Shown one piece after another: positions 1-56,073 of a DNA stretch of 56,073 nucleotides (position 1 is its first letter; every line of letters begins with the position of its first letter). The notes beneath the pieces are model-generated. The model worked only from the letters and a program-made list of their open reading frames with translations. It had not been told where the DNA came from and did no database searches. The DNA is from Defluviimonas salinarum. Its GTDB lineage: Bacteria > Pseudomonadota > Alphaproteobacteria > Rhodobacterales > Rhodobacteraceae. The stretch spans positions 1 through 56,073 of the forward strand of contig NZ_JAPDOG010000025.1 of NCBI RefSeq assembly GCF_026013545.1. The letters run 5' to 3'. The position numbers and the translations under genes were made by a program.

Positions 1-179
1 ATGACCGCGCGCAGGCGGCGGCGACGCGCGGTCGAGGCCGCGCGGCGGCAGAGCCGCACCTGCGCCGCGCGGCGCGCGCGGTACTGGTCGAGCAGCACCT
101 CGCGGCGCGACGGGGCGACGCCGCCCGTGCGCGGGTTCGACAGGTGGCGAAGGTGGAGATCGGTGTCGTCGTACAACAT
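1..179 (-). CDS. hypothetical protein, N-terminal part only (runs off the left edge)
   Basis: An open frame on the minus strand starts with ATG at 179 and runs off the window start after 59 codons. It begins MLYDDTDLHLRHLSNPRTGG and then becomes very rich in Arg and Ala, suggesting a short basic protein. The start is supported by a Shine-Dalgarno-like AAAGGA about 7 nt upstream on the minus strand. It is divergent from the ArsR-type regulator at 264, so the palindrome in the 84-bp gap could control both. I do not recognise the family. The plus-strand frame over the same bases has only low-complexity Arg codons and is the less likely reading. Confidence 0.45.
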   Translation of the reverse strand, partial: MLYDDTDLHLRHLSNPRTGGVAPSRREVLLDQYRARRAAQVRLCRRAASTARRRRLRAV

Positions 180-244
180 GGCAAGTCCTTTCTGACCTTG
201 TGCTGGTGCCGGGATCGAGACTAGCCGGTTGAGCGGCGCCGACA

Positions 245-262
245 TTTCGGGTAAAACCGAAA
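245..262. promoter_or_regulatory. probable ArsR-type operator, perfect inverted repeat TTTCGG-N6-CCGAAA
   Basis: TTTCGG (245-250) and CCGAAA (257-262) form a perfect 6+6 inverted repeat around GTAAAA. It ends one base before the ATG of the ArsR-type gene at 264. Autoregulatory operators of this kind are usual for ArsR-family repressors, whose winged-helix dimers bind such dyads. No Shine-Dalgarno sequence lies between the repeat and the ATG, so the mRNA may be leaderless or nearly so. Confidence 0.6.
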
Positions 263-263
263 C

Positions 264-977
264 ATGAACGGACTCACCGCCATTGCCGAGGTTGCCTGGC
301 TGATCGGGGATCCCGCACGCGCCAATATCCTTTACGCGCTGAGGGACGACGGCCATGTCTCGGCAGGCGACCTCGCGGAAGTGGCGGGACTCGCGCCCTC
401 GACGACGAGCGGCCATCTCGCGCGGCTGGCCGAGGCCGGGCTGGTGCGGATCGACGCGCGCGGGCGCAAGCGCTTCTACAGCCTCGGCGATCCGGCAGTG
501 GCCGAGATCCTCGAAGGCATCGAGGCGCTGGTGCGCAGGTTGTCGGACCGGGAACCAGAGCCCCTGCCCTGGGACCGGGGCCGGGTGCATTCGCGGATGT
601 GCCTCGACCATCTCGCCGGGCGGCTCGGCGCGCAGCTCGCGGGCGCGGCGATCGGCAAGGACTATATCCGCCATTCGGCACGCGGCCTCGCGCTGACCGG
701 GACCGGCGCGGCCTGGCTCGGTTCGCTCGGCGTCGATGTCGCCCGGATCGAGGCCGAGCCGCGGCGGTTCCTCGGGCTCTGCCCCGACTGGTCGCGGCAG
801 ATGACGCATATCGGCGGCGCGGTCGGCGCGGCGATCTACCGCGGCCTCGTCGGCACCGGCTGGCTCAGGCGCGAGCCGGGGTCGGACCGTGTGGCGGTCA
901 CGCCGAAGGGCGTGGCGGGGTTCCGGGCGGAGTTCGGGCTGGATCTGAGAGAAGCGGCGGCCGGAGGCGCGGCCTAA
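264..977 (+). CDS. ArsR/SmtB-type winged-helix transcriptional regulator
   Basis: This 237-aa protein has an N-terminal ArsR-type winged helix at about residues 5-85: a LIGDPARANILYAL first helix, a recognition segment with APSTTSGHLARLAEAGLV, and a wing with DARGRKRFYSL. Residues about 110-230 form a second mostly helical domain with Cys and His residues (RMCLDHLAG, LGLCPDWSRQMTHIGG). This is longer than a minimal ArsR protein of about 100 aa and suggests a fused ligand- or metal-sensing region. A perfect palindrome abuts the start codon, consistent with autorepression. The ligand and the targets beyond its own promoter and the divergent gene at 1-179 are unknown. Confidence 0.82.
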   Translation: MNGLTAIAEVAWLIGDPARANILYALRDDGHVSAGDLAEVAGLAPSTTSGHLARLAEAGLVRIDARGRKRFYSLGDPAVAEILEGIEALVRRLSDREPEPLPWDRGRVHSRMCLDHLAGRLGAQLAGAAIGKDYIRHSARGLALTGTGAAWLGSLGVDVARIEAEPRRFLGLCPDWSRQMTHIGGAVGAAIYRGLVGTGWLRREPGSDRVAVTPKGVAGFRAEFGLDLREAAAGGAA

Positions 978-1068
978 CCCGGCATGAGGCTGGCCAAGCC
1001 ACCCGGTTCCGCCTAATGCTTTAGGGACAAAGCCGGACTTCCTGCCATCGCCTGCGAGGATCGACGCC

Positions 1069-2433
1069 ATGTATCTTGACGCCAGAGGGCTGGTTCTTTC
1101 GACCAACAGCGGAAAGGCCGCGACCGCCTTCGACCATCTTGTCGCCGGTTACCTGACCCAGCGGGCCGATGCGGGCGAGCGGCTCGAGGCGGTGCTGGCC
1201 GCCGATCCGGACTTCGCGCTGGCGCAGTGCATGAAGGGCTATTTCGCGATGCTCGCCTTCAAGGAGGCGATGGTCCCCACCGCCGCCGAGCAGGCCCGCA
1301 AGGCGGCGGCGCTCTGCACGGACGTCACCGAGCGCGAGCGCAGCCATGTCGCGGCGCTGGCCGCCTGGGCGGAGGGCGATCTCGACCGCACGCTGGCGAC
1401 CTGGGAGGCGATCCTGCGCGACCACCCGCTCGACGTCGTGGCCTTCCGTCTCGCGCATTTCCTCTACTTCTGGCTCGGCCGGCCCTATGAGTTGGTGGCC
1501 TCGGTCGACCGCGTGCTTCCGGCCTGGTCGGAGGAGGTTCCGGGCTATTCGGCGATGCTCGCCTGCCATGCCTTCGCGCATGAGGAGGTCGGCGACTATG
1601 TCGCGGCGGAGCCGTCGGGGCGCAGGGCGATCGAGCTTGATCCCGGCGATCTCTGGGCGGCCCATGCCGTCGCCCATGTGATGGAGAGCCAGGGCCGCAG
1701 GAGCGAGGGCATCCGCTGGCTGACCGCGCTCGCGCCGAACTGGGAGGGCAGCCACAACATGCAGCACCACCTCTGGTGGCACTGCGCGCTCTTCAAGCTG
1801 GAGCATGGCGACCATGCCGGGGTGCTGGAGCTTTACGATACCCGGTTTCGCAACCTCAATGCGCCACTGACGGTCGCCTCGCCCGATGTCTATATCGACG
1901 TGCAGAACGCGGCCTCGATGCTGTTCCGGCTGCAGCGGCTGGGCGTTGATGTCGGCACCCGCTGGGTCGAGCTTGCCGACAAGGCCGAGGCGCGGATCGG
2001 CGACTGCGTGTCGGCCTTTACCCTGCCGCACTGGATGATGGCGCTTACGGCGACCGGCCGCACCGAGGCCGCCGGGCGCATGATCGAGGCGATGCGGGGC
2101 TTCGCCAAGGGACAGGGCACGCTGCCGCCCCTGGTGCGGGACTACGTGCTACCGATCTCGGAGGCCTTGCTGGCCCATGCCGCCGGGCACCACGACAGGG
2201 CGGTCGAGCTGATGCGCCCGGCGCTTGGCGGCATGTACCAGCTTGGCGGCAGCCATGCCCAGCAGGACGTGCTGGAACAGCTCTTCGTCGATGCCGCGCT
2301 GAAGGCCGGGAGCCTCGACGACGTCCGCCTCGTCGTCGAGCGCGTCGCCGGGCGCCGAGCGATCCCGCCGGAACGCTTCCTCGGCTGGCGCGAGGCTGCG
2401 CGGCGCGCCGACCTTGCAGCACCCCCGGCCTGA
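1069..2433 (+). CDS. TPR protein of the TTC38 family
   Basis: This 454-aa protein lacks a signal peptide and is built of helical repeats, for example ADPDFALAQCMKGYFAML near residues 44-61 and ELDPGDLWAAHAVAHVME near 189. Overall it resembles bacterial members of the tetratricopeptide-repeat protein 38 family, scaffold-like proteins without a known enzymatic activity. GAGG about 9 nt upstream supports the ATG at 1069. The gene converges on pncB with only five bases between the stop codons, and both stops lie in one small palindrome (2430-2442). Family membership is recognised from the overall pattern; the cellular role is unknown. Confidence 0.75.
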   Translation: MYLDARGLVLSTNSGKAATAFDHLVAGYLTQRADAGERLEAVLAADPDFALAQCMKGYFAMLAFKEAMVPTAAEQARKAAALCTDVTERERSHVAALAAWAEGDLDRTLATWEAILRDHPLDVVAFRLAHFLYFWLGRPYELVASVDRVLPAWSEEVPGYSAMLACHAFAHEEVGDYVAAEPSGRRAIELDPGDLWAAHAVAHVMESQGRRSEGIRWLTALAPNWEGSHNMQHHLWWHCALFKLEHGDHAGVLELYDTRFRNLNAPLTVASPDVYIDVQNAASMLFRLQRLGVDVGTRWVELADKAEARIGDCVSAFTLPHWMMALTATGRTEAAGRMIEAMRGFAKGQGTLPPLVRDYVLPISEALLAHAAGHHDRAVELMRPALGGMYQLGGSHAQQDVLEQLFVDAALKAGSLDDVRLVVERVAGRRAIPPERFLGWREAARRADLAAPPA

Positions 2434-2438
2434 CCAGG

Positions 2439-3731
2439 TCAGACGATGACGTCGATCGCTTCCTGCTCGCCGACGCCGAAGACCCGCTTGTAGCGGGCAA
2501 TCTGGTCGGCCGGACCCATCGCCTTCAGGGGATTGTCGGAAAGCTTCACGGTCGGCCGCCCCTCCGCCGCCACCGCCTTGCAGACAAGGCTGAACGGCGC
2601 GAGCGTGTCGCCGGGCGTGAGGCCGCGGAAATCGTTGGTGAGAAGCGTGCCCCAGCCGAAGGAGACCCGGACCTTGCCAGAGAAACGGGCTTGCAGCTCC
2701 TCGATCTTCTCGACGTCGAGCCCGTCGGAGAAGATCACCAGCTTCTGGGTCGGATCCTCGCCGCGCTCCTTCCACCAGCGGATCGCGGTCTCGGCGCCGG
2801 TCGCGGGATCGCCGCTGTCGATGCGAATCCCGGTCCAGCCGGCGAGCCAGTCGGGTGCGCGCTTGAGGAAGCCCTCGGTGCCGTAGGTGTCGGGCAGGAT
2901 GATCCGCAGGTTGCCGGAATGCTCCTCGTGCCAGTCGGCGAGCACCCGGTAGGGGGCCTTGGCGAGGTCTTCGTCGGTTTCGGCGAGCGCGGAATAGACC
3001 ATGGGCAGTTCGTGCGCGTTGGTGCCGATCGCCTCGATGTCACGGCGCATCGCGATGCGGCAGTTCGAGGTGCCGACGAAGGCCTCGCCCAGCCCCTCGA
3101 TCATCGCCTGCACGCACCAGTCCTGCCAGAGGAACGAATGCCGCCGGCGCGAGCCGAAATCGGCGATGCGGAGACCCTCGATGGGCCGGAGCCGCTCGAT
3201 CTTCTCCCAGAGCCGGGTCATGGCGCGGGCATAGAGCACTTCGAGCTCGAACTTGCCCATCGCGGCGAGCACCGCGCGCGAGCGCAGCTCCATCAGGATC
3301 GCGAGCGCGGGGATCTCCCAGAGCATCACCTCGGGCCACTTGCCTTCGAAGGTCAGCTCGTACTGGTCGCCCTTGCGTTCGAGATGGTAGGGCGGCAGGC
3401 GCAGCGCCTCGAACCACTCCATGAACGCGGGCGAGAACATCTGCCGCTTGCCGTAAAAGGTATTGCCGCGGAGCCAGGTCGACTCGCCGCGCGTGAGCGA
3501 GAGCGAGCGGACATGGTCGAGCTGCTCTCTCAGCTCGCCCTCGTCGATGAGCTTGGCGAGCGGGACCGATTTGGTTCGGTTGATGAGGCTGAAGGTGACG
3601 GTGGTGTCGGGCCGGTTCCGGTGCACCGACTGGCACATCAGGAGCTTGTAGAAATCGGTGTCGATCAGTGACCGGACGATCGGGTCGATCTTGAACGCGT
3701 GGTTGTAGACGCGGGTGGCGATGTCGACCAT
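2439..3731 (-). CDS. pncB: nicotinate phosphoribosyltransferase
   Basis: PncB joins nicotinate to PRPP in an ATP-assisted reaction to give nicotinate mononucleotide, the committed step of the Preiss-Handler NAD salvage route. The 430-aa product has the usual length. Recognisable segments are the N-terminal LIDTDFYKLLMCQSVH, the active-site stretch IADFGSRRRHSFLWQ, and the phosphate-binding VSFGWGTLLTNDF near residue 345. Its ATG at 3731 directly adjoins the stop codon of the nicotinamidase gene at 3732, so the two are co-transcribed and act in sequence: nicotinamide to nicotinate to NaMN. Confidence 0.95.
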   Translation of the reverse strand: MVDIATRVYNHAFKIDPIVRSLIDTDFYKLLMCQSVHRNRPDTTVTFSLINRTKSVPLAKLIDEGELREQLDHVRSLSLTRGESTWLRGNTFYGKRQMFSPAFMEWFEALRLPPYHLERKGDQYELTFEGKWPEVMLWEIPALAILMELRSRAVLAAMGKFELEVLYARAMTRLWEKIERLRPIEGLRIADFGSRRRHSFLWQDWCVQAMIEGLGEAFVGTSNCRIAMRRDIEAIGTNAHELPMVYSALAETDEDLAKAPYRVLADWHEEHSGNLRIILPDTYGTEGFLKRAPDWLAGWTGIRIDSGDPATGAETAIRWWKERGEDPTQKLVIFSDGLDVEKIEELQARFSGKVRVSFGWGTLLTNDFRGLTPGDTLAPFSLVCKAVAAEGRPTVKLSDNPLKAMGPADQIARYKRVFGVGEQEAIDVIV

Positions 3732-4340
3732 TCAGGCCTCCAGCCGCACACCGGCGGCACGCATTTCGGCGCGCGCCTTCGCGAGCGAGCCGTCGAGGTC
3801 AATGGCGCGGCATGCGCCTTCGAGCACGGTGACGTTGAAGCCGAGCTTCGCTGCGTCGATCGCCGAATAGGCGACGCAGAAATCGGTGGCGAGGCCGACG
3901 AGCGTCAGGTCGGTGACGCCGCGCGTTCGGAGATAGCCTTCAAGGCCCGTGGGCGTGGCGTGGTCGTTCTCGAAGAAGGCGGAATAGCTGTCGATGGCGG
4001 CGCGGAAGCCCTTGCGGATCACGAGGTCGGCAAGGTCGGTGGCGAGGCCGGCATGGAAGGCGGCCCCGTCCGATCCCTGGACGCAATGGATGGGCCAGAG
4101 CACCTGCGGCCCGTAGGGCATCTCGGTCAGGCTGAAAGTTTCGGCGCCGGGATGGTTCGCGGCGAAGGAAGCGTGATCCTCGGGGTGCCAGTCCTGGGTC
4201 AGCACCTTGACCGCGAAGTCGCCCATGAGCTCGTTGATGCGGGGGATGATCGCGTCGCCGTCGGCGACGGCAAGAGCGCCGCCGGGGCAGAAGTCGTTCT
4301 GCACGTCGATGACGATCAGGGCATGGCTGGTGTCGCGCAT
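3732..4340 (-). CDS. pncA: nicotinamidase
   Basis: PncA hydrolyses nicotinamide to nicotinate and ammonia and feeds PncB downstream. The 202-aa protein carries the family triad Asp12 (LIVIDVQNDF), Lys110 (IRKGF) and Cys155 (GLATDFCVAYSA), plus a metal site of Asp50, His52 and His85. The start at 4340 is chosen because MRDTSHALIVIDVQ matches the family N-terminus and GGAGG lies just upstream on the minus strand; the longer upstream frame is not coding-like. It is divergent from the ribbon-helix-helix gene at 4438, with a perfect operator-like palindrome between them, so repression of pncAB by that regulator is possible but unproven. Confidence 0.95.
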   Translation of the reverse strand: MRDTSHALIVIDVQNDFCPGGALAVADGDAIIPRINELMGDFAVKVLTQDWHPEDHASFAANHPGAETFSLTEMPYGPQVLWPIHCVQGSDGAAFHAGLATDLADLVIRKGFRAAIDSYSAFFENDHATPTGLEGYLRTRGVTDLTLVGLATDFCVAYSAIDAAKLGFNVTVLEGACRAIDLDGSLAKARAEMRAAGVRLEA

Positions 4341-4408
4341 GGTGCCTCCGCTGCTGCCATTTCGATGCGTAAGCAGCGGCGGAGCACTCGTCAACCTGCG
4401 GGTTGACT

Positions 4409-4430
4409 CTTTGGTACCTTGGTACCAAAG
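4409..4430. promoter_or_regulatory. 22-bp perfect palindromic operator with two GGTACC cores
   Basis: CTTTGGTACC (4409-4418), TT, then GGTACCAAAG (4421-4430) is a perfect inverted repeat with 10-bp arms. Each arm ends in the self-complementary hexamer GGTACC, so the site is also a tandem repeat, as expected for two RHH dimers side by side. A TTGACT that could serve as a -35 box lies at 4403-4408, touching the left arm. The site is 8 bp upstream of the RHH gene start and 69 bp upstream of pncA on the other strand. Confidence 0.7.
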
Positions 4431-4437
4431 TACTGTC

Positions 4438-4686
4438 ATGAAGAAGATCGAACGCGTCCAGACCGGCCTCAGGCTGGAAAAGCGGCTCCTCAAGGTGATG
4501 AAGGGGCTGGCGGAGCATCTGGAGATGCCGGTAGCAGAGCTGGTCGAAGGCATGGCTCTGCATGCTTTCGAGGGAAAGGCGCCCTTCTCGGAGGAGACGC
4601 TCGGCAAGATCGCGCAGCTGAAGGGGGTCTACGGTCTCGACCTGACCGCCGCCGACAGCCATCGACTGACGGAGGGCCCGGCATGA
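4438..4686 (+). CDS. small ribbon-helix-helix (CopG/MetJ-like) DNA-binding protein
   Basis: The 82-aa product fits an RHH fold: a short strand (RVQTGLRLEKRLL, residues about 6-18), a first helix (KVMKGLAEHLEM) and a second helix after a Pro-Val turn (PVAELVEGMALHAFEG). A tail of about 35 residues could contact a ligand or partner. The start at 4438 is the only one that places this fold first. It lies 8 bp past a perfect 22-bp palindrome, so autoregulation is likely. Its stop overlaps the next gene by ATGA, indicating translational coupling. It could be a metabolic repressor or an antitoxin-like partner; I cannot decide from sequence. Confidence 0.7.
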   Translation: MKKIERVQTGLRLEKRLLKVMKGLAEHLEMPVAELVEGMALHAFEGKAPFSEETLGKIAQLKGVYGLDLTAADSHRLTEGPA

Positions 4687-5090
4687 CCCCCGCAGAAACC
4701 CTCGCGGCCCTCGAAGCCGGCACGCTGGACCCGGCGGGCTTCACCCATCGCGACCATGTCCTTACCGCGTGGGAGGCCCTTCGGCGGGACGATTTCTTCA
4801 TCGCGGCCTACCGCTACTCGTCGGCGATACGGCGGCTGGCGCAATCCTGCGGCCGACCCGAGAAATACTCCGCCACCATAACGTTCGCCTTCCTCTGCCT
4901 CATCGCGGAGCGCATGGAGCCGGCCTCCGACGACGCCGAAAGGTTCCTTGCCGAGAACCCCGACCTTCTCGCGGCGGGGATCCTGCAGCATTACTATTCG
5001 GCCGAACGGCTGGCTTCCGCGCGTGGCAGGCAGGTCGCGCTGCTGCCCGACCGCGCGGGCCAGAGGGTTGCGCCGCAGCCGCCGCTTTGA
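4683..5090 (+). CDS. conserved hypothetical helical protein (FTHRDH type)
   Basis: This 135-aa protein is mostly helical, with a conserved-looking motif DPAGFTHRDHVLTAWEAL near residues 16-33 and a later YSATITFAFLCLIAERM. No signal peptide or membrane segment is visible. I recognise the F-x-HRDH-x3-AW pattern from uncharacterised bacterial proteins but know of no established function. The ATG overlaps the stop of the ribbon-helix-helix gene by 4 nt, so the two are translated together. The last residues (ARGLRRSRR-like in another frame, PQPPL in this one) look unconstrained. Confidence 0.6.
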   Translation: MTPAETLAALEAGTLDPAGFTHRDHVLTAWEALRRDDFFIAAYRYSSAIRRLAQSCGRPEKYSATITFAFLCLIAERMEPASDDAERFLAENPDLLAAGILQHYYSAERLASARGRQVALLPDRAGQRVAPQPPL

Positions 5091-5129
5091 TATCGGCGCG
5101 CTCCCTCATTCGCACCAGCAGGCAGAGCC

Positions 5130-6362
5130 ATGTCCCCCGCGATCGGCATCGATTTCGGCACCTCGAACACCGCCGCCGCGACCTTTAGCGCGGGGCAGCC
5201 CCGGATCGTGCCGCTCGAGGCGGGGCGCGAGACGCTGCCCACCGCGATCTTCCTCGATTACGCCGCGCGGCGCACGGTGTTCGGCAGCGCCGCCGTCGGC
5301 GCGATGATCGACGGACAGGAGGGGCGCTTCATGCGGGCGCTGAAGAGCGTGCTCGGCACGCCGCTCGCCCGCGAGCGGCGGCAGTTCCTGAACCGGCGGC
5401 TGTCGCTGCTCGACGTGGTGGCGGAGTTCCTCGCGGAGATCCGCAGGCGGGCCGAGACCGAGGCCGGAACCGGGTTCCGCCGCGTCGTTTCGGGGCGGCC
5501 GGTGCGGTTCCACAGCGTCGACCCCGAACGCAATGCACAGGCGGAGATCGACCTGCGGGAATGCTACCATAACGCGGGCTTCGAGGAGATCCGCTTCGTC
5601 AACGAGCCGGAGGCGGCGGCCCGCGCCGCCGGTCCCGGCGCGGGCATCGGGCTCATCGTCGATATCGGCGGCGGCACCTCCGATTTCACGCTATTCGAGA
5701 GTCGGGAGGGTGCGATGCACGCCCTCGCGAGCCACGGGCTGCGGCTTGGCGGCACCGATTTCGACAAGGCATTGAGCCTTGAGAAGGTTATGCCGCTTCT
5801 CGGCCTCGGCGGCGAGCTGCGCAACGAGATCGGGCCCGGCCGCCATTCGGTGCCGCGCGCCATCTTCCTCGACCTCGCGTCCTGGGAGAAGATCGCCTTC
5901 CTCTACGGCCCCGCGACGCTGCGCAGCGTCCAGAAGATGGCCCGGCTCGCGGTGGAGCCGCAGCGGCTCGGCCGCCTCGCACGCGTGATCGAGAACGAGG
6001 TCGGCCATGATGTCGCCTTCGCGGTCGAGGCCGCCAAGATCGGCGCGAACGGCGCGGCCGAGGCGGGCATCGACCTGGCGCTCGTGGAGCGGGGATTGCG
6101 GCCGGTCCTGACCACGGGCGAGCTCGCCAGCACGCTCTTTCCCGCCGCGCGCGCCATCAGGGAAGCCATCGCGGAAGTGCTGGGGCAAGCCGGCCTTGGC
6201 CCCAAGGCGGTCGGGCGGGTGATCTTCGTCGGCGGGTCGAGCCTTCTCGCGGTCGTCGAGGCCGAGGTGCGCGCCGCCCTTCCCCACGCCGCCGCCGAGC
6301 GGTCGGACGTCTTCACCGCCGTCGTGCGCGGTCTCGCCATCTGCACCGCCGACAAAGCCTGA
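5130..6362 (+). CDS. Hsp70-like protein, nucleotide-binding domain only (YegD-like)
   Basis: The 410-aa product has the actin/Hsp70 ATPase signature: phosphate-1 loop IGIDFGTSNTAAA at residues 5-17, connect segment NEPEAAA, phosphate-2 VDIGGGTSDFTLF near residue 173, and a C-terminal VIFVGGSSLL adenosine motif. It is much shorter than DnaK (about 640 aa) and lacks the substrate-binding and lid domains, like E. coli YegD. It is therefore more likely a specialised ATPase than a general chaperone. No dnaJ or grpE partner is nearby. The start is the only one upstream of the FGTSN motif. Confidence 0.85.
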   Translation: MSPAIGIDFGTSNTAAATFSAGQPRIVPLEAGRETLPTAIFLDYAARRTVFGSAAVGAMIDGQEGRFMRALKSVLGTPLARERRQFLNRRLSLLDVVAEFLAEIRRRAETEAGTGFRRVVSGRPVRFHSVDPERNAQAEIDLRECYHNAGFEEIRFVNEPEAAARAAGPGAGIGLIVDIGGGTSDFTLFESREGAMHALASHGLRLGGTDFDKALSLEKVMPLLGLGGELRNEIGPGRHSVPRAIFLDLASWEKIAFLYGPATLRSVQKMARLAVEPQRLGRLARVIENEVGHDVAFAVEAAKIGANGAAEAGIDLALVERGLRPVLTTGELASTLFPAARAIREAIAEVLGQAGLGPKAVGRVIFVGGSSLLAVVEAEVRAALPHAAAERSDVFTAVVRGLAICTADKA

Positions 6363-6398
6363 CTTGCCTGCGCCGCGCGCTGACCGTATCACCCCGCC

Positions 6399-7304
6399 AT
6401 GCTGACCGTCGCCGCACTCTACCAGTTCACCGCCTTCCCCGACCCGGCCGCGCTGCGCGCGCCGCTTCTCGCCCTTTGCGAAGAGCACGGGGTAAAGGGC
6501 TCGCTCCTCCTCGCGCGCGAGGGGATCAACGGCACCATCGCGGGTTCGCGCGAGGGGATCGACGCGGTCCTCGCCCATATCCGCGCCCTGCCCGGCTGCG
6601 CCAGTCTCGACTGGAAGGAAAGCCCGGCCGGGGAGATGCCGTTCGGGCGGATGAAGGTGCGGCTCAAGCGCGAGATCGTGACGATGGGCGAGCCGGAGGT
6701 CGATCCGACCGCCGGCACCGGGCGCTATGTGGCGCCGGAGGGCTGGAACGCGCTGATTTCGGCCGAGGATGTCGTGGTGATCGACACCCGCAACGATTAC
6801 GAGGTGGCGATCGGCACGTTCGAGGGCGCGGTCGATCCCGGCACGAAGAGTTTCCGCGAGTTTCCCGGCTGGTGGCGCGACAATGCGGCGCGTTTCGCCG
6901 GCAAGCGTGTCGCGATGTTCTGCACCGGCGGCATTCGCTGCGAGAAATCGACCAACTTCCTGATCCGCGAGGGAGTGGAGGAGGTCTTCCACCTCAAGGG
7001 CGGGATCCTGAAATACCTCGAGGAGGTGCCCGAGGCCGAGAGCCTCTGGCACGGCGCCTGCTTCGTCTTCGACCAGCGCGTCAGCGTCGGGCACGGGCTG
7101 GTCCCCGGCGGGCACGGCATGTGCCACGCCTGCCGCCGGCCGCTCACCGGGGAGGCCGAGCGCCATCCCGATTACGAGGAAGGCGTCTCCTGCCCGGCCT
7201 GCATCGACGAGTATTCGCCCGAGCAGCGCGCCCGGTTCCGCGAACGCCAGCGCCAGGTCGCGCTGGCCGAGGACCGCGGCGAGCGGCATCTGGGGCCGCG
7301 CTAG
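6399..7304 (+). CDS. trhO: tRNA uridine(34) hydroxylase, rhodanese-like
   Basis: TrhO (YceA) hydroxylates U34 of certain tRNAs to ho5U using oxygen. The 301-aa protein has an N-terminal acylphosphatase-like domain (residues 1-100, [12 protein letters not shown]), then a rhodanese domain with the loop [14 protein letters not shown], where Cys175 is the loop cysteine. A Cys-rich tail follows ([10 protein letters not shown]...[11 protein letters not shown]) that looks like a small zinc site, as in other family members. It precedes the convergent EPS polymerase gene by 7 bp and appears to be an independent housekeeping gene. Confidence 0.93.
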
Positions 7305-7311
7305 GTCCGGT

Positions 7312-8847
7312 TCAACGGCCGGGGCGCTTTGGCTTGGCGGTCTGGCTCTCGGGACCGGATTCAGGCTCGAAACGCGTGTATCGGCTGGTCTGGCGCGCAA
7401 CTTGGCCCGGCGGTGCCGGCGCCTCTTCGGTCGATGCCGTCCGGAGGGATGGATCCTCGGGCGTCCCGCGAGCGCGGCTGGCTTCGATCTCGCGTGCCCA
7501 GACGGTGCGGGGCGGCGGCCCTTTAGCGGAAACGTCATCCGCTCCCTGCGTGATCGCCTCTTCCGGGATGGTCGCGATCCACAACCCCGCGCCCATGAGA
7601 AAGAAGACGAAGGAATAGAGCGAAGTCCAGATATGGACCGTGGTCAGGGTGAAGCTGAGGCCGACGAAGGTGATCATCCAGGCCAACCGCAGGTCCGCCA
7701 GCGCGGAGCCCGGTTCGAGCCGTCGCCGCCCGACCCGGAAGATCGCATCGAGGTAACCCAGCATGATCAGCACGAATCCGGGGATCCCGTAGCGCACCGC
7801 GATCACCAGCCAGAAGTTGTCCATCGTCCCGCTGCGCATATAGGCCGGGCGCACCCAGTAGTTGAAGCCGAGGCCGAAGATCGGATTGTTCCAGACGTTG
7901 AACATGCCCCAGTCGAAGATGACGAGTCGGTAATAGGCGTTGTGCGCCGAAAAGGTCGCGTAGCTCATGAACACCCGGAGCGGCGACCGGTTGGAGGCGA
8001 GATCGACGGCGACATACATCAGCGCAAAGAGCAGGCCGAGCAGCAGCCAGCGTCCGCGGACCCGGCGCAGGACGATGCTCCATCCGATCAGCATCGCCTG
8101 CAGAACCACCGACAGGACCGCGCCGCTCGACACCGAAAACACGACGCAGATGCCGACGCCGACGCTGCGCCACAGGCGCCCTCCAAGGTCGATCACGCTG
8201 CGCAGCCCGACGAAGGTCAGCGCGAAGACCGAGGCGCAGAAGAGGCCGTAGTGGATCGGGTGGGCGAAGAAGACCTGGGCGCGGAACAGCCCGAGGCGCG
8301 GGTAGCGGTTGACATCCTCGACCGCGTCGAGGCCGAGCGCGCGCACAATCTGGATCGGCACCGAGCGGTCGGTCTGCGTTTCCACGAAGGCCAGCGGCAG
8401 CGACAGCAGGACCAACAGCAGGAGCACCCGGATCAGCGCGATGAACGTGCCCGGCGTGCGGATGTAGGCGCGCGCGATCGCGTAGCCGCCGAGGAACTCG
8501 ATCGCTGTCGAGCCGGTGGCTTCGGTCGCCGTCCAAGGGCTCGTGATACGGAGCGCGATCGCCATCCAGATCACGTGCAGGACGAAGATCACGTCGACCG
8601 GAAGCACCTTGCCGTAGCTGCCCCTGAACAGATTGACGAGCAACGGCAGCGTGGTGAAAAGCAAGAGGAGCCGCAGGGGCGAGAGCTTGAGCGGCCCCAG
8701 GTCCACGGTGAAGGGCGTGATCAGCAGGAGCAGGTAGACCCAGACGAGAAGCGGAAGCCGGGGAACCGCCATCCGCCACCCTGCGTCGCGGGCGGAAGTG
8801 GCGGAACTGCGCGCGCTCCGCGCGCCTGTCGTTTCCGCAACCGTCAC
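7312..8847 (-). CDS. O-antigen ligase/polymerase-like membrane protein (Wzy_C type)
   Basis: This 511-aa polytopic protein has about ten to twelve hydrophobic segments, beginning LPLLVWVYLLLLITPF, and a large periplasmic stretch between about residues 300 and 370 containing NAYYRLVIFDWGMFNVWNNPIFGLGFNYW. That stretch resembles the catalytic loop of WaaL/Wzy proteins. The C-terminal 90 residues are hydrophilic and probably cytoplasmic. In this EPS locus it most likely polymerises the flipped repeat unit. GTG at 8847 is preceded by GAGGG on the minus strand. Wzy and WaaL cannot be told apart by sequence alone; the Wzx, Wza and Wzc-like neighbours favour Wzy. Confidence 0.82.
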   Translation of the reverse strand: MTVAETTGARSARSSATSARDAGWRMAVPRLPLLVWVYLLLLITPFTVDLGPLKLSPLRLLLLFTTLPLLVNLFRGSYGKVLPVDVIFVLHVIWMAIALRITSPWTATEATGSTAIEFLGGYAIARAYIRTPGTFIALIRVLLLLVLLSLPLAFVETQTDRSVPIQIVRALGLDAVEDVNRYPRLGLFRAQVFFAHPIHYGLFCASVFALTFVGLRSVIDLGGRLWRSVGVGICVVFSVSSGAVLSVVLQAMLIGWSIVLRRVRGRWLLLGLLFALMYVAVDLASNRSPLRVFMSYATFSAHNAYYRLVIFDWGMFNVWNNPIFGLGFNYWVRPAYMRSGTMDNFWLVIAVRYGIPGFVLIMLGYLDAIFRVGRRRLEPGSALADLRLAWMITFVGLSFTLTTVHIWTSLYSFVFFLMGAGLWIATIPEEAITQGADDVSAKGPPPRTVWAREIEASRARGTPEDPSLRTASTEEAPAPPGQVARQTSRYTRFEPESGPESQTAKPKRPGR

Positions 8848-8925
8848 GCCGAATAGCCCTCACATTGGACCAAAATGTCCCGCGGCCGGCGGCCGGAGCT
8901 GGTCCCGTGCCGCCATTGTGCCATG

Positions 8926-9897
8926 TCAGTACCCTTTCATCCAGTCGCGCCGCGCCCGCCACAGCCGCACCCAGCTGTCGGCGCGTTGCCTCATGCGCCC
9001 GCCGAGGAGCCGCGCAGCGAGGCCATATCCCGCCGCCCGCGTCGCGGACCAGGTCCACATCATCGCCAGCCCGAACGGCACCCAGGCTCGCGGCCAGTGA
9101 TCGCGGATCAGCGTCACCCGCGCCTTCGCCAGGAGCACCAGCTTGTCGCCCAGCGTCTTGCTGGAGGCGCCGACGAGATGCATGATCTCGGCATCAGGCG
9201 TCACCATCGGCCGGCAGCCGAGCCGCGCCGCGCGCAGGCAGAGGTCCGCCTCCTCGCCGTAGATGTAGTAGCGCAGGTCGAAGCCGCCGAGCCGCGCCCA
9301 GAGCTCGCGCCGGATCAGCATCAGGCAGCCGACGACGATATCGACCTCGCGCACCGTGTCGCGGCGCCAACTGCCCATCGCCTCGGGATGGAAGAGCGAG
9401 GTGCGCGGGAAGAGGGTGGTGAGCCCGGAGGCGGCACAGAAGATGCTCCAGGGCGTGATCTGCTGCCAGCACGAGGCGAAATTGAGCGAGCCATCGGGAA
9501 ACACCGTCCGACCGCCGTAGATGCCCGCCTCGGGATTGGCCTTGGCGAAGGCGAGGAGCCGGTCGACGGCGCCATCATGGACCTCGGTGTCGGGGTTGAG
9601 CAGGAGCAGCCATTCGGTTTCCGCCTGCGCGGCGACAATGTTGTTGGCTCGCGCGAAACCGACGTTCTCGGGGCTGCGGATCAGCTCGACCTCGGGAAAG
9701 GCCGCGGCGATCGCGTCGGCGGAGCCGTCGGAGGAGGCGTTGTCGAAGACGACGGCGCGCAGGAACGGGTTCCGGGTCTCGGCGAAGAGCGTCCGCAGCG
9801 CCGCAAGGGTGAGCGCGCGGGTGTTGTAGCTGACCATGATCACGGTCAGGCTGTCGGTCGTCTCGAACTGGCTCAACGATGTTTCGAGGGTGTTCAC
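8926..9897 (-). CDS. glycosyltransferase family 2
   Basis: The 323-aa product has a GT-A fold: N-terminal TVIMVSYNTRALTLAALRTL, nucleotide-binding AVVFDNASSDGSADAI, then the metal-binding region LLLNPDTEVHDGAVDRLL near residues 97-114. The acceptor side has IYGEEADLCLRAARLG. This pattern matches rhamnosyl/galactosyl-type GT2 enzymes of polysaccharide loci. The GTG at 9897 is supported by GGAG about 4 nt upstream. The gene lies 78 bp ahead of the polymerase gene on the same strand and is probably co-transcribed with it. The sugar donor cannot be inferred. Confidence 0.92.
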   Translation of the reverse strand: MNTLETSLSQFETTDSLTVIMVSYNTRALTLAALRTLFAETRNPFLRAVVFDNASSDGSADAIAAAFPEVELIRSPENVGFARANNIVAAQAETEWLLLLNPDTEVHDGAVDRLLAFAKANPEAGIYGGRTVFPDGSLNFASCWQQITPWSIFCAASGLTTLFPRTSLFHPEAMGSWRRDTVREVDIVVGCLMLIRRELWARLGGFDLRYYIYGEEADLCLRAARLGCRPMVTPDAEIMHLVGASSKTLGDKLVLLAKARVTLIRDHWPRAWVPFGLAMMWTWSATRAAGYGLAARLLGGRMRQRADSWVRLWRARRDWMKGY

Positions 9898-10119
9898 TGT
9901 CTCCGACCCGGCACTGACGACGCACCAGGTCGTTATAGCGCGCCCGGCCCCAGCGTGCGAGCCGCGATCGGGCTGGCGCCGATGACGGCCGCGTCCCTCG
10001 CGACATCGGGCAACGAAACCCGGCGCGTAGATTGAATATTTCCAATTTGTTAACTATCCTGTGCCCCTGTCGGAGGACCGGTCCCGCCATGGCCGGATTG
10101 CCAGTTTCGGGAGAGTCCG

Positions 10120-10668
10120 GTGCCAGACCGCGACGTCACAATCGCCGATCCGCCGCCGGGACAGCAGGCGGCGCCCGCCACCTCTCCGGTGAAGGCGCGA
10201 CGGCGCGGGCTCAACCGGCTCAGCGGACTGCGCAACCTCCTCGTGACCTTGCGCCGGGGCGCGCTGCGGCGGCTCTGGGGCATGGACATCGACCCGACGG
10301 CGCAGTTCTCGCTCTCGGCGAAATTCGATCGGACCTTTCCGATCGGCGTCCATGTCGGCCCGTATTCCTACATCGCGTTCGAGGCGCGGATCCTCACCCA
10401 TGACCGCACGCGCGGGCTTTACCTGCACACCCGGATCGGCGCGAACTGCTTCATCGGCGGGCGCAGCATGATCCTGCCGGGGGTCGAGATCGGCGACAAC
10501 TGCATCGTCGGCGCTGGCGCGGTCGTGACGAAATCGGTGCCGCCGGGCTGTGTCGTCGCCGGCAACCCGGCGCGGATCCTTCGGCACGACATCGAGGTCG
10601 GTCCCTACGGCCGGTTCCTCGATGCCGACGCGACCGAAAGCGACCTCGCGTCGCGGGGCCTGACCTGA
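10120..10668 (+). CDS. left-handed beta-helix (hexapeptide) acyltransferase
   Basis: The 182-aa protein has a basic N-terminal 50 residues, then hexapeptide repeats: [31 protein letters not shown], then [21 protein letters not shown] and [18 protein letters not shown], ending in the typical [10 protein letters not shown]. Such enzymes transfer acetyl or similar groups from CoA to sugars, here presumably to an EPS repeat-unit sugar. GTG at 10120 is chosen because GGGAGAG lies upstream and the nearer ATG at 10089 is out of frame. An AT-rich stretch at about 10030-10065 (TTGAATATTTCC, GTTAAC) could hold its promoter. Confidence 0.85.
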
Positions 10669-10905
10669 GACCACCGGCTTGACGGTTTCCTGACCGAGCG
10701 AGCGCGCGGAGCTTGCGCGCCGCAACACCTGTCAGCGCGATGGTATCGAGGTCCTGTGACCTGCCGCGCGCGGCCAGGACCGAGTCGCCGCGCCCGCGGC
10801 GATCCCGGACCGGCGACGCGACGGCGCAAGCCATCCGGACGAGCGCCGCGGATCTTGTGCCTTCCGGCCGAGCCGACGGCGCCGTCCCGCAAGACGGAAC
10901 TCCGC

Positions 10906-13146
10906 ATGATCTCGCTCTCCTCGCTTTCCATCGACCAGACCCCGCCCCGCGACGGCGCGACGCCGCCGCCCGCCGGGGCGCTGTCGCTAAACCCGTTCAG
11001 CCGCGACCGTACGATCTTCGACAGCGGCGCGGGCTTCGGCCGCGCCTCGGCCGCGGTGCCCGTCGCAGGCACCGGCACGCCCGGCGCCGTGGTCGAGGCG
11101 CGGGCCCTCTCGCTCGACGACGGCGGTGCCGCGACCACCGCCTGGACCGAGGTCGCCACGATCGACGGCGCCGGTGCCTGGCGCAGCAGCCTCGCTGTAC
11201 CGCGCAGTTCCTCGTGGTTCCGGCCCGAGGCGCGGCTCAAGGACCTGCCCGGCATCGCCGCCCAGGGCGCGGCGCGGTTCGGCGTCGGCCATGTCGTCGC
11301 GATCTGGGGCCAGTCGGAGCCCGACCGGATCCTCTCGACCTTCCACGACAACACGCCGCCGCCGCCCGTCGCCGATCCCGAGGCGGTGCAGATCTTCCAG
11401 GGCCCGGCCGGCAGCCCGACGCGACAGTTCATCTCCAATGCCCAGCCGCTGACCGCCGCCGCGGCAGCGCTCGCCGCGACCCTGATCGCGGCGCGGCCCG
11501 GCGAGAAGTTCGCGGTGATCTTCCAGACCGTCCCCGGCACCGATCCGCGCGACCTCGTGGACGACACCAACCCGGCGCGGTCCTGGGCCGCCGACCGCAC
11601 GCTCCACGCCTTCGCCACCGCCGACGGCCAGCATGTCGGGCTCGCCGCGATGTCGTGGTTCGCCGCCCCCGGCAATCTCGGCGCGAATTACGGTGAGGCC
11701 CTGTTCCCGCTCTTTTCCGGCCAGAAGACCGACGGCACGGCGGTGAGCTTCCCCGCGACGATCACCTACGGCAGCGGCCAGAGCTACCGCGCCGGCCACT
11801 GGTTCGGAGAGCTCTACGACTATGCCCATACCCGCTGGGTCGGCTATGGCCCGCACCGCTTCGACATCGACGCCGACATGCGCGACGCCACGCACTACGC
11901 CGGCGGCGGCGACCAGTTCAATCTTGCCAACAAGGAGGCCGCCCGGAAAAGCTGGCGGGCGATGCTGGCGCTGCCGGGGGCGACGATGTTCCTGCCCGGC
12001 GGGATCGAGCCGGTGACCTATGTCAACGGCTATGCCGACGGCGCGGGCGGCTGGACCGACCCCTCGCATCCCGCCGGCAACACGCCCGATGGCTGCCAGG
12101 CCTGGGCGCGGCTCACCGCCCATGCGATCCTGCAGGCGGCGGGGCTCTCGGGCTGGACGGCGCCGGTCTTCGACCACTGCCTCTGGGAGCCCACGGGCGC
12201 CTGGGTCGAGCTCTGGTCGTCTGCCGGGCCGGTCACCACGACGCGGCTGAAGCGGGGCGACCCGGCGCTTGGCACCGGCCAGCCGCACTGGACCGAGGTG
12301 ATGGGCTTCCAGATCAACGGGCTGCCCGCCGTGAAGGCGAGCATCGTTGCCGGAAGGGTGCGGATCCTGCCCAACGCGGGCAGCTTCAGCTATGCCGACA
12401 CGGTGCAGTACGGCAATGGCGGCGCCACCGGCATGATCGCCTTCCCCGAGGATCAGATCGCCGGGACCTGGAAGAACCTGCCGATCGTCGATGTCGGCGC
12501 CGCGGGGCTCGACGGGGTGCCGGTGCGGCCGCTCGCCGATGCCGCGGTCGTCGCCAACACGCTGCCGGTCGTGGCGCCGCGCTTCACCACCTCGGCCACG
12601 GGGCCTTACTTCCTCGACCCGGTCAACCTGCCCGCGGGCACCGGCGCGCTCACCTTCGCCGGGCGTTTTCGCGTGGCCGCGCTGCCCGCGACGACGGCGA
12701 TCCTGTTCAGCCAGGTCTCGACCGGCTTCGACGTCGAGCTGATGAACACCGGCGCGCTGCGGTTCACGATCGAGGACGGCGCCGGGACGAAGATGCTCAA
12801 CGCCCATGTCGTGGCGACCGCGCTGGCCGCCAATGTCTGGTACGACGTCGTCTGCGCCGCCGATCAGGTCGCGGCGGTCCTGCGCGTGACGGTGAACGGT
12901 GTGTTGGTGGCGACGGTTCCGTTCACCGCCTCGGGCAATGGCGTCTTCCAGAGCACCCGCGCGCTCGGCTTCCTCGCCCGCAACACGGCGACGCTGCAAT
13001 TCGTCGGCGACGTCGAGTACCTGCGGGCCTGGCGGAGCGCCACGGAGACCGGTGCCGCGCCGGCGACGACACCCTACAAGCAGATTCTCGGTCCGGCCTC
13101 CGTGGCGAATGCCGATGGCTGGAAGCTTGGCGCCAACGCGACCTGA
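10906..13146 (+). CDS. SGNH-hydrolase-like and LamG-like protein; candidate gene-transfer-agent/phage head-spike or EPS esterase
   Basis: This 746-aa protein has no signal peptide. An Ig-like or linker region (about 30-110) is followed by an SGNH-type esterase region: AIWGQSE puts a nucleophile Ser137 in the GQS motif known from sialate O-acetylesterases, and TDPSHP puts Asp385 and His388 in a block-V-like D-x-x-H. The C-terminal region (about 575-725: LTFAGRFRV, VWYDVVCAADQ, RVTVNGVLVATV) looks like a concanavalin/LamG jelly roll. The ATG at 10906 is preferred over upstream frames, which read Arg-rich. Lack of a signal peptide, and the convergent spike-base gene, suggest a virion or GTA appendage rather than a secreted enzyme. 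A periplasmic EPS esterase exported in another way is the alternative. Confidence 0.6.
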   Translation: MISLSSLSIDQTPPRDGATPPPAGALSLNPFSRDRTIFDSGAGFGRASAAVPVAGTGTPGAVVEARALSLDDGGAATTAWTEVATIDGAGAWRSSLAVPRSSSWFRPEARLKDLPGIAAQGAARFGVGHVVAIWGQSEPDRILSTFHDNTPPPPVADPEAVQIFQGPAGSPTRQFISNAQPLTAAAAALAATLIAARPGEKFAVIFQTVPGTDPRDLVDDTNPARSWAADRTLHAFATADGQHVGLAAMSWFAAPGNLGANYGEALFPLFSGQKTDGTAVSFPATITYGSGQSYRAGHWFGELYDYAHTRWVGYGPHRFDIDADMRDATHYAGGGDQFNLANKEAARKSWRAMLALPGATMFLPGGIEPVTYVNGYADGAGGWTDPSHPAGNTPDGCQAWARLTAHAILQAAGLSGWTAPVFDHCLWEPTGAWVELWSSAGPVTTTRLKRGDPALGTGQPHWTEVMGFQINGLPAVKASIVAGRVRILPNAGSFSYADTVQYGNGGATGMIAFPEDQIAGTWKNLPIVDVGAAGLDGVPVRPLADAAVVANTLPVVAPRFTTSATGPYFLDPVNLPAGTGALTFAGRFRVAALPATTAILFSQVSTGFDVELMNTGALRFTIEDGAGTKMLNAHVVATALAANVWYDVVCAADQVAAVLRVTVNGVLVATVPFTASGNGVFQSTRALGFLARNTATLQFVGDVEYLRAWRSATETGAAPATTPYKQILGPASVANADGWKLGANAT

Positions 13147-13167
13147 CCTGGGCGCGCGAACAGGAAG

Positions 13168-13199
13168 AGGGCCGGCGGGTTGATGCACCCGCCGGCCCT
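13168..13199. terminator. bidirectional intrinsic terminator, 13-bp perfect stem
   Basis: AGGGCCGGCGGGT (13168-13180), loop TGATGC, then ACCCGCCGGCCCT (13187-13199) form a perfect 13-bp stem. It lies between the convergent SGNH/LamG gene and spike-base gene, about 20-40 bp from each stop codon. T-runs are short on both sides, as is usual in high-GC alphaproteobacteria. Confidence 0.8.
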
Positions 13200-13236
13200 T
13201 CCGCTTGACTCGACTTCGGGCGCACCCGCCCCCGGC

Positions 13237-13497
13237 TCACCAGAGCGCGACAATCCCGGCGGCCGTCGTGCCGGTCGCGTTGACCCCCCGCGCCCGCACC
13301 GCGAGCACGCTACCGGAGGGCACGTTTCGGAACAGCACCGCCTGGCCTCCGGCGAGGCGGGCGGAGATATCGCCGCTCACGCCGACATAGAGCGCACGCG
13401 GCAGCATCGGCAGATCGGCCGCATCGTTCGGCACCACCGCCGCCGCATCGCGCGCCGGTGCTGTAAGGCTTGTCGGGTAGTCGGAAAACTTGTCCAT
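13237..13497 (-). CDS. spike base protein, RCAP_Rcc01079 (GhsA) family
   Basis: The 86-aa protein begins MDKFSDYPTSLTAPARDAA and continues with VVPNDAADLPMLPRALYVG, GSVLAVRARGVNATGTTA and a final GIVALW. This is the pattern I recognise from the small Rhodobacterales spike-base proteins related to rcc01079, a head-spike component of the Rhodobacter capsulatus gene transfer agent needed for binding capsular polysaccharide. The predicted all-beta, Gly/Ala/Val-rich sequence fits a trimeric base. A purine-rich AGGAAGAGAG precedes the ATG. It converges with the 746-aa SGNH/LamG gene across a shared terminator, inside an EPS locus. No GTA capsid or tail genes are in the window. Confidence 0.7.
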   Translation of the reverse strand: MDKFSDYPTSLTAPARDAAAVVPNDAADLPMLPRALYVGVSGDISARLAGGQAVLFRNVPSGSVLAVRARGVNATGTTAAGIVALW

Positions 13498-13840
13498 CTC
13501 TCTCTTCCTGATCGCCGGGCCGGTTCCGTCCGGCCGGGCCTGCCTGTCCTGGTCATGTCCGGGAACCGCGCGCGTCGCGCAGTGCGCCGACCGACGAGTT
13601 ATGACCGGCTTGTGTTAAGATCGGCGGAAACCGAAGCGCGCCGCCCGACTGTTTCTCATTTCCGAACACGCGAAAGCGGCGGATCAGCGGAAACACGCTG
13701 CCTTTTGGGCCCCCGGATTGTGTATTTGTGCCTAACTGGCCTAATCGGGCACATCGAGACTTCAATTGCGCCCAATGTTTGCCACTTTGTCGCGCATTGT
13801 TCCTAAAACAGACACACTCGCGGCACGAAAGAACACTTCT
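13498..13840. other. 343-bp intergenic region, probable promoter region for spike-base and beta-helix genes
   Basis: No gene is seen. It separates the minus-strand spike-base gene from the plus-strand beta-helix gene and is less GC-rich than its flanks. Visible features are an inverted repeat TGTGCC-N15-GGCACA around 13733-13759, with a tandem GCCTAAC/GCCTAAT inside it, and CATTGTTCC near 13795 about 45 bp before the beta-helix start. No convincing -35/-10 pair could be fixed. Confidence 0.45.
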
Positions 13841-15679
13841 ATGCACCTCCTACGCAACTTGATGGTTCTGAGTCTCAGCGCGGCATGTTGTGCCACTGCG
13901 GTCCAGGCGACCGACTTCTACGTTCAACCGGCCAATCCCGGCCCCGTCAAAGGCACCGCCCTGTCGGCGATTTCGCTGCAAGCGATGGGGGCCAGGCTCG
14001 GCCAGACCGACTTGGCCCTCGACCCGCTGGCGCTGCCCGAGCAGTCGCTGCGGGTCCGGCATAAAGAATCCTCGACCTCCGGCACCACCGCCGGCAAGTG
14101 GCTGCGCGCCCGCCGCCCCGGCAGCAGCAGCACGGACACCCAGCTCAACTCGAATGCCTGGAGCAGTGACCCGACGGCCGGCACCAGCACGAGCACCAGC
14201 ACTTCGGTGCAGGAATCGAGCAGCGGCTCGACCGGGACCGGCACCGGCGACGGCAGCACGTCCGCGGACGGCAGCACCGGGACCGATGCGTCGACTTCAG
14301 AGTCGACGACACCGGTATCCGGCGCGACGAGCGAGTCCGCCGCGACGGAACCTGCGCCGGAAACCACGACGACAACGACGAAGACGGTCACGTCGGACAC
14401 ATCCAGCACGCAAACCGAGCCGACGGGAACCGACACCCAGACCTCGACGACGCAGCCGACCACCGCGACCAACACCTCGACCGCGGCGCCGGCGCCGGGC
14501 AGCACTTGGCAGAGCCTGTCGACGCTTCTGTCGTCTGGCCAGGTGAAGGGCGGCGACCGGATCTTCCTGATGGACGGCTATCACGGCGCGATCCTGATCC
14601 GTGACCAGCGGTTCACCTCGCCGGTCGTCATCGCACCGGTTCCGGGCCAGACCGCCCATGCCGAGTCGATTCAGATGAGGAATACGACGAACGTCGTGGT
14701 TCAGGGGCTCAAGGTCTGGGCGACCTCGTCCTCGGCCGGCGCCGGCATCCTGGTTCGCACCTACGGCGACACCGCAGACCTGTCCTTCCTCAATCTCGAC
14801 GTACGCTCGGTCGCGGATGCCGCGAACTATGTGCAGTGGGACTCCTCCACCTGGCTCGCCAATAAGCGTAATGGCTTCCTCATCGACGGCAACCGCAACA
14901 CGGTCTCCGGAAGCCGGATCACCGGGCTCTACCACGGGCTTCAGGGCTTCGGCACCAATGTGCTGCTGGAGAACAACATCATCGACGGCTTCTCCGGCGA
15001 CGGGCTGCGGGCGCTCGGCGACAGCTCGATCGTACGCAACAACAAGGTCCAGAACTGCTTCCAGATCGACGGCAACCATGCAGACGGTTTCCAGTCGTTC
15101 TCGCGCGGCACCGACGGCAAGGTCGGCACCGGGACGGTAAGGAACCTGGTGATCGAGAACAACAAGCTGTTCGAATGGACGTCGTCGGCGACAAATCCGC
15201 TGCGCTGCAAGCTGCAAGGCATCGGCATGTTCGACGGCATGTTCGACGGCATCCTGATCCGCAACAACCTGATTACCTCGTCGGCCTATCACGGCATCAC
15301 GATTGCGGGGGCGCTCAACTCGACCGTGGTGAACAACACGGTGATCCGCCCCGACGGTGCCGCCGACAAGGCGCCGTGGATCATGATCGGCTACCACAAG
15401 AACGGCACGCCGTCGAAGAACACGACGGTGGCAAACAACCTGGTGACGCGGATCAACACCAAGCCGGATACCGCCAACAACATCGTCGTGACCAACAATA
15501 TCGAGGTCACGAACAGCTCGACCGAGTTCACCTCCGTCAACACGCAGAACTTCACGCTGAAGTCCGGCGCGCAGGCGATCGACGCGGGCACATCCAAGCA
15601 CGCGCCGCCATCGGACATCGTGGGCGCGACCCGGCCGAAGGGTAAGGCACCGGACGCCGGCGCCTACGAGAACTTCTGA
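13841..15679 (+). CDS. secreted right-handed beta-helix protein with Ser/Thr-rich linker (EPS lyase or epimerase candidate)
   Basis: The 612-aa product has a signal peptide (MHLLRNLMVLSLSAACCATAVQA, about residues 1-23). A low-complexity Ser/Thr/Gly/Pro linker covers about residues 85-220. The C-terminal 390 residues are typical of parallel beta-helix polysaccharide lyases or epimerases, with repeated asparagine ladders such as NTTNVVVQGLKVWA, NVLLENNIIDGFSG, NTVVNN-like turns and DGILIRNNLITSSA. In EPS loci such proteins cut, epimerise or bind the polymer. Catalytic residues cannot be assigned by eye. The start at 13841 gives the signal peptide directly. A strong terminator follows the gene. 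Confidence 0.78.
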   Translation: MHLLRNLMVLSLSAACCATAVQATDFYVQPANPGPVKGTALSAISLQAMGARLGQTDLALDPLALPEQSLRVRHKESSTSGTTAGKWLRARRPGSSSTDTQLNSNAWSSDPTAGTSTSTSTSVQESSSGSTGTGTGDGSTSADGSTGTDASTSESTTPVSGATSESAATEPAPETTTTTTKTVTSDTSSTQTEPTGTDTQTSTTQPTTATNTSTAAPAPGSTWQSLSTLLSSGQVKGGDRIFLMDGYHGAILIRDQRFTSPVVIAPVPGQTAHAESIQMRNTTNVVVQGLKVWATSSSAGAGILVRTYGDTADLSFLNLDVRSVADAANYVQWDSSTWLANKRNGFLIDGNRNTVSGSRITGLYHGLQGFGTNVLLENNIIDGFSGDGLRALGDSSIVRNNKVQNCFQIDGNHADGFQSFSRGTDGKVGTGTVRNLVIENNKLFEWTSSATNPLRCKLQGIGMFDGMFDGILIRNNLITSSAYHGITIAGALNSTVVNNTVIRPDGAADKAPWIMIGYHKNGTPSKNTTVANNLVTRINTKPDTANNIVVTNNIEVTNSSTEFTSVNTQNFTLKSGAQAIDAGTSKHAPPSDIVGATRPKGKAPDAGAYENF

Positions 15680-15705
15680 CGCCACCGGAGGCGCGGACGA
15701 CCTGG

Positions 15706-15733
15706 ACCCCGCCGGTGCGCCGGTGGGGTTTTT
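15706..15733 (+). terminator. intrinsic terminator after the beta-helix gene
   Basis: ACCCCGCCGG (15706-15715), loop TGCG, and CCGGTGGGGT (15720-15729) pair as a 10-bp stem with one G-U, followed by a run of five T (15729-15733). It is oriented for the plus-strand beta-helix gene and lies just before the convergent glycosyltransferase stop at 15747. Confidence 0.85.
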
Positions 15734-15746
15734 CGTGCCCGGACGG

Positions 15747-16616
15747 TCAAATCACCGCGCCCAGCGCCTGGCGCAGCATCCACCAGCTGCGCAGGAGCCG
15801 CAGCCGCACCAGCGTTCCCGCGCCACGCAGCCGCTCGCCCGCTCCGTTGAGCTTCGGCGAGAAGAGGAGCTTCGGCAGATGCACGGCGATGCTCGCCGCC
15901 ATCGACAGCGCCCGGAGAAACCAGATGAGCCGGCCGGCCGCGCCGGGGCGGGCCGCAACGTGCAGCGCGAACATCTCGCGCGCGATCCGGCGCCATTTGC
16001 GCTCCAGCGCCGGCCAGTCCGCGCGGGTCGGATGCGCCACCCGAAGGTTCTCGGCGAGAACCAGCCGGTACCCCATATCCCGCGCTCGCAGGCACCATTC
16101 GGCGTCTTCCGAGACGCCGGGGGTGAAGGGGCCGACCGCCTCCATCACCGCGCGGGACGTGACAAGATTGGCTGTGACGGAGAAGCCCTTGCGCTCGATA
16201 TAGTCGCGGTAGTTGAAGGCGAAGACGGTCTCGAAGGCCTCCGCGCCGCTGCGCGGTCCCGGCGTCTCGTCGAAGACCTCGATCGCGCCGCCGGCGATGT
16301 CGGAGGTTTCCCCCGCATGACGTGCAGCGGCGAGCCAGCCCGGTGCCGGAACGCAGTCGGCATCGAGAAAGCAGAGCCGCCCGCCACGGCTTTCACGGAC
16401 CCCGCGGTTGCGGGCAGCCGCGGCGCCGGGCGCCGGCTCGTCGATGAAGCGGACGGCGGCGAACTCGGCCTTCAGCGCGTCGAGCGGCTCGGTCGAGCCG
16501 TTGTCGACGACGAGGATCTCCGCCCCCGCCGTGTCCCCGGCCATCAGCGCCGCGAGACACCGGCGCAGCCGCCGCGCATCGTTGTAATGCGGAATGATGA
16601 CGCTGTCGGCAGGCAT
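15747..16616 (-). CDS. glycosyltransferase family 2
   Basis: The 289-aa protein begins MPADSVIIPHYNDARRLRRC, the classic GT2 start. It then has ILVVDNGSTEPLDALKAEF, AAARNRGVRESRG, and a DXD-like metal site in LCFLDADCVPAPGW. The later SEDAEWCLRARDMGYR holds the acidic ED of the catalytic region. The start at 16616 is supported by GAGGGGGG on the minus strand; the in-frame extension upstream is Arg-rich and not family-like. It is the last gene of the minus operon that starts at 19974 and presumably adds one sugar of the repeat unit. Confidence 0.92.
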   Translation of the reverse strand: MPADSVIIPHYNDARRLRRCLAALMAGDTAGAEILVVDNGSTEPLDALKAEFAAVRFIDEPAPGAAAARNRGVRESRGGRLCFLDADCVPAPGWLAAARHAGETSDIAGGAIEVFDETPGPRSGAEAFETVFAFNYRDYIERKGFSVTANLVTSRAVMEAVGPFTPGVSEDAEWCLRARDMGYRLVLAENLRVAHPTRADWPALERKWRRIAREMFALHVAARPGAAGRLIWFLRALSMAASIAVHLPKLLFSPKLNGAGERLRGAGTLVRLRLLRSWWMLRQALGAVI

Positions 16617-16687
16617 TTCGCCCCCCTCGCCGCACGGCACCGCGGCGCCGGAACGGACCTCACCGGTGCCGATCTCCACGCGCGCCC

Positions 16688-17509
16688 TCAGCCGTAGGCT
16701 TCGTAGTTGTAGCCGACCGAGTCGTCGGAATAGCGGCACTTGTTCAGAACGATGCCGAGCACGTCGGTGAGCTGGGCGAGCTCCTTCTCGCAGATGTCGA
16801 TATTCGCCAGCGTCGTGCTTTCGGCCGCCGCAACGAGCAGCGCGCAGTCGACGTTGCCGAGGAAGTTCACATAGTCGTCGCCCGCGTCCATCGGCGCGAG
16901 ATCGAACAGCATCAGGTCAGGTTGCCAGCTGCGTTCGATCTCATCGAGTGCCCTGCGCGTTGCGGCGCTCTGCATCAGTTCGGCGGGGTTTTGCGCCTTG
17001 CTGGTGTTCAGCGCGATCACCAGATTGGCGCCGATCCGCAGCGCCTGTTCGCCAAAGGCGACCCGGCCCTCGAGAACCTCATGGAACGAGCTTTCGGGAA
17101 CATGGCCGAGCATCTTGTGCAGCGAGGGCCGCCTGAGGTCGAGATCGAGCAGCATCACCCGCAGATCGCGCTGCCGCGCCAGGCTGATCGCCAAGTTCAG
17201 CGCGATCGTCGTCTTGCCGCAGGCAGTACCGGGCGAGGTGATGGCAAGGCGGCTCCAGCCCTTCTCTTTCATGAGCCGGTAGGTGCGCGAGCGCAAAAGG
17301 TCGTAGGGCGTCGCGTCGCGGCCGCCGGACAATGCGGAGATGCGGCCGCGGGTGATGATGTCGGGGGTCAGCGTGATCTCGGGCAGCGCCAGCCAGTCGT
17401 TTCCTGGCCGATCGCGCACGCCCCTCCGGTCCCGGACCGGGTGCGACGCCGACAGCGCCGAGCGGCGCATCTCGCGGGCCTTGGCCAATGCGGCTTCAAG
17501 TTTTTCCAT
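16688..17509 (-). CDS. bacterial tyrosine kinase, CpsD/CapB family
   Basis: BY-kinases phosphorylate themselves on a C-terminal Tyr cluster and control chain-length co-polymerases. This 273-aa protein has a Walker A SPGTACGKT (92-100), Walker A' LLDLDLRRP (120-128), Walker B LMLFDLAPM (199-207) and a tail with Tyr260, 267, 269 and 272. The kinase is a separate polypeptide from the GumC-like membrane protein encoded just upstream (42 bp gap), the arrangement known in Gram-positives and many alphaproteobacteria. GGAGGTGA precedes the ATG. In the Walker A the usual Gly-Glu-Gly is Gly-Thr-Ala-Cys. Confidence 0.9.
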   Translation of the reverse strand: MEKLEAALAKAREMRRSALSASHPVRDRRGVRDRPGNDWLALPEITLTPDIITRGRISALSGGRDATPYDLLRSRTYRLMKEKGWSRLAITSPGTACGKTTIALNLAISLARQRDLRVMLLDLDLRRPSLHKMLGHVPESSFHEVLEGRVAFGEQALRIGANLVIALNTSKAQNPAELMQSAATRRALDEIERSWQPDLMLFDLAPMDAGDDYVNFLGNVDCALLVAAAESTTLANIDICEKELAQLTDVLGIVLNKCRYSDDSVGYNYEAYG

Positions 17510-17551
17510 CGCTACTTCACCTCCGCGCCAGCGGTCGCACCGCCCGTGCGA

Positions 17552-19087
17552 TCACAGACTCAGCCCCAGTTTTTCCGCCACCTTCGCGAAGATCGCGTCG
17601 AGCGGCTGGTAGTAGATGTGCACCGCGTAGATGATCGCCGGAATCCCGACGATCGCGACCAGAAGAACCGCCGCGAAACCGGAGCGGCGGCGCATCGTCT
17701 CGGACGGTGTGCGGATATAGGGAATCGTCACGATCGGGGTGATCCCGAACTTGTCGATCAGATCCTTCGGGCGCCGGACCGATCGGTTCAGCACCTCCAG
17801 AAGCACGATCACCGCGATGCCGAGCACGATGCCGGCGAGCATGCCGCCGGCCACGATCAGGGTGCGGTTCGGGCTCACCGGACCATCCGGGACGGTCGGC
17901 GTTTCGACCAGCGAGATGCGCTCGCCCTGTTCCAGTACCTGGATCCGTTCGCCCGCCGCGGCCTGCGAGCGGCGCGCCACCGCGGCATCATATTGCTGCT
18001 GGATGTTGGCCTGGTCGCGCACCAGCGCGTCGAGTACGACCTGGTTGGCCGGCGTCCGGTCGATCGTGTCCTGCAGGACCGCGAGTTCGTCGATCAGCTT
18101 GGCCCGCTGCTCCTCGGCCAGCGCGATCCTCGTGTCGAGATCGGCGAGCTGGACGTCGAGCATCGTTGCGGCCTGATTGGCGCTGCCGTCGCCCGGAAGC
18201 TGGGCCTTCACCACCTCTTCGAGCTGGGCGATCTTCTGCTGCAACACCCGGACCTTCGGGTTCGACGGCGCGAACACGGCGAGCATGTCGCTCAGCTGCG
18301 AGCGCAGGGCGTCGAGCTGCTGCGCCTCGGGGGTCTGACCAGCGGTCGTGGCATTGCTGATCTGCCCGGTCGACTGGAAGATCGCGATCATCCGCGCCTT
18401 CTGGTCCTTCAGCGTGGCGATGTCGTTCTCGATCGTCGCGAGCCGTCCCTGCAGGAGCGTCTGCTGCCCGAGCCGGAACGTCAGCGTCGAAGGCAGCGCG
18501 TCCGCGTTCTTCTGCTGGAAATCGAGGATCCGGGCGCTCATCCGGTCGAGTTCGGCATCGAGCCGGTTCACCTCGTTCTCGAAGAATTCGAGCGTGCTCT
18601 CGGCGCTCGCCGTGCGCGAGGCGAGGTCGTAGTCGAGGATGAACTGGACGTAGTCGCCGACCACGGCGGCGGCGATCTCTCCGCTTTCGCCCTGGAACTC
18701 GATCCACATCGTCGTGGCCTCGCCGCGCCCGGTGCTCTTGTTGATCCGCGTGTTGCCACGCATGGCGTCGGCGGTCTGGTCCGGCGACATCGTCTCGACG
18801 TTCTCGAAGACCTGGTTCCGGCGCGCGATGTCGATCAGGTTGGCCCGCGTCATCAGGCGGTTCTCGACGGTCTGGAACTTCTCCATCGCCGCGGCCTGCA
18901 CGGTCGGAGCAGCCAGCGCGTCGGGGATCCGCGAGCCTTCGAGAAGCAGCAGCGCCGAACTTGAATAGACGGGGGGCAGGAGCAGGGCCGCGGCGACGGA
19001 TGCCGCGGTCACCAGCGCGAAGATCACGATGAAGTAATGCAGCCGCCGCAGGAAGATCGCGAAGTAGAAAGACAGGTCCAGATTCAT
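17552..19087 (-). CDS. GumC/Wzz-type polysaccharide co-polymerase
   Basis: The 511-aa protein has an N-terminal membrane segment (residues about 15-38, FIVIFALVTAASVAAALLL), a long periplasmic region rich in coiled coil (EDQ/LEEVVKAQL, LDALRSQLSDMLAVF, LAEEQRAKLIDELAVLQ), and a second membrane segment (IVAGGMLAGIVLGIAVIVLL). A third hydrophobic stretch near the C-terminus (FAAVLLVAIVGIPAIIYA) resembles XrtA-associated/GumC chain-length proteins. It controls polymer length and bridges to the outer-membrane exporter. Its ATG overlaps the stop of the ExeA-like ATPase gene by 4 nt, so it is translationally coupled. The BY-kinase follows. Confidence 0.9.
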   Translation of the reverse strand: MNLDLSFYFAIFLRRLHYFIVIFALVTAASVAAALLLPPVYSSSALLLLEGSRIPDALAAPTVQAAAMEKFQTVENRLMTRANLIDIARRNQVFENVETMSPDQTADAMRGNTRINKSTGRGEATTMWIEFQGESGEIAAAVVGDYVQFILDYDLASRTASAESTLEFFENEVNRLDAELDRMSARILDFQQKNADALPSTLTFRLGQQTLLQGRLATIENDIATLKDQKARMIAIFQSTGQISNATTAGQTPEAQQLDALRSQLSDMLAVFAPSNPKVRVLQQKIAQLEEVVKAQLPGDGSANQAATMLDVQLADLDTRIALAEEQRAKLIDELAVLQDTIDRTPANQVVLDALVRDQANIQQQYDAAVARRSQAAAGERIQVLEQGERISLVETPTVPDGPVSPNRTLIVAGGMLAGIVLGIAVIVLLEVLNRSVRRPKDLIDKFGITPIVTIPYIRTPSETMRRRSGFAAVLLVAIVGIPAIIYAVHIYYQPLDAIFAKVAEKLGLSL

Positions 19088-19974
19088 TTGTGCTTCTCTT
19101 CCTCTGCCGCGATCTGAGCCGCAAAGAACACGCCGTCATCGAGAACCGACTGAACGACGCTTTCGTCCACATGGTGGTTGTCGGTGCTCCAGGCGTAAAG
19201 CAGTGCCATGTCGCAGAGCTGGTTGATCAGCCGCGGGATCCCGTGGGTCACCTTGTGGACCAGCTTCGCCGCCGCCACCGTCACCTCCGCGCCGGTGCCG
19301 CCCGCCGCCCTCAGCCGGTGCGCGATAAGCTCGACCACCGAGCGCTCGTCCAGGGGAACGAGGTGGAAGCTCGCCGCGATCCGCTGGGCAAGCTGGCGCA
19401 GCGACGGATCGAGCACCATCTCGCGCAGTTCCGGCTGGCCGACGAGAACGAGCTGCAGCACCTCGTCCTTGCCGGAATTGATGTTGGTCAGCATGCGCAG
19501 CTCTTCAAGGCTTTCGCGCGACAGGTTCTGCGCCTCGTCGAAGATCAGGACGACCCGGCGCCCGGCGGCATATTCATCGATCAGGTAATCCTGGAGCTGC
19601 TGGAACAGCTGCACATAGCCCTGCCCCGCATCGAAGCGCACCCCGAGCGCGTTGAGCACCCACTGGATCAGCTCGCCGCGGTTGCCCTGGCTGTTAGAGA
19701 TCAACCCGACGGTTACGCTCTCTTCGAACTGCCGCAGGAGCTCGCGCAGGAGCGTGGTCTTGCCGCAGCCGACACCGCCGGTGACGAGGGTGATCGGCGC
19801 GCGGCTCAGGATGCCGAATTCGAGCACCGAATAGGCGCGGCGATGCTGGGGCGACCAGAACAGAAAGTCGGGATCGGGAACGAGCGTGAAGGGGCGCTCG
19901 CGGAACCCGAAGAAGTTCATGTAGAAGCCGACGCCACTCGTCTCTTCCGCTCTGGTCTCCACGACCTTGTTCAT
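19084..19974 (-). CDS. ExeA-like AAA ATPase of EPS systems
   Basis: This 296-aa ATPase belongs to the ExeA/GspA-like AAA group found in exosortase-associated EPS clusters. It has the N-terminal FFGFRERPFTLVPDPDFLF, Walker A TGGVGCGKTTLL, Walker B VVLIFDEAQNLS and sensor region QLVLVGQPELREM. The C-terminal part resembles the lid domain with HGIPRLINQLCDMAL. ATG 19974 (MNKVVE) is chosen; a TTG two codons upstream and ATG 19920 are alternatives, and none has a clear Shine-Dalgarno. It is the first gene of the minus EPS operon and overlaps the co-polymerase gene. Its role in export is unclear even where it is conserved. Confidence 0.85.
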   Translation of the reverse strand: MNKVVETRAEETSGVGFYMNFFGFRERPFTLVPDPDFLFWSPQHRRAYSVLEFGILSRAPITLVTGGVGCGKTTLLRELLRQFEESVTVGLISNSQGNRGELIQWVLNALGVRFDAGQGYVQLFQQLQDYLIDEYAAGRRVVLIFDEAQNLSRESLEELRMLTNINSGKDEVLQLVLVGQPELREMVLDPSLRQLAQRIAASFHLVPLDERSVVELIAHRLRAAGGTGAEVTVAAAKLVHKVTHGIPRLINQLCDMALLYAWSTDNHHVDESVVQSVLDDGVFFAAQIAAEEEKHK

Positions 19975-20092
19975 CCACAAACCATTCGAAGCCGGGCTCC
20001 GTTGCGCCGTGCGGCTGCCCGCAATGCCTTTTCCAATCGTAGCAGCCCTGAACTCATCGCGTAAATGGTGCTGCGATGACTCAACCTTTGGC

Positions 20093-20170
20093 CGTACCTC
20101 AATTATTCATAGCAAGTCTCGCACTGGTGCGTCGATTCGCAGCGCCGTGCGGACCTCAATAATCGTAAGC
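20093..20170 (+). repeat. two imperfect 21-bp direct repeats with ACCTCAAT core
   Basis: Copies at 20093-20113 and 20150-20170 match at 15 of 21 positions, with a centre-to-centre spacing of 57 bp. Both have CG-x-ACCTCAAT and end in AGC. The exact 11-mer CGTACCTCAAT also occurs at 21238-21248, 12 bp before the Wza-like start codon. Direct repeats spaced on a promoter fit cooperative regulator binding. Confidence 0.5.
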
Positions 20171-20332
20171 CAACCTCATCAATCGACGAAATCCCGTTCA
20201 CTGTATCACATTCAGAAACAGATAGCGCGGCGCTTTGGGCGAAAAGGCGCGCAACCGGGCCGGGTACAGGCATTTCGCGCGGGCTGTGGCCGACCGGCTG
20301 GCGAATTGGGAAATGCCGATTTCGAAATTAGC

Positions 20333-20350
20333 CATTCAATGATATGAATG
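20333..20350. promoter_or_regulatory. inverted repeat CATTCA-N6-TGAATG
   Basis: CATTCA (20333-20338) and TGAATG (20345-20350) form a perfect dyad about 104 bp upstream of the priming transferase start. It sits in an AT-rich stretch and may be an operator or part of its promoter. Confidence 0.45.
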
Positions 20351-20453
20351 ACTACGGGTGGTGACCGTCTCATGGACGGAAGGCACAGGCTATTCGGGCC
20401 CTGCCGGCCGCTCGCGCGCAGAATGCGCGCGTTCCGAAACGGAGCGGTGTGGC

Positions 20454-21143
20454 ATGACGCTTCAGGTCAATGACGTGTCGGACGAATTCGACTTGTCGGG
20501 CAACAAGCCCGACGCAGCGGTTCGCGTGATGCGGACCGGCCTTTACCGGAACGGGCTCAAACGCGTCCTCGATCTCACCCTCGTTCTGCTCACGGCCGGC
20601 TTGGCGGTGCCGCTCGTGGCGTTCCTTGCGCTGCTCGTGGCGCTCGACGGATCCGCGCCGTTCTACTTCAGTCCGCGGGTCGGCCGCAGCGGGCGCGAGT
20701 TCCGCATGCTCAAGCTGCGCACGATGGTGCCCGACGCCGAACGCCGGCTCGAGCAATACCTGTCGCGCAACGCCGAGGCGCGGCTGGAATGGAACAGCAC
20801 CCAGAAACTAAAGGACGATCCGCGGATCACCTGGATCGGGCGGATCCTGCGCAAGACCTCGCTCGACGAGCTGCCGCAGCTGTGGAACGTGGTGCTGGGG
20901 CAGATGTCGCTGGTCGGCCCGCGCCCCTTCATGCCGAGCCAGCGCGTGCTCTACGACGGAACCGCCTATTACACGCTGCGCCCCGGCGTTACCGGTCCCT
21001 GGCAGGTCTCCGCCCGCAACGAGACCACGTTCGCCAAACGCTCGGATTTCGACCGGCTCTACGATGAGACCCTGTCGCTCCAGACTGACGTAAAAATCCT
21101 CCTCGCGACCGTGCGGGTCGTCCTGAAAGGCACGGGATACTGA
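20454..21143 (+). CDS. polyprenyl-phosphate sugar-1-phosphate transferase (priming enzyme, ExoY/WcaJ type)
   Basis: This enzyme starts EPS synthesis by moving a sugar phosphate from a nucleotide sugar to undecaprenyl phosphate. The 229-aa protein has one N-terminal hydrophobic hairpin (LTLVLLTAGLAVPLVAFLALLVAL-type) and the monotopic catalytic domain: FYFSPRVGRSGREFRMLKLRTM, DDPRITWIGRILRKTSLDELPQ and LWNVVLGQMSLVGPRPFMPSQ. Its short length without the extra membrane segments matches ExoY-type enzymes. ATG 20454 follows GGAG by 9 nt. It heads the plus operon with the Wza-like and beta-barrel genes. Confidence 0.93.
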   Translation: MTLQVNDVSDEFDLSGNKPDAAVRVMRTGLYRNGLKRVLDLTLVLLTAGLAVPLVAFLALLVALDGSAPFYFSPRVGRSGREFRMLKLRTMVPDAERRLEQYLSRNAEARLEWNSTQKLKDDPRITWIGRILRKTSLDELPQLWNVVLGQMSLVGPRPFMPSQRVLYDGTAYYTLRPGVTGPWQVSARNETTFAKRSDFDRLYDETLSLQTDVKILLATVRVVLKGTGY

Positions 21144-21207
21144 CCTGTCGCGCAATAGCCGCAGGGTTGAATCATCTAGGCTGTCAGAAAGTTAACGATT
21201 TGACCTG

Positions 21208-21230
21208 ACGGGGTTTCCCCGTACCCTTTT
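21208..21230 (+). terminator. weak hairpin followed by T-rich tract
   Basis: ACGGGG (21208-21213), loop TTT, CCCCGT (21217-21222), then ACCCTTTT (21223-21230). This could be a partial terminator after the priming transferase, or an attenuator ahead of the export-protein gene. The stem is only 6 bp. Confidence 0.4.
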
Positions 21231-21259
21231 GATGATTCGTACCTCAATGGATGTGAGAA

Positions 21260-21895
21260 ATGTTCAGAACACTGTTGGGCCTTTTAGTCGCTGTTCTCCT
21301 CGTTCCCGCCGCCTGGGCGCAGAGTGGTTATCGGATTCAGGCGGGCGATCTCCTGCAGATGGAGGTGCTCGAGGATCCGAGCCTCAACCGCAGCCTGCTG
21401 GTCCTTCCGGACGGCACCGTCAGCCTGCCGCTAGTCGGAACCGTGCGCGCCACCGGCCAGACGGTCGAGGGGCTGCGCTCGTCGATCACTAGCGCGCTCG
21501 CGTCGAACTTCGCCTCTCCGCCCACGGTGTTCCTCTCGGTCGGCCAGCTCAATCCCATGACCACGGCGGTGAATGCGGCCAACGCGCAAGCCGCCGCGGC
21601 AAGCATCGCGGTTGGCCCGACGATCGCGATCTACGCGCTCGGCGAGGTCACGACCCAGGGCCGCCGCGACGTCGCAAAGGGAACGACGCTGCTGCAGTTC
21701 CTTGCCGAGACCGGCGGCCTGACCAGGTTCGCGGCGGCCAAGCGCATCCAGCTGCGCCGCGTCGACAAGGCAACCGGGACGGAAAAGGTCTATCGCTACA
21801 ACTACAATGCGGTGAAAGCGGGCGCCCAAGCCCCGTCGATCGTCCTTCGTGAGGGCGACGTCATCGTGGTACCCGAGCGCAGGCTCTTCGAGTAA
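21260..21895 (+). CDS. polysaccharide export protein, Wza/ExoF-like
   Basis: The 211-aa protein has a cleavable signal peptide (MFRTLLGLLVAVLLVPAAWA) without a lipobox Cys. It has the Poly_export domain (YRIQAGDLLQMEVLEDPSLN, VLPDGTVSLPLVGTVRATG) and an SLBB-like domain (IYALGEVTTQGRRDVAKG, TLLQFLAETGGLTRFA). It is shorter than Wza and lacks the C-terminal outer-membrane helix, so the beta-barrel gene 11 bp downstream probably supplies the outer-membrane pore. It exports polymer across the periplasm together with the GumC-like protein. The repeat-related 11-mer CGTACCTCAAT lies just upstream of the start. Confidence 0.9.
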   Translation: MFRTLLGLLVAVLLVPAAWAQSGYRIQAGDLLQMEVLEDPSLNRSLLVLPDGTVSLPLVGTVRATGQTVEGLRSSITSALASNFASPPTVFLSVGQLNPMTTAVNAANAQAAAASIAVGPTIAIYALGEVTTQGRRDVAKGTTLLQFLAETGGLTRFAAAKRIQLRRVDKATGTEKVYRYNYNAVKAGAQAPSIVLREGDVIVVPERRLFE

Positions 21896-21906
21896 AGGCA
21901 GGAAAA

Positions 21907-23403
21907 GTGGGGACAACCAGGACGGGGATCGCAACCCTCGCGGTAACAGCAACTCTCTGGCCCGGAGCCGCGCTCCCACAGCAGGGGAGCGCGGTTGCGA
22001 TTCCGGGATCGCCCGCGGTGATCGGCGTGACGCCGGCACCCGGCACGGCAACGGTGACCGCGCCTGTCGCCGGCACAGCTCCGCCGGCCGCCAGCACGGC
22101 TCCGGCCGGGGGGCTCCAGGTCGACGTCAACATCGAATCCAAGGTGACGTACGACGACAACTTCGGGCTGGATCCCGTCAGCCCAGGCGACAGCACGGTC
22201 TTCGACAACACGCTCAGGGTCGGCGTGTCGAACATCACGGCGATCGACGATTTCAGGCTCGACGCGTCGGGGGTCTACCGCTTCGCCGATTTTGCCGGAA
22301 GCTCGGCAAGCGGCTTCGAAGACCCTACCGTAAAGTTTCGGTACCGGCGCGACACCGGCAACAGCGTGCTGACGGCCTACGGTCGCTTTCGTGATGTCGA
22401 CAGGGATTTTCTCGACCCGTTCCTGGTCGAGCAGGTAGATCCAATCTCCAACGTGCTGCTCGGTGGCGGCGGACAGCTCAAGACGAAGTCTTACGGCGCC
22501 GCCTTGCAGACCGGCATCAACGATCCGATCGGTTTCAACCTCTCGGTCGATCATGACGAGCAGACCTACACGAATGTCACCGATCCCGCTCTGGTCGACA
22601 ACCAGACCGACCAGGCGGCAGCGGGCGTGTCGATGCGCGTGTCGCCGATGACCCAACTGCGCCTCGGCGCCTCGATAGAGGACTATACCGCCGACGACAC
22701 CGTCCAGACCGATCGCCGGACGCTCGACTACACGCTGGGCGTCACGCAGGATATAAACCCGGTTCTGCTGCTCGACGCCCAGATCGGCTGGACCGACGTG
22801 GAAACCGACACGGTCTTCGGCACGACCACGCGCGATGGTATCACCGGCTCTCTGCAACTGACCAAGGTGATGTCCAACGGCACCGCCTTCGTGTCGGCCG
22901 ATTCCAGCATCAACGAGAACGGCAGGACCCAGACGCTCCGCTTCGGACGCGACCTGCAACTGCCCACCGGTACGCTCTCGGCGACACTGGGCGCCGCGGA
23001 TTCGCCCTCGGGCGAGGTCTTCGTGATCGGCTCGCTCGCCTATGGGCAGCAGTTGCGCAACAGCACCGTCACCCTGGCGGTCGACCGCGGGCTCTCGACC
23101 GACTCGCTCAGCAACGACGTGATCGATACCCGGGTCCGGCTCGGCTACGGTTACATCATCGACAGCGTCTCGCGGATCAACATGTCGCTGAACTGGGGCC
23201 ATTCCGAGCCCGCCGGTACGAATACCGCGCCGACGGTGACGCGGACCTCGTTCAACGCCAGCTATTCGCGCGCCCTCACCCAGGACTGGGACCTGACGGG
23301 CGGCGTCGTGCTGCGCGACCTGCAGGATTCCGGGGCTTCGGGCGACGCGCGTTCCAACGCCGTGTTCCTGTCGCTCGACCGGGATTTCAGTTTCCGGCCC
23401 TGA
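21907..23403 (+). CDS. outer-membrane beta-barrel protein of the EPS export system
   Basis: The 498-aa product has an N-terminal signal-like segment (ATLAVTATLWPGAALP), an Ala/Pro/Thr-rich linker to about residue 70, then alternating hydrophobic beta-strands typical of a large barrel (KVTYDDNFGLDPV, FRLDASGVYRFADF, VRLGYGYIIDSVSRINMSL) ending with the aromatic FSFRP. This pattern matches the barrel proteins found beside XrtA/GumC-type exporters. GTG at 21907 has AGGAAAA upstream. It forms an operon with the export protein (11 bp gap) and probably forms the outer-membrane pore. Sequence alone does not fix the strand number. Confidence 0.8.
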   Translation: MGTTRTGIATLAVTATLWPGAALPQQGSAVAIPGSPAVIGVTPAPGTATVTAPVAGTAPPAASTAPAGGLQVDVNIESKVTYDDNFGLDPVSPGDSTVFDNTLRVGVSNITAIDDFRLDASGVYRFADFAGSSASGFEDPTVKFRYRRDTGNSVLTAYGRFRDVDRDFLDPFLVEQVDPISNVLLGGGGQLKTKSYGAALQTGINDPIGFNLSVDHDEQTYTNVTDPALVDNQTDQAAAGVSMRVSPMTQLRLGASIEDYTADDTVQTDRRTLDYTLGVTQDINPVLLLDAQIGWTDVETDTVFGTTTRDGITGSLQLTKVMSNGTAFVSADSSINENGRTQTLRFGRDLQLPTGTLSATLGAADSPSGEVFVIGSLAYGQQLRNSTVTLAVDRGLSTDSLSNDVIDTRVRLGYGYIIDSVSRINMSLNWGHSEPAGTNTAPTVTRTSFNASYSRALTQDWDLTGGVVLRDLQDSGASGDARSNAVFLSLDRDFSFRP

Positions 23404-23422
23404 GCCGGAAACCGCCCCACGG

Positions 23423-24631
23423 TCAGCGGCCGATCTTCGCGAAGATCCGGTCATAGGCGGCGAGGAGCCGGGGCGCCGAATGCGCCCAGCTCAGCCGCTC
23501 CATGACCCGCGCGCGGCCGATCCGGCCCATCCGCGCCCGCTCCTCCGGCGCGTCGATCAGCGCGGCGATCTTCGACGCGAAATCCTCCGGCTCGTTGGCG
23601 CGGGCATAGAGCGACGCCTCCCCGGCCGAGGCGCGCCCCTCCTTCAGGTCGAACTGCACAACCGGCTTCTCCAGCGTCATGTATTCCATGACCTTGTTCA
23701 TGGTGGAGATGTCGTTCATCGCGTTCTTCGGGTCGGGCGAGACGCCGATATCGCAGCTGTTGAGTGCGCGCAGCAGGTCCTCGCCATAGAGCGGCCCGGT
23801 GAAGGTGAAATGCGCCCCGAGCCCGCGACGCGCGACGTCGGCCTCGACGTTGGGAAGCTCCGGCCCGAAGCCGACGATGAGGAAATGCACGTCCCGATAC
23901 CCGAACCCGCGGATCAGGTGATCGGCCGCGGCAACGAGGAGGTCCATCCCCTCCTGCTGGCCGATCACGCCGACATAGCCCATCACCGTGCCCGCGCCCT
24001 TGCGCATCACCGGATCGGCGGGGCGGATCTCGAACTTCTCGACCTTCGGGGCGGAGCGGACGACGAACACGTCCTCGGCCGCCATGCCGCCCCGGCGGAT
24101 CGCGATCTCGCGGAAGCTCTCGTTGGTGGCGATCGAAACGGCGGCGCAGGCGAAGGTCATCCGCTCCCAGATCCGCATGACCCGGTACAGCAGGCCGCGC
24201 TTGCCGAACTTCGCCTCGAAGAGCTCGGGGCAGACGTCGTGATGGTCGAAGAGGTAACGCACGCCGCGCGGCCGGTACCAGAGCGCGAGCAGGAAGATGA
24301 GGTCGGGCGGGTTGCAGCCCTGGATCACGTCGAAGCCGCGTTCGCGCCGGACCTCGCGCGCGAGCCGGAACCAGTGATAGATCGAATGGAGGTATTCCCT
24401 GGCGTAGGCCACAGCGCCCGAATGCGCCTCGGGCGGTTCGGGATAGCGGTAGATGTGGATGCCCTCGATCACCTCGCGGTGAAGATCCCAGCCGCGCCCG
24501 GTCGGGCAGATCACGCTGACCTCGTAGCCCGCCGCGGCGAGCGTCGTCGCCTCGAGCCAGACCCGGCGGTCCAGCGGCACCGGCAGGTTCTCGACGACGA
24601 TCAGGACGCGTCGCACGGCACTCGCACTCAT
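23423..24631 (-). CDS. glycosyltransferase family 4
   Basis: The 402-aa protein shows a GT-B fold: N-terminal RRVLIVVENLPVPLDRRVW, an acceptor-side loop QGCNPPDLIFLLALW and FDHHDVCPELFEAKFG, and a C-terminal donor domain with VMGYVGVIGQQEG, HFLIVGFGPELP and the retaining-GT region DIGVSPDPKNAMNDISTMNKVMEYMTLEKP, which I read as the equivalent of the E-x7-E motif. Start 24631 (MSASAVRR) has GGGAGAGAG upstream. It is convergent with the beta-barrel gene, 19 bp apart, and presumably transfers one sugar of the repeat unit. Confidence 0.9.
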   Translation of the reverse strand: MSASAVRRVLIVVENLPVPLDRRVWLEATTLAAAGYEVSVICPTGRGWDLHREVIEGIHIYRYPEPPEAHSGAVAYAREYLHSIYHWFRLAREVRRERGFDVIQGCNPPDLIFLLALWYRPRGVRYLFDHHDVCPELFEAKFGKRGLLYRVMRIWERMTFACAAVSIATNESFREIAIRRGGMAAEDVFVVRSAPKVEKFEIRPADPVMRKGAGTVMGYVGVIGQQEGMDLLVAAADHLIRGFGYRDVHFLIVGFGPELPNVEADVARRGLGAHFTFTGPLYGEDLLRALNSCDIGVSPDPKNAMNDISTMNKVMEYMTLEKPVVQFDLKEGRASAGEASLYARANEPEDFASKIAALIDAPEERARMGRIGRARVMERLSWAHSAPRLLAAYDRIFAKIGR

Positions 24632-24828
24632 CACTCTCTCCCGCGTCCCGTCATTCCCTCGGTTCGTTCTCCGCGACGATCCGTTCCGGATTGCGGCCAT
24701 GCTAACGTTCGACCGAGCCGCCGGCCAGAGCCGCGCACGCGGAATGCCGGGGGCGGCGCAAGAACCGGTTTACCGGCGGCGCGATTTCCGCTCTCCTGCA
24801 CGGGACGCTTCGGCCGCGAGATGACCGC

Positions 24829-25395
24829 ATGACGAGTGACAGGATCCACAAGACCCGCACGAGCCGGCTGCAGCGGCTCGGCCGGCTCATCCGCGCGGCG
24901 CTCGACCCGCGCGCCTATGCCCATGCGGTCAAAGTGCTGAACTACTACAATTACACCCATGTCGCCGAACTGCGGAAAGTCACCCGTGGCCAGGGGGTGA
25001 GCATCAGCCCGACCGCGAGCTTTTCCAACGGCCAGAACATCGTGATCGGCGACCGCGTCCATGTCGGCGCGAACACCAGCCTCTGGGCCGGACCCGGCGC
25101 GGCGCGGATCGAGATCGGCTCCGACGCGCTGATTGCGCCCTCGGTGATGGTGACGGCGGCGAGCTATCGCTACAACGACGGCAGCCCGGTCACCGACCAG
25201 GCGATGAACGAGGCGACCGTCCGCATCGGTCGCGACGTCTGGCTCGGTTACGGCGCGGTGGTGCTGGCCGGGGTCACCATCGGCGATGGCGCGATCATCG
25301 GCGCGGGCGCGGTCGTGCGCACCGACATTCCCGCGAACGCGATCGTCGCCGGCAACCCCGCCGCGATCGTCGGCCAGCGCCGCATCCAATCGTAG
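24829..25395 (+). CDS. hexapeptide-repeat acyltransferase
   Basis: The 188-aa protein is of the maltose/galactoside acetyltransferase-like (WcaF-type) group. It has an N-terminal helical region (KVLNYYNYTHVAELRKV), then hexapeptide coils VSISPTASFSNGQNIVIGDRVHVG, IEIGSDALIAPSVMVTA, VRIGRDVWLGYGAVVLAGVTIGD and the terminal VVRTDIPANAIVAGNPAAIV. The His in the usual catalytic position is not obvious; ASYRYNDGSPV occupies that loop, so the acceptor may be unusual. It lies between GT4 and the flippase and probably decorates the EPS repeat unit. Confidence 0.85.
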   Translation: MTSDRIHKTRTSRLQRLGRLIRAALDPRAYAHAVKVLNYYNYTHVAELRKVTRGQGVSISPTASFSNGQNIVIGDRVHVGANTSLWAGPGAARIEIGSDALIAPSVMVTAASYRYNDGSPVTDQAMNEATVRIGRDVWLGYGAVVLAGVTIGDGAIIGAGAVVRTDIPANAIVAGNPAAIVGQRRIQS

Positions 25396-25428
25396 CGCGG
25401 CCGGGGCGGGGCATTCGCACCGCGGCGC

Positions 25429-26847
25429 TCAGGCGGCGCGGTTGCGGATCTGCCGGAAGATGTAGCCCCGCAACGCCTTCATGGAGGCAAGCGCGGCCAG
25501 GCCGCAGACCATGACTACCAGAAGCGGCCAACGCAGCAGGTGACCGGCGAGATCGGGCAGCGTCGGTTCGAAGCCGTCAACCGCGAGCGCCGCGGCGCAG
25601 GTCAGCGCGGCGAGCAGCGAGGGCAGCACGACCGGGCCGAGCTTGAGCCCGGTGCGCCGCGCCGCGAGATGGAGCGACAGGAGATAGCCAAGGACCTCCG
25701 CGCCAACGGCAATCCAGATCAGGAGCATCACGTCGCCGGTACGGTGCACCACGAGCCAGGAGACCGGCAGCGACGACACCCTGAGCAGGTTCGCCGCGAC
25801 CGCGTTGCCGGTGCGCTCGCGCGACAGCGCGACGGTCGTGCTGCCGGTCTTGGCCATACGGACCGCCTGCAGCACCGCGACGGGCACGAGAAGCGGCAGG
25901 ATCGCCGCGTATTTCTCGCCAAGCAGCAGATGGACCACGGGGCCGCCCAAGAGGACGATTCCGAGCAGAAGGACGAGCCCCGCCGCCAGCCCCGCCTCCA
26001 CCGCGGCGACGCCGAGCCACTGGAACGCGGCCGGGCGCTCGCGCGCCGAACTCAGATGCGGCAGGAAGGCCGACTGGTTGGCATTGGCCATGACCAGGGT
26101 CGGCGTCAGCGTCAGCGTGACCGCCATCGAAAAGACCCCGAGCGCCGCCATGCCGAGCTCGCGCCCGACGATCACCCGCTCGCCGTAGAAGACGCCGAAC
26201 AGGAGCGCCCCGTTGATGAGGAGCGGCCAGCCGAACACCGTCGCGCGCCGGATCAGCGCGAGGTCGAAGCCGATCTGGTAGCGCCGCTCGGCCGCGAGAT
26301 GCGACAGGAGCGCCATCGCCCCCGCCTGCACCAGAAGCGAGATCAGCATGATCCGGTAGTCGCCATAAAGAAGCGCCAGCGGCCAGATCGCGAGCAGCGC
26401 GACCAGCGGCGGAATCGACTGCGACAGGATGAACGGCCGGAAGTTCAGGTGGCGCTTGAGCCGGTGGATGTCGAAATGCTGCAAACCATTGATCAGCGGG
26501 ACCACGGCGATGACCTGGTAGGCCCAGGCGACATGCTCGATGCCGAGAAAGCGCGCGGTCGGATGGGCGATCACCAACAGGACGAGGCTCGCGAAGACGC
26601 CGCGCGCCAGCTGGAAGCCCTGCATCACGCTCTGGAACCGCGGATCGTCGCCGTCCTTGTCGACGACGATCATCTGGCTCAGCCCGAACTGCGACAGCAT
26701 CTCGACGACCGACATGACGATCGCGAAGGTCGCGGCGATGCCGTAGTCCTCGGGGCTCACGAGCCGCGCGACGATCAGGTTGCGTGCCAGCAGAAGCGCC
26801 GAGCCGAGCGCGTTACCCGATACAAGCATGGCGGCCTTCTTCAGCAT
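25429..26847 (-). CDS. Wzx-like polysaccharide flippase (MVF/PST family)
   Basis: This 472-aa membrane protein of the MOP superfamily starts MLKKAAMLVSGNALGSALLLARNLIVARLVSPEDYG, the typical PST/Wzx opening. It continues with about 12 hydrophobic segments (FSMAVTLTLTPTLVMANANQ, LVLLLGIVLLGGPVVHLLLG, PVAVLQAVRMAKTGSTTVAL). It would flip the lipid-linked repeat unit to the periplasm for the Wzy-like polymerase. It ends the EPS locus; arfB follows on the same strand but is functionally unrelated. The 5' region contains a dyad GCCACA-N11-TGTGGC at 26937-26959. Confidence 0.9.
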   Translation of the reverse strand: MLKKAAMLVSGNALGSALLLARNLIVARLVSPEDYGIAATFAIVMSVVEMLSQFGLSQMIVVDKDGDDPRFQSVMQGFQLARGVFASLVLLVIAHPTARFLGIEHVAWAYQVIAVVPLINGLQHFDIHRLKRHLNFRPFILSQSIPPLVALLAIWPLALLYGDYRIMLISLLVQAGAMALLSHLAAERRYQIGFDLALIRRATVFGWPLLINGALLFGVFYGERVIVGRELGMAALGVFSMAVTLTLTPTLVMANANQSAFLPHLSSARERPAAFQWLGVAAVEAGLAAGLVLLLGIVLLGGPVVHLLLGEKYAAILPLLVPVAVLQAVRMAKTGSTTVALSRERTGNAVAANLLRVSSLPVSWLVVHRTGDVMLLIWIAVGAEVLGYLLSLHLAARRTGLKLGPVVLPSLLAALTCAAALAVDGFEPTLPDLAGHLLRWPLLVVMVCGLAALASMKALRGYIFRQIRNRAA

Positions 26848-26936
26848 GTTGTCCGGTCAGTCCCGCTCGGTACGCTCACATTGCCCACATTAAACACGCT
26901 TCATCTCGCGCTGTCTGCGCCGCCGACCGCCGCAGT

Positions 26937-26959
26937 GCCACATGTTGCGCCATTGTGGC
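26937..26959. promoter_or_regulatory. inverted repeat GCCACA-N11-TGTGGC upstream of the flippase gene
   Basis: Perfect 6-bp arms at 26937-26942 and 26954-26959, about 100 bp upstream of the flippase start. The 10-mer CGCCATTGTG (26948-26957) inside it also occurs at 8911-8920 upstream of the polymerase gene, so it may be a shared EPS regulatory site. Confidence 0.4.
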
Positions 26960-26998
26960 CGATCCGCGCGGCAGGTGGGCTTTGCCACCGGACCGGGG

Positions 26999-27418
26999 TC
27001 AATCCTCCTCGACCTTCCCGCGCAGCGCCTTGACCTGGCCGCGCGCGGTCTTGGCCTGGAGCCGCCGCCGCTGGCTGCCGAGCGTCGGCCTAGTCGCGAT
27101 CCGCCGCTTCGGCGCGACAAGCGCGGCGCGGATCAGCTCGACCAGCCGCTCGCGGGCCAGTTCGCGGTTGCGCATCTGGCTGCGGGTCTCCTCGGCGCGG
27201 ATCACGATGGCGCCGTCATTGGTCCAGCGCCGACCGGCGAGCCGCTTCAGCCGCTTCTTGACCGGCTTCGCCAGATGCGGGCTGCGCTCGGCCTCGAAGC
27301 GGAGCTCGACCGCGGTCTCGACCTTGTTGACGTTCTGTCCGCCCGGCCCGGAAGAGCGGCTGAAGCTCTCGGTCAGTTCCCAGTCGGCGATGGTGATCTC
27401 GTCGTCGATGCGCAGCAT
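26999..27418 (-). CDS. arfB: alternative ribosome-rescue factor / peptidyl-tRNA hydrolase ArfB
   Basis: ArfB (YaeJ) frees ribosomes stalled on mRNAs that lack a stop codon by hydrolysing the peptidyl-tRNA. The 139-aa protein has the release-factor GGQ loop SRSSGPGGQNVNKVET (GGQ at residues 26-28) and a basic C-terminal tail (RIATRPTLGSQRRR...KALRGK) that enters the mRNA channel. It lacks the codon-recognition domains of RF1/RF2, as expected. The start MLRIDDEITI matches the family. It is separated from the EPS flippase by 151 bp and is likely an independent unit. Confidence 0.95.
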   Translation of the reverse strand: MLRIDDEITIADWELTESFSRSSGPGGQNVNKVETAVELRFEAERSPHLAKPVKKRLKRLAGRRWTNDGAIVIRAEETRSQMRNRELARERLVELIRAALVAPKRRIATRPTLGSQRRRLQAKTARGQVKALRGKVEED

Positions 27419-27685
27419 GGTTCCGGTCTTAGGTGGGCGCCCGACCCGTGTCCATGCGTCGGCGCGAAGGGATCCCGCCAGCCGATCTTGAACGCCGGCG
27501 CCGGCCTTGCCAAGATCACTGCCTTGTCCGAGCGGAGATGATACGCGTGGTATCGACACCAACGGAAGCACGAGCCCCACGTCCCGGTGCGGCACGCGTC
27601 GGCAGGCCGGGCGCGTGAAGCTCGAACCTCTCCTCGACGAACCGCTCTTCTTCATCGATCATCTCGGCGGCGAGGGGGCGATCTG

Positions 27686-28333
27686 GTGATCGCCTTCTCC
27701 TTGATCGGCCACGATCCGGCGCGCCGGCCCTCTCCCGAATTCGTGGCGACCGCCATTGGCCGCGGCACCGGGGCCTCACCCCGACGGGCGCTGTTCGTCA
27801 TGGACGAGAGCCGCAGTTGGGGCAACGATCCCGGTTTCGCCCCGGTGCTGCGGCGCGCTCTGGATCGCGTGGCGGCGCGGGCACCGGTCACACAGATCGC
27901 CACCACAGGCCAGTCGATGGGCGCCTTCTCGGCGCTCGTTGCGGCCCGGACCCTGCCGGTGGACGTGGTGGTCGACTTCTCTCCGCAATGGTCGGTGATG
28001 CCAGGCGTGGTCCCTGGCGAAGACCGCTGGGCGCGCTGGACCGCGCGCCTGTCCCGGATCGACTGGCCGACCGCGCCACTTCCCGCAGCCGGCGGCGATC
28101 GGACCTGCCTCTTCCACGGCGCGGTCGACGATCTGCCGCATGCGAGGCACTTTCCCTGCCAGACCGGGACCGACCAGTTGCTCTTTCCCGGTCTCGGGCA
28201 TTTCGACCTCGTGCCGCACCTGAAGGTGCGCGGCGTGCTCTCGGGCGTGATGGAGGCTGCGCTCGCCGGGGATCGCCAACGTATCCTGCGGCAGCGCTTT
28301 GTCGATGCTCAGGATCGGCGGGATCTCGGGTAG
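27686..28333 (+). CDS. alpha/beta-hydrolase-like protein, probably frameshifted at its 5' end
   Basis: The 215-aa frame starts at GTG 27686 after GAGGGGG and contains a nucleophile-elbow-like GQSMGAFSALVAA, an acidic loop VVDFSPQWSVM, and GLGHFDLVPHL, which could give the catalytic His. It would fit an alpha/beta-hydrolase missing its first strands. A plausible missing N-terminus (KLEPLLDEPLFFIDHLGGEG) lies just upstream in another frame from GTG 27615 and stops at 27687-27689. One extra G in the G-run at about 27673-27678 would fuse the two into one frame reading ...GGEGGDLVIAFSLIGH. Either a real frameshift mutation, a sequencing error in the homopolymer, or two overlapping genes is possible. 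Confidence 0.6.
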   Translation: MIAFSLIGHDPARRPSPEFVATAIGRGTGASPRRALFVMDESRSWGNDPGFAPVLRRALDRVAARAPVTQIATTGQSMGAFSALVAARTLPVDVVVDFSPQWSVMPGVVPGEDRWARWTARLSRIDWPTAPLPAAGGDRTCLFHGAVDDLPHARHFPCQTGTDQLLFPGLGHFDLVPHLKVRGVLSGVMEAALAGDRQRILRQRFVDAQDRRDLG

Positions 28334-28372
28334 CGGCGACAGGCGCGTCGCGCCCCAGGCAGCGATACGGAA

Positions 28373-28399
28373 AGGGCCGTTCCGATTAGGAACGGCCCT
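28373..28399 (-). terminator. strong intrinsic terminator, 11-bp perfect stem
   Basis: On the minus strand AGGGCCGTTCC, loop TAATC and GGAACGGCCCT pair perfectly, followed by TTTCCG (the U-tract shared with the stem base). On the plus strand no T-run follows, so it is oriented for the structured RNA at 28373-28565. It could still also stop plus-strand transcripts from the hydrolase-like gene. Confidence 0.75.
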
Positions 28400-28479
28400 C
28401 CGAGATCTACGGAGATGGGCCAGTTAGGGTGTCGAAGATCGACCGGCCCAGTCAGGGTTCTTAACCCTAGGGTTTGCCC

Positions 28480-28536
28480 TCAGGCCACGGCCCCCCTGAC
28501 TGTCCCGACACCTCTCTCCAATATCACTCTCGACAC
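28480..28536 (-). CDS. possible 18-aa leader peptide or small ORF behind an extreme Shine-Dalgarno
   Basis: GTG at 28536-28534 opens a frame of 18 codons (MSRVILERGVGTVRGAVA) ending in TGA at 28482-28480. GGAGG lies 7 nt upstream, the optimal distance, within a 17-nt perfect match to the 16S rRNA 3' end. Its codons overlap the stems of the structured RNA, so translation would change folding. The peptide has no run of one amino acid that would mark a classical amino-acid attenuator. Whether it is translated is unknown. Confidence 0.35.
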   Translation of the reverse strand: MSRVILERGVGTVRGAVA

Positions 28537-28570
28537 TGGATCACCTCCTTTCGCTGCGTTGCCGTTAACA

Positions 28571-28600
28571 GTAGCGTGCCACAGATTTGGTGTTTGTCAA
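28571..28600 (-). promoter_or_regulatory. candidate promoter for the structured RNA
   Basis: TTGACA, a consensus -35 box, reads on the minus strand at 28600 to 28595, seven bases past the yhhQ stop codon. A clear -10 hexamer is lacking; ACGCTA at 17-bp spacing or TACTGT at 21-bp are the nearest. The local AT-richness (28580-28625) supports a promoter. Confidence 0.45.
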
Positions 28601-28606
28601 AACTTT

Positions 28607-29230
28607 TCACACAACTTTTTCCGTCAATCTTGCAACAATCAGCCGAAACGGCACGAGCGCAACAAGCGCGAGCGCAAGCTTGACCAGCCAGTCGGCGACC
28701 GCCAGCGACATCCAGAGCGGCGCCTCCGGTCCGATCCCGAGCATCGGCAAGACCTCTCCCGCCCAGCTCACGTCATTGCCCGGCTCGAGAAACCCCAAGG
28801 CCCCGGAGAAGGCGACCGAGAAGAAGATCGCCGTGTCGAGCGAGGATCCCGCCAGCGTCGAGACCAGCGGCGCCCGCCACCAGCGGCCCTCGCGCAGGCG
28901 GTCGAAGATCCCGACATCGACCATCTGGGCGGTGAGGAAGGCGAGCCCCGATCCGATCGCGATCCGCCAGGTCACGAGCGGGCCGAACTCGCCCGCGATC
29001 TGCGTGCCGACGAGCGAGCAGGCGAGGCCGACGAGGAAGCCCGCCACAACCACCCGGCGCGCGGCGGCGGGACCCTGCAGGCGGTTCGCGAGGTCTGTAA
29101 CGAGGAAGGCGAAGGGATAGGTGAAGGCGCCCCAGGTCAGCCACTGGCCGAAGAGGAACTGCACGAGGATGTTCGAGGCGACGACGATCGCCGCCATGGC
29201 GAGGATGCCGGGGATCAATCTGCGGGTCAT
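28607..29230 (-). CDS. yhhQ: queuosine precursor transporter (YhhQ/VUT family)
   Basis: The 207-aa membrane protein has about six hydrophobic segments. It contains the VUT-family signatures FAFLVTDLANRLQGPAAARRVVVAGF and IAIGSGLAFLTAQMVDVGIFDRLREGRWW. YhhQ-type proteins import preQ0/preQ1 for tRNA queuosine synthesis. ATG 29230 is preceded by GGAG. The gap to the upstream esterase-like gene is only 34 nt, so a preQ1 riboswitch would have to lie elsewhere; none was seen. Its stop codon lies just before the promoter of the structured RNA. Confidence 0.9.
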   Translation of the reverse strand: MTRRLIPGILAMAAIVVASNILVQFLFGQWLTWGAFTYPFAFLVTDLANRLQGPAAARRVVVAGFLVGLACSLVGTQIAGEFGPLVTWRIAIGSGLAFLTAQMVDVGIFDRLREGRWWRAPLVSTLAGSSLDTAIFFSVAFSGALGFLEPGNDVSWAGEVLPMLGIGPEAPLWMSLAVADWLVKLALALVALVPFRLIVARLTEKVV

Positions 29231-29264
29231 GCGCGCTCCGTGTGCGTGCCGAGATGCAAGGGGG

Positions 29265-30155
29265 TCATTCCTCGATCCGGTAGTCCGCGATCTCGGTCCG
29301 TTGCACCGGCAGGAAATTGTCGTCCGCGATCATCGTCAGCCGGGTCGCCCCGGCGGGGTCGCGCCAGACCGCGATGCCCTCGAGATTGTCATGTACCCCG
29401 GCGCTGGTCTCGAGCACCGTCTCCTCGGCCGCGATGCGGTCGTCGGCGATCGTGAAGCGGCGGACCCGGCTCTTGAATCCGAGAGCTGGCCAGAAGTCGC
29501 GTTCGAGAAGATAGAGCCGCCCATCTGGTCCGAAATCGGCGCCGACCGGCAGCCAGCCGGGATCGCGGCGGATCGCGAACGGCTGGTCCCATGCCTCGTT
29601 GCGGTAGCGGAACACCGGGAACGGACGGCCCTTCGCGCCAGACCGTTCGGGCAAGGTGTAGAGCGTGCCCTCGGCGTCGATCGCCAGAGCCTCGAGGCCG
29701 GAATTGTATTCCAGGTCGGCAAAGACCTCCGCGCGGAGTTCGCGCTCCGACGGTTGGCGCCGGCCAGGGTAGTATGCGACCCGGTCGAAAAGCTCGAACG
29801 ACAGGTAGAAGCCGCCGCCAGGCGCGAGGGCCACCCCCTCTGAATCTGCCTTTGCCGAGCGCAGTCGTTCTCCGTCCGGGGCCAGCAACTTCACGACCGG
29901 TCCGGCCGAGACGGCCGTCACCCTGCCATCCGGATCACGCTGGAACTGCCCCTCCACGGTCGCGCCGCTGTCGGAAACCGCAATGAACAGGACGCCGTCC
30001 GCGGAGATGTCCAGCCCGGAGAAGCCGCCGAAACCCGCGTCCGCCACCTCCCAGTCATAGGATCCGACAAGCTGCGCCCGCGGCGCGGCGGCAGCGGCCA
30101 CGGCTTGCGCCGAGACCAGAGCCAGCGTCAGTCCGAGGCGAGTACGGCGGCGCAT
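29265..30155 (-). CDS. secreted phytase-like esterase (esterase-like activity of phytase family)
   Basis: The 296-aa protein has a signal peptide (MRRRTRLGLTLALVSAQAVAAAAA) and a beta-propeller-like body with SGLDISADGVLFIAVSDSGA, KADSEGVALAPGGGFYLSFE, EYNSGLEALAIDAEGTLYTL and HDNLEGIAVWRDPAGATRL. These acidic Glu-Gly/Glu-Ala loops are the hallmark of the PF13449-type family found in alkaline phytases. It probably acts in the periplasm on a phosphate ester, substrate unknown. Its start overlaps the 3' end of mepA by 28 bp, so the two are coupled. Confidence 0.85.
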   Translation of the reverse strand: MRRRTRLGLTLALVSAQAVAAAAAPRAQLVGSYDWEVADAGFGGFSGLDISADGVLFIAVSDSGATVEGQFQRDPDGRVTAVSAGPVVKLLAPDGERLRSAKADSEGVALAPGGGFYLSFELFDRVAYYPGRRQPSERELRAEVFADLEYNSGLEALAIDAEGTLYTLPERSGAKGRPFPVFRYRNEAWDQPFAIRRDPGWLPVGADFGPDGRLYLLERDFWPALGFKSRVRRFTIADDRIAAEETVLETSAGVHDNLEGIAVWRDPAGATRLTMIADDNFLPVQRTEIADYRIEE

Positions 30156-31018
30156 TGGCGCGGCAGATCGGCCATCGTGTAATCCCGCGCACCCCTCTTG
30201 CGCGGTCCCTTCGGCCCCTTCGGCGGGTTCTTCAGCTCATCGAGATAGGTGGTGACCCACCAGGTCAGGGTCTCGTCGCAGCCGTCGCCGCCCTTCGAAA
30301 GCTCGGCCACGGTCGGTGTCTGGGTCCGACAGCCGGGCGAGCCCTTGGGGCATTTCAGGCGAACATGGAAATGGCTGTCATGACCGTAGAGCGGGCGGAT
30401 CTTCTGCAGCCACTTGCGGTCGGAGGCGCGCGCGCCCTTGCACATCTCGATCTTCACCGCGGCGGCGACGAAGATGCGGTCGACCCGCGGGTCCGAGGCC
30501 GCGGCGGCAAGCAGCCGATGGTGCGTCGCGCTCCAGTTCCCATTCACGCGCTTCTGGTCGGCGGTGCGGACCGAGGCCGAACTGACCTTCTCGCGCTCGC
30601 CCCGGCTGAGGTCGAGCCGCGCGGGCGGCAGCATCCAGATATCGGCATCGAGCCCGATCTGGTGGCTCGAATGTCCCGAGGTCATCGGCCCGCCCCTCGG
30701 CTGGCTCATGTCGCCGATATAGAGCCCGGCCCAGCCGAGCTTGCGGGCATGGGCCGAGAGGTCGACGACGAACTGCACCAGCGCCGGATGGCCCCAGTTG
30801 CGGTTGCGGCTGAGCCGCATCGCCTGCCACGTCGGGCCGCTCTCGGGCAGTTGCACAAGCCCCGCGCCGCAGCCCTTGGCATAGGTGCCGATCGAGGCCG
30901 GCTGATGCGCCGAGGCGGTGCGCTTGGCGCCGAATAGCTGGTTCGCCCGGGGCTCGGCCGCCGCCGGCGCCGCAAGTGTGCCAAGGATTGCCAGAATGCC
31001 GAAGGCCCGTCCGATCAT
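30128..31018 (-). CDS. mepA: penicillin-insensitive murein endopeptidase
   Basis: MepA is a periplasmic LAS-type zinc metallopeptidase that cuts D-Ala-meso-DAP cross-links in peptidoglycan. The 296-aa protein has a signal peptide (IGRAFGILAILGTLAAPAAA). Family motifs include HPALVQFVVDLSAHARKLG, GDMSQPRGGPMTSGHSSHQIGLDADIW (the HxxGxxxD-like zinc site), and YGHDSHFHVRLKCP near the C-terminus. Conserved Cys residues (CKGAR, CPKGSPGC, CDETLTWW) fit the disulfides of the family. Start 31018 is preferred over GTG 31045, because GAGAGGCAGG lies just upstream and the signal peptide then begins at once. Confidence 0.92.
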   Translation of the reverse strand: MIGRAFGILAILGTLAAPAAAEPRANQLFGAKRTASAHQPASIGTYAKGCGAGLVQLPESGPTWQAMRLSRNRNWGHPALVQFVVDLSAHARKLGWAGLYIGDMSQPRGGPMTSGHSSHQIGLDADIWMLPPARLDLSRGEREKVSSASVRTADQKRVNGNWSATHHRLLAAAASDPRVDRIFVAAAVKIEMCKGARASDRKWLQKIRPLYGHDSHFHVRLKCPKGSPGCRTQTPTVAELSKGGDGCDETLTWWVTTYLDELKNPPKGPKGPRKRGARDYTMADLPRQCAAVLASD

Positions 31019-31034
31019 GCCTGCCTCTCGCGCT

Positions 31035-32399
31035 TTATCGTTCACCCCGGGGATTGACCCAGCTCAGGAGCAGCATGCCAAGAAGGAAGAGCGCGATCAA
31101 CGGTATCGCGATGCCGATCCGCTGCGAGCCGCTGAGTGTGGTGAAGACAGCGACCGAGAACGGCCCCACAAAGGCAGTGGCCTTGCCCGAGAGCGCGTAG
31201 AGCCCGAAGGCCTCGGTCGCGCGCGCAGCCGATGTGTGAAAGACCATCATCGTGCGGCTCGACGCCTGCAGCGTGCCGCCCGCCGCGCCGATCACGATGC
31301 CGCAGATGTAGAAGATGGTGTCCGGCGCCGTCGAGCCCGCCGCGAAGGGAACCCCGTAGAACGCCTCGCGCGACATGCCGGCGATGACGAGGCAGACCGC
31401 GATCAGAACGACCATCGACAGCATGATCACCGGTTTCGGCCCCTTCGCGCTGTCCACCTTGCCGCCGAGCCAGCTGAAGAGCGCGGCCGAGACCGCGGCG
31501 ACGACGCCGAAGAGGCCGATCTTGCCGATCGACCAGCCGAGCACGCCCGAGGCATAGACGCCACCGAAGGCGTAGAGCGCATTGAGCGCGTCGCGGTAGA
31601 ACATCGACGAGAGGAGATAGGCGGCGAGGCTTCGGCGCACCTTGAGCGATTTCAGGAGCTGCCAGAGGTCCGACATGGCCCGGCCGATATGAATGCCTCG
31701 GGAGGCGGTCCGGGGCTCGCGCACCCAGAGGAAGAACGGCACCATGAAGACCGCGTACCAGAGCGCCGTGAAGGGTCCGACCGCGCGCGCATCCTCACGC
31801 GCCGTGTAATCGAGCAGGCCAAGGCCTGGCGCGAGCCCGGCGCGGGTCTGGCCCGACGGTTCGGCGACGAAGAAGACCAGCATGATCGCGAGCGAGATGA
31901 TCCCGCCGAGATAGCCGAAGGCGAAGCCCGAGCCCGAGACCCGGCCCATCTCGGCGTCCCCCGCCAGCCCCGGCATCAGCGAGTTGGTGAAGATCGTGGC
32001 GAATTCCATGCCGATCAGGCCGATGCCGAAGAAGACCATCGCGCGCAGGAGGTCGGGCTCGCCCGGCGCCAGGTTCCACAGCATCCAGGCGCCCACCACG
32101 TAGCAGGCCGAGAAGATCCAGATCCAGAGCATGCGCCGGCCCGACTGGTCGGCCACCGCGCCGAGGATCGGGGCGAGGCAGGCGATGAGGACGCCGGAGA
32201 CGGTCTGGCCCCAGCCCCAATAGGCCTGCGCCGCCGCGCCCGCGGCCTCGGCATCCATGCCCTGACCCGCGAAATGCGCCCGCGCCACCTCGGCGAAATA
32301 GGGGCCGAAGACGAAGGTGAGAAGCAATGTCGCATAGGGCTGGCTTGCCCAGTCAAAGAACCACCAGCCCCAGATCCGCTTCCGCGCCGAAACCGTCAT
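31035..32399 (-). CDS. MFS transporter, UMF1/Atg22-like
   Basis: The 454-aa protein has about 12 membrane segments and the family opening RIWGWWFFDWASQPYATLLLTFVFGPYF. Further matches are ADQSGRRMLWIWIFSACYVVGAW and, late in the protein, GAAGGTLQASSRTMMVFHT with EAFGLYALSGKATAFVGP, typical of bacterial UMF1 transporters related to yeast Atg22 (vacuole effluxer). The substrate is unknown. It lies 16 nt upstream of mepA on the same strand and is probably co-transcribed with it. Confidence 0.88.
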   Translation of the reverse strand: MTVSARKRIWGWWFFDWASQPYATLLLTFVFGPYFAEVARAHFAGQGMDAEAAGAAAQAYWGWGQTVSGVLIACLAPILGAVADQSGRRMLWIWIFSACYVVGAWMLWNLAPGEPDLLRAMVFFGIGLIGMEFATIFTNSLMPGLAGDAEMGRVSGSGFAFGYLGGIISLAIMLVFFVAEPSGQTRAGLAPGLGLLDYTAREDARAVGPFTALWYAVFMVPFFLWVREPRTASRGIHIGRAMSDLWQLLKSLKVRRSLAAYLLSSMFYRDALNALYAFGGVYASGVLGWSIGKIGLFGVVAAVSAALFSWLGGKVDSAKGPKPVIMLSMVVLIAVCLVIAGMSREAFYGVPFAAGSTAPDTIFYICGIVIGAAGGTLQASSRTMMVFHTSAARATEAFGLYALSGKATAFVGPFSVAVFTTLSGSQRIGIAIPLIALFLLGMLLLSWVNPRGER

Positions 32400-32464
32400 G
32401 CCTGCCCCCGCTCGCTTTAACGGGATCAAGACGGAAAAGCCGCGCGAACGCAAGTGACCCCGCG

Positions 32465-33028
32465 TCAGGCGGCGCTCCGGTCCGGAGGCCCCGACAGCGC
32501 GCGCTCGGGCGGCCAGGGCCGCGTCGCGTCGGCGGCGATCCAGGCCCGGACCCAGCCGGGCAGCTCCGGGCTTTCCTCGTCGCGGCCGAGGGCTGCCAGC
32601 ACCTCCGCGGGCGGCACGATGCCGGCGCGCGAGGTCACCGCCGAGCGCAGGAGCATGTGGCTCGTGCAGTCGTCGCCGCGCCACATGCTCTGCTCCATGT
32701 AAAGAAAGCGCTCGTCCCAGCCGATGCAGCGGCTGACCATTTCCACCCGGTCGAACATCCGGACCCGGCGCCGGTAGCGCAGCGAGTTGCCCGCCACCGT
32801 GATCGACCAGCCCTTGCGCCTCAGCACGTCGACGAGACCGGTCCGCATCGCCAGCGGGATCCGCCCGAGATCGAACAGCGTCAGCGTCCGGCCGTTGTTG
32901 AGCTCGACCCAGAGATCGAGATCCCAGGGCCAGCAGATGTGATGCGAGACATGCGGCTCGGTCAGGCCGAGCCGCGGCTGGCGGCGGCTGGTCCAAAGCT
33001 CCTTGGCCATGCGGACGAAGGGGTACAT
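32465..33028 (-). CDS. acyl-CoA thioesterase-like protein (hot-dog fold)
   Basis: This 187-aa protein of the 4HBT/YbgC-like type has CWPWDLDLWVELNNGRTLTLFDLGRIPLAM, in which the D-x-x-x-x-x-x-N-x-G-R region holds the catalytic Asp, and then YRRRVRMFDRVEMVSRCIGWDERFLYMEQSMW. It presumably hydrolyses acyl-CoA esters in the cytoplasm. Start 33028 (MYPFVRMAKELW) is chosen because GGGAGAG lies just upstream; the longer frame adds a Cys/Arg-rich unlikely extension. The C-terminal 50 residues are Pro/Trp rich. Confidence 0.85.
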   Translation of the reverse strand: MYPFVRMAKELWTSRRQPRLGLTEPHVSHHICWPWDLDLWVELNNGRTLTLFDLGRIPLAMRTGLVDVLRRKGWSITVAGNSLRYRRRVRMFDRVEMVSRCIGWDERFLYMEQSMWRGDDCTSHMLLRSAVTSRAGIVPPAEVLAALGRDEESPELPGWVRAWIAADATRPWPPERALSGPPDRSAA

Positions 33029-33165
33029 CGGGGCTCTCCCGGCAGGTTTCCACCAGCACCTCGGGCAACACTGCCCGCAGGTCAAGCCGCGACGTGGCGT
33101 TACGAGGTTGCACAAGCCCGGCGGGCGGCTTACCTCTGGGCCGACCCAACCGGCCGGAGCCCCTC

Positions 33166-33459
33166 ATGCAGTCGTTGTTTCAGGCGCTGATGCTGATCCT
33201 CAACGTGATCTGGTTCATCATGATCGCCCATATCATCATGTCGTGGCTGATCAACTTCCAGGTCCTGAACATCCGCCAGCCCATGGTCTCGCAGATCTGG
33301 TACGGGCTGAGCCGCCTGCTGGAGCCGGTCTACGCCCCGATCCGCCGGATCCTGCCACAGACGCCGGGGCTCGACCTCGCGCCCCTGGTCGCCTTCATCC
33401 TGCTGATCATCATCCAGCAGACGCTCGTCAACAACGCCGGCTTCTTCTACGGCTACTGA
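33166..33459 (+). CDS. YggT family membrane protein
   Basis: The 97-aa protein has two hydrophobic segments (MLILNVIWFIMIAHIIMSWL and LAPLVAFILLIIIQQTLV) separated by the family loop with LEPVYAPIRRILPQTPGLDL. YggT proteins are small inner-membrane proteins linked to cell shape, osmotic stress and K+ handling; the exact role is unclear. The ATG at 33166 is the first that gives the expected N-terminus. A gap of 64 nt precedes recQ on the same strand. Confidence 0.93.
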   Translation: MQSLFQALMLILNVIWFIMIAHIIMSWLINFQVLNIRQPMVSQIWYGLSRLLEPVYAPIRRILPQTPGLDLAPLVAFILLIIIQQTLVNNAGFFYGY

Positions 33460-33523
33460 GCCTTGCCCCTTCCCGGCTCGTGTGAGAGGGTCGGGAAATC
33501 GAGCCAACAAGAACCGCGAGCCA

Positions 33524-35566
33524 ATGACCCGCGCCGAGGGACTGCTTTCCTCCGTCTTCGGATTTGACGCCTTCCGTCCCGGCCAGTCGGAAATCGTGGC
33601 CGCTGTCGCGGGCGGCCAGAACACGCTCGCGATCATGCCGACGGGCGGCGGCAAGTCGCTCTGCTACCAGCTGCCGGCGCTCCTGCGCGAGGGCGTGACG
33701 GTGGTGATCTCGCCCCTCATCGCGCTGATGCGCGACCAGGTCCGGGCCCTGCGCGAGGCGGGCGTCGCGGCGGGCGCGCTCACGTCGGGCAATACCGAGG
33801 AGGAGACCGAGGCGGTCTTCGCGGCCCTCGACGAGGGGCGGCTGAAGCTTCTCTACATGGCGCCGGAGCGGCTCGCCTCGGGCGGCACGCTGACGCTTCT
33901 TCGCCGCATCGGCACCAGCCTGATCGCGGTCGACGAGGCGCATTGCGTCAGCCAGTGGGGCCATGACTTCCGCCCAGACTACCTCAGGATCGGCGAGCTG
34001 CGCCGCACGCTGAACGTGCCGCTTGCCGCCTTCACCGCCACCGCCGACGAGGAGACGCGGGCCGAGATCGTCACCCGGCTCTTCGACGGGGCCGAACCCG
34101 CGACCTTCCTGCGCGGCTTCGACCGGCCCAATATCCACCTCGCCTTCGAGGTGAAGGACCAGCCGCGCCGCCAGATCCTCGCCTTCGCCGCCGCGCGGCG
34201 CGGCCAGTCGGGAATTGTCTACACCGCGACGCGGGCCAAGACCGAGACGCTGTCGCAGGCCTTGCGTGAGGAGGGCCACGCCGCCTGCCACTATCACGGC
34301 GGCATGGATCCCGACGACCGCCGCGAGGTCGAGGCGCGGTTCCAGCGCGAGGACGGGCTGATCGTCGTCGCCACCGTGGCCTTCGGCATGGGGATCGACA
34401 AGCCCGACATCCGCTGGGTCGCCCATGCCGACCTGCCGAAGTCGATCGAGGCCTATTACCAGGAGATCGGCCGCGCCGGCCGCGATGGCGCCCCGGCCGA
34501 GACGCTGACGCTCTACGGCCCCGACGACATCCGCCTCCGCCGCGCCCAGGTCGACGAGGGGCTGGCGCCCGCCGACCGCAAGGCCGCCGACCATGCGCGG
34601 CTCAACGCGCTTCTCGGCCTCGCCGAGGCGACCTCCTGCCGGCGCCAGCGGCTTCTGGGGTATTTCGGCGAAGAGGCCGGACCCTGCGGCGCCTGCGACC
34701 TCTGCGACACCGCGCCGGAGGTGTTCGACGGCACCGATGCGGTCAGGAAGGCGCTTTCCGCGATCCTCAGGACCGGCGAGAGTTTCGGCGCGGGGCATCT
34801 CATCGACATCTTGACCGGTACCGCCACCGACAAGGTGCGGCAACGCCGCCATGACGATCTGCCCACCTTCGGCGTCGGCCGCGACCTGCCGAAGCCGCAG
34901 TGGCAGGCGGTGTTCCGCCAGATGATGGGTCACGACCTGATCCGCCCCGACCCCGAGCGCCACGGCGCTTTCCGCATGACCGACGACGCCCGCCCGATCC
35001 TGCGCGGCGAGGCGCAGATCACGCTCCGCCGCGACACGATCCGCAAGGCAGCCGGCAAGCCGGTGGTGAAAACCCTCGTCTCCGAGGAGGACGCGCCGCT
35101 CCTGTCCGCTCTCAAGGCCAAGCGCCGGGCACTGGCCGAGGCGGCGCGGGTGCCGGCCTATGTGATCTTCCCCGACCGCACGCTGATCGAGATGGCCGAG
35201 ACCCGGCCCGAGACGCTCGACCAGATGGCGCGGGTGAGCGGGGTCGGGGCGAAGAAGCTCGAAAGCTATGGCGCCGCGTTCCTCGCGGTCATCACCGGCG
35301 CCGCCGAGGCGATGCATCCGGCGCGGATGAAGCTCGCCGGTCGCGCCGAGGGCGACGTCTTCGACCGGCTGATGAACGCGCAGGCCGAGCTTTCGCGCGG
35401 CGAGGACGGCACCGGAAAGTACCTCACCTGCACCCCTTCGACGCTCCGGAAGATCGCCGAGACCCGGCCGCGCTGCCTCGACGACCTCGAGCGGATCGGC
35501 GGCATGGGCGCGCTCAAGGCCGAGCGGTTCGGAACCGCCTTCCTCGAGATCCTCGGGGCAGGCTGA
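33524..35566 (+). CDS. recQ: ATP-dependent DNA helicase RecQ with two HRDC-like domains
   Basis: RecQ unwinds DNA 3' to 5' in recombination and fork repair. The 680-aa protein has the RecQ Q-motif GFDAFRPGQSEIV, Walker A PTGGGKS (39-45), DEAH at 137-140 with the RecQ aromatic loop HCVSQWGHDFRPDY, motif VI EIGRAGRDG, and a zinc region with SCRRQRLLGYFGEEAGPCGACDLC. Two HRDC-like domains follow (about 520-590 and 605-680: GVGAKKLESYGAAFL, GGMGALKAERFGTAFL). Most bacterial RecQ proteins have one. ATG 33524 lacks a strong Shine-Dalgarno; GTG 33482 is an alternative. Confidence 0.95.
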   Translation: MTRAEGLLSSVFGFDAFRPGQSEIVAAVAGGQNTLAIMPTGGGKSLCYQLPALLREGVTVVISPLIALMRDQVRALREAGVAAGALTSGNTEEETEAVFAALDEGRLKLLYMAPERLASGGTLTLLRRIGTSLIAVDEAHCVSQWGHDFRPDYLRIGELRRTLNVPLAAFTATADEETRAEIVTRLFDGAEPATFLRGFDRPNIHLAFEVKDQPRRQILAFAAARRGQSGIVYTATRAKTETLSQALREEGHAACHYHGGMDPDDRREVEARFQREDGLIVVATVAFGMGIDKPDIRWVAHADLPKSIEAYYQEIGRAGRDGAPAETLTLYGPDDIRLRRAQVDEGLAPADRKAADHARLNALLGLAEATSCRRQRLLGYFGEEAGPCGACDLCDTAPEVFDGTDAVRKALSAILRTGESFGAGHLIDILTGTATDKVRQRRHDDLPTFGVGRDLPKPQWQAVFRQMMGHDLIRPDPERHGAFRMTDDARPILRGEAQITLRRDTIRKAAGKPVVKTLVSEEDAPLLSALKAKRRALAEAARVPAYVIFPDRTLIEMAETRPETLDQMARVSGVGAKKLESYGAAFLAVITGAAEAMHPARMKLAGRAEGDVFDRLMNAQAELSRGEDGTGKYLTCTPSTLRKIAETRPRCLDDLERIGGMGALKAERFGTAFLEILGAG

Positions 35567-35640
35567 CCCTCCCCACACCTTGCCTCTTGCACCCCCCGCG
35601 CCCGCATGGCTCCATGAGTCAAAGGGCGGAGAAGGACAGC

Positions 35641-36237
35641 ATGTACACCGTGATCGGCACAGTCGGCAGCCGCGCCATGCGGGTCCTGTGGATGCTCGAG
35701 GAACTCGGGCTGCCGTTCGAGCACATCGCCGCGCCGCCGCGCTCGAAGGGCGTCACCGCCTTCAACCCGGCGGGCAAGGTTCCGGTGCTGATCGAGGACA
35801 GTACGCCCATCACCGATTCCACCGCGATCATCCAGTATCTCGCCGACAAGCACGGCCAGCTCACCCATCCCGCCGGCACGCTCGACCGCGCCCGGCAGGA
35901 CAGCCTCACGCAGTTCCTGCTCGACGAGTTCGACGCCAATCTCTGGATGGCCGCGCGCCACAGCTTCGTGCTGCCCGAGGAGCTGCGCCACGCCGCGATC
36001 AAGAACACGCTGCGCTGGGAGTTCGAGCGCAGCCAGAAGACGCTCGTCCACCGCATCGGCGAGGGGCCGTTCGTCATGGGCGACATGATGACGGTGCCCG
36101 ACATCATCCTGACCCATTGCGGCAACTGGGCGCTCGGCGCCAAGTTCCCGATCACCGAGCACAGGCTGACCGAATATCTCGACCGGATGCGCGCGCGCCC
36201 GGCCTACAGGCGCGCGATGGCCCGGACCGGGGAGTGA
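35641..36237 (+). CDS. glutathione S-transferase family protein
   Basis: The 198-aa protein has the GST N-terminal thioredoxin-like domain: MYTVIGTVGSRAMRVLWMLE with the catalytic Ser/Arg-like start, FNPAGKVPVLIEDSTPITDSTAIIQYLADKH, and the alpha-helical C-terminal domain (DEFDANLWMAARHSF...TLRWEFERSQKTLVHRIGEGPFVMGDMMTVPDI). It presumably conjugates or isomerises an electrophile with glutathione; the class is not clear. A strong AGGAGAAGG-like purine tract (GGAGAAGG) precedes the ATG. A hairpin terminator follows at 36243. Confidence 0.9.
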   Translation: MYTVIGTVGSRAMRVLWMLEELGLPFEHIAAPPRSKGVTAFNPAGKVPVLIEDSTPITDSTAIIQYLADKHGQLTHPAGTLDRARQDSLTQFLLDEFDANLWMAARHSFVLPEELRHAAIKNTLRWEFERSQKTLVHRIGEGPFVMGDMMTVPDIILTHCGNWALGAKFPITEHRLTEYLDRMRARPAYRRAMARTGE

Positions 36238-36242
36238 CCCGG

Positions 36243-36268
36243 CCGCCGTGCCGGCGGTATATTTTCTT
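36243..36268 (+). terminator. intrinsic terminator after the GST gene
   Basis: CCGCCG (36243-36248), TGC, CGGCGG (36252-36257) then TATATTTTCTT. The stem is 6 bp but very GC-rich and is followed by a clear T-rich tract. It lies 5 bp after the GST stop codon. Confidence 0.65.
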
Positions 36269-36288
36269 CGCACCTCGGTTCGCCATAT

Positions 36289-37431
36289 TTGAGAAAGCCG
36301 ACCGCGCTAGAGAGGCCCCACAGAGCCGGGGATTGGACCCGGTTCCTGGAGCAAAAAAAGTCCAGCATCAGCTTCTATGCCCGCGGCGATGAATCGTCCG
36401 CCAACAACGCTTCCTTGAACATCGAGAACACGACGAAACAGCCCACCGTGCTCTTGACCTTCAACAGCAGTGGCCCGTCGGGCGACATCGTTCTCGAATA
36501 CAACGCGGGCAAGGTCGACCCCGACACCACGGTGACGATCAACGGCGCGACCTACAACTTCAAGGTCGAGATGACCGGCACCCTGCCCCTGGCAAACGGC
36601 AAGGTGCCCGACCCGCTTGAGGGCCACCAGATCACGGTGATCTCGGCGGTGATCAAGGACGTCACCGAGCGGTTCTATTTCGTCACCGACGGCAGCGGCA
36701 CGCAAACGCTGATGAACCAGTTCGGCAACGGCGCGGTTCCCCTGAAGAACGTCAGCTTCGCGCCGACGCCGATCCACGTCTGCTTCTGCGCCGGCACCGA
36801 CATCCTGACGCCCGGCGGCTGCCGCAAGATCGAGACGCTCAAGGCCGGCGATCTCGTCCTGACCGAGACGGGCGAGGCCAAGCCGATCCTCTGGATCGCC
36901 AGCAGCACCGTCAGCTTCGACGAGATGCTGCGCGCGCCCGAATTCCGGCCGATCCGCATTCCGGCGGGTACGATCGCTCCGGGCGTGCCGAATGCCGATC
37001 TCCAGGTCTCGGCCCGGCATCGGATCGTCATCGAGGATGCCGAGGCCATGCTCCTCTTCGGCGAGGCGCGGGTGCTCGTCGCCGCCAAGGACCTGGTCGG
37101 GACCGTGGCGGAACGGGTGATGCCGCTCGGAGACGTGAGCTATTACCACCTCTTGCTCGATGGCCACCACATGGTGGTGTCGAACGGCATGGTCACCGAA
37201 AGCTTCCAGCTTGCGTAGCGCAGCTTCGACGGCCTGTCGTCCGCGGCGCGAAGCGCGCTCCTGGCCGCATTGCCTGGCGACGCCCTGGTGGCCTGTTTCG
37301 CCCGCGAAGACGCGATGCCCAGCCTCAAGGCCCATGAGGCCGGGGTTCTGGCTCAGAGGATTTTCGGGGAGCCGGTGGAATCGGCGACCGTCGCGTGTAC
37401 CGAATACGTGGAGGCGGCGCTCGTCGCGTGA
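36289..37431 (+). pseudogene. Hint (hedgehog/intein)-domain protein, probably decayed: lost start and internal TAG
   Basis: The frame encodes a typical Rhodobacterales Hint-domain protein: an N-terminal beta-rich region (SISFYARGDESSANNASLNI) then a Hint domain starting CFCAGTDILTPGGCRKIETL with LKAGDLVLTETG, SARHRIVI and YYHLLLDGHHMVVSNGMV-type motifs. A TAG at 37216-37218 interrupts it. The same frame continues for 70 codons to TGA 37429-37431 with a sequence (ARSALLAALPGDALV...SLKAHEAGVLAQRIFG) that looks like the normal tail. The expected ATG also seems changed: GGAG (36348-36351) is followed after 6 nt by AAG at 36358, where MSSISFYARGDES would begin. Only a weak TTG (36289) is left as start. 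If translated to 37218 the product is 309 aa. Confidence 0.65.
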
Positions 37432-37449
37432 TGCCTGCCCGAACGAATT

Positions 37450-37484
37450 CGCCGCGCCGACGGGTCTCGTCGGCGCGGCGGTTT
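37450..37484 (+). terminator. intrinsic terminator, 13-bp perfect stem
   Basis: CGCCGCGCCGACG (37450-37462), loop GGTCT, CGTCGGCGCGGCG (37468-37480), then GTTTCG. It lies 18 bp after the TGA of the extended Hint frame, which supports that frame as the original gene end. Confidence 0.8.
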
Positions 37485-37559
37485 CGTTCCGGTCATTCGG
37501 GCGGCGCCGCCTTTCGATGCGCCCCCCGCGAACCTTTGTGTCAACTCATCGATGTGAGG

Positions 37560-37814
37560 TCAGCAGGAAGCCACATACTGGTTGCCGTTGGCGTCCCGAT
37601 AGACGCAGTCGCCCGGCGTGTTGGCCTTGCCGATCAGGTTGCCGGCGAGCGCGCCGGCGGCCCCGCCGATCACCGCGCCCTTGACCGCGTTGTCCGACAC
37701 CGCGGCGCCGAGCGCCGCACCGGCCAGCGCGCCGGTCGCGGTGCTCCGCTGCTCGGTCGTCTGGCAGGCCGCGAGCGACAGGGCGATGGGCAGCATCAGC
37801 ATCAACTTCTTCAT
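37560..37814 (-). CDS. small glycine-zipper lipoprotein
   Basis: The 84-aa protein has a lipoprotein signal (MKKLMLMLPIALSLAAC, lipobox LAAC, Cys at 17) and a glycine-zipper segment (TGALAGAALGAAVSDNAVKGAVIGG...AGALAGNLIGK), ending with CVYRDANGNQYVASC, which may form a disulfide. Such 17-kDa-antigen/OmpA-like glycine-zipper lipoproteins sit in the outer membrane; the role is unknown. GGAGG precedes the ATG at 37814; the upstream in-frame extension is not signal-like. Confidence 0.85.
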   Translation of the reverse strand: MKKLMLMLPIALSLAACQTTEQRSTATGALAGAALGAAVSDNAVKGAVIGGAAGALAGNLIGKANTPGDCVYRDANGNQYVASC

Positions 37815-37907
37815 TATATCCTCCATTTCCGGACTATCCGTCCTTGTCAAAAGCGCGAGTTCACCGCCCAAACTGCCCCAGCCGCGCATCGGTTCCCTTG
37901 ACGGGCA

Positions 37908-39092
37908 TCAAGTCCGGCTGCCATTTGCCGCCGCTCGCCCAGCCCAGAGCCCGGTCGCAAGGCAGGCCGTCAGAAGGTATCCCCCTGTCGGCGCTTCCCA
38001 ATCGAGCATCTCGCCGCAGGCGAAGATACCGGGAAGCCCTTGCAACTCCAAGCCTTCGCTCAACGCCGCGCGCCGAATCCCGCCGGCAACCGAGATCGCC
38101 TCGTCGAGCGGGCGCGGCCCGGCGTGGCGGACCGGCAGCGCCTTGATGAGCCGCGCCAGCCGTTCGCCCTTCGGCAGCGGCCGCCCCCATTCCTGCAGAA
38201 GCGCGATCCGCACCGGGTCGAGCTTCAGCGCCTTCCGCAGCCAGTTCGCCGCCGTCTCCTTGCCCGGCCCCGGCGCGAGTCGTCCCGCGACCTCGGCTAG
38301 GCTCCGCTCCGGCACGAGGTCGAGCGTCAGCGTCGCGCCCTCCCGGACCGCGCGCGACACCGCGTAGATGCCGCCGCCCTCGATGCCGCGCGCCGAGATC
38401 ACGAACTCGCCCCGCTCGACGTGATTGCCCGCATGCAGCGCCACGCCCTTGACCGGCGTGCCGAAGAACCGCGCCATGTGCTCCGACCACTCGACCCGGA
38501 AACCCATGTTGGCGGGCTTGAACGGCGCGATGTCGACGCCCTTCGCCGCCAGCCACGGCACCCAGGCCGCGTCCGAGCCGAGCCGGGCCCAGCTCGCGCC
38601 GCCGAGCGCCAGCACCGTCACCGCTGGGTGCAGGAACTGCCGACCTTCCGGTGTCTCGAAGGCCAGCCCGTCCTCGTCGAACCCGGACCAGCGCCAGCGG
38701 GTGCGCAGCTCCACGCCCGCGCCCGCGAGGCGGGCAAGCCAGGCGCGCAGGAGCGGCGAGGCCTTCATCTCGACCGGAAAAACCCGCCCGGTGGAGCCCG
38801 CGAAGACCTCCTGGCCGAGCCCGCGCGCCCAGCCCATCACCGCATCGGGTCCGAACGCCTCCAGCATCGGCCGGAGCCAGTCGGTGTCGTAGCGCGCCGC
38901 GAAGTCGGCGAAGGGTTCGTCCTTGGTCAGGTTCAGCCCGGACTTGCCCGCCATCAGGAACTTGCGCGCGGGCGAGGGCTTGGCCTCGCAGATCACCACC
39001 CGCCGGCCCGCCGCGGCAAGCGCCTCGGCCGCCATCAGCCCGGCCGGCCCGGCGCCGACCACCAGCGCATCCGTCACCCGCCGCATCGCCAT
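37908..39092 (-). CDS. NAD(P)/FAD-dependent flavoprotein, TIGR03862-like
   Basis: The 394-aa protein opens with a Rossmann dinucleotide motif (ALVVGAGPAGLMAAEALAAAG), then EAKPSPARKFLMAGKSGLNLTKDE, the hallmark of this HI0933-like flavoprotein group, and ends with GLPGIFACGEMLDWEAPTGGYLLTACLATG, the second FAD contact. The substrate is not known. Start 39092 (MAMRRVTDAL) has a GGAGCGGGA upstream and begins directly with the Rossmann fold; the longer frame is a GC-rich extension. It is divergent from the HNH gene at 39157. Confidence 0.88.
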   Translation of the reverse strand: MAMRRVTDALVVGAGPAGLMAAEALAAAGRRVVICEAKPSPARKFLMAGKSGLNLTKDEPFADFAARYDTDWLRPMLEAFGPDAVMGWARGLGQEVFAGSTGRVFPVEMKASPLLRAWLARLAGAGVELRTRWRWSGFDEDGLAFETPEGRQFLHPAVTVLALGGASWARLGSDAAWVPWLAAKGVDIAPFKPANMGFRVEWSEHMARFFGTPVKGVALHAGNHVERGEFVISARGIEGGGIYAVSRAVREGATLTLDLVPERSLAEVAGRLAPGPGKETAANWLRKALKLDPVRIALLQEWGRPLPKGERLARLIKALPVRHAGPRPLDEAISVAGGIRRAALSEGLELQGLPGIFACGEMLDWEAPTGGYLLTACLATGLWAGRAAANGSRT

Positions 39093-39156
39093 TCCCGCTC
39101 CATCGCCGCCTTGTTCCCCCGGCCCGCATTCGCCATCCTGTCGCAGGAAGCCCGCC

Positions 39157-39462
39157 ATGACACAAGAGCCCGACCCGCCCCTCTGCCCGCTCTGCGGCCG
39201 CCCGATTCCGGCGGACGTGGCGCAGAGCCTGCACCATCTGGTGCCTAAGCTGCGGGGTGGCAAGGGCGGCCCGACGGTACTTCTCCACGCGATCTGCCAC
39301 GCCGAGATCCACGCCACGTTGAGCGCGACCGAGCTTGCCCGCGGCTATGCCACGGTCGAGGCGCTGCGCACCCATCCGCGGCTGGCGAAGTTCATCGACT
39401 GGATCGCAAAGCGCCCGCCCGGCTTCCGCTCGCGCGTGCCGGGGCCGCGGCGGGGGCGCTAG
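39157..39462 (+). CDS. small HNH-endonuclease-like protein
   Basis: The 101-aa protein has CPLCGRPI (a zinc-knuckle half) followed by LHHLVPKLRGGKGG and LLHAICHAEIHATLS, the HNH pattern with H-H, a conserved Gly-Gly turn and C-H-x3-H. Such stand-alone HNH proteins are common in proteobacteria; DNA cleavage is inferred from the family only. The ATG at 39157 is preceded by AGGAAG. The frame stops two bases before the convergent ornithine cyclodeaminase-like gene. Confidence 0.85.
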   Translation: MTQEPDPPLCPLCGRPIPADVAQSLHHLVPKLRGGKGGPTVLLHAICHAEIHATLSATELARGYATVEALRTHPRLAKFIDWIAKRPPGFRSRVPGPRRGR

Positions 39463-39463
39463 G

Positions 39464-40429
39464 TCAGCCGGCGACGCGCGTGCCCGCCCCGGAGGCGACA
39501 GCGCTTTCGTAGGCCAGAGCCGCCAGCGCGAAATCCCCGACCGCGAGCCCCCGGAACACGAAGGCCGCGCGCCGGTCGGGCGCGAATCCGGCGGCGATCC
39601 GCCCCCCGATCATCTCGGTCAGGTCACCGGCAATGAGGCCGGGTTCGACCATCGGCCTGGCGCTTTCCGCCTCCTGCACGCGGTCGTCGATGATCACCGT
39701 GTCGAAAGCCGGCATGCCCGCGGGCTCCCACGGAATCGCAAGGTCGGTGATCGTCGCGAAGGCGCCGGGCTTCAGCCAGCGCGCGTCGAGGAAGGGCGCG
39801 ACGGAATAGTCGAGCGTGATCGAGCTCACCACCAAATCGACGCCGTCAAGCGCCTCGCGGGCGTCGAGCGCGTGCGCCTCCAGCCCGAGGCCGCGCGCCG
39901 CGTCGCAAAGCGTGTCGACCTTGGCCCGGCCACGCCCGACCGCGCGGATCTCGCGCAGCGGGAAGAGTTCGGCGAAGGCGGCGAGGTGGCTGTGCGCCTG
40001 CACCCCGCAGCCGACGAAGGCGACGCTCTGCGCCTCCGGGTCGGCGAGCCGCCTGGCGACCACCGCGCTCAGGGCGGCGGTTCGGACCGCGGTGACCCAG
40101 TTGGCGTCCATCACCGCCTTCAGGACCCCGGTCACGCTGTCGAGGATGAGGATCGCGCCGTTGATGCCGGGCAGGCCGCGCGCGGCATTGTCGGGCGCGA
40201 CCATCACCGACTTCACCACGATCACGCCCGGCTCGTCGGCCGCGGCGAGCGTCGCCATCATGTAGCGCCCGTCGCCCGGCATCACCGCCGTTTTCGGCGC
40301 GGTCCAGAGCCGCTCCTCCGTCCGCGCGAGCACCGCGCGCTCGACCGCCGCGACCACGTCCGCGGTCGAGATGCCGAGCCCGTCCAGAACCCGATCCGAA
40401 AGATAGACAAGCCCGCCTGCCTCACTCAC
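39464..40429 (-). CDS. ornithine cyclodeaminase / mu-crystallin family protein
   Basis: The 321-aa protein has the family substrate region WTAPKTAVMPGDGRYMMATL and LPGINGAILILDSVTGVLKAVMDANWVTAVRTAALSAV, followed by the NAD(H)-binding VAFVGCGVQAHSHLAAFAELF and VVSSITLDYSVAP. Members are ornithine cyclodeaminases, alanine dehydrogenases or imine reductases; the reaction here cannot be assigned. GTG 40429 is supported by GGGAG upstream. bfr starts its run 18 bp further on the same strand, but no functional link is evident. Confidence 0.85.
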   Translation of the reverse strand: MSEAGGLVYLSDRVLDGLGISTADVVAAVERAVLARTEERLWTAPKTAVMPGDGRYMMATLAAADEPGVIVVKSVMVAPDNAARGLPGINGAILILDSVTGVLKAVMDANWVTAVRTAALSAVVARRLADPEAQSVAFVGCGVQAHSHLAAFAELFPLREIRAVGRGRAKVDTLCDAARGLGLEAHALDAREALDGVDLVVSSITLDYSVAPFLDARWLKPGAFATITDLAIPWEPAGMPAFDTVIIDDRVQEAESARPMVEPGLIAGDLTEMIGGRIAAGFAPDRRAAFVFRGLAVGDFALAALAYESAVASGAGTRVAG

Positions 40430-40447
40430 CGCGCCACTCCCATCGTG

Positions 40448-40933
40448 TTACTCCGCCTCGTCCGCCGGCAGTGCGTTCAGGTGGCCGTACCGCTCCTCGC
40501 CAAGCCGGTCGAAAAGACCGATCTGGGTCTCGAGGAAATCGATATGCCCTTCCTCGTCGGCCATCAACTCCTCGAAGAGGTTCTTCGAGACATGGTCGCC
40601 CACCTTCTCGCAGTGATCGCGCGCCTCTATGTAGAGCTTGCGGGCATCGTGCTCGGCGGCGAGGTCGCTGTCGAGCGCCTCGCGGACGGTTTCGCCGATC
40701 CGCAGGGGGTCGAGCTTTTGCAGGTTCGGATGACCTTCGAGGAAGATGATGCGCTGGATCAGCTTGTCGGCGTGGTGCATCTCCTCAATGCTTTCGGCGC
40801 GCGACTTCCGCGCGAGCCGGCCGAAGCCCCAGTCTTCCTGCAATCGGTAGTGAAGCCAGAACTGGCTGACCGCGGTCAGCTCACTCCGCAGCGCGGAGTT
40901 CAGGTACTCGATGACCTTCTTGTCGCCTTTCAT
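40448..40933 (-). CDS. bfr: bacterioferritin
   Basis: The 161-aa protein forms the 24-mer heme-containing iron store. Met52 ([10 protein letters not shown]), the axial heme ligand, is present. So are ferroxidase-centre residues Glu18, Glu51 and His54, with [13 protein letters not shown] for the late Glu and His. Its start lies 53 bp inside the upstream bfd frame, so bfd and bfr are tightly coupled and probably co-regulated by iron. Confidence 0.97.
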
Positions 40934-41174
40934 CGGATCCTCCCTTCGGCTCGCACCGGCGAACGCCGCGCAGGGGCGCGGGAACCTCAAGGCTGTCACA
41001 GCCCCGCATCGTCTCGACGAACAGCGGCAGGCAGCCGCCACAATCGGCGCGTTTGCCGAGCGCGTGGTAGATGCGGCCGGGCGTGATCACTGTACGCGCA
41101 TCGGCGGCGCGCATCCAGTCGACCGCGGCACGGATGTCATGATCGCTGATGCACATGCAGTGGCAGACGATCAT
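40881..41174 (-). CDS. bfd: bacterioferritin-associated ferredoxin
   Basis: Bfd binds a [2Fe-2S] cluster and passes electrons to bacterioferritin for iron release. The frame has Cys4 and Cys6 ([10 protein letters not shown]) and Cys45 and Cys48 (RADCGGCLP). The spacing between the pairs is about 7 residues longer than in E. coli Bfd. The frame runs on 30 residues past the domain and into bfr, overlapping it by 53 bp. The tail is Arg/Pro-rich. GGGAGG about 10 nt upstream supports the ATG at 41174. Confidence 0.85.
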
Positions 41175-41269
41175 CGCGCCCCGCCTCCCGGCCGCCGATT
41201 TGTCCGTTCTGCGCGCATCGGTCCCCAAGGCTCGCGACAACGCCCCGGAACCGGGGCGCGCGTACTTCC

Positions 41270-41294
41270 TGACAAAAACAATCGGATTAGTCAA
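41270..41294 (-). promoter_or_regulatory. candidate bfd-bfr promoter with TTGACT and a TGAC/GTCA dyad
   Basis: On the minus strand TTGACT (41294-41289) could be a -35 box. TGAC and GTCA flank an AT-rich 16-bp core, a layout reminiscent of iron-responsive (IscR/RirA-type) sites in Rhodobacterales. A hairpin CGCCCC-N6-GGGGCG lies in the leader at 41241-41258. The regulator assignment is a guess. Confidence 0.35.
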
Positions 41295-41310
41295 GCCCGG
41301 TGCGCGACCC

Positions 41311-41925
41311 TCAGCCGACCAGCCGCTTGATCGCGCCGACCAACGCCATGTCGGCGCCGAGCGCGTCGGCGGTCAGCTCCGCGACCGTGGCCGCCAGCGC
41401 CTCGGACGCGACGATCCGGTCGACGAGGCCCCAGTCGAGCGCCTCGGCGGCGCCGACCTTTACCCCGGCCATCAGGATCATCTTGGCCCGCGCCGGCCCG
41501 ACGAGCCGCGCCATCCGCACCGGGTCGGAGGGCTGGGGCAGAAAGCCAAGCTTCATCACCGGGTAGAAGAACTTCGCCTCGGGCACCGCGATCCTGAGAT
41601 CGCAGGCAAGCGCCATGCCGAAGGCGCCGCCCGCGAGCGTGCCGTTCAGCGCCGCGACCGTGAGGCAGGGCAGCGCCGCGATCGCGCCCGAGAGCCGCTC
41701 CCAGACCGGATCGGTGGCAAGCCCCGCGCGCGCCTCGTCGAGATCGGCGCCGGCGGAGAAGACCCCGCCCTCGCCGGTCAAGACCAGCGCCCGCGCCTCC
41801 TCGCGCCCGGCCGCCTCGGCAATTGCGGCCAGTTCCGCGAGCATCACTCTCGTCAGCGAGTTCGCCTTGTCCGGCCGCGCGATGACCGCCCGCCACAGCC
41901 CGCCGTTCTTCTCCAGCCGGATCAT
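41311..41925 (-). CDS. enoyl-CoA hydratase/isomerase family protein, short
   Basis: The 204-aa crotonase-fold protein has the oxyanion-hole segments VLTGEGGVFSAGADLDEARAG and AALNGTLAGGAFGMALACDLRIA. It stops near LTADALGADMALVGAIKRLVG, about 50 residues shorter than most crotonases, so the C-terminal helical subdomain is reduced. The second catalytic Glu is not obvious. It may be an isomerase or a truncated hydratase. It has its own transcript upstream of bfd on the same strand. Confidence 0.85.
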   Translation of the reverse strand: MIRLEKNGGLWRAVIARPDKANSLTRVMLAELAAIAEAAGREEARALVLTGEGGVFSAGADLDEARAGLATDPVWERLSGAIAALPCLTVAALNGTLAGGAFGMALACDLRIAVPEAKFFYPVMKLGFLPQPSDPVRMARLVGPARAKMILMAGVKVGAAEALDWGLVDRIVASEALAATVAELTADALGADMALVGAIKRLVG

Positions 41926-42059
41926 CCACGCCTCCGCTCACCTGATCGTGTACCTCTAGCAGCATCCCGGGGCGGAATTCCATACCGCCCCGACCCTTGA
42001 CCCGGCCCGCTCGCGGGCCGATGGTACGGCCCGAAACGGGTAATGAAACGGGCAAAGAC

Positions 42060-43547
42060 ATGAGACATTGGACAGGCCGCAGCGCCGGCGCGCTGACCGC
42101 TCTTCTTCTCGGGACCACGGCGGTCCAGGCCGATGTGACCGCGGCCGAGGTCTGGCAGGGCCTCACCGACTACTATGGCGATCTCGGCCAGACCGTCACC
42201 ACGGGGTCGAGCGCCATGGACGGCGACACGCTGGTGGTCACCGATGCGGTCTTCGCCTCAGAGACGCCCGAGGGCGGTACGAAGGCAACGGTTGCCGAGA
42301 TCCGGCTGAAGGAGCTTGGCGACGGGCGGGTCGAGGTCACGATGTCCGAGGAGATCCCGGTCGCGATCACGGCCAAGCCGGCGACCGGCGAGGCGGTCGA
42401 CATGGCGATGAAGATCACCCAGTCCGGCCTCGCGATGGTCGTTTCGGGGCAGGCGACAGACATGACCTTCGATTTCACCGCTGACACGATCGGCATCCGC
42501 ACCGAGCAGACGGAAGTCGAGGGCGACACCGTCCCCATGACGCTCGACGCCACCCTGACCGGCAACGCCGGCAACTACCGGATCGTCACCGAGGGCGCGC
42601 GCAACGTGACCTCGACGATGACGGCCGACAAGCTCGACTTCGCCGTCTCTGGCAAGGACCCCAAGGCCGAGACCGATTTTTCTGCCTCGGGCTCGCTCGC
42701 CGGGCTGAGCGGCACCTCGACCGCGACGATGCCGGACGCGGTCGACTTCGCCGACATGGGCGCAGCGCTGCAGGCCGGGCTGGCGATGGAGGGCACCTTC
42801 GACTACACCAGCGGCGGCTACGTCATCGACGGCAAGGACGGTGCCGACACGGTGAGCATCCAGTCCACCGGCGGCGCCGGCGCGCTCAAGTTCGCGATGT
42901 CGCGCGACGGGCTGAGCTATGGCGGCACCGGCAAGGCCGCTCAGATCGCGATCCAGGCTTCCGCCCTGCCGATTCCGGTCGATCTCTCGGTCGCCGAGAC
43001 CGCGTTCGACATGAAGATGCCGGTCTCCAAGAGCGAGGAGGCGCAGCCCTTCGGCCTTCTCGTGAAGCTGATCGATTTCGAGGTCTCCGAGGGGATCTGG
43101 GCGATGTTCGACCCGACGACCCAACTGCCGCGCGATCCGGCGACGCTGATCGTCGATCTCTCGGGCGCGGCGAAAGTCCTGTTCGACATCTTCGACCTGC
43201 ATGAGCCGGCAGCGCCCGACGCAAGCCCCGGCGAGATCGAGTCGCTCGACATCAACGAAGTCAAGCTGTCGGCCGTCGGCGCCGAACTCACCGGTTCTGG
43301 CGCGATGACCTTCGACAACTCCGCCCCGGTACCGCAGCCGCGTGGCATGGTCGATCTGCAGCTTGTCGGCGGCAACGGTCTCATCGACAAGCTCGTGGCG
43401 ATGGGCTTCGTGCCCGAGGACCAGGCGGCGGGCGCGAAGATGATGATGGGCCTCTTCGCGGTACCGTCGGGCGAGGACACGCTGACCTCGAAGATCGAGT
43501 TCAAGGAGGATGGCGGCGTCTACGCCAACGGCCAGCGCATCCAGTAA
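42060..43547 (+). CDS. DUF2125 domain protein, exported
   Basis: The 495-aa protein has a signal peptide (HWTGRSAGALTALLLGTTAVQA) and a long beta-rich body with repeated TV/TM/DFTAD-type strands, such as MTFDFTADTIGIRTEQTEV and FDYTSGGYVIDGKDGADTVSI. This fits the DUF2125 family seen in Rhodobacterales, probably periplasmic or outer-membrane-associated, of unknown role. The ATG at 42060 starts the signal peptide directly. A perfect terminator follows at 43572. Confidence 0.8.
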   Translation: MRHWTGRSAGALTALLLGTTAVQADVTAAEVWQGLTDYYGDLGQTVTTGSSAMDGDTLVVTDAVFASETPEGGTKATVAEIRLKELGDGRVEVTMSEEIPVAITAKPATGEAVDMAMKITQSGLAMVVSGQATDMTFDFTADTIGIRTEQTEVEGDTVPMTLDATLTGNAGNYRIVTEGARNVTSTMTADKLDFAVSGKDPKAETDFSASGSLAGLSGTSTATMPDAVDFADMGAALQAGLAMEGTFDYTSGGYVIDGKDGADTVSIQSTGGAGALKFAMSRDGLSYGGTGKAAQIAIQASALPIPVDLSVAETAFDMKMPVSKSEEAQPFGLLVKLIDFEVSEGIWAMFDPTTQLPRDPATLIVDLSGAAKVLFDIFDLHEPAAPDASPGEIESLDINEVKLSAVGAELTGSGAMTFDNSAPVPQPRGMVDLQLVGGNGLIDKLVAMGFVPEDQAAGAKMMMGLFAVPSGEDTLTSKIEFKEDGGVYANGQRIQ

Positions 43548-43571
43548 CCTTGGCGGCAATGACCTAAACCT

Positions 43572-43603
43572 AAACCGCCCGCGCCCGCCGCGGGCGGTTT
43601 CGC
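43572..43603. terminator. bidirectional intrinsic terminator, 12-bp perfect stem
   Basis: AAACCGCCCGCG (43572-43583), loop CCCGC, CGCGGGCGGTTT (43589-43600). T-runs on both strands come from the AAA/TTT ends of the stem. It sits between the convergent DUF2125 and hypothetical genes. Confidence 0.85.
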
Positions 43604-43619
43604 CTTGGTCCCGCCGTCG

Positions 43620-44633
43620 TCACCAGTGGATCGTCGCCGGCGGACAATAGACCCCGTATTTCGTCTCGCGGTAGCTGCCGCCCTCCTTCGAACCGGTCGA
43701 GGTCCAGTACCGCTTGAAGTCAAGTTGCGCGTGGGCAAGCCCGCGCACCGTCACCTGTCCGAAGACCGAGACGATGATCCAGTGGGCTTTCTGCCGGTGG
43801 TTGGGCAGCGGCGTGAGTGGCGCGAGCTTCGGCAGCCAGCCGCCCCAGCGCGACTTGTCGATGTTCTGGCCGCCCTCGCCGATCGCCACGGCACTGGTGT
43901 ATTGCGCGTCATGGTACTTGGGCGTGGGGTAGCCGAACGGCAACAGGCAAAGTCGCGCCGCCATCGCGACGCTGGCGAAACGGCTGGTGAGGAACCAGTC
44001 GTCGCTCCAGACCCGGTAGGCGCCATGTAGCCACGGCCGCGCGCTGCAGCTCCAGTCGCCATCGCCGAAAGGGATGTGCAGGAAATACCACTGGATCTCC
44101 ATCCAGTCGAAGGAGTTGTATTCCGGAATGAACGAGAAATCGTAAAGCCCGGTGCCCTTTCCCCGGATGTCGAGAAAGAACTCCTGGCGTTCGGAATAGC
44201 CGGCCATCGTCCATGCATCCGGATTGGATGAGGCCTCGGCCGTGAAGCCGGCGATCGTATCCCGGTTCCGACCCACCGCGACGACGGCATAGGGATGCGC
44301 CGGCACCGTGCCGAGAGCGGGCACCGCCCTCAGCCCGAAACCGGGATCGTCGCTCTGCCGAGCCTGCCCGTCGAGGCGTGCGCCGGCATGCTGAAGATAG
44401 GCGGTCTCCTCGGCTTCGGCCTGCATCGCCAGTTCCTCATGCGTCAACCCGAGTTTTTCCAGCACGTCGCGGTCGAGCACCTTCCGTCGCGCCTCCAGCC
44501 AGGCCGTGCGGATCTCGGCGTCGCGTCCCTCCGCATGCTCGGCCTCGACCGCACCACTCACCAACCGCCGCGCCGCGGTGAAGCCCGCATATAGCTCTTC
44601 CGGCGAGAGCCCCGACAAACTGTGCTGATCCAT
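43620..44633 (-). CDS. uncharacterised 337-aa soluble protein
   Basis: I do not recognise the family. The protein has no signal peptide or membrane segment. The N-terminal third is helical and acidic (SPEELYAGFTAARRLV, EAEHAEGRDAEIRTAWLEARRKV). The C-terminal part is rich in aromatics (FDWMEIQWYFLHIPFGDGDWSC, RVWSDDWFLTSRFASV, AQYTSAVAIGEGGQN). Codon use looks normal for the window. No operon partner is adjacent: the DUF2125 gene converges and pmbA diverges 166 bp upstream. Confidence 0.7.
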   Translation of the reverse strand: MDQHSLSGLSPEELYAGFTAARRLVSGAVEAEHAEGRDAEIRTAWLEARRKVLDRDVLEKLGLTHEELAMQAEAEETAYLQHAGARLDGQARQSDDPGFGLRAVPALGTVPAHPYAVVAVGRNRDTIAGFTAEASSNPDAWTMAGYSERQEFFLDIRGKGTGLYDFSFIPEYNSFDWMEIQWYFLHIPFGDGDWSCSARPWLHGAYRVWSDDWFLTSRFASVAMAARLCLLPFGYPTPKYHDAQYTSAVAIGEGGQNIDKSRWGGWLPKLAPLTPLPNHRQKAHWIIVSVFGQVTVRGLAHAQLDFKRYWTSTGSKEGGSYRETKYGVYCPPATIHW

Positions 44634-44799
44634 GATCCGCCCTTCGCTCTGCGGCCCCCTGCCGGACCCGCGTGTTCAAAGTAGCGGTCCGTCCAGCCGC
44701 CGCATTGACGGTGGTCAGCCCCGCACCATCGCGCCCTTGCGCGTGATCCCGGCCCGGACTACCTCCTAGGAAACGTTCCGCGACACAGGATCCGACCGC

Positions 44800-46146
44800 A
44801 TGACCGACCGGCTCGCCCCCCTGACCGAGGCCCTCCTCGCCGCCGCCACCAAGGCTGGCGCCGAGGCCGCCGACGCGATCGCCGTCGACGGCACCGCGCT
44901 CTCCGTCGACGTGCGCGGCGGGCGGCTCGAACAGGCCGAAAGGGCCGAGGGGATCGAGATCGGCCTCCGCGTCCTGATCGCCAAGCGCCAGGCCTGCGTC
45001 TCGGCCTCCGACATCTCCGAACGGACCATCGCCGAGATGGCCGAGCGCGCCGTCGCGATGGCCCGCGAGGCGCCCGAGGATCCGAGCCTCGGCCTCGCCG
45101 ATCCGGGCGAGCTTGCGTCCGCCTGGGATCTCGCGGCGCTCGACCTCGCCGACCCCGCCGCCGAACCCGCCGCCGCCATGCTCGAGGACGATGCCCGCCG
45201 CGCCGAGGCAGCCGCCCTCGCCGTCAAGGGCGTGAGCCAGGTCCAGTCGGCCTCGGCGAGCTATTCGCACCGCCGCCTGCACCTTGCCGCGACGAACGGC
45301 TTCGCCGGGGGCTACGCGCGGACGTCGCGCTCGACCTCCGCCGTCGCCATCACCGGCGAGGGGCTGAGGATGGAGCGCGACTGGGCCGCCGAATCCCGCG
45401 TCTATCAGTCCGACCTGCCAAGCCCGGAGGAGATCGGGCGGCTCGCCGGCGAGCGGGCGGTGGCGCGCGCAGGCGCGCGAAAGCCGAAGACCGGCGCCTA
45501 TCCGGTCGTCTTCGACGAACGCATCTCGGCCGGGCTGATCGGCCATCTCCTCGGCGCGATCAACGGCAGCGCGATCGTGCGCGGCGCTTCCTGGCTCCGC
45601 GACGCGATGGGTGAACAGGTCCTGCCCCGTGGCCTCTCGGTCTTCGAGAACCCGCACCGCCCGCGCATCACCGGCTCCCGCCCCTTCGACGCCGAAGGGC
45701 TGCCGACCGAAGCCCGCGACATCGTCCGCGACGGCGTGCTGCAGACCTGGACGCTCGACCTTGGCACCGCCCGCCGGCTTGGCCTTAAATCCACCGCCTC
45801 GGCCTCGCGCGGCACCTCCTCGCCGCCCTCGCCCTCGGCCTCCAACATCGCACTGACCCAAGGCGACAAGAGCCGCGACCAGCTCCTCGAGGAGATCGGC
45901 ACCGGCCTTCTCGTCACCTCGATGATCGGCTCCTCGATCAACCCCACGACCGGCGACTATTCGCGCGGCGCCTCGGGATTCTGGGTCGAGAACGGTCAGC
46001 TCGCCTACCCGGTGAACGAATGCACCATCGCCGGCAACCTGCGCGAGATGCTGCTCAGGATCACCCCCGCGAACGACGCCCGCGCCCATCTCAGCCATGT
46101 CGTCCCCTCGCTCCTCGTCGAAGGGCTCACCCTTGCCGGCGAGTGA
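44800..46146 (+). CDS. pmbA: TldE/PmbA-type metalloprotease subunit
   Basis: PmbA (TldE) pairs with TldD to cleave small peptides and process peptide antibiotics; TldE lacks the zinc site, which TldD supplies. The 448-aa protein has SVDVRGGRLEQAERAEGIEIGLRVLIAKRQAC, the typical N-terminal strand, and LKSTASASRGTSSPPSPSASNIALTQG with INPTTGDYSRGASGFWVENGQLAYPVNECTIAGNL, the C-terminal TldE signature. No tldD is in the window. It starts an operon with cysQ, DUF4170, waaA and lpxK. Confidence 0.92.
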   Translation: MTDRLAPLTEALLAAATKAGAEAADAIAVDGTALSVDVRGGRLEQAERAEGIEIGLRVLIAKRQACVSASDISERTIAEMAERAVAMAREAPEDPSLGLADPGELASAWDLAALDLADPAAEPAAAMLEDDARRAEAAALAVKGVSQVQSASASYSHRRLHLAATNGFAGGYARTSRSTSAVAITGEGLRMERDWAAESRVYQSDLPSPEEIGRLAGERAVARAGARKPKTGAYPVVFDERISAGLIGHLLGAINGSAIVRGASWLRDAMGEQVLPRGLSVFENPHRPRITGSRPFDAEGLPTEARDIVRDGVLQTWTLDLGTARRLGLKSTASASRGTSSPPSPSASNIALTQGDKSRDQLLEEIGTGLLVTSMIGSSINPTTGDYSRGASGFWVENGQLAYPVNECTIAGNLREMLLRITPANDARAHLSHVVPSLLVEGLTLAGE

Positions 46147-46912
46147 CCTCGACCTCCTGACCGAGGCGGCGCGCGCCGCCGGCGCGATCGCCCGGCGCTT
46201 CTTCCGCGCCTCGCCCGGCATCTGGCACAAGCCCGGCGGCGCCGGCCCGGTGACGGAGGCCGACCTCGAGGTGAACCGGATGCTCCATGCCGAGCTCGGC
46301 GCCGCCCGCCCCGGGTACGGCTGGCTGAGCGAGGAGACCCCCGACGACCCCGCCCGGCTCGGCACCGAACGCACCTTCATCATCGACCCGATCGACGGCA
46401 CCCGCGCCTTCATCGAAGGCGACACGAGCTTCGCCCATTCACTCGCCGTGGCCGAAGACGGCCGGATCACCGCCGCCGTCGTCTACCTGCCGATGAAGGA
46501 CATGCTATACGCCGCAACCGCTGCGGGCCCGGCGACGCTGAACGGCACCCCGATCCGTGCCTCCGTGAAGACCGGGGCCGAAGGCGCCACGCTCCTCACG
46601 GCAAAGCCGAACCTCGCCTCCGAGCACTGGAAGGACGGTACCCCGCCGCCCTTTCAGCGCAAGTTCCGCGCTTCGCTGGCCTGGCGGCTCTGCCTCGTCG
46701 CCGAAGGCCGTTATGACGCGATGCTGACGCTCCGGCCGAGCTGGGAATGGGACATCGCCGCGGGCGACCTGATCGCGCGGCAGGCGGGCGCCACGGTGAC
46801 CGACCGTAAGGGCCTGCCGCTCCGCTTCAACGCCGCCGATCCCCGCACCGCCGGCGTCATCGCCGCACCGGCCCCGCTCTGGACGGCACTCCGCAGCGCC
46901 CTCAACGCCTGA
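46097..46912 (+). CDS. cysQ: inositol-monophosphatase family, CysQ-like 3'(2'),5'-bisphosphate nucleotidase
   Basis: The 271-aa protein has the lithium-sensitive phosphatase motifs: GAGPVTEADLEVNRM, the metal-binding FIIDPIDGTRAFIEGDTSFAHSLAV and the C-terminal WEWDIAAGDLIARQAGATVT. CysQ removes PAP made during sulfate assimilation; an inositol phosphatase role is possible. ATG 46097 would overlap pmbA by 50 bp; a TTG at 46133 after GAAGGG is an alternative start that would give a shorter N-terminus. Confidence 0.88.
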   Translation: MSSPRSSSKGSPLPASDLDLLTEAARAAGAIARRFFRASPGIWHKPGGAGPVTEADLEVNRMLHAELGAARPGYGWLSEETPDDPARLGTERTFIIDPIDGTRAFIEGDTSFAHSLAVAEDGRITAAVVYLPMKDMLYAATAAGPATLNGTPIRASVKTGAEGATLLTAKPNLASEHWKDGTPPPFQRKFRASLAWRLCLVAEGRYDAMLTLRPSWEWDIAAGDLIARQAGATVTDRKGLPLRFNAADPRTAGVIAAPAPLWTALRSALNA

Positions 46913-46956
46913 GCACCCAGTCCGTCTTTCATCCCGCCGAAACATCCTCGGAGGGA

Positions 46957-46977
46957 GATTGCCCGTTCCGGGCAATC
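46957..46977. terminator. hairpin with 8-bp perfect stem, no T-run
   Basis: GATTGCCC (46957-46964), loop GTTCC, GGGCAATC (46970-46977), in the gap between cysQ and the DUF4170 gene. It may be a partial terminator or a mobile-element-like repetitive hairpin; only one copy is visible here. Confidence 0.4.
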
Positions 46978-47081
46978 CGGGGTGGCAGACGCCCCCGCCC
47001 TGCCCGCAAGCCGCCTTGAGGCGCCCCGCCCCTTGGCATAGGGTGGCGCGCGAAACCCAACCCCAAGCCCCGGAGCCCCCC

Positions 47082-47327
47082 ATGACCCAGCGCCTGCATC
47101 TCGTTTTCGGCGGCGAGCTGGTGGACCCGACCAGGACCGTCTTCAGGGATCCAGAGCGGATCCACGTCGTGGGCGTCTTCCCCGACTACCAATCCGCCTA
47201 CAACGCCTGGAAGGCCGAAGCCCAGCGCACCGTAGACGACGCCCATACCCGCTACTTCATCGCCCATATCCACCGCCTGCGGGACGAGGCGACGGCGGCC
47301 AGCCCGACCGAGGAACTCGGCCTCTGA
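47082..47327 (+). CDS. DUF4170 protein
   Basis: The 81-aa protein (LHLVFGGELVDPTRTVFRDPE, VVGVFPDYQSAYNAWKAEAQ, YFIAHIHRLRDEA) matches the DUF4170 family, a small alphaproteobacterial protein regularly found between cysQ and waaA. The function is unknown. The ATG at 47082 is the one conserved in this arrangement. waaA follows after 12 bp. Confidence 0.9.
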   Translation: MTQRLHLVFGGELVDPTRTVFRDPERIHVVGVFPDYQSAYNAWKAEAQRTVDDAHTRYFIAHIHRLRDEATAASPTEELGL

Positions 47328-47339
47328 GCCCTCGCCGGC

Positions 47340-48569
47340 ATGGGACGCTCACTCGCCCTCGCGCTCTACCTCCTGACGGCGTCCCGCGCCGCGCCGGGCG
47401 AGGCGCCAACGCGCGCGCCGCGCCCCGACGGCCACCTCGCCTGGCTACATGTCGGCCGTGGCGCCAACCTGCGCAGCCTCGCCCAGCTGACCCAGCGGTT
47501 GCAGCGCGCCCGGCCGAAGCTCCGGCACCTCGTCACCGGCGAAGGACCGACACCGCCCGACCTCACCGGCTTTCCGGCCAACACCCGCTCCGACCTGCTG
47601 CCGCCCGACCGGTTACCAGCGCTCAGGCCCTTCCTCGACCACTGGCGCCCCGATCTCGCGATCCTCACCGGCGCCAGCCTGCCGCCCGCGCTGATCACCG
47701 AGGCCGCGGCACGTGCGATCCCGCTCATCCTCGCCGACATCCGCCTGACCCCGCAATCGGCGGCCGCCTGGCGCTGGCGGCCCGGCATGGCGGCCTCGCT
47801 TCTCGCCCGCTTCACCCGGATCCTCGCCCAGGACGCCGAGACCGCGGCCCGGCTCCGCGCCCTCGGCGGCCGGCGCCTGCCCGTCGACGTGGCCGGCCGG
47901 ATCGAGGAAACCACCGATCCGCTACCTGGCAACGAGGCCGAGCGCGCCGCCCTCGCAGACCTCCTCCAGACCCGCCCGGTCTGGCTCGCCGTGGCCTGCC
48001 CGCAGGCCGAGGAGGAGGCGGTCATCGCCGCCCAGGCCCATGCGATGCGGCTGGCGCACCGCATGCTCCTGATCCTCGTCCCGTCGGAACCAGACCGCGC
48101 CCCGGCACTGGCCGAGCGGATTGCCCGCGAAGGCTGGATCACCGCGATACGGTCGCGCGAAGAGGAACCCGACCCTGAGGTCCAGGTCTTCATCGCCGAC
48201 AGCGAGGAAGAGCTCGGCCTCTGGTACCGGCTCGCGCCGGTAACTTTCATGGGCGGCACGCTTGGCGAGGGCGGGACGAGCCGCAACCCGTTCGAACCGG
48301 CGGCACTGGGCTCGGCGATCCTGCACGGCCCCCATCCCGGCCCCTACCCCCATGCCTATGCCCGCCTCGCCGAGGCCCGCGCCGCCCGCCGCATCGCCAC
48401 GCCCGAGGCTCTTGCCGCCGCGGTCGGCGACCTGATCGCACCCGACAAGGCGGCGGTCTTGGCTCACAATGCCTGGGCCGCCTCCTCCGGTGGCGCCGAG
48501 GTGGCCGAGCGCGTGGTGCAGCTTGCGCTGGCAACACTCGACGCCCGGCAAAAGCCGGAGACGCCCTGA
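47340..48569 (+). CDS. waaA: 3-deoxy-D-manno-octulosonic acid (Kdo) transferase
   Basis: WaaA adds Kdo residues from CMP-Kdo to lipid A at the inner membrane. The 409-aa GT-B protein has [30 protein letters not shown] (an RxxP-type turn), [20 protein letters not shown], and the donor-site [38 protein letters not shown]. The N-terminal membrane helix and Gly/Ala-rich loop are shorter than in enterobacterial KdtA, typical of Rhodobacterales. Its stop TGA shares one base with the lpxK start (TGATG). Confidence 0.92.
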
Positions 48570-49573
48570 TGCGCGCGCCCGGATTCTGGCACGGCGATCC
48601 CGCCCGCCCGGCCTGGCAGGCCCGGCTCCTCGCCCCGCTCGGGCGGTTCTACGCCGCCGCCACCGCGCGCCGCCTCGCCGCCGGCTCGGCCGGCGCCGCC
48701 GATCCCGGCGTGCCGGTGATCTGCGTCGGCAACCTCAATGCCGGCGGTACCGGCAAGACGCCGACGGTAATTGCGCTCGCCCAGCGGCTCGCGGGGCGCG
48801 GCCTAACCGCCCATGTCGTGAGCCGCGGTCACGGCGGCCGCCTCGCCGGGCCAGTCCGCGTCGACGAGCGTCGCCACACCGCCACCGACTGCGGTGACGA
48901 ACCCCTTCTGCTGGCGGGCTTCACCCCGACCTGGATCGCCCGCGACCGGGCTGCCGGTGCCCGCGCCGCCGTGAAAGCCGGCGCCGAGGTCATCCTGCTC
49001 GACGACGGATTCCAGAACCCCACCCTCGCCAAGCACCTCTCGATTGTCGTCGTCGATGCGGCGAAGGGCTTCGGCAACGGGCGTTGCCTGCCCGCCGGCC
49101 CCTTGCGCGAACCGGTCGCGACCGGTCTTTCCCGTGCCGACTTCCTGCTCTCGATCGGTCCCTCCGCCGCGCAGCAGAGCTTCGCCGCGACCTGGGGCCA
49201 CGCGATCAGGGTCCCACACCTGACCGGCCAGCTCGCGCCGCTCCGGACCGGGATGGACTGGCCCGGCCTCAGGGTCCTCGCCTTCGCCGGCATCGGCCAC
49301 CCCGAGAAGTTCTTTGCCACGCTCGAAACCCTCGGCGCCGAGATCGCCCGCGCCGAACCCTTCGACGACCACCAGCCCCTCAGCCCCGCGCTGCTGCGCC
49401 GGCTCGAGGCCGATGCCCTGGCGCTCGACGCCCAGCTCGTCACCACCGAGAAGGATGCCGTGCGCCTGCCGCCCGACTTCCGGCCCAATGTGCTGACCCT
49501 CCCGGTCCGGCTTGACCTCGACGACTGGTCGCCGCTCGACGCGGCACTCGACCGGCTGCTGCCGCGCCGCTGA
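48569..49573 (+). CDS. lpxK: tetraacyldisaccharide 4'-kinase
   Basis: LpxK phosphorylates the 4' position of the tetraacyl-disaccharide 1-phosphate to make lipid IVA. The 334-aa protein has the P-loop [21 protein letters not shown], then [17 protein letters not shown] and [25 protein letters not shown], in which the catalytic Asp pair is recognisable. It is translationally coupled to waaA, so Kdo transfer and lipid A phosphorylation are co-expressed. Confidence 0.95.
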
Positions 49574-49635
49574 CCCGCCCGGATTTGGCGAGGGGCCGCA
49601 TCCGGGGTATCCTGCCTTCGCACATGGAGGCCGCC

Positions 49636-50082
49636 ATGAAACCGACCGCCCTTGTCCCCGCCTTCCTCATCGCCGCGCTTCCGGCCCTCGCCTGGGAGAC
49701 CGAACAGACGCCCGATTCCGCTCGCACCTGGCAGTCCGTGAGCGGCCTTGCCGCCGAGTTCGGCTGCCGTCGCGGCCAGCAGGGCTATCTCGATTTCCGC
49801 CTGACCGACGCAGCCGGCGGCGGCCGCTTCGCCGGCATCCGCTCGCTGATGCTCTGGATCGAGCTCGCCGATGGCCGCACCGCCCGCTACCCTGTCGATG
49901 TGGCCATCGCGGGTCCGTCCCTCATCGGCCGTTTCTATGTCTCGGCCGAGATCCTCGACCACTTCCAGAACGGCACCGCGATGATCATCGACAGCGCGCT
50001 GCCACGGCAGGAATTCCTGCGCACCGACATGAAGGGCACCGGCGCCGCCCGCCTCGCCTTCCGCGAACGCTGCGGCCTCTGA
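49636..50082 (+). CDS. exported hypothetical protein
   Basis: The 148-aa protein has a signal peptide (MKPTALVPAFLIAALPALAW) and a mixed alpha/beta body (WQSVSGLAAEFGCRRGQQGYLDFRL, DGRTARYPVDVAIAGPSLIG) with two Cys residues (about 43 and 146) that could pair. The ATG at 49636 is chosen since GGAGG at 49627-49631 is ideally spaced. No function could be assigned. It converges with the CoA-transferase gene across a hairpin. Confidence 0.7.
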   Translation: MKPTALVPAFLIAALPALAWETEQTPDSARTWQSVSGLAAEFGCRRGQQGYLDFRLTDAAGGGRFAGIRSLMLWIELADGRTARYPVDVAIAGPSLIGRFYVSAEILDHFQNGTAMIIDSALPRQEFLRTDMKGTGAARLAFRERCGL

Positions 50083-50108
50083 TCTTCATCTTACCGGAAG
50101 TATCCTCC

Positions 50109-50130
50109 GGGGGTCCGGGGGTGGACCCCC
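50109..50130. terminator. hairpin between convergent genes, 8-bp stem
   Basis: GGGGGTCC (50109-50116), GGGGGT, GGACCCCC (50123-50130), in the 63-bp gap between the exported hypothetical and CoA-transferase genes. Hairpins of this GGGGTCCGGGGG type are common at gene ends in Rhodobacterales; a T-run is absent. Confidence 0.55.
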
Positions 50131-50145
50131 CCGGCGCCGCCGCCC

Positions 50146-51279
50146 TCAGCCGCGACCGGCCTTCACTTCCGCGTCATGCTCGCCAAGCATCGGCGACGGC
50201 CGCTCGAGCGCGAGCTCGGAGCCCGAGAACCGGAACGGCGAACGCACGCCCGGCACGCCGTCCAGTTCCACCCGCATCCCCCGCGCGACGACCTGGGGAT
50301 CGGCGAAGACCTCGCCCATGTCGTTGATCGGCCCCGCCGGCACGCCCTCGGCCTCGCAGGCGGAGAGCAGATCGGCCTTCTGCCACGACACCGTCTTCTC
50401 TGTGATCAGCCGCGTCAGTTCCGCCCGGTTGGCGATCCGGTCGGCATTGGTGCGGTAGTCCGGCGCCTCGGCCAGCGCATCGAGCCCGAGGATCCGGCAG
50501 AGCCGCCGGTACTGGCCGTCATTGCCGGTGGCGATGATGATCCAGCCATCGGCGCAGTCGAAGACCGAATAGGGCACGATGTTGGGATGTGCATTGCCCA
50601 TCCGCATCGGCGGCGTGCCGGAGGCGAGGTAGTTCATCGCCTGGTTGGCCATCACGCTCGTCGCCACGTCGAGCAGCGCCATGTCGATCTGCTGGCCCTC
50701 GCCGGTCCGCCCCCGCTGGTGCACCGCGGCGAGGATCGCCGCCACGGCATAGATGCCGGTAAAGACATCTGTGACCGCGACGCCCACCTTCTGTGGCTGG
50801 CCATCGGGCTCGCCGGTGATGCTCATCAGCCCCGACATGCCCTGGATGATGTAGTCGTAACCCGCCCTGTGGGCATAGGGTCCGTCCTGCCCGAACCCGG
50901 TAATCGAGCAATAGATGAGCCGCGGATTGACCGCCCGCAGGCTTTCGTAGTCGAGCCCGTATTTCTTCAGCCCGCCGACCTTGAAGTTCTCGATCAGGAT
51001 ATCGGCGTCCTTCACCAGATCGCGGACGAAGGCCTGCCCTTCGGGCGTGCGAAAATCGGCCGTCACCGATTTCTTGCCGCGGTTCGCAGCGTGGAAATAG
51101 GCGGCCGTCCGATCGCCCTCGCGCACGATGAAGGGCGGTCCCCATTGGCGGGTGTCGTCGCCCTCGGGCGCCTCCACCTTGATCACCTCAGCGCCGAGAT
51201 CGGCGAGCATCTGGCCGGCCCAGGGACCGGCCAGAATCCGCGCGAGCTCGACGACCTTCAGCCCCTGAAGCGGCGCCAT
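50146..51279 (-). CDS. family III CoA transferase (CaiB/BaiF type)
   Basis: The 377-aa protein has the family N-terminus LQGLKVVELARILAGPWAGQMLADLGAEVIKVE, the segment NRGKKSVTADF, and QQIDMALLDVATSVMANQAMNYLA, in which the Asp is the expected nucleophile for the acyl-CoA anhydride intermediate. Family III enzymes move CoA between carboxylic acids (formyl-, carnitine- or succinyl-CoA type). The substrate is unknown. Its upstream gap to dsbA on the same strand is 4 bp. Confidence 0.92.
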   Translation of the reverse strand: MAPLQGLKVVELARILAGPWAGQMLADLGAEVIKVEAPEGDDTRQWGPPFIVREGDRTAAYFHAANRGKKSVTADFRTPEGQAFVRDLVKDADILIENFKVGGLKKYGLDYESLRAVNPRLIYCSITGFGQDGPYAHRAGYDYIIQGMSGLMSITGEPDGQPQKVGVAVTDVFTGIYAVAAILAAVHQRGRTGEGQQIDMALLDVATSVMANQAMNYLASGTPPMRMGNAHPNIVPYSVFDCADGWIIIATGNDGQYRRLCRILGLDALAEAPDYRTNADRIANRAELTRLITEKTVSWQKADLLSACEAEGVPAGPINDMGEVFADPQVVARGMRVELDGVPGVRSPFRFSGSELALERPSPMLGEHDAEVKAGRG

Positions 51280-51283
51280 CGGC

Positions 51284-51967
51284 TCAGTTCGCGAGCTTTT
51301 CGTCGAGGATCTTGGCGAAATCCTCGTAGGACATGTTGGAATACTTCTGACCGTCGATCACGAAGGAGGGCGTGGAGTTGATCTCGTCCTTCGTGGCATT
51401 GTCCTGGTAGGTCGCGACCATGGCCTGAGCCATGTCGTTGTCGTTGAGGCAGGCTTCGAGCGCCTCCGCCCCGATCCCTGCCTTCAGCCCGACCTTGCGC
51501 AGGTTCTCGGCTATCCCGGCCGCTTCCCCGGGGGCGAGCCACTCCTTCTGCTGATCGAAAAGCATGTCGGCGATGCCGAAATACTTCTCCGCGCCGCCGC
51601 AGCGCGCCACCATACCCGCCCAGAGCCCGAACTTGTCGAAATAGACCTCGCGGTAGACGAAGCGGACCTTGCCGGTGTCGATGTAGTTGGCCTTGAGCTG
51701 GTCGAAGACGGTCTCGTGGAAATTCGCGCAATGCGGACAGGTGAAGGAGGCATATTCGATCACCTCGACCGGCGCCTCGGCCTCACCCAGCACCATGTCG
51801 GGCACGAGCGCGGCCTGCGAGCTTGCGGTGGCCTCCTGCGCGACGGCGGCGGTCGAGAAGGTGGTGACGTTGGCCTCGGGCGCGGAGGCGGACCGGGTCA
51901 TCCAGAAGGCGCCGCCCGCGGCAGCGGCGAGCGCCACGGCGCCGGCAATCAGATAGGTCTTCGACAT
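51284..51967 (-). CDS. DsbA family thiol:disulfide oxidoreductase
   Basis: The 227-aa protein is exported (N-terminal hydrophobic AGAVALAAAAGGAFWM) and has a thioredoxin-like domain with the CPHC active site in EVIEYASFTCPHCANFHETV. The C-terminal INSTPSFVIDGQKYS has the cis-Pro loop. It oxidises or isomerises disulfides of periplasmic proteins. DUF721 lies 4 bp upstream on the same strand and the CoA transferase 4 bp downstream, so all three may share a transcript. Confidence 0.93.
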   Translation of the reverse strand: MSKTYLIAGAVALAAAAGGAFWMTRSASAPEANVTTFSTAAVAQEATASSQAALVPDMVLGEAEAPVEVIEYASFTCPHCANFHETVFDQLKANYIDTGKVRFVYREVYFDKFGLWAGMVARCGGAEKYFGIADMLFDQQKEWLAPGEAAGIAENLRKVGLKAGIGAEALEACLNDNDMAQAMVATYQDNATKDEINSTPSFVIDGQKYSNMSYEDFAKILDEKLAN

Positions 51968-51971
51968 GGGA

Positions 51972-52493
51972 TCAGCCTTTCCTCTTTCCGGGCCGAGATA
52001 AGACCTTTTCGCCCAGAGCTTCAAGCGCCGCCCGGAGCGTCGGGTCGCCGATCTCACCGGAAAGTGTACGCGCCGCGGCCACGCATCCTGGATCGGGCGG
52101 CGCGGGCGGCGCCTTCGGTGCGGGGCGGAACGCGACCTGGCCCTCGGCAAACCCCGTGGGCGCGGTCTGGGTGATCACCACCTTGGAGATCGCGTTGTAG
52201 CCGTAGCAGGCATTCACCCGCTCGCGGATCTTCGGAAGCTGCATCTGCAGGACCGGCGCGGCGGCGCCCGTCGTCAGGAGCGTCAGCGTCGCCCCGATCC
52301 CCTCACGCCCATAGCCGATCTTGACCGGCAAGGCCATCGCCGCGATCTCCTCGCCCACGACCTCGGCCCAATGGGTGAGAAGCCGCGACACCGCGAAGCC
52401 GCGCGATTCGCCGGCCACGCGGATCCGCTCCTTGAGAAGCCGCGCCGCCGACTGAAAGCCGCGCCCGCGCCGATCCGGAGTCGCAACGCTCAT
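51972..52493 (-). CDS. DUF721 domain protein
   Basis: The 173-aa protein has the DUF721 core: RLLKERIRVAGESRGFAVSRLLTHWAEVVGEEIAAMALPVKI and LQMQLPKIRERVNACYGYNAISKVVI, known from small, probably nucleic-acid-associated proteins often encoded next to mutY in alphaproteobacteria. The function is unknown. ATG 52493 is divergent from mutY. Confidence 0.9.
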   Translation of the reverse strand: MSVATPDRRGRGFQSAARLLKERIRVAGESRGFAVSRLLTHWAEVVGEEIAAMALPVKIGYGREGIGATLTLLTTGAAAPVLQMQLPKIRERVNACYGYNAISKVVITQTAPTGFAEGQVAFRPAPKAPPAPPDPGCVAAARTLSGEIGDPTLRAALEALGEKVLSRPGKRKG

Positions 52494-52576
52494 CCCTGTC
52501 CTTTCCCGTGCCCGTCGCTATTCTAGGCGCAGGGCGCGGGCTTGCCCACCGGATTGACGGCAACAGGAGAGAAAAC

Positions 52577-53638
52577 TTGCGCGAAAGGGAGATCGGAACG
52601 GCCCTCCTGGCCTGGTACGACAGCCATGCCCGGGCGCTGCCCTGGCGCATCGGCCCGGCGGAGCGCCGCGCCGGCCACCGCCCCGATCCCTACCGGGTCT
52701 GGCTCTCGGAGGTCATGCTCCAGCAGACGACCGTCGCCGCCGTGCGCGACTATTTCCACCGCTTCACCAGCCGCTGGCCCGATGTCGCGGCGCTCGCCGA
52801 GGCCGACGACGGCGAGGTCATGGCCGAGTGGGCGGGGCTTGGCTACTACGCCCGCGCCCGCAATCTCCTGAAATGCGCCCGCGCCGTGGTCGCGGACCAC
52901 GATGGTCGCTTCCCCGAGACGAGTGCCGCGCTCCTCACGCTGCCTGGCATCGGCCCCTATACCGCCGCCGCGATCGCCGCCATCGCCTGCGACGAGCCCG
53001 CGACCGTCGTCGACGGCAATGTCGAACGCGTCACCGCCCGTCTCTTTGCCGTCGAAACCCCGCTTCCCAACGCGAAGCCCGAGCTGACCGCGCTTGCCCG
53101 CCGCCTGACGCCGGAGACGCGCCCCGGCGACCACGCCCAGGCAATGATGGATCTCGGAGCCACGATCTGCACCCCGAGAAACCCTGCCTGCGGCATCTGC
53201 CCGCTCCGCCTCTTCTGCGCAGGGCACGCCTCAGGCATTGCGACCGAGCTGCCCCGCAAGCTTGCCAAGAAACCGAAACCCACCCGTTTCGGCATCGCCT
53301 ATGTCGGCACCCGCGAGGATGGCGCGGCACTCCTCGAACGCCGGCCCGAGCGCGGCCTTCTCGGCGGCACGCTCGGCTGGCCCGGCAGCGCCTGGACCGA
53401 GGCCACGCCCGCCCCCGCCCCGCCCGCCGCCGCCGACTGGCGGGAGAGCCCGGGCGCGGTGCGCCACACCTTCACCCATTTCCACCTCGTCCTCACCGTC
53501 CTGACCGCCCGCCTGCCCGCCGGCTCCAATCCCGAGCGAGGCCATTTCGTCTCCCGCGACAACTTCCGCCCCGGCGACCTGCCGACCGTCATGCGCAAGG
53601 TCCATGACCTCGCGTCCCGCGCGCTTCTGACCGATTGA
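52577..53638 (+). CDS. mutY: A/G-specific adenine glycosylase
   Basis: MutY removes adenine opposite 8-oxoguanine. Counting from TTG 52577, the catalytic Glu45 is in SEVMLQQT, the HhH motif is GIGPYTAAAI, and the catalytic Asp146 is in VVDGNVER. The [4Fe-4S] cluster has Cys198, 205, 208 and 214 (CX6CX2CX5C). The C-terminal NUDIX-like domain for 8-oxoG recognition includes HTFTHFHLVLTV. TTG is chosen because AGGAGAG lies 5 nt upstream; GTG 52508 would add 23 unlikely residues. The length of 353 aa is normal. Confidence 0.93.
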   Translation: MREREIGTALLAWYDSHARALPWRIGPAERRAGHRPDPYRVWLSEVMLQQTTVAAVRDYFHRFTSRWPDVAALAEADDGEVMAEWAGLGYYARARNLLKCARAVVADHDGRFPETSAALLTLPGIGPYTAAAIAAIACDEPATVVDGNVERVTARLFAVETPLPNAKPELTALARRLTPETRPGDHAQAMMDLGATICTPRNPACGICPLRLFCAGHASGIATELPRKLAKKPKPTRFGIAYVGTREDGAALLERRPERGLLGGTLGWPGSAWTEATPAPAPPAAADWRESPGAVRHTFTHFHLVLTVLTARLPAGSNPERGHFVSRDNFRPGDLPTVMRKVHDLASRALLTD

Positions 53639-53691
53639 GCCGCCCCGCGCCCGCCCCTAGACTGCCGGCGATGACAGCGAGCGGAACACCC

Positions 53692-54828
53692 ATGTCACAA
53701 CCGATCTCCCGCTTCACTTCGGCGGCGCCGTTCTGGCTGTCGCTCGTCCTCGTGCCGCTCGCCGCGACCGGCGCGGGGATCGGCGGCTGGACCGTCTGGC
53801 TGTTGCCGATCTACGGCTGGATCGGCACGACGATCCTCGACCTGCTCGCCGGAAACGAGACCCGCAACCCGGATCCCGACACGCCCGAGGCCGATCTCTT
53901 CTGGTACCGCCTGATCACGATGATCTGGTTCCCGATACAGGCGGCCACGCTCTACGGCCTCATCTGGTACGTCACCCGCGCGGATCACCTCGCCACATGG
54001 GAAAAGATCGCGCTCTTCTTCGGTCTTGGCGTGATCTCGGGCTCGATCGGCATCACCTATGCCCATGAGCTCATGCACCAGAAGAACCGGCTCGAACGCT
54101 GGCTCGGCGACCTCCTCCTTGCCACCGTGCTCTACAGCCATTTCCGGACCGAGCACCTCCTCGTCCATCACCGCTATGTCGGCACCCCCCGCGACGCGGT
54201 CACGGCGCGCTACAACGAGGGCTTCCACCGCGCCTTCTTCCGGGTGCTGAAGGACGGCCCCGGCTCCGCCTGGCGGGCGGAGAGGCAGCTTCTGTCCCGC
54301 GCCGGCCGCACGGTGCTGCACCCGTCGAACCCGTTCTGGCGCTACGGCGCGCTGCAGCTCGCCGCCCTCGCGCTCGCCTATGCGGTGGGTGGCTGGGCGG
54401 GGCTCGCGCTCTTCGCATGGCAGGCCTTTGTCGCGGTCTGGCAGCTCGAACTTGTCAACTATGTCGAGCATTACGGCCTGACCCGCCGCCACCTCGGCGA
54501 GAGCAAGTACGAGCGCGTCCTGCCGCGCCACTCCTGGAATGCCGACCACAAGGTCACCAACTGGATGTTGATCAACCTGCAGCGCCATTCAGACCACCAC
54601 TACAAGCCCGACCGCCGCTTCCCGCTGCTCCAGACCTACGGCGCCGACGAAGCTCCGCAGCTTCCCTTCGGCTACCCGGCGATGACAGCGCTGGCGATGG
54701 TTCCGCCGCTCTGGCGCAGACGCATGAACCCGCGCGTCCGGGCCTGGCGCAAGACCTACTATCCCGACATAACCGATTGGTCCGACTACAATTCCGGCCG
54801 CCTGCCGATGCCCTCGGGCGCGAGCTGA
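53692..54828 (+). CDS. alkB: alkane 1-monooxygenase (AlkB-type, non-heme di-iron)
   Basis: AlkB hydroxylates terminal carbons of alkanes or related chains at the inner membrane, using rubredoxin electrons. The 378-aa protein has about six hydrophobic segments and the histidine boxes HELMH (125-129), HLLVHH (155-160), NYVEHYG (His260) and HSDHH (299-303), all in the AlkB spacing. No rubredoxin or regulator is nearby. Start ATG 53692 is preferred; ATG 53671 is a longer alternative. It shares a stop-codon palindrome with the convergent ABC gene. Confidence 0.92.
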   Translation: MSQPISRFTSAAPFWLSLVLVPLAATGAGIGGWTVWLLPIYGWIGTTILDLLAGNETRNPDPDTPEADLFWYRLITMIWFPIQAATLYGLIWYVTRADHLATWEKIALFFGLGVISGSIGITYAHELMHQKNRLERWLGDLLLATVLYSHFRTEHLLVHHRYVGTPRDAVTARYNEGFHRAFFRVLKDGPGSAWRAERQLLSRAGRTVLHPSNPFWRYGALQLAALALAYAVGGWAGLALFAWQAFVAVWQLELVNYVEHYGLTRRHLGESKYERVLPRHSWNADHKVTNWMLINLQRHSDHHYKPDRRFPLLQTYGADEAPQLPFGYPAMTALAMVPPLWRRRMNPRVRAWRKTYYPDITDWSDYNSGRLPMPSGAS

Positions 54829-54842
54829 CGCGCGCCGTCAGC
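54824..54842. terminator. palindrome spanning both convergent stop codons
   Basis: GCTGACG (54824-54830), loop CGCGC, CGTCAGC (54836-54842): a perfect 7-bp stem that includes the TGA of alkB (54826-54828) and the TGA of the ABC exporter (TCA at 54838-54840). It could act as a small bidirectional terminator. Confidence 0.45.
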
Positions 54843-56073
54843 GGGCTTCCGCGTGTCCGAACTGGTGGTCGTAGAGGGTTCGGAAGAGGCCGTCCCTGGC
54901 GAGGAGGCTGTCCGGGGCGCCCTCCTCGTCGACCTGGCCGTCCTTGATCACGACGATGCGGTCGGCGCTCATCACGGTCGAGAGCCGGTGCGCGATGACG
55001 ATCGTGGTGCGGCCCTCGGTCAGCCGGCCGAGCGCCTGCTGCACCAGGAACTCCGATTCGGAATCGAGCGCGCTCGTCGCCTCGTCCATCAGCAGGATCG
55101 GCGCGTCGCGCAGGAGCGCCCGGGCGATCGCGATGCGCTGGCGCTGGCCGCCCGAGAGATTGCCGCCGTTCTCGCCGACATTGGAGGCGTAGCCCTGCGG
55201 CAGGCCGAGGATGAAGTCATGCGCATTGGCCGCCTTCGCCGCGGCGATCACCTCGTCGTCGGTCGCCTCGCGGCGGCCGAGGCGGATGTTGTGCATCACC
55301 GAGCCCGCGAACAGGAAGGTCTCCTGGCCGACGAAGGCGATCCGGTCGCGCAGCGAGGCGAAGCGGGCCTCGCGCAGGTCGCAGCCGTCGATCTCGACGC
55401 TGCCCTCGGTCGGGTCGTAGAGCCGCATGATCAGGTTGATGATCGTCGACTTGCCGCCGCCCGAGGGGCCGACCAGCGCCGTCGTCCGCCCGGCCTCGAA
55501 GGTGATGTCGAGCCCGCGCAGGATCGGCCGGTCCTTGCCGTAGCCGAAGCTCACCTCGCAGAGCCGCACCGCGCCCGGCCCCGCCGGCAAGGGCCGCGCC
55601 TCGGGCGCCTCGGTCACCGAGATCGGCGTGTCGAGGATGTGGTACATCATGCCGACCCCGACCATGCCGCTTTCGAGGCTGACCCGCATCCGCGCCAGCC
55701 GCTTGGCCGGCTCGTAGGCCATCAGCAGCGCGGTGACGAAGGACATCAGCTCCCCCGGCGTGGTCGCGGTGTCGCCGAAGAGGCTGACCGCGCTCAGCGC
55801 CACCACCGCGGCGATCGCGAAGCCCGAGAGCGTCTCCATCAGCGGGCTCGTCGCCGCCTCGAGCCGCGCCAGCGCATTGGCGCGGCTCTCGACCGAGGCC
55901 ACCGCGCTGCGCATCCGCTCGGCCATGCTGTCCTCGAGCGCGAAGGCCTTGACGACACGGATCCCCGCCGAGGTCTCCTGGATCACCTTGATGATCTCGG
56001 CCGCCGAGGCCATCTCGGCCTCCATGATCTGGCGCACCCGGCCGAGGATCTTGCGGATCCCGAACATCGCCGC
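54838..56073 (-). CDS. ABC exporter, MsbA/ATM-like, 3' part (runs off the right edge)
   Basis: The visible 411 codons hold the end of the membrane domain (GELMSFVTALLMAYEPAKRLARMRVSLESGMVG) and a complete nucleotide-binding domain: Walker A VGPSGGGKSTIINL, Q-loop FVGQETFLF, signature NLSGGQRQRIAIARALL, Walker B ILLMDEATSALD and the switch His in VIAHRLSTV. The start lies past 56073. MsbA-type exporters flip lipid A or other lipids. It is not adjacent to the lpxK operon here, but lipid A transport remains plausible. Confidence 0.9.
   Translation of the reverse strand, partial: AAMFGIRKILGRVRQIMEAEMASAAEIIKVIQETSAGIRVVKAFALEDSMAERMRSAVASVESRANALARLEAATSPLMETLSGFAIAAVVALSAVSLFGDTATTPGELMSFVTALLMAYEPAKRLARMRVSLESGMVGVGMMYHILDTPISVTEAPEARPLPAGPGAVRLCEVSFGYGKDRPILRGLDITFEAGRTTALVGPSGGGKSTIINLIMRLYDPTEGSVEIDGCDLREARFASLRDRIAFVGQETFLFAGSVMHNIRLGRREATDDEVIAAAKAANAHDFILGLPQGYASNVGENGGNLSGGQRQRIAIARALLRDAPILLMDEATSALDSESEFLVQQALGRLTEGRTTIVIAHRLSTVMSADRIVVIKDGQVDEEGAPDSLLARDGLFRTLYDHQFGHAEAR

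Follow-up and report, generated by a model that had tools for sequence, protein, structure and literature searches.

A diverged relative of the CC2171 RNAs in Rhodobacteraceae: a possible very small mRNA whose ribosome-binding site matches the free 16S rRNA tail

On the minus strand of Defluviimonas salinarum contig NZ_JAPDOG010000025.1, within the 56,073-nt stretch of DNA analysed here (the window), lies an RNA locus that raises a simple question, i.e., is this a leader, a small regulatory RNA or a gene in its own right, and why should it carry such a long match to the 3' end of 16S rRNA? A first-pass annotation, made from the letters alone, had drawn attention to it. The features on which the following depends are:

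28595-28600, minus strand: -35 box TTGACA, from the sequence
28572-28577, minus strand: candidate -10 box ACGCTA, separated from TTGACA by a 17-nt spacer
28536-28552, minus strand: 17-nt match to the 16S rRNA 3' end, GAAAGGAGGTGATCCAG, from the sequence
28538-28552, minus strand: extended Shine-Dalgarno (SD) sequence GAAAGGAGGTGATCC, complement of the single-stranded 16S 3' tail
28480-28536, minus strand: frame of 18 codons with GTG start and TGA stop, from the sequence
28517-28540, minus strand: P1, a start-codon hairpin of UCCAGUGU (28533-28540) with AUAUUGGA (28517-28524), from pairing counts
28449-28502, minus strand: P3, pairing CAGUCAGGG (28494-28502) with CCCUGACUG (28449-28457), its loop containing the stop codon, from covariation counts
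28411-28417, minus strand: internal anti-SD CAUCUCC, whose partner is the SD bases GGAGGUG at 28542-28548, from pairing counts and folding
28371-28401, minus strand: terminator hairpin of 13 pairs, including two G-U pairs at its base, with TTT at the foot of the 3' arm, from sequence and folding

The TTGACA box that had been placed ahead of the 16S complement is present, and many relatives that were inspected have TTGACA-like boxes at a comparable position; a simple promoter scan of the window returned no promoter above its rule at the RNA. Between the -35 and the presumed -10 box there is a CACAAAATCTGTG-like inverted repeat (28578-28594, minus strand), seen also in many Rhodobacteraceae copies, which could be a regulator site. 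At the other end, the stem said to terminate the unit does exist as a hairpin, but only three T follow its GC stem and it misses the terminator-scan rule; of the 78 family copies, 75 have a script-detected hairpin followed by T. The remark that no protein gene follows on this strand for almost 1 kb agrees with our reading, as no recognised gene occurs for about 0.95 kb after the terminator.

A standard Rfam scan of the window found nothing at gathering score. A laxer search of 1 kb matched RF01867 (CC2171, a Caulobacter sRNA) over model positions 1-159 at 37.6 bits (E 3.6e-6), under the curated gathering score of 75 bits, so the RNA, for which a check against known RNAs had been proposed, is partly catalogued already. 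The same model matched 80 of 100 genomes of the same family (own genome included; none above gathering score), 85 of 385 genomes of the class (13 above it) and 55 of 299 of the phylum, all 55 labelled as the same family or class. Conservation extends beyond close strains, another check that had been proposed. Among the 20 family genomes without a model match, 14 have arfB, and in eight of these a copy of the RNA is recognisable by eye upstream of that gene; a pattern search added two copies not beside arfB (L255, L256), bringing the RNA to 90 of 100 family genomes (80 by model and ten by eye). Four genomes (G111, G376, G369, G342) have two or three model matches each; among the second matches, L214 contains a frame of 18 codons and L208 is without an SD. 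In one genome the spacer between yhhQ and arfB (L244) retains a terminator without visible SD or frame, an apparent natural loss of the RNA.

By sequence comparison, then, the window RNA is a diverged relative of CC2171 and, by score, no formal member. The two have in common the SD block GAAAGGAGGUGAUCCAGUGUC, a similar length and a 3' terminator hairpin, and matches were confined to the class in the phylum sample. They differ in that copies from other orders form a UCAUUG/CAAUGG helix in which the start region pairs with bases immediately 5' of the terminator (30 of 81 copies, those without a script-called terminator, were left out of this display); this helix is not clearly supported in Rhodobacteraceae, where a 3' anti-SD takes the place of the start-region helix. 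The Rhodobacteraceae candidate for such a helix, CGAGA/UCUCG, has 74.7% of its cells paired against 5-60% in slid registers and 74.8% in shuffles, and its both-side changes are not in excess; likewise, no covariation supports a pseudoknot or long helix joining the P1 loop to the sequence just ahead of the terminator in this family. The RF01867 alignment as displayed also carries no marked frame. A transcript, MH_s33, has been mapped in Mesorhizobium huakuii (Table 1 of PMC5596092). In the accessible portions of the open-licence literature naming CC2171 or its accession we found no function for it, and no title or abstract there fitted an sRNA complementary to the 16S tail like this one.

Comparisons within the family use 78 copies, nearly one per genus, and the copy counts ignore kinship. 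The number is 78 and not 80 since two model hits (L173, L184), with a one-base deletion in the SD extension, escaped the script; both have 18 codons and a stop. Class-wide comparisons use 39 copies, from 40 regions hand-picked among the matches listed (39 from the class search and one from the phylum search) after L208 was dropped; their yhhQ and arfB status lies outside the comparison. A further 119 stretches (titles for 80) were chosen by an exact 21-mer and are therefore uninformative on conservation of that 21-mer.

The 16S 3' end was readable in none of the 21 genomes in which it was sought, so the alphaproteobacterial 16S end was taken as reference and then matched in plasmid records of Rhodobacteraceae (e.g. 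Cereibacter, Rhodobacter, Ruegeria, Sulfitobacter), with 100% identity over 59 nt. The 17-nt complement described by the first-pass annotation is the sole site in the window within three mismatches, where 0.13 would be expected by chance, and in the 5.0 Mb assembly there is a single occurrence of its first 15 bases; only about 15 nt of it is conserved, however, the class-wide form being GAAAGGAGGTG[A/G]TCC (39 copies). The core AAGGAGGTG is found in 78/78 family and 39/39 class-wide copies; the family script demanded it, and the two model hits that the script missed carry it too, whereas the diverged family copy L243 reads AACAGGAGGTG at the SD. Position 11 of the SD is A or G, either of which pairs with U of 16S, in 70 of 78 family copies and in all 39 class-wide, and is C, unpaired with 16S, in the remaining eight family copies; it is followed by an invariant T and then mostly by C, C. 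Because the class-wide bases vary at the end of the match (the base preceding the start codon is A in 24, G in eight, T in four and C in three), its last two bases are incidental, and what is conserved is the stretch complementary to the single-stranded 16S tail. Allowing G-U pairs, at least 14 contiguous pairs with the tail are available in 39/39 class-wide copies and at least 16 in 70/78 family copies. At -33.0 kcal/mol the predicted duplex is more stable than that of a simple AAGGAGG leader of our own design (-11.3), which bears out the statement that the match exceeds an ordinary SD, and pairing between SD and 16S tail presumably takes place.

The frame with which this site is aligned is itself conserved in its outline. 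The GTG that was said to open 18 codons does so in the window, and in the family the triplet at this fixed position is GTG in 70 copies, ATG in seven and TTG in one. In 72 of 78 copies the frame first meets a stop at codon 19 (TGA 36, TAG 30, TAA 6), the other six frames having 20-31 codons, and TGG is never seen at codon 19, where about 15 of 72 would be expected if the last two bases were independently A or G. Twelve diverged or late-found family copies have exactly 18 codons in nine cases and 12, 20 and 23 in the others; in the 12-codon copy (L246) an anti-SD was sought and none found. Class-wide, the start is GTG in 19, ATG in 18 and TTG in two of 39 copies, and frames run to 14-35 codons in 38, with one lacking a stop in the 50 codons translated. 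Codon content is another matter: synonymous against non-synonymous single-base codon changes number 115/293 in frame and 94/283 and 79/260 out of frame, the final codons are free to vary among family copies, and peptides from different lineages have little in common past an initial [VM]S, so that, judged from the copies compared, the peptide sequence itself is not conserved. Start and stop are kept while codons drift, which argues for selection on the act of translation and not on the peptide, and we regard translation of the mini-frame, with start and stop under selection, as strongly indicated. Counting against this, the portion of a Caulobacter ribosome-profiling study consulted describes intergenic ncRNAs in general as untranslated, CC2171 going unmentioned in that portion (PMC4117421).

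The same ribosome-binding region is predicted to be masked by the RNA's own later sequence. In Rhodobacteraceae, RNAalifold and the individual folds of most of 15 examples pair the SD with CACCTCC or CATCTCC just 5' of the terminator. Each of the seven pairs is retained in 69-77 of 77 copies, and the common variants on the anti-SD side (C/T and A/G) preserve G-U or U-G pairing; an eighth pair is available in no more than 29 of the 77, with a matching G on the anti-SD side in five of the eight copies with C at position 11 against one of the 69 others. In total 89.1% of cells are paired (column shuffles: mean 87.8, maximum 88.6), with 11 both-side changes against a shuffle maximum of 9. For P1, 91.5% of cells are paired compared with 40-53% in slid registers and 90.5% in shuffles, and its both-side changes number five against 4-9 in slid registers. 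The percentages for both helices barely exceed those of column shuffles because one side is nearly invariant, and the support for P1 is kept complementarity and not covariation because shuffles and slid registers do equally well. P3, whose pairing of CAGTCAGGG with CCCTGACTG had been noted correctly and whose 5' arm sits inside the frame, has 64 both-side changes, where 300 shuffles reached 46 at most, and 68.4% of its cells are paired; its register is ambiguous, a slide of +1 giving 73.2% and 69 changes. The mutually exclusive stems proposed earlier are thus only partly upheld: pairings of the ribosome-binding region do exclude each other, but the named switch, in which GTGTCGA and GGTGTCG compete for CGACAC, is real in the window and not conserved, an exact 6-nt downstream partner occurring in only two and three of 78 copies (the window in both).

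Masking was compared between lineages by folding and by counting motifs, with 74 of the 78 family copies (those with yhhQ or arfB) representing Rhodobacteraceae; SD shuffle controls took the first 40 copies per group (13 for the Bradyrhizobium type) with three shuffles each, and folding of the SD left out seven outlying or doubtful copies (L126, L159, L185, L188, L199, L057, L125). In the 74 copies the SD core has a median unpaired probability of 0.02, compared with 0.30 once all sequence downstream of the start codon is shuffled; 63 of the 74 contain the anti-SD 7-mer (6.3 expected). Elsewhere the 7-mer is near chance class-wide (6/39, 4.4 expected) and reaches 24/83 (12.4 expected) in the set without yhhQ or arfB, for which L126, L159, L185, L188 and L199 were left out of the motif counts. 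That set is rich in CTGGA[TC], a partial copy of the 16S end, which occurs in 49 of 83 copies (3.5 expected), as well as in 9/39 class-wide (1.6 expected) and in 1/78 Rhodobacteraceae copies (3.2 expected). In Bradyrhizobium-type copies it is a stretch inside the frame that masks the SD, with the partner at +40 to +59 in 12 of 13, and in the examples folded this stretch is GTCACCTC. A duplex of SD with the rest of the RNA is stabler than in the copy's own shuffles in 71/74 Rhodobacteraceae, 33/39 class-wide copies and 69/83 without yhhQ or arfB, while in 68 copies of other orders the folded SD is as exposed as with shuffled tails (median 0.25 vs 0.25). Masking is therefore firmly predicted by these models in Rhodobacteraceae and Bradyrhizobium-type copies, and is a tendency in the remaining lineages. 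An antiterminator formed from the anti-SD stretch was also sought in 75 copies and was absent at equilibrium.

The usual gene order in Rhodobacteraceae is yhhQ, RNA, arfB. The product of yhhQ is a transporter of queuosine precursors (TIGR00697, 91.9 bits), and that of arfB is a hydrolase for ribosome rescue (NF006718, 185.6 bits). On the same strand, beyond the called terminator, arfB follows in 61 of 78 family copies, with a median of 55 nt from U-tract to gene and 40 nt or less in 24 copies, the gaps being approximate as they depend on script-called terminators and tblastn-inferred starts; the flank examined is without arfB in 16 of 78. In the window arfB lies at +1134, starting at about 27418, beyond an opposite-strand ORF (27587-28333, plus strand) that has no NCBIfam or Pfam match and contains a GQSMG motif which, we presume, resembles a serine-hydrolase elbow. 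The only tRNA in the window is tRNA-Gln (CTG) at 7257-7331 on the plus strand. Across the wider collection, 88 loci are without yhhQ or arfB, including every 21-mer-selected locus titled as another order, and of 82 downstream neighbours at such loci 42 face the RNA. Context was called by tblastn with the window proteins, and the neighbour counts are rough since ORFs were chosen by GC frame. Because there are loci without arfB, in varied contexts, and many downstream neighbours face the RNA, we take it to be a gene of its own.

Our best explanation, which we would put at about an even chance as a whole, is that the window RNA is independently transcribed as a molecule of about 200 nt, belongs to a Rhodobacteraceae branch related to the CC2171 RNAs, and is an autonomous very small mRNA whose translation is gated by competition between 16S tail and internal anti-SD for the SD, thereby reporting ribosome availability. 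Starting from the homology, the SD and its complement, the conserved start and stop, the SD/anti-SD and P1 complementarity and the covariation of P3 that the alignments show, we infer a kinetic competition with distinct effects of two forms. A 30S subunit would bind through pairing with the free 16S 3' tail and initiate at GTG (ATG or TTG elsewhere), and the 18 codons would be translated up to the conserved stop. In Rhodobacteraceae the SD would be transcribed first and the anti-SD about 130 nt later, so a 30S subunit arriving early on the SD would lead to translation of the frame with P1 and P3 melted, and an RNA that meets no ribosome soon after its synthesis would fold shut, with the anti-SD on the SD and the start codon in a hairpin. 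The state of the RNA, ribosome-engaged or self-masked, would then read out the supply of free, initiation-competent 30S subunits, and possible outputs are stability or decay of the RNA, an anti-SD set free to act in trans, or, where arfB adjoins, read-through into that gene. A ribosome-state sensor, among the roles originally suggested for the locus, is accordingly worded here as our best functional guess.

Four other explanations draw on parts of the same evidence. The suggestion of a leader-peptide RNA holds by position where arfB follows, as in the 61 family copies mentioned above, but not in the window. In its full form the RNA would be the 5' leader of arfB in Rhodobacteraceae, translation of the mini-frame choosing between termination and read-through. 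Besides the same-strand gene past the terminator, this account can point to the 24 approximate gaps of at most 40 nt, which leave scant space for a separate promoter, to the order yhhQ-RNA-arfB recurring in seven of eight diverged copies, and to pairing of the terminator's 5' arm with upstream RNA (median probability 0.52-0.61) before the 3' arm is made. That pre-pairing, however, hardly depends on state, and the terminator itself has a median probability of 1.00 in the full, stop-masked and start-masked RNA alike (75 copies; singles as low as 0.00-0.06). This comparison, made by equilibrium folding, disfavours an attenuator of the classical kind, while a kinetic one may still operate. The window's opposite-strand ORF before arfB and the 16 flanks without arfB also tell against a leader, as does the absence of arfB beside the RNA at any locus of a named other order (loci L032-L111). 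A further count points the same way: in the genomes that the model did not match, six of the 14 arfB loci have no RNA upstream, and in two of those six genomes the RNA lies elsewhere. We judge an arfB attenuator unlikely.

We consider it just as unlikely that the RNA is a non-coding sponge for the 16S tail, occupying the anti-SD of 30S subunits, lowering SD-dependent initiation and favouring leaderless or SD-less mRNAs, with the frame incidental. The complement to the free tail, the cataloguing of CC2171 as an sRNA and the mapped transcript MH_s33 listed for M. huakuii (PMC5596092) would all suit it, but a sponge has no need for A/G/TTG at a fixed place or for a stop at codon 19 in three spellings. 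Somewhat less probable again is a trans-acting sRNA in which an anti-SD seed (the CCCCACCTCC region), freed once a ribosome takes the SD, blocks other mRNAs. Here Rhodobacteraceae copies retain the anti-SD stretch well, together with its CTAACCGG/CTAACTGG lead, and the Caulobacter SisA-D sRNAs use a 10-mer with an anti-SD signature, according to the part of PMC12559287 consulted; yet class-wide the 7-mer is near chance and in the other set it is only about twice its expected count, as given above. A gene for a functional microprotein would account for the conserved frame, but synonymous change shows no clear surplus relative to the other frames, the final codons vary freely and the peptides of different lineages share little beyond their first two residues, which makes it very improbable.

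For the very small mRNA that we favour, partial parallels exist in the sections of published reports available to us. The Sinorhizobium meliloti duf1127-1 leader, proposed to sense ribosome availability and translation efficiency, includes a short ORF upstream, and C-rich codons are the predicted pairing partner of that ORF's ribosome-binding site. It acts, though, on a gene downstream of it and without an intrinsic terminator (Rho is suggested), and its upstream ORF begins with ATG (PMC12218461); the likeness drawn here is one of proposed mechanism. In Staphylococcus aureus the SD-anti-SD helix extends beyond the canonical one, as mRNA bases past the SD pair with the 16S tail; there the solved complex has two extra pairs on an ordinary mRNA (PMC13009471), whereas here a single RNA dedicated to it matches the whole tail. 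Pos19 of Rhodobacter sphaeroides, likewise a Rhodobacteraceae species, is an sRNA of about 220 nt termed a small coding RNA, but it is a stress RNA of the RpoE regulon and is likened here by description and not by sequence (PMC5036791). Similarly, rnTrpL/peTrpL of S. meliloti is an alphaproteobacterial small RNA with a translated 14-codon frame, differing in that it is leaderless and a trp attenuator with a downstream gene (PMC10117765).

If the reading is right, the CC2171 group, filed as sRNA, would be recast as very small mRNAs with an SD matching the free 16S tail, conserved start and stop and a peptide free to vary, and with a self-made anti-SD in at least two lineages. Were it also true that the state of the RNA reports free 30S subunits, alphaproteobacteria would have a dedicated gauge of ribosome availability, and in Rhodobacteraceae this putative gauge mostly adjoins a gene for ribosome rescue. 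A bolder version, to which we attach only a tentative, minority likelihood, is that the gauge is class-wide, opened only by 30S subunits and locked by the RNA's own 16S mimic when these are scarce, the peptide being a by-product and the state of the RNA the signal, with wiring to arfB in Rhodobacteraceae; the mimic later in the same RNA does differ by lineage, being CACCTCC, CTGGATC or GTCACCTC. Within the reach of our literature searches, what is new is the evidence of translation, an SD that matches the free 16S tail and varies there by wobble only, an anti-SD made by the RNA itself and the positional link to arfB.

A last observation concerns a small hairpin with a CAGC-like loop (GAGGCAGCCCUC), which in copies from Rhodobacteraceae such as L002 and L004 comes after the stop codon. 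Its counterpart in three other copies (L233, L237, L239) is GAGCAGCC, encoding the peptide EQP, and the hairpin may be kept across distant lineages, whether inside or outside the frame.
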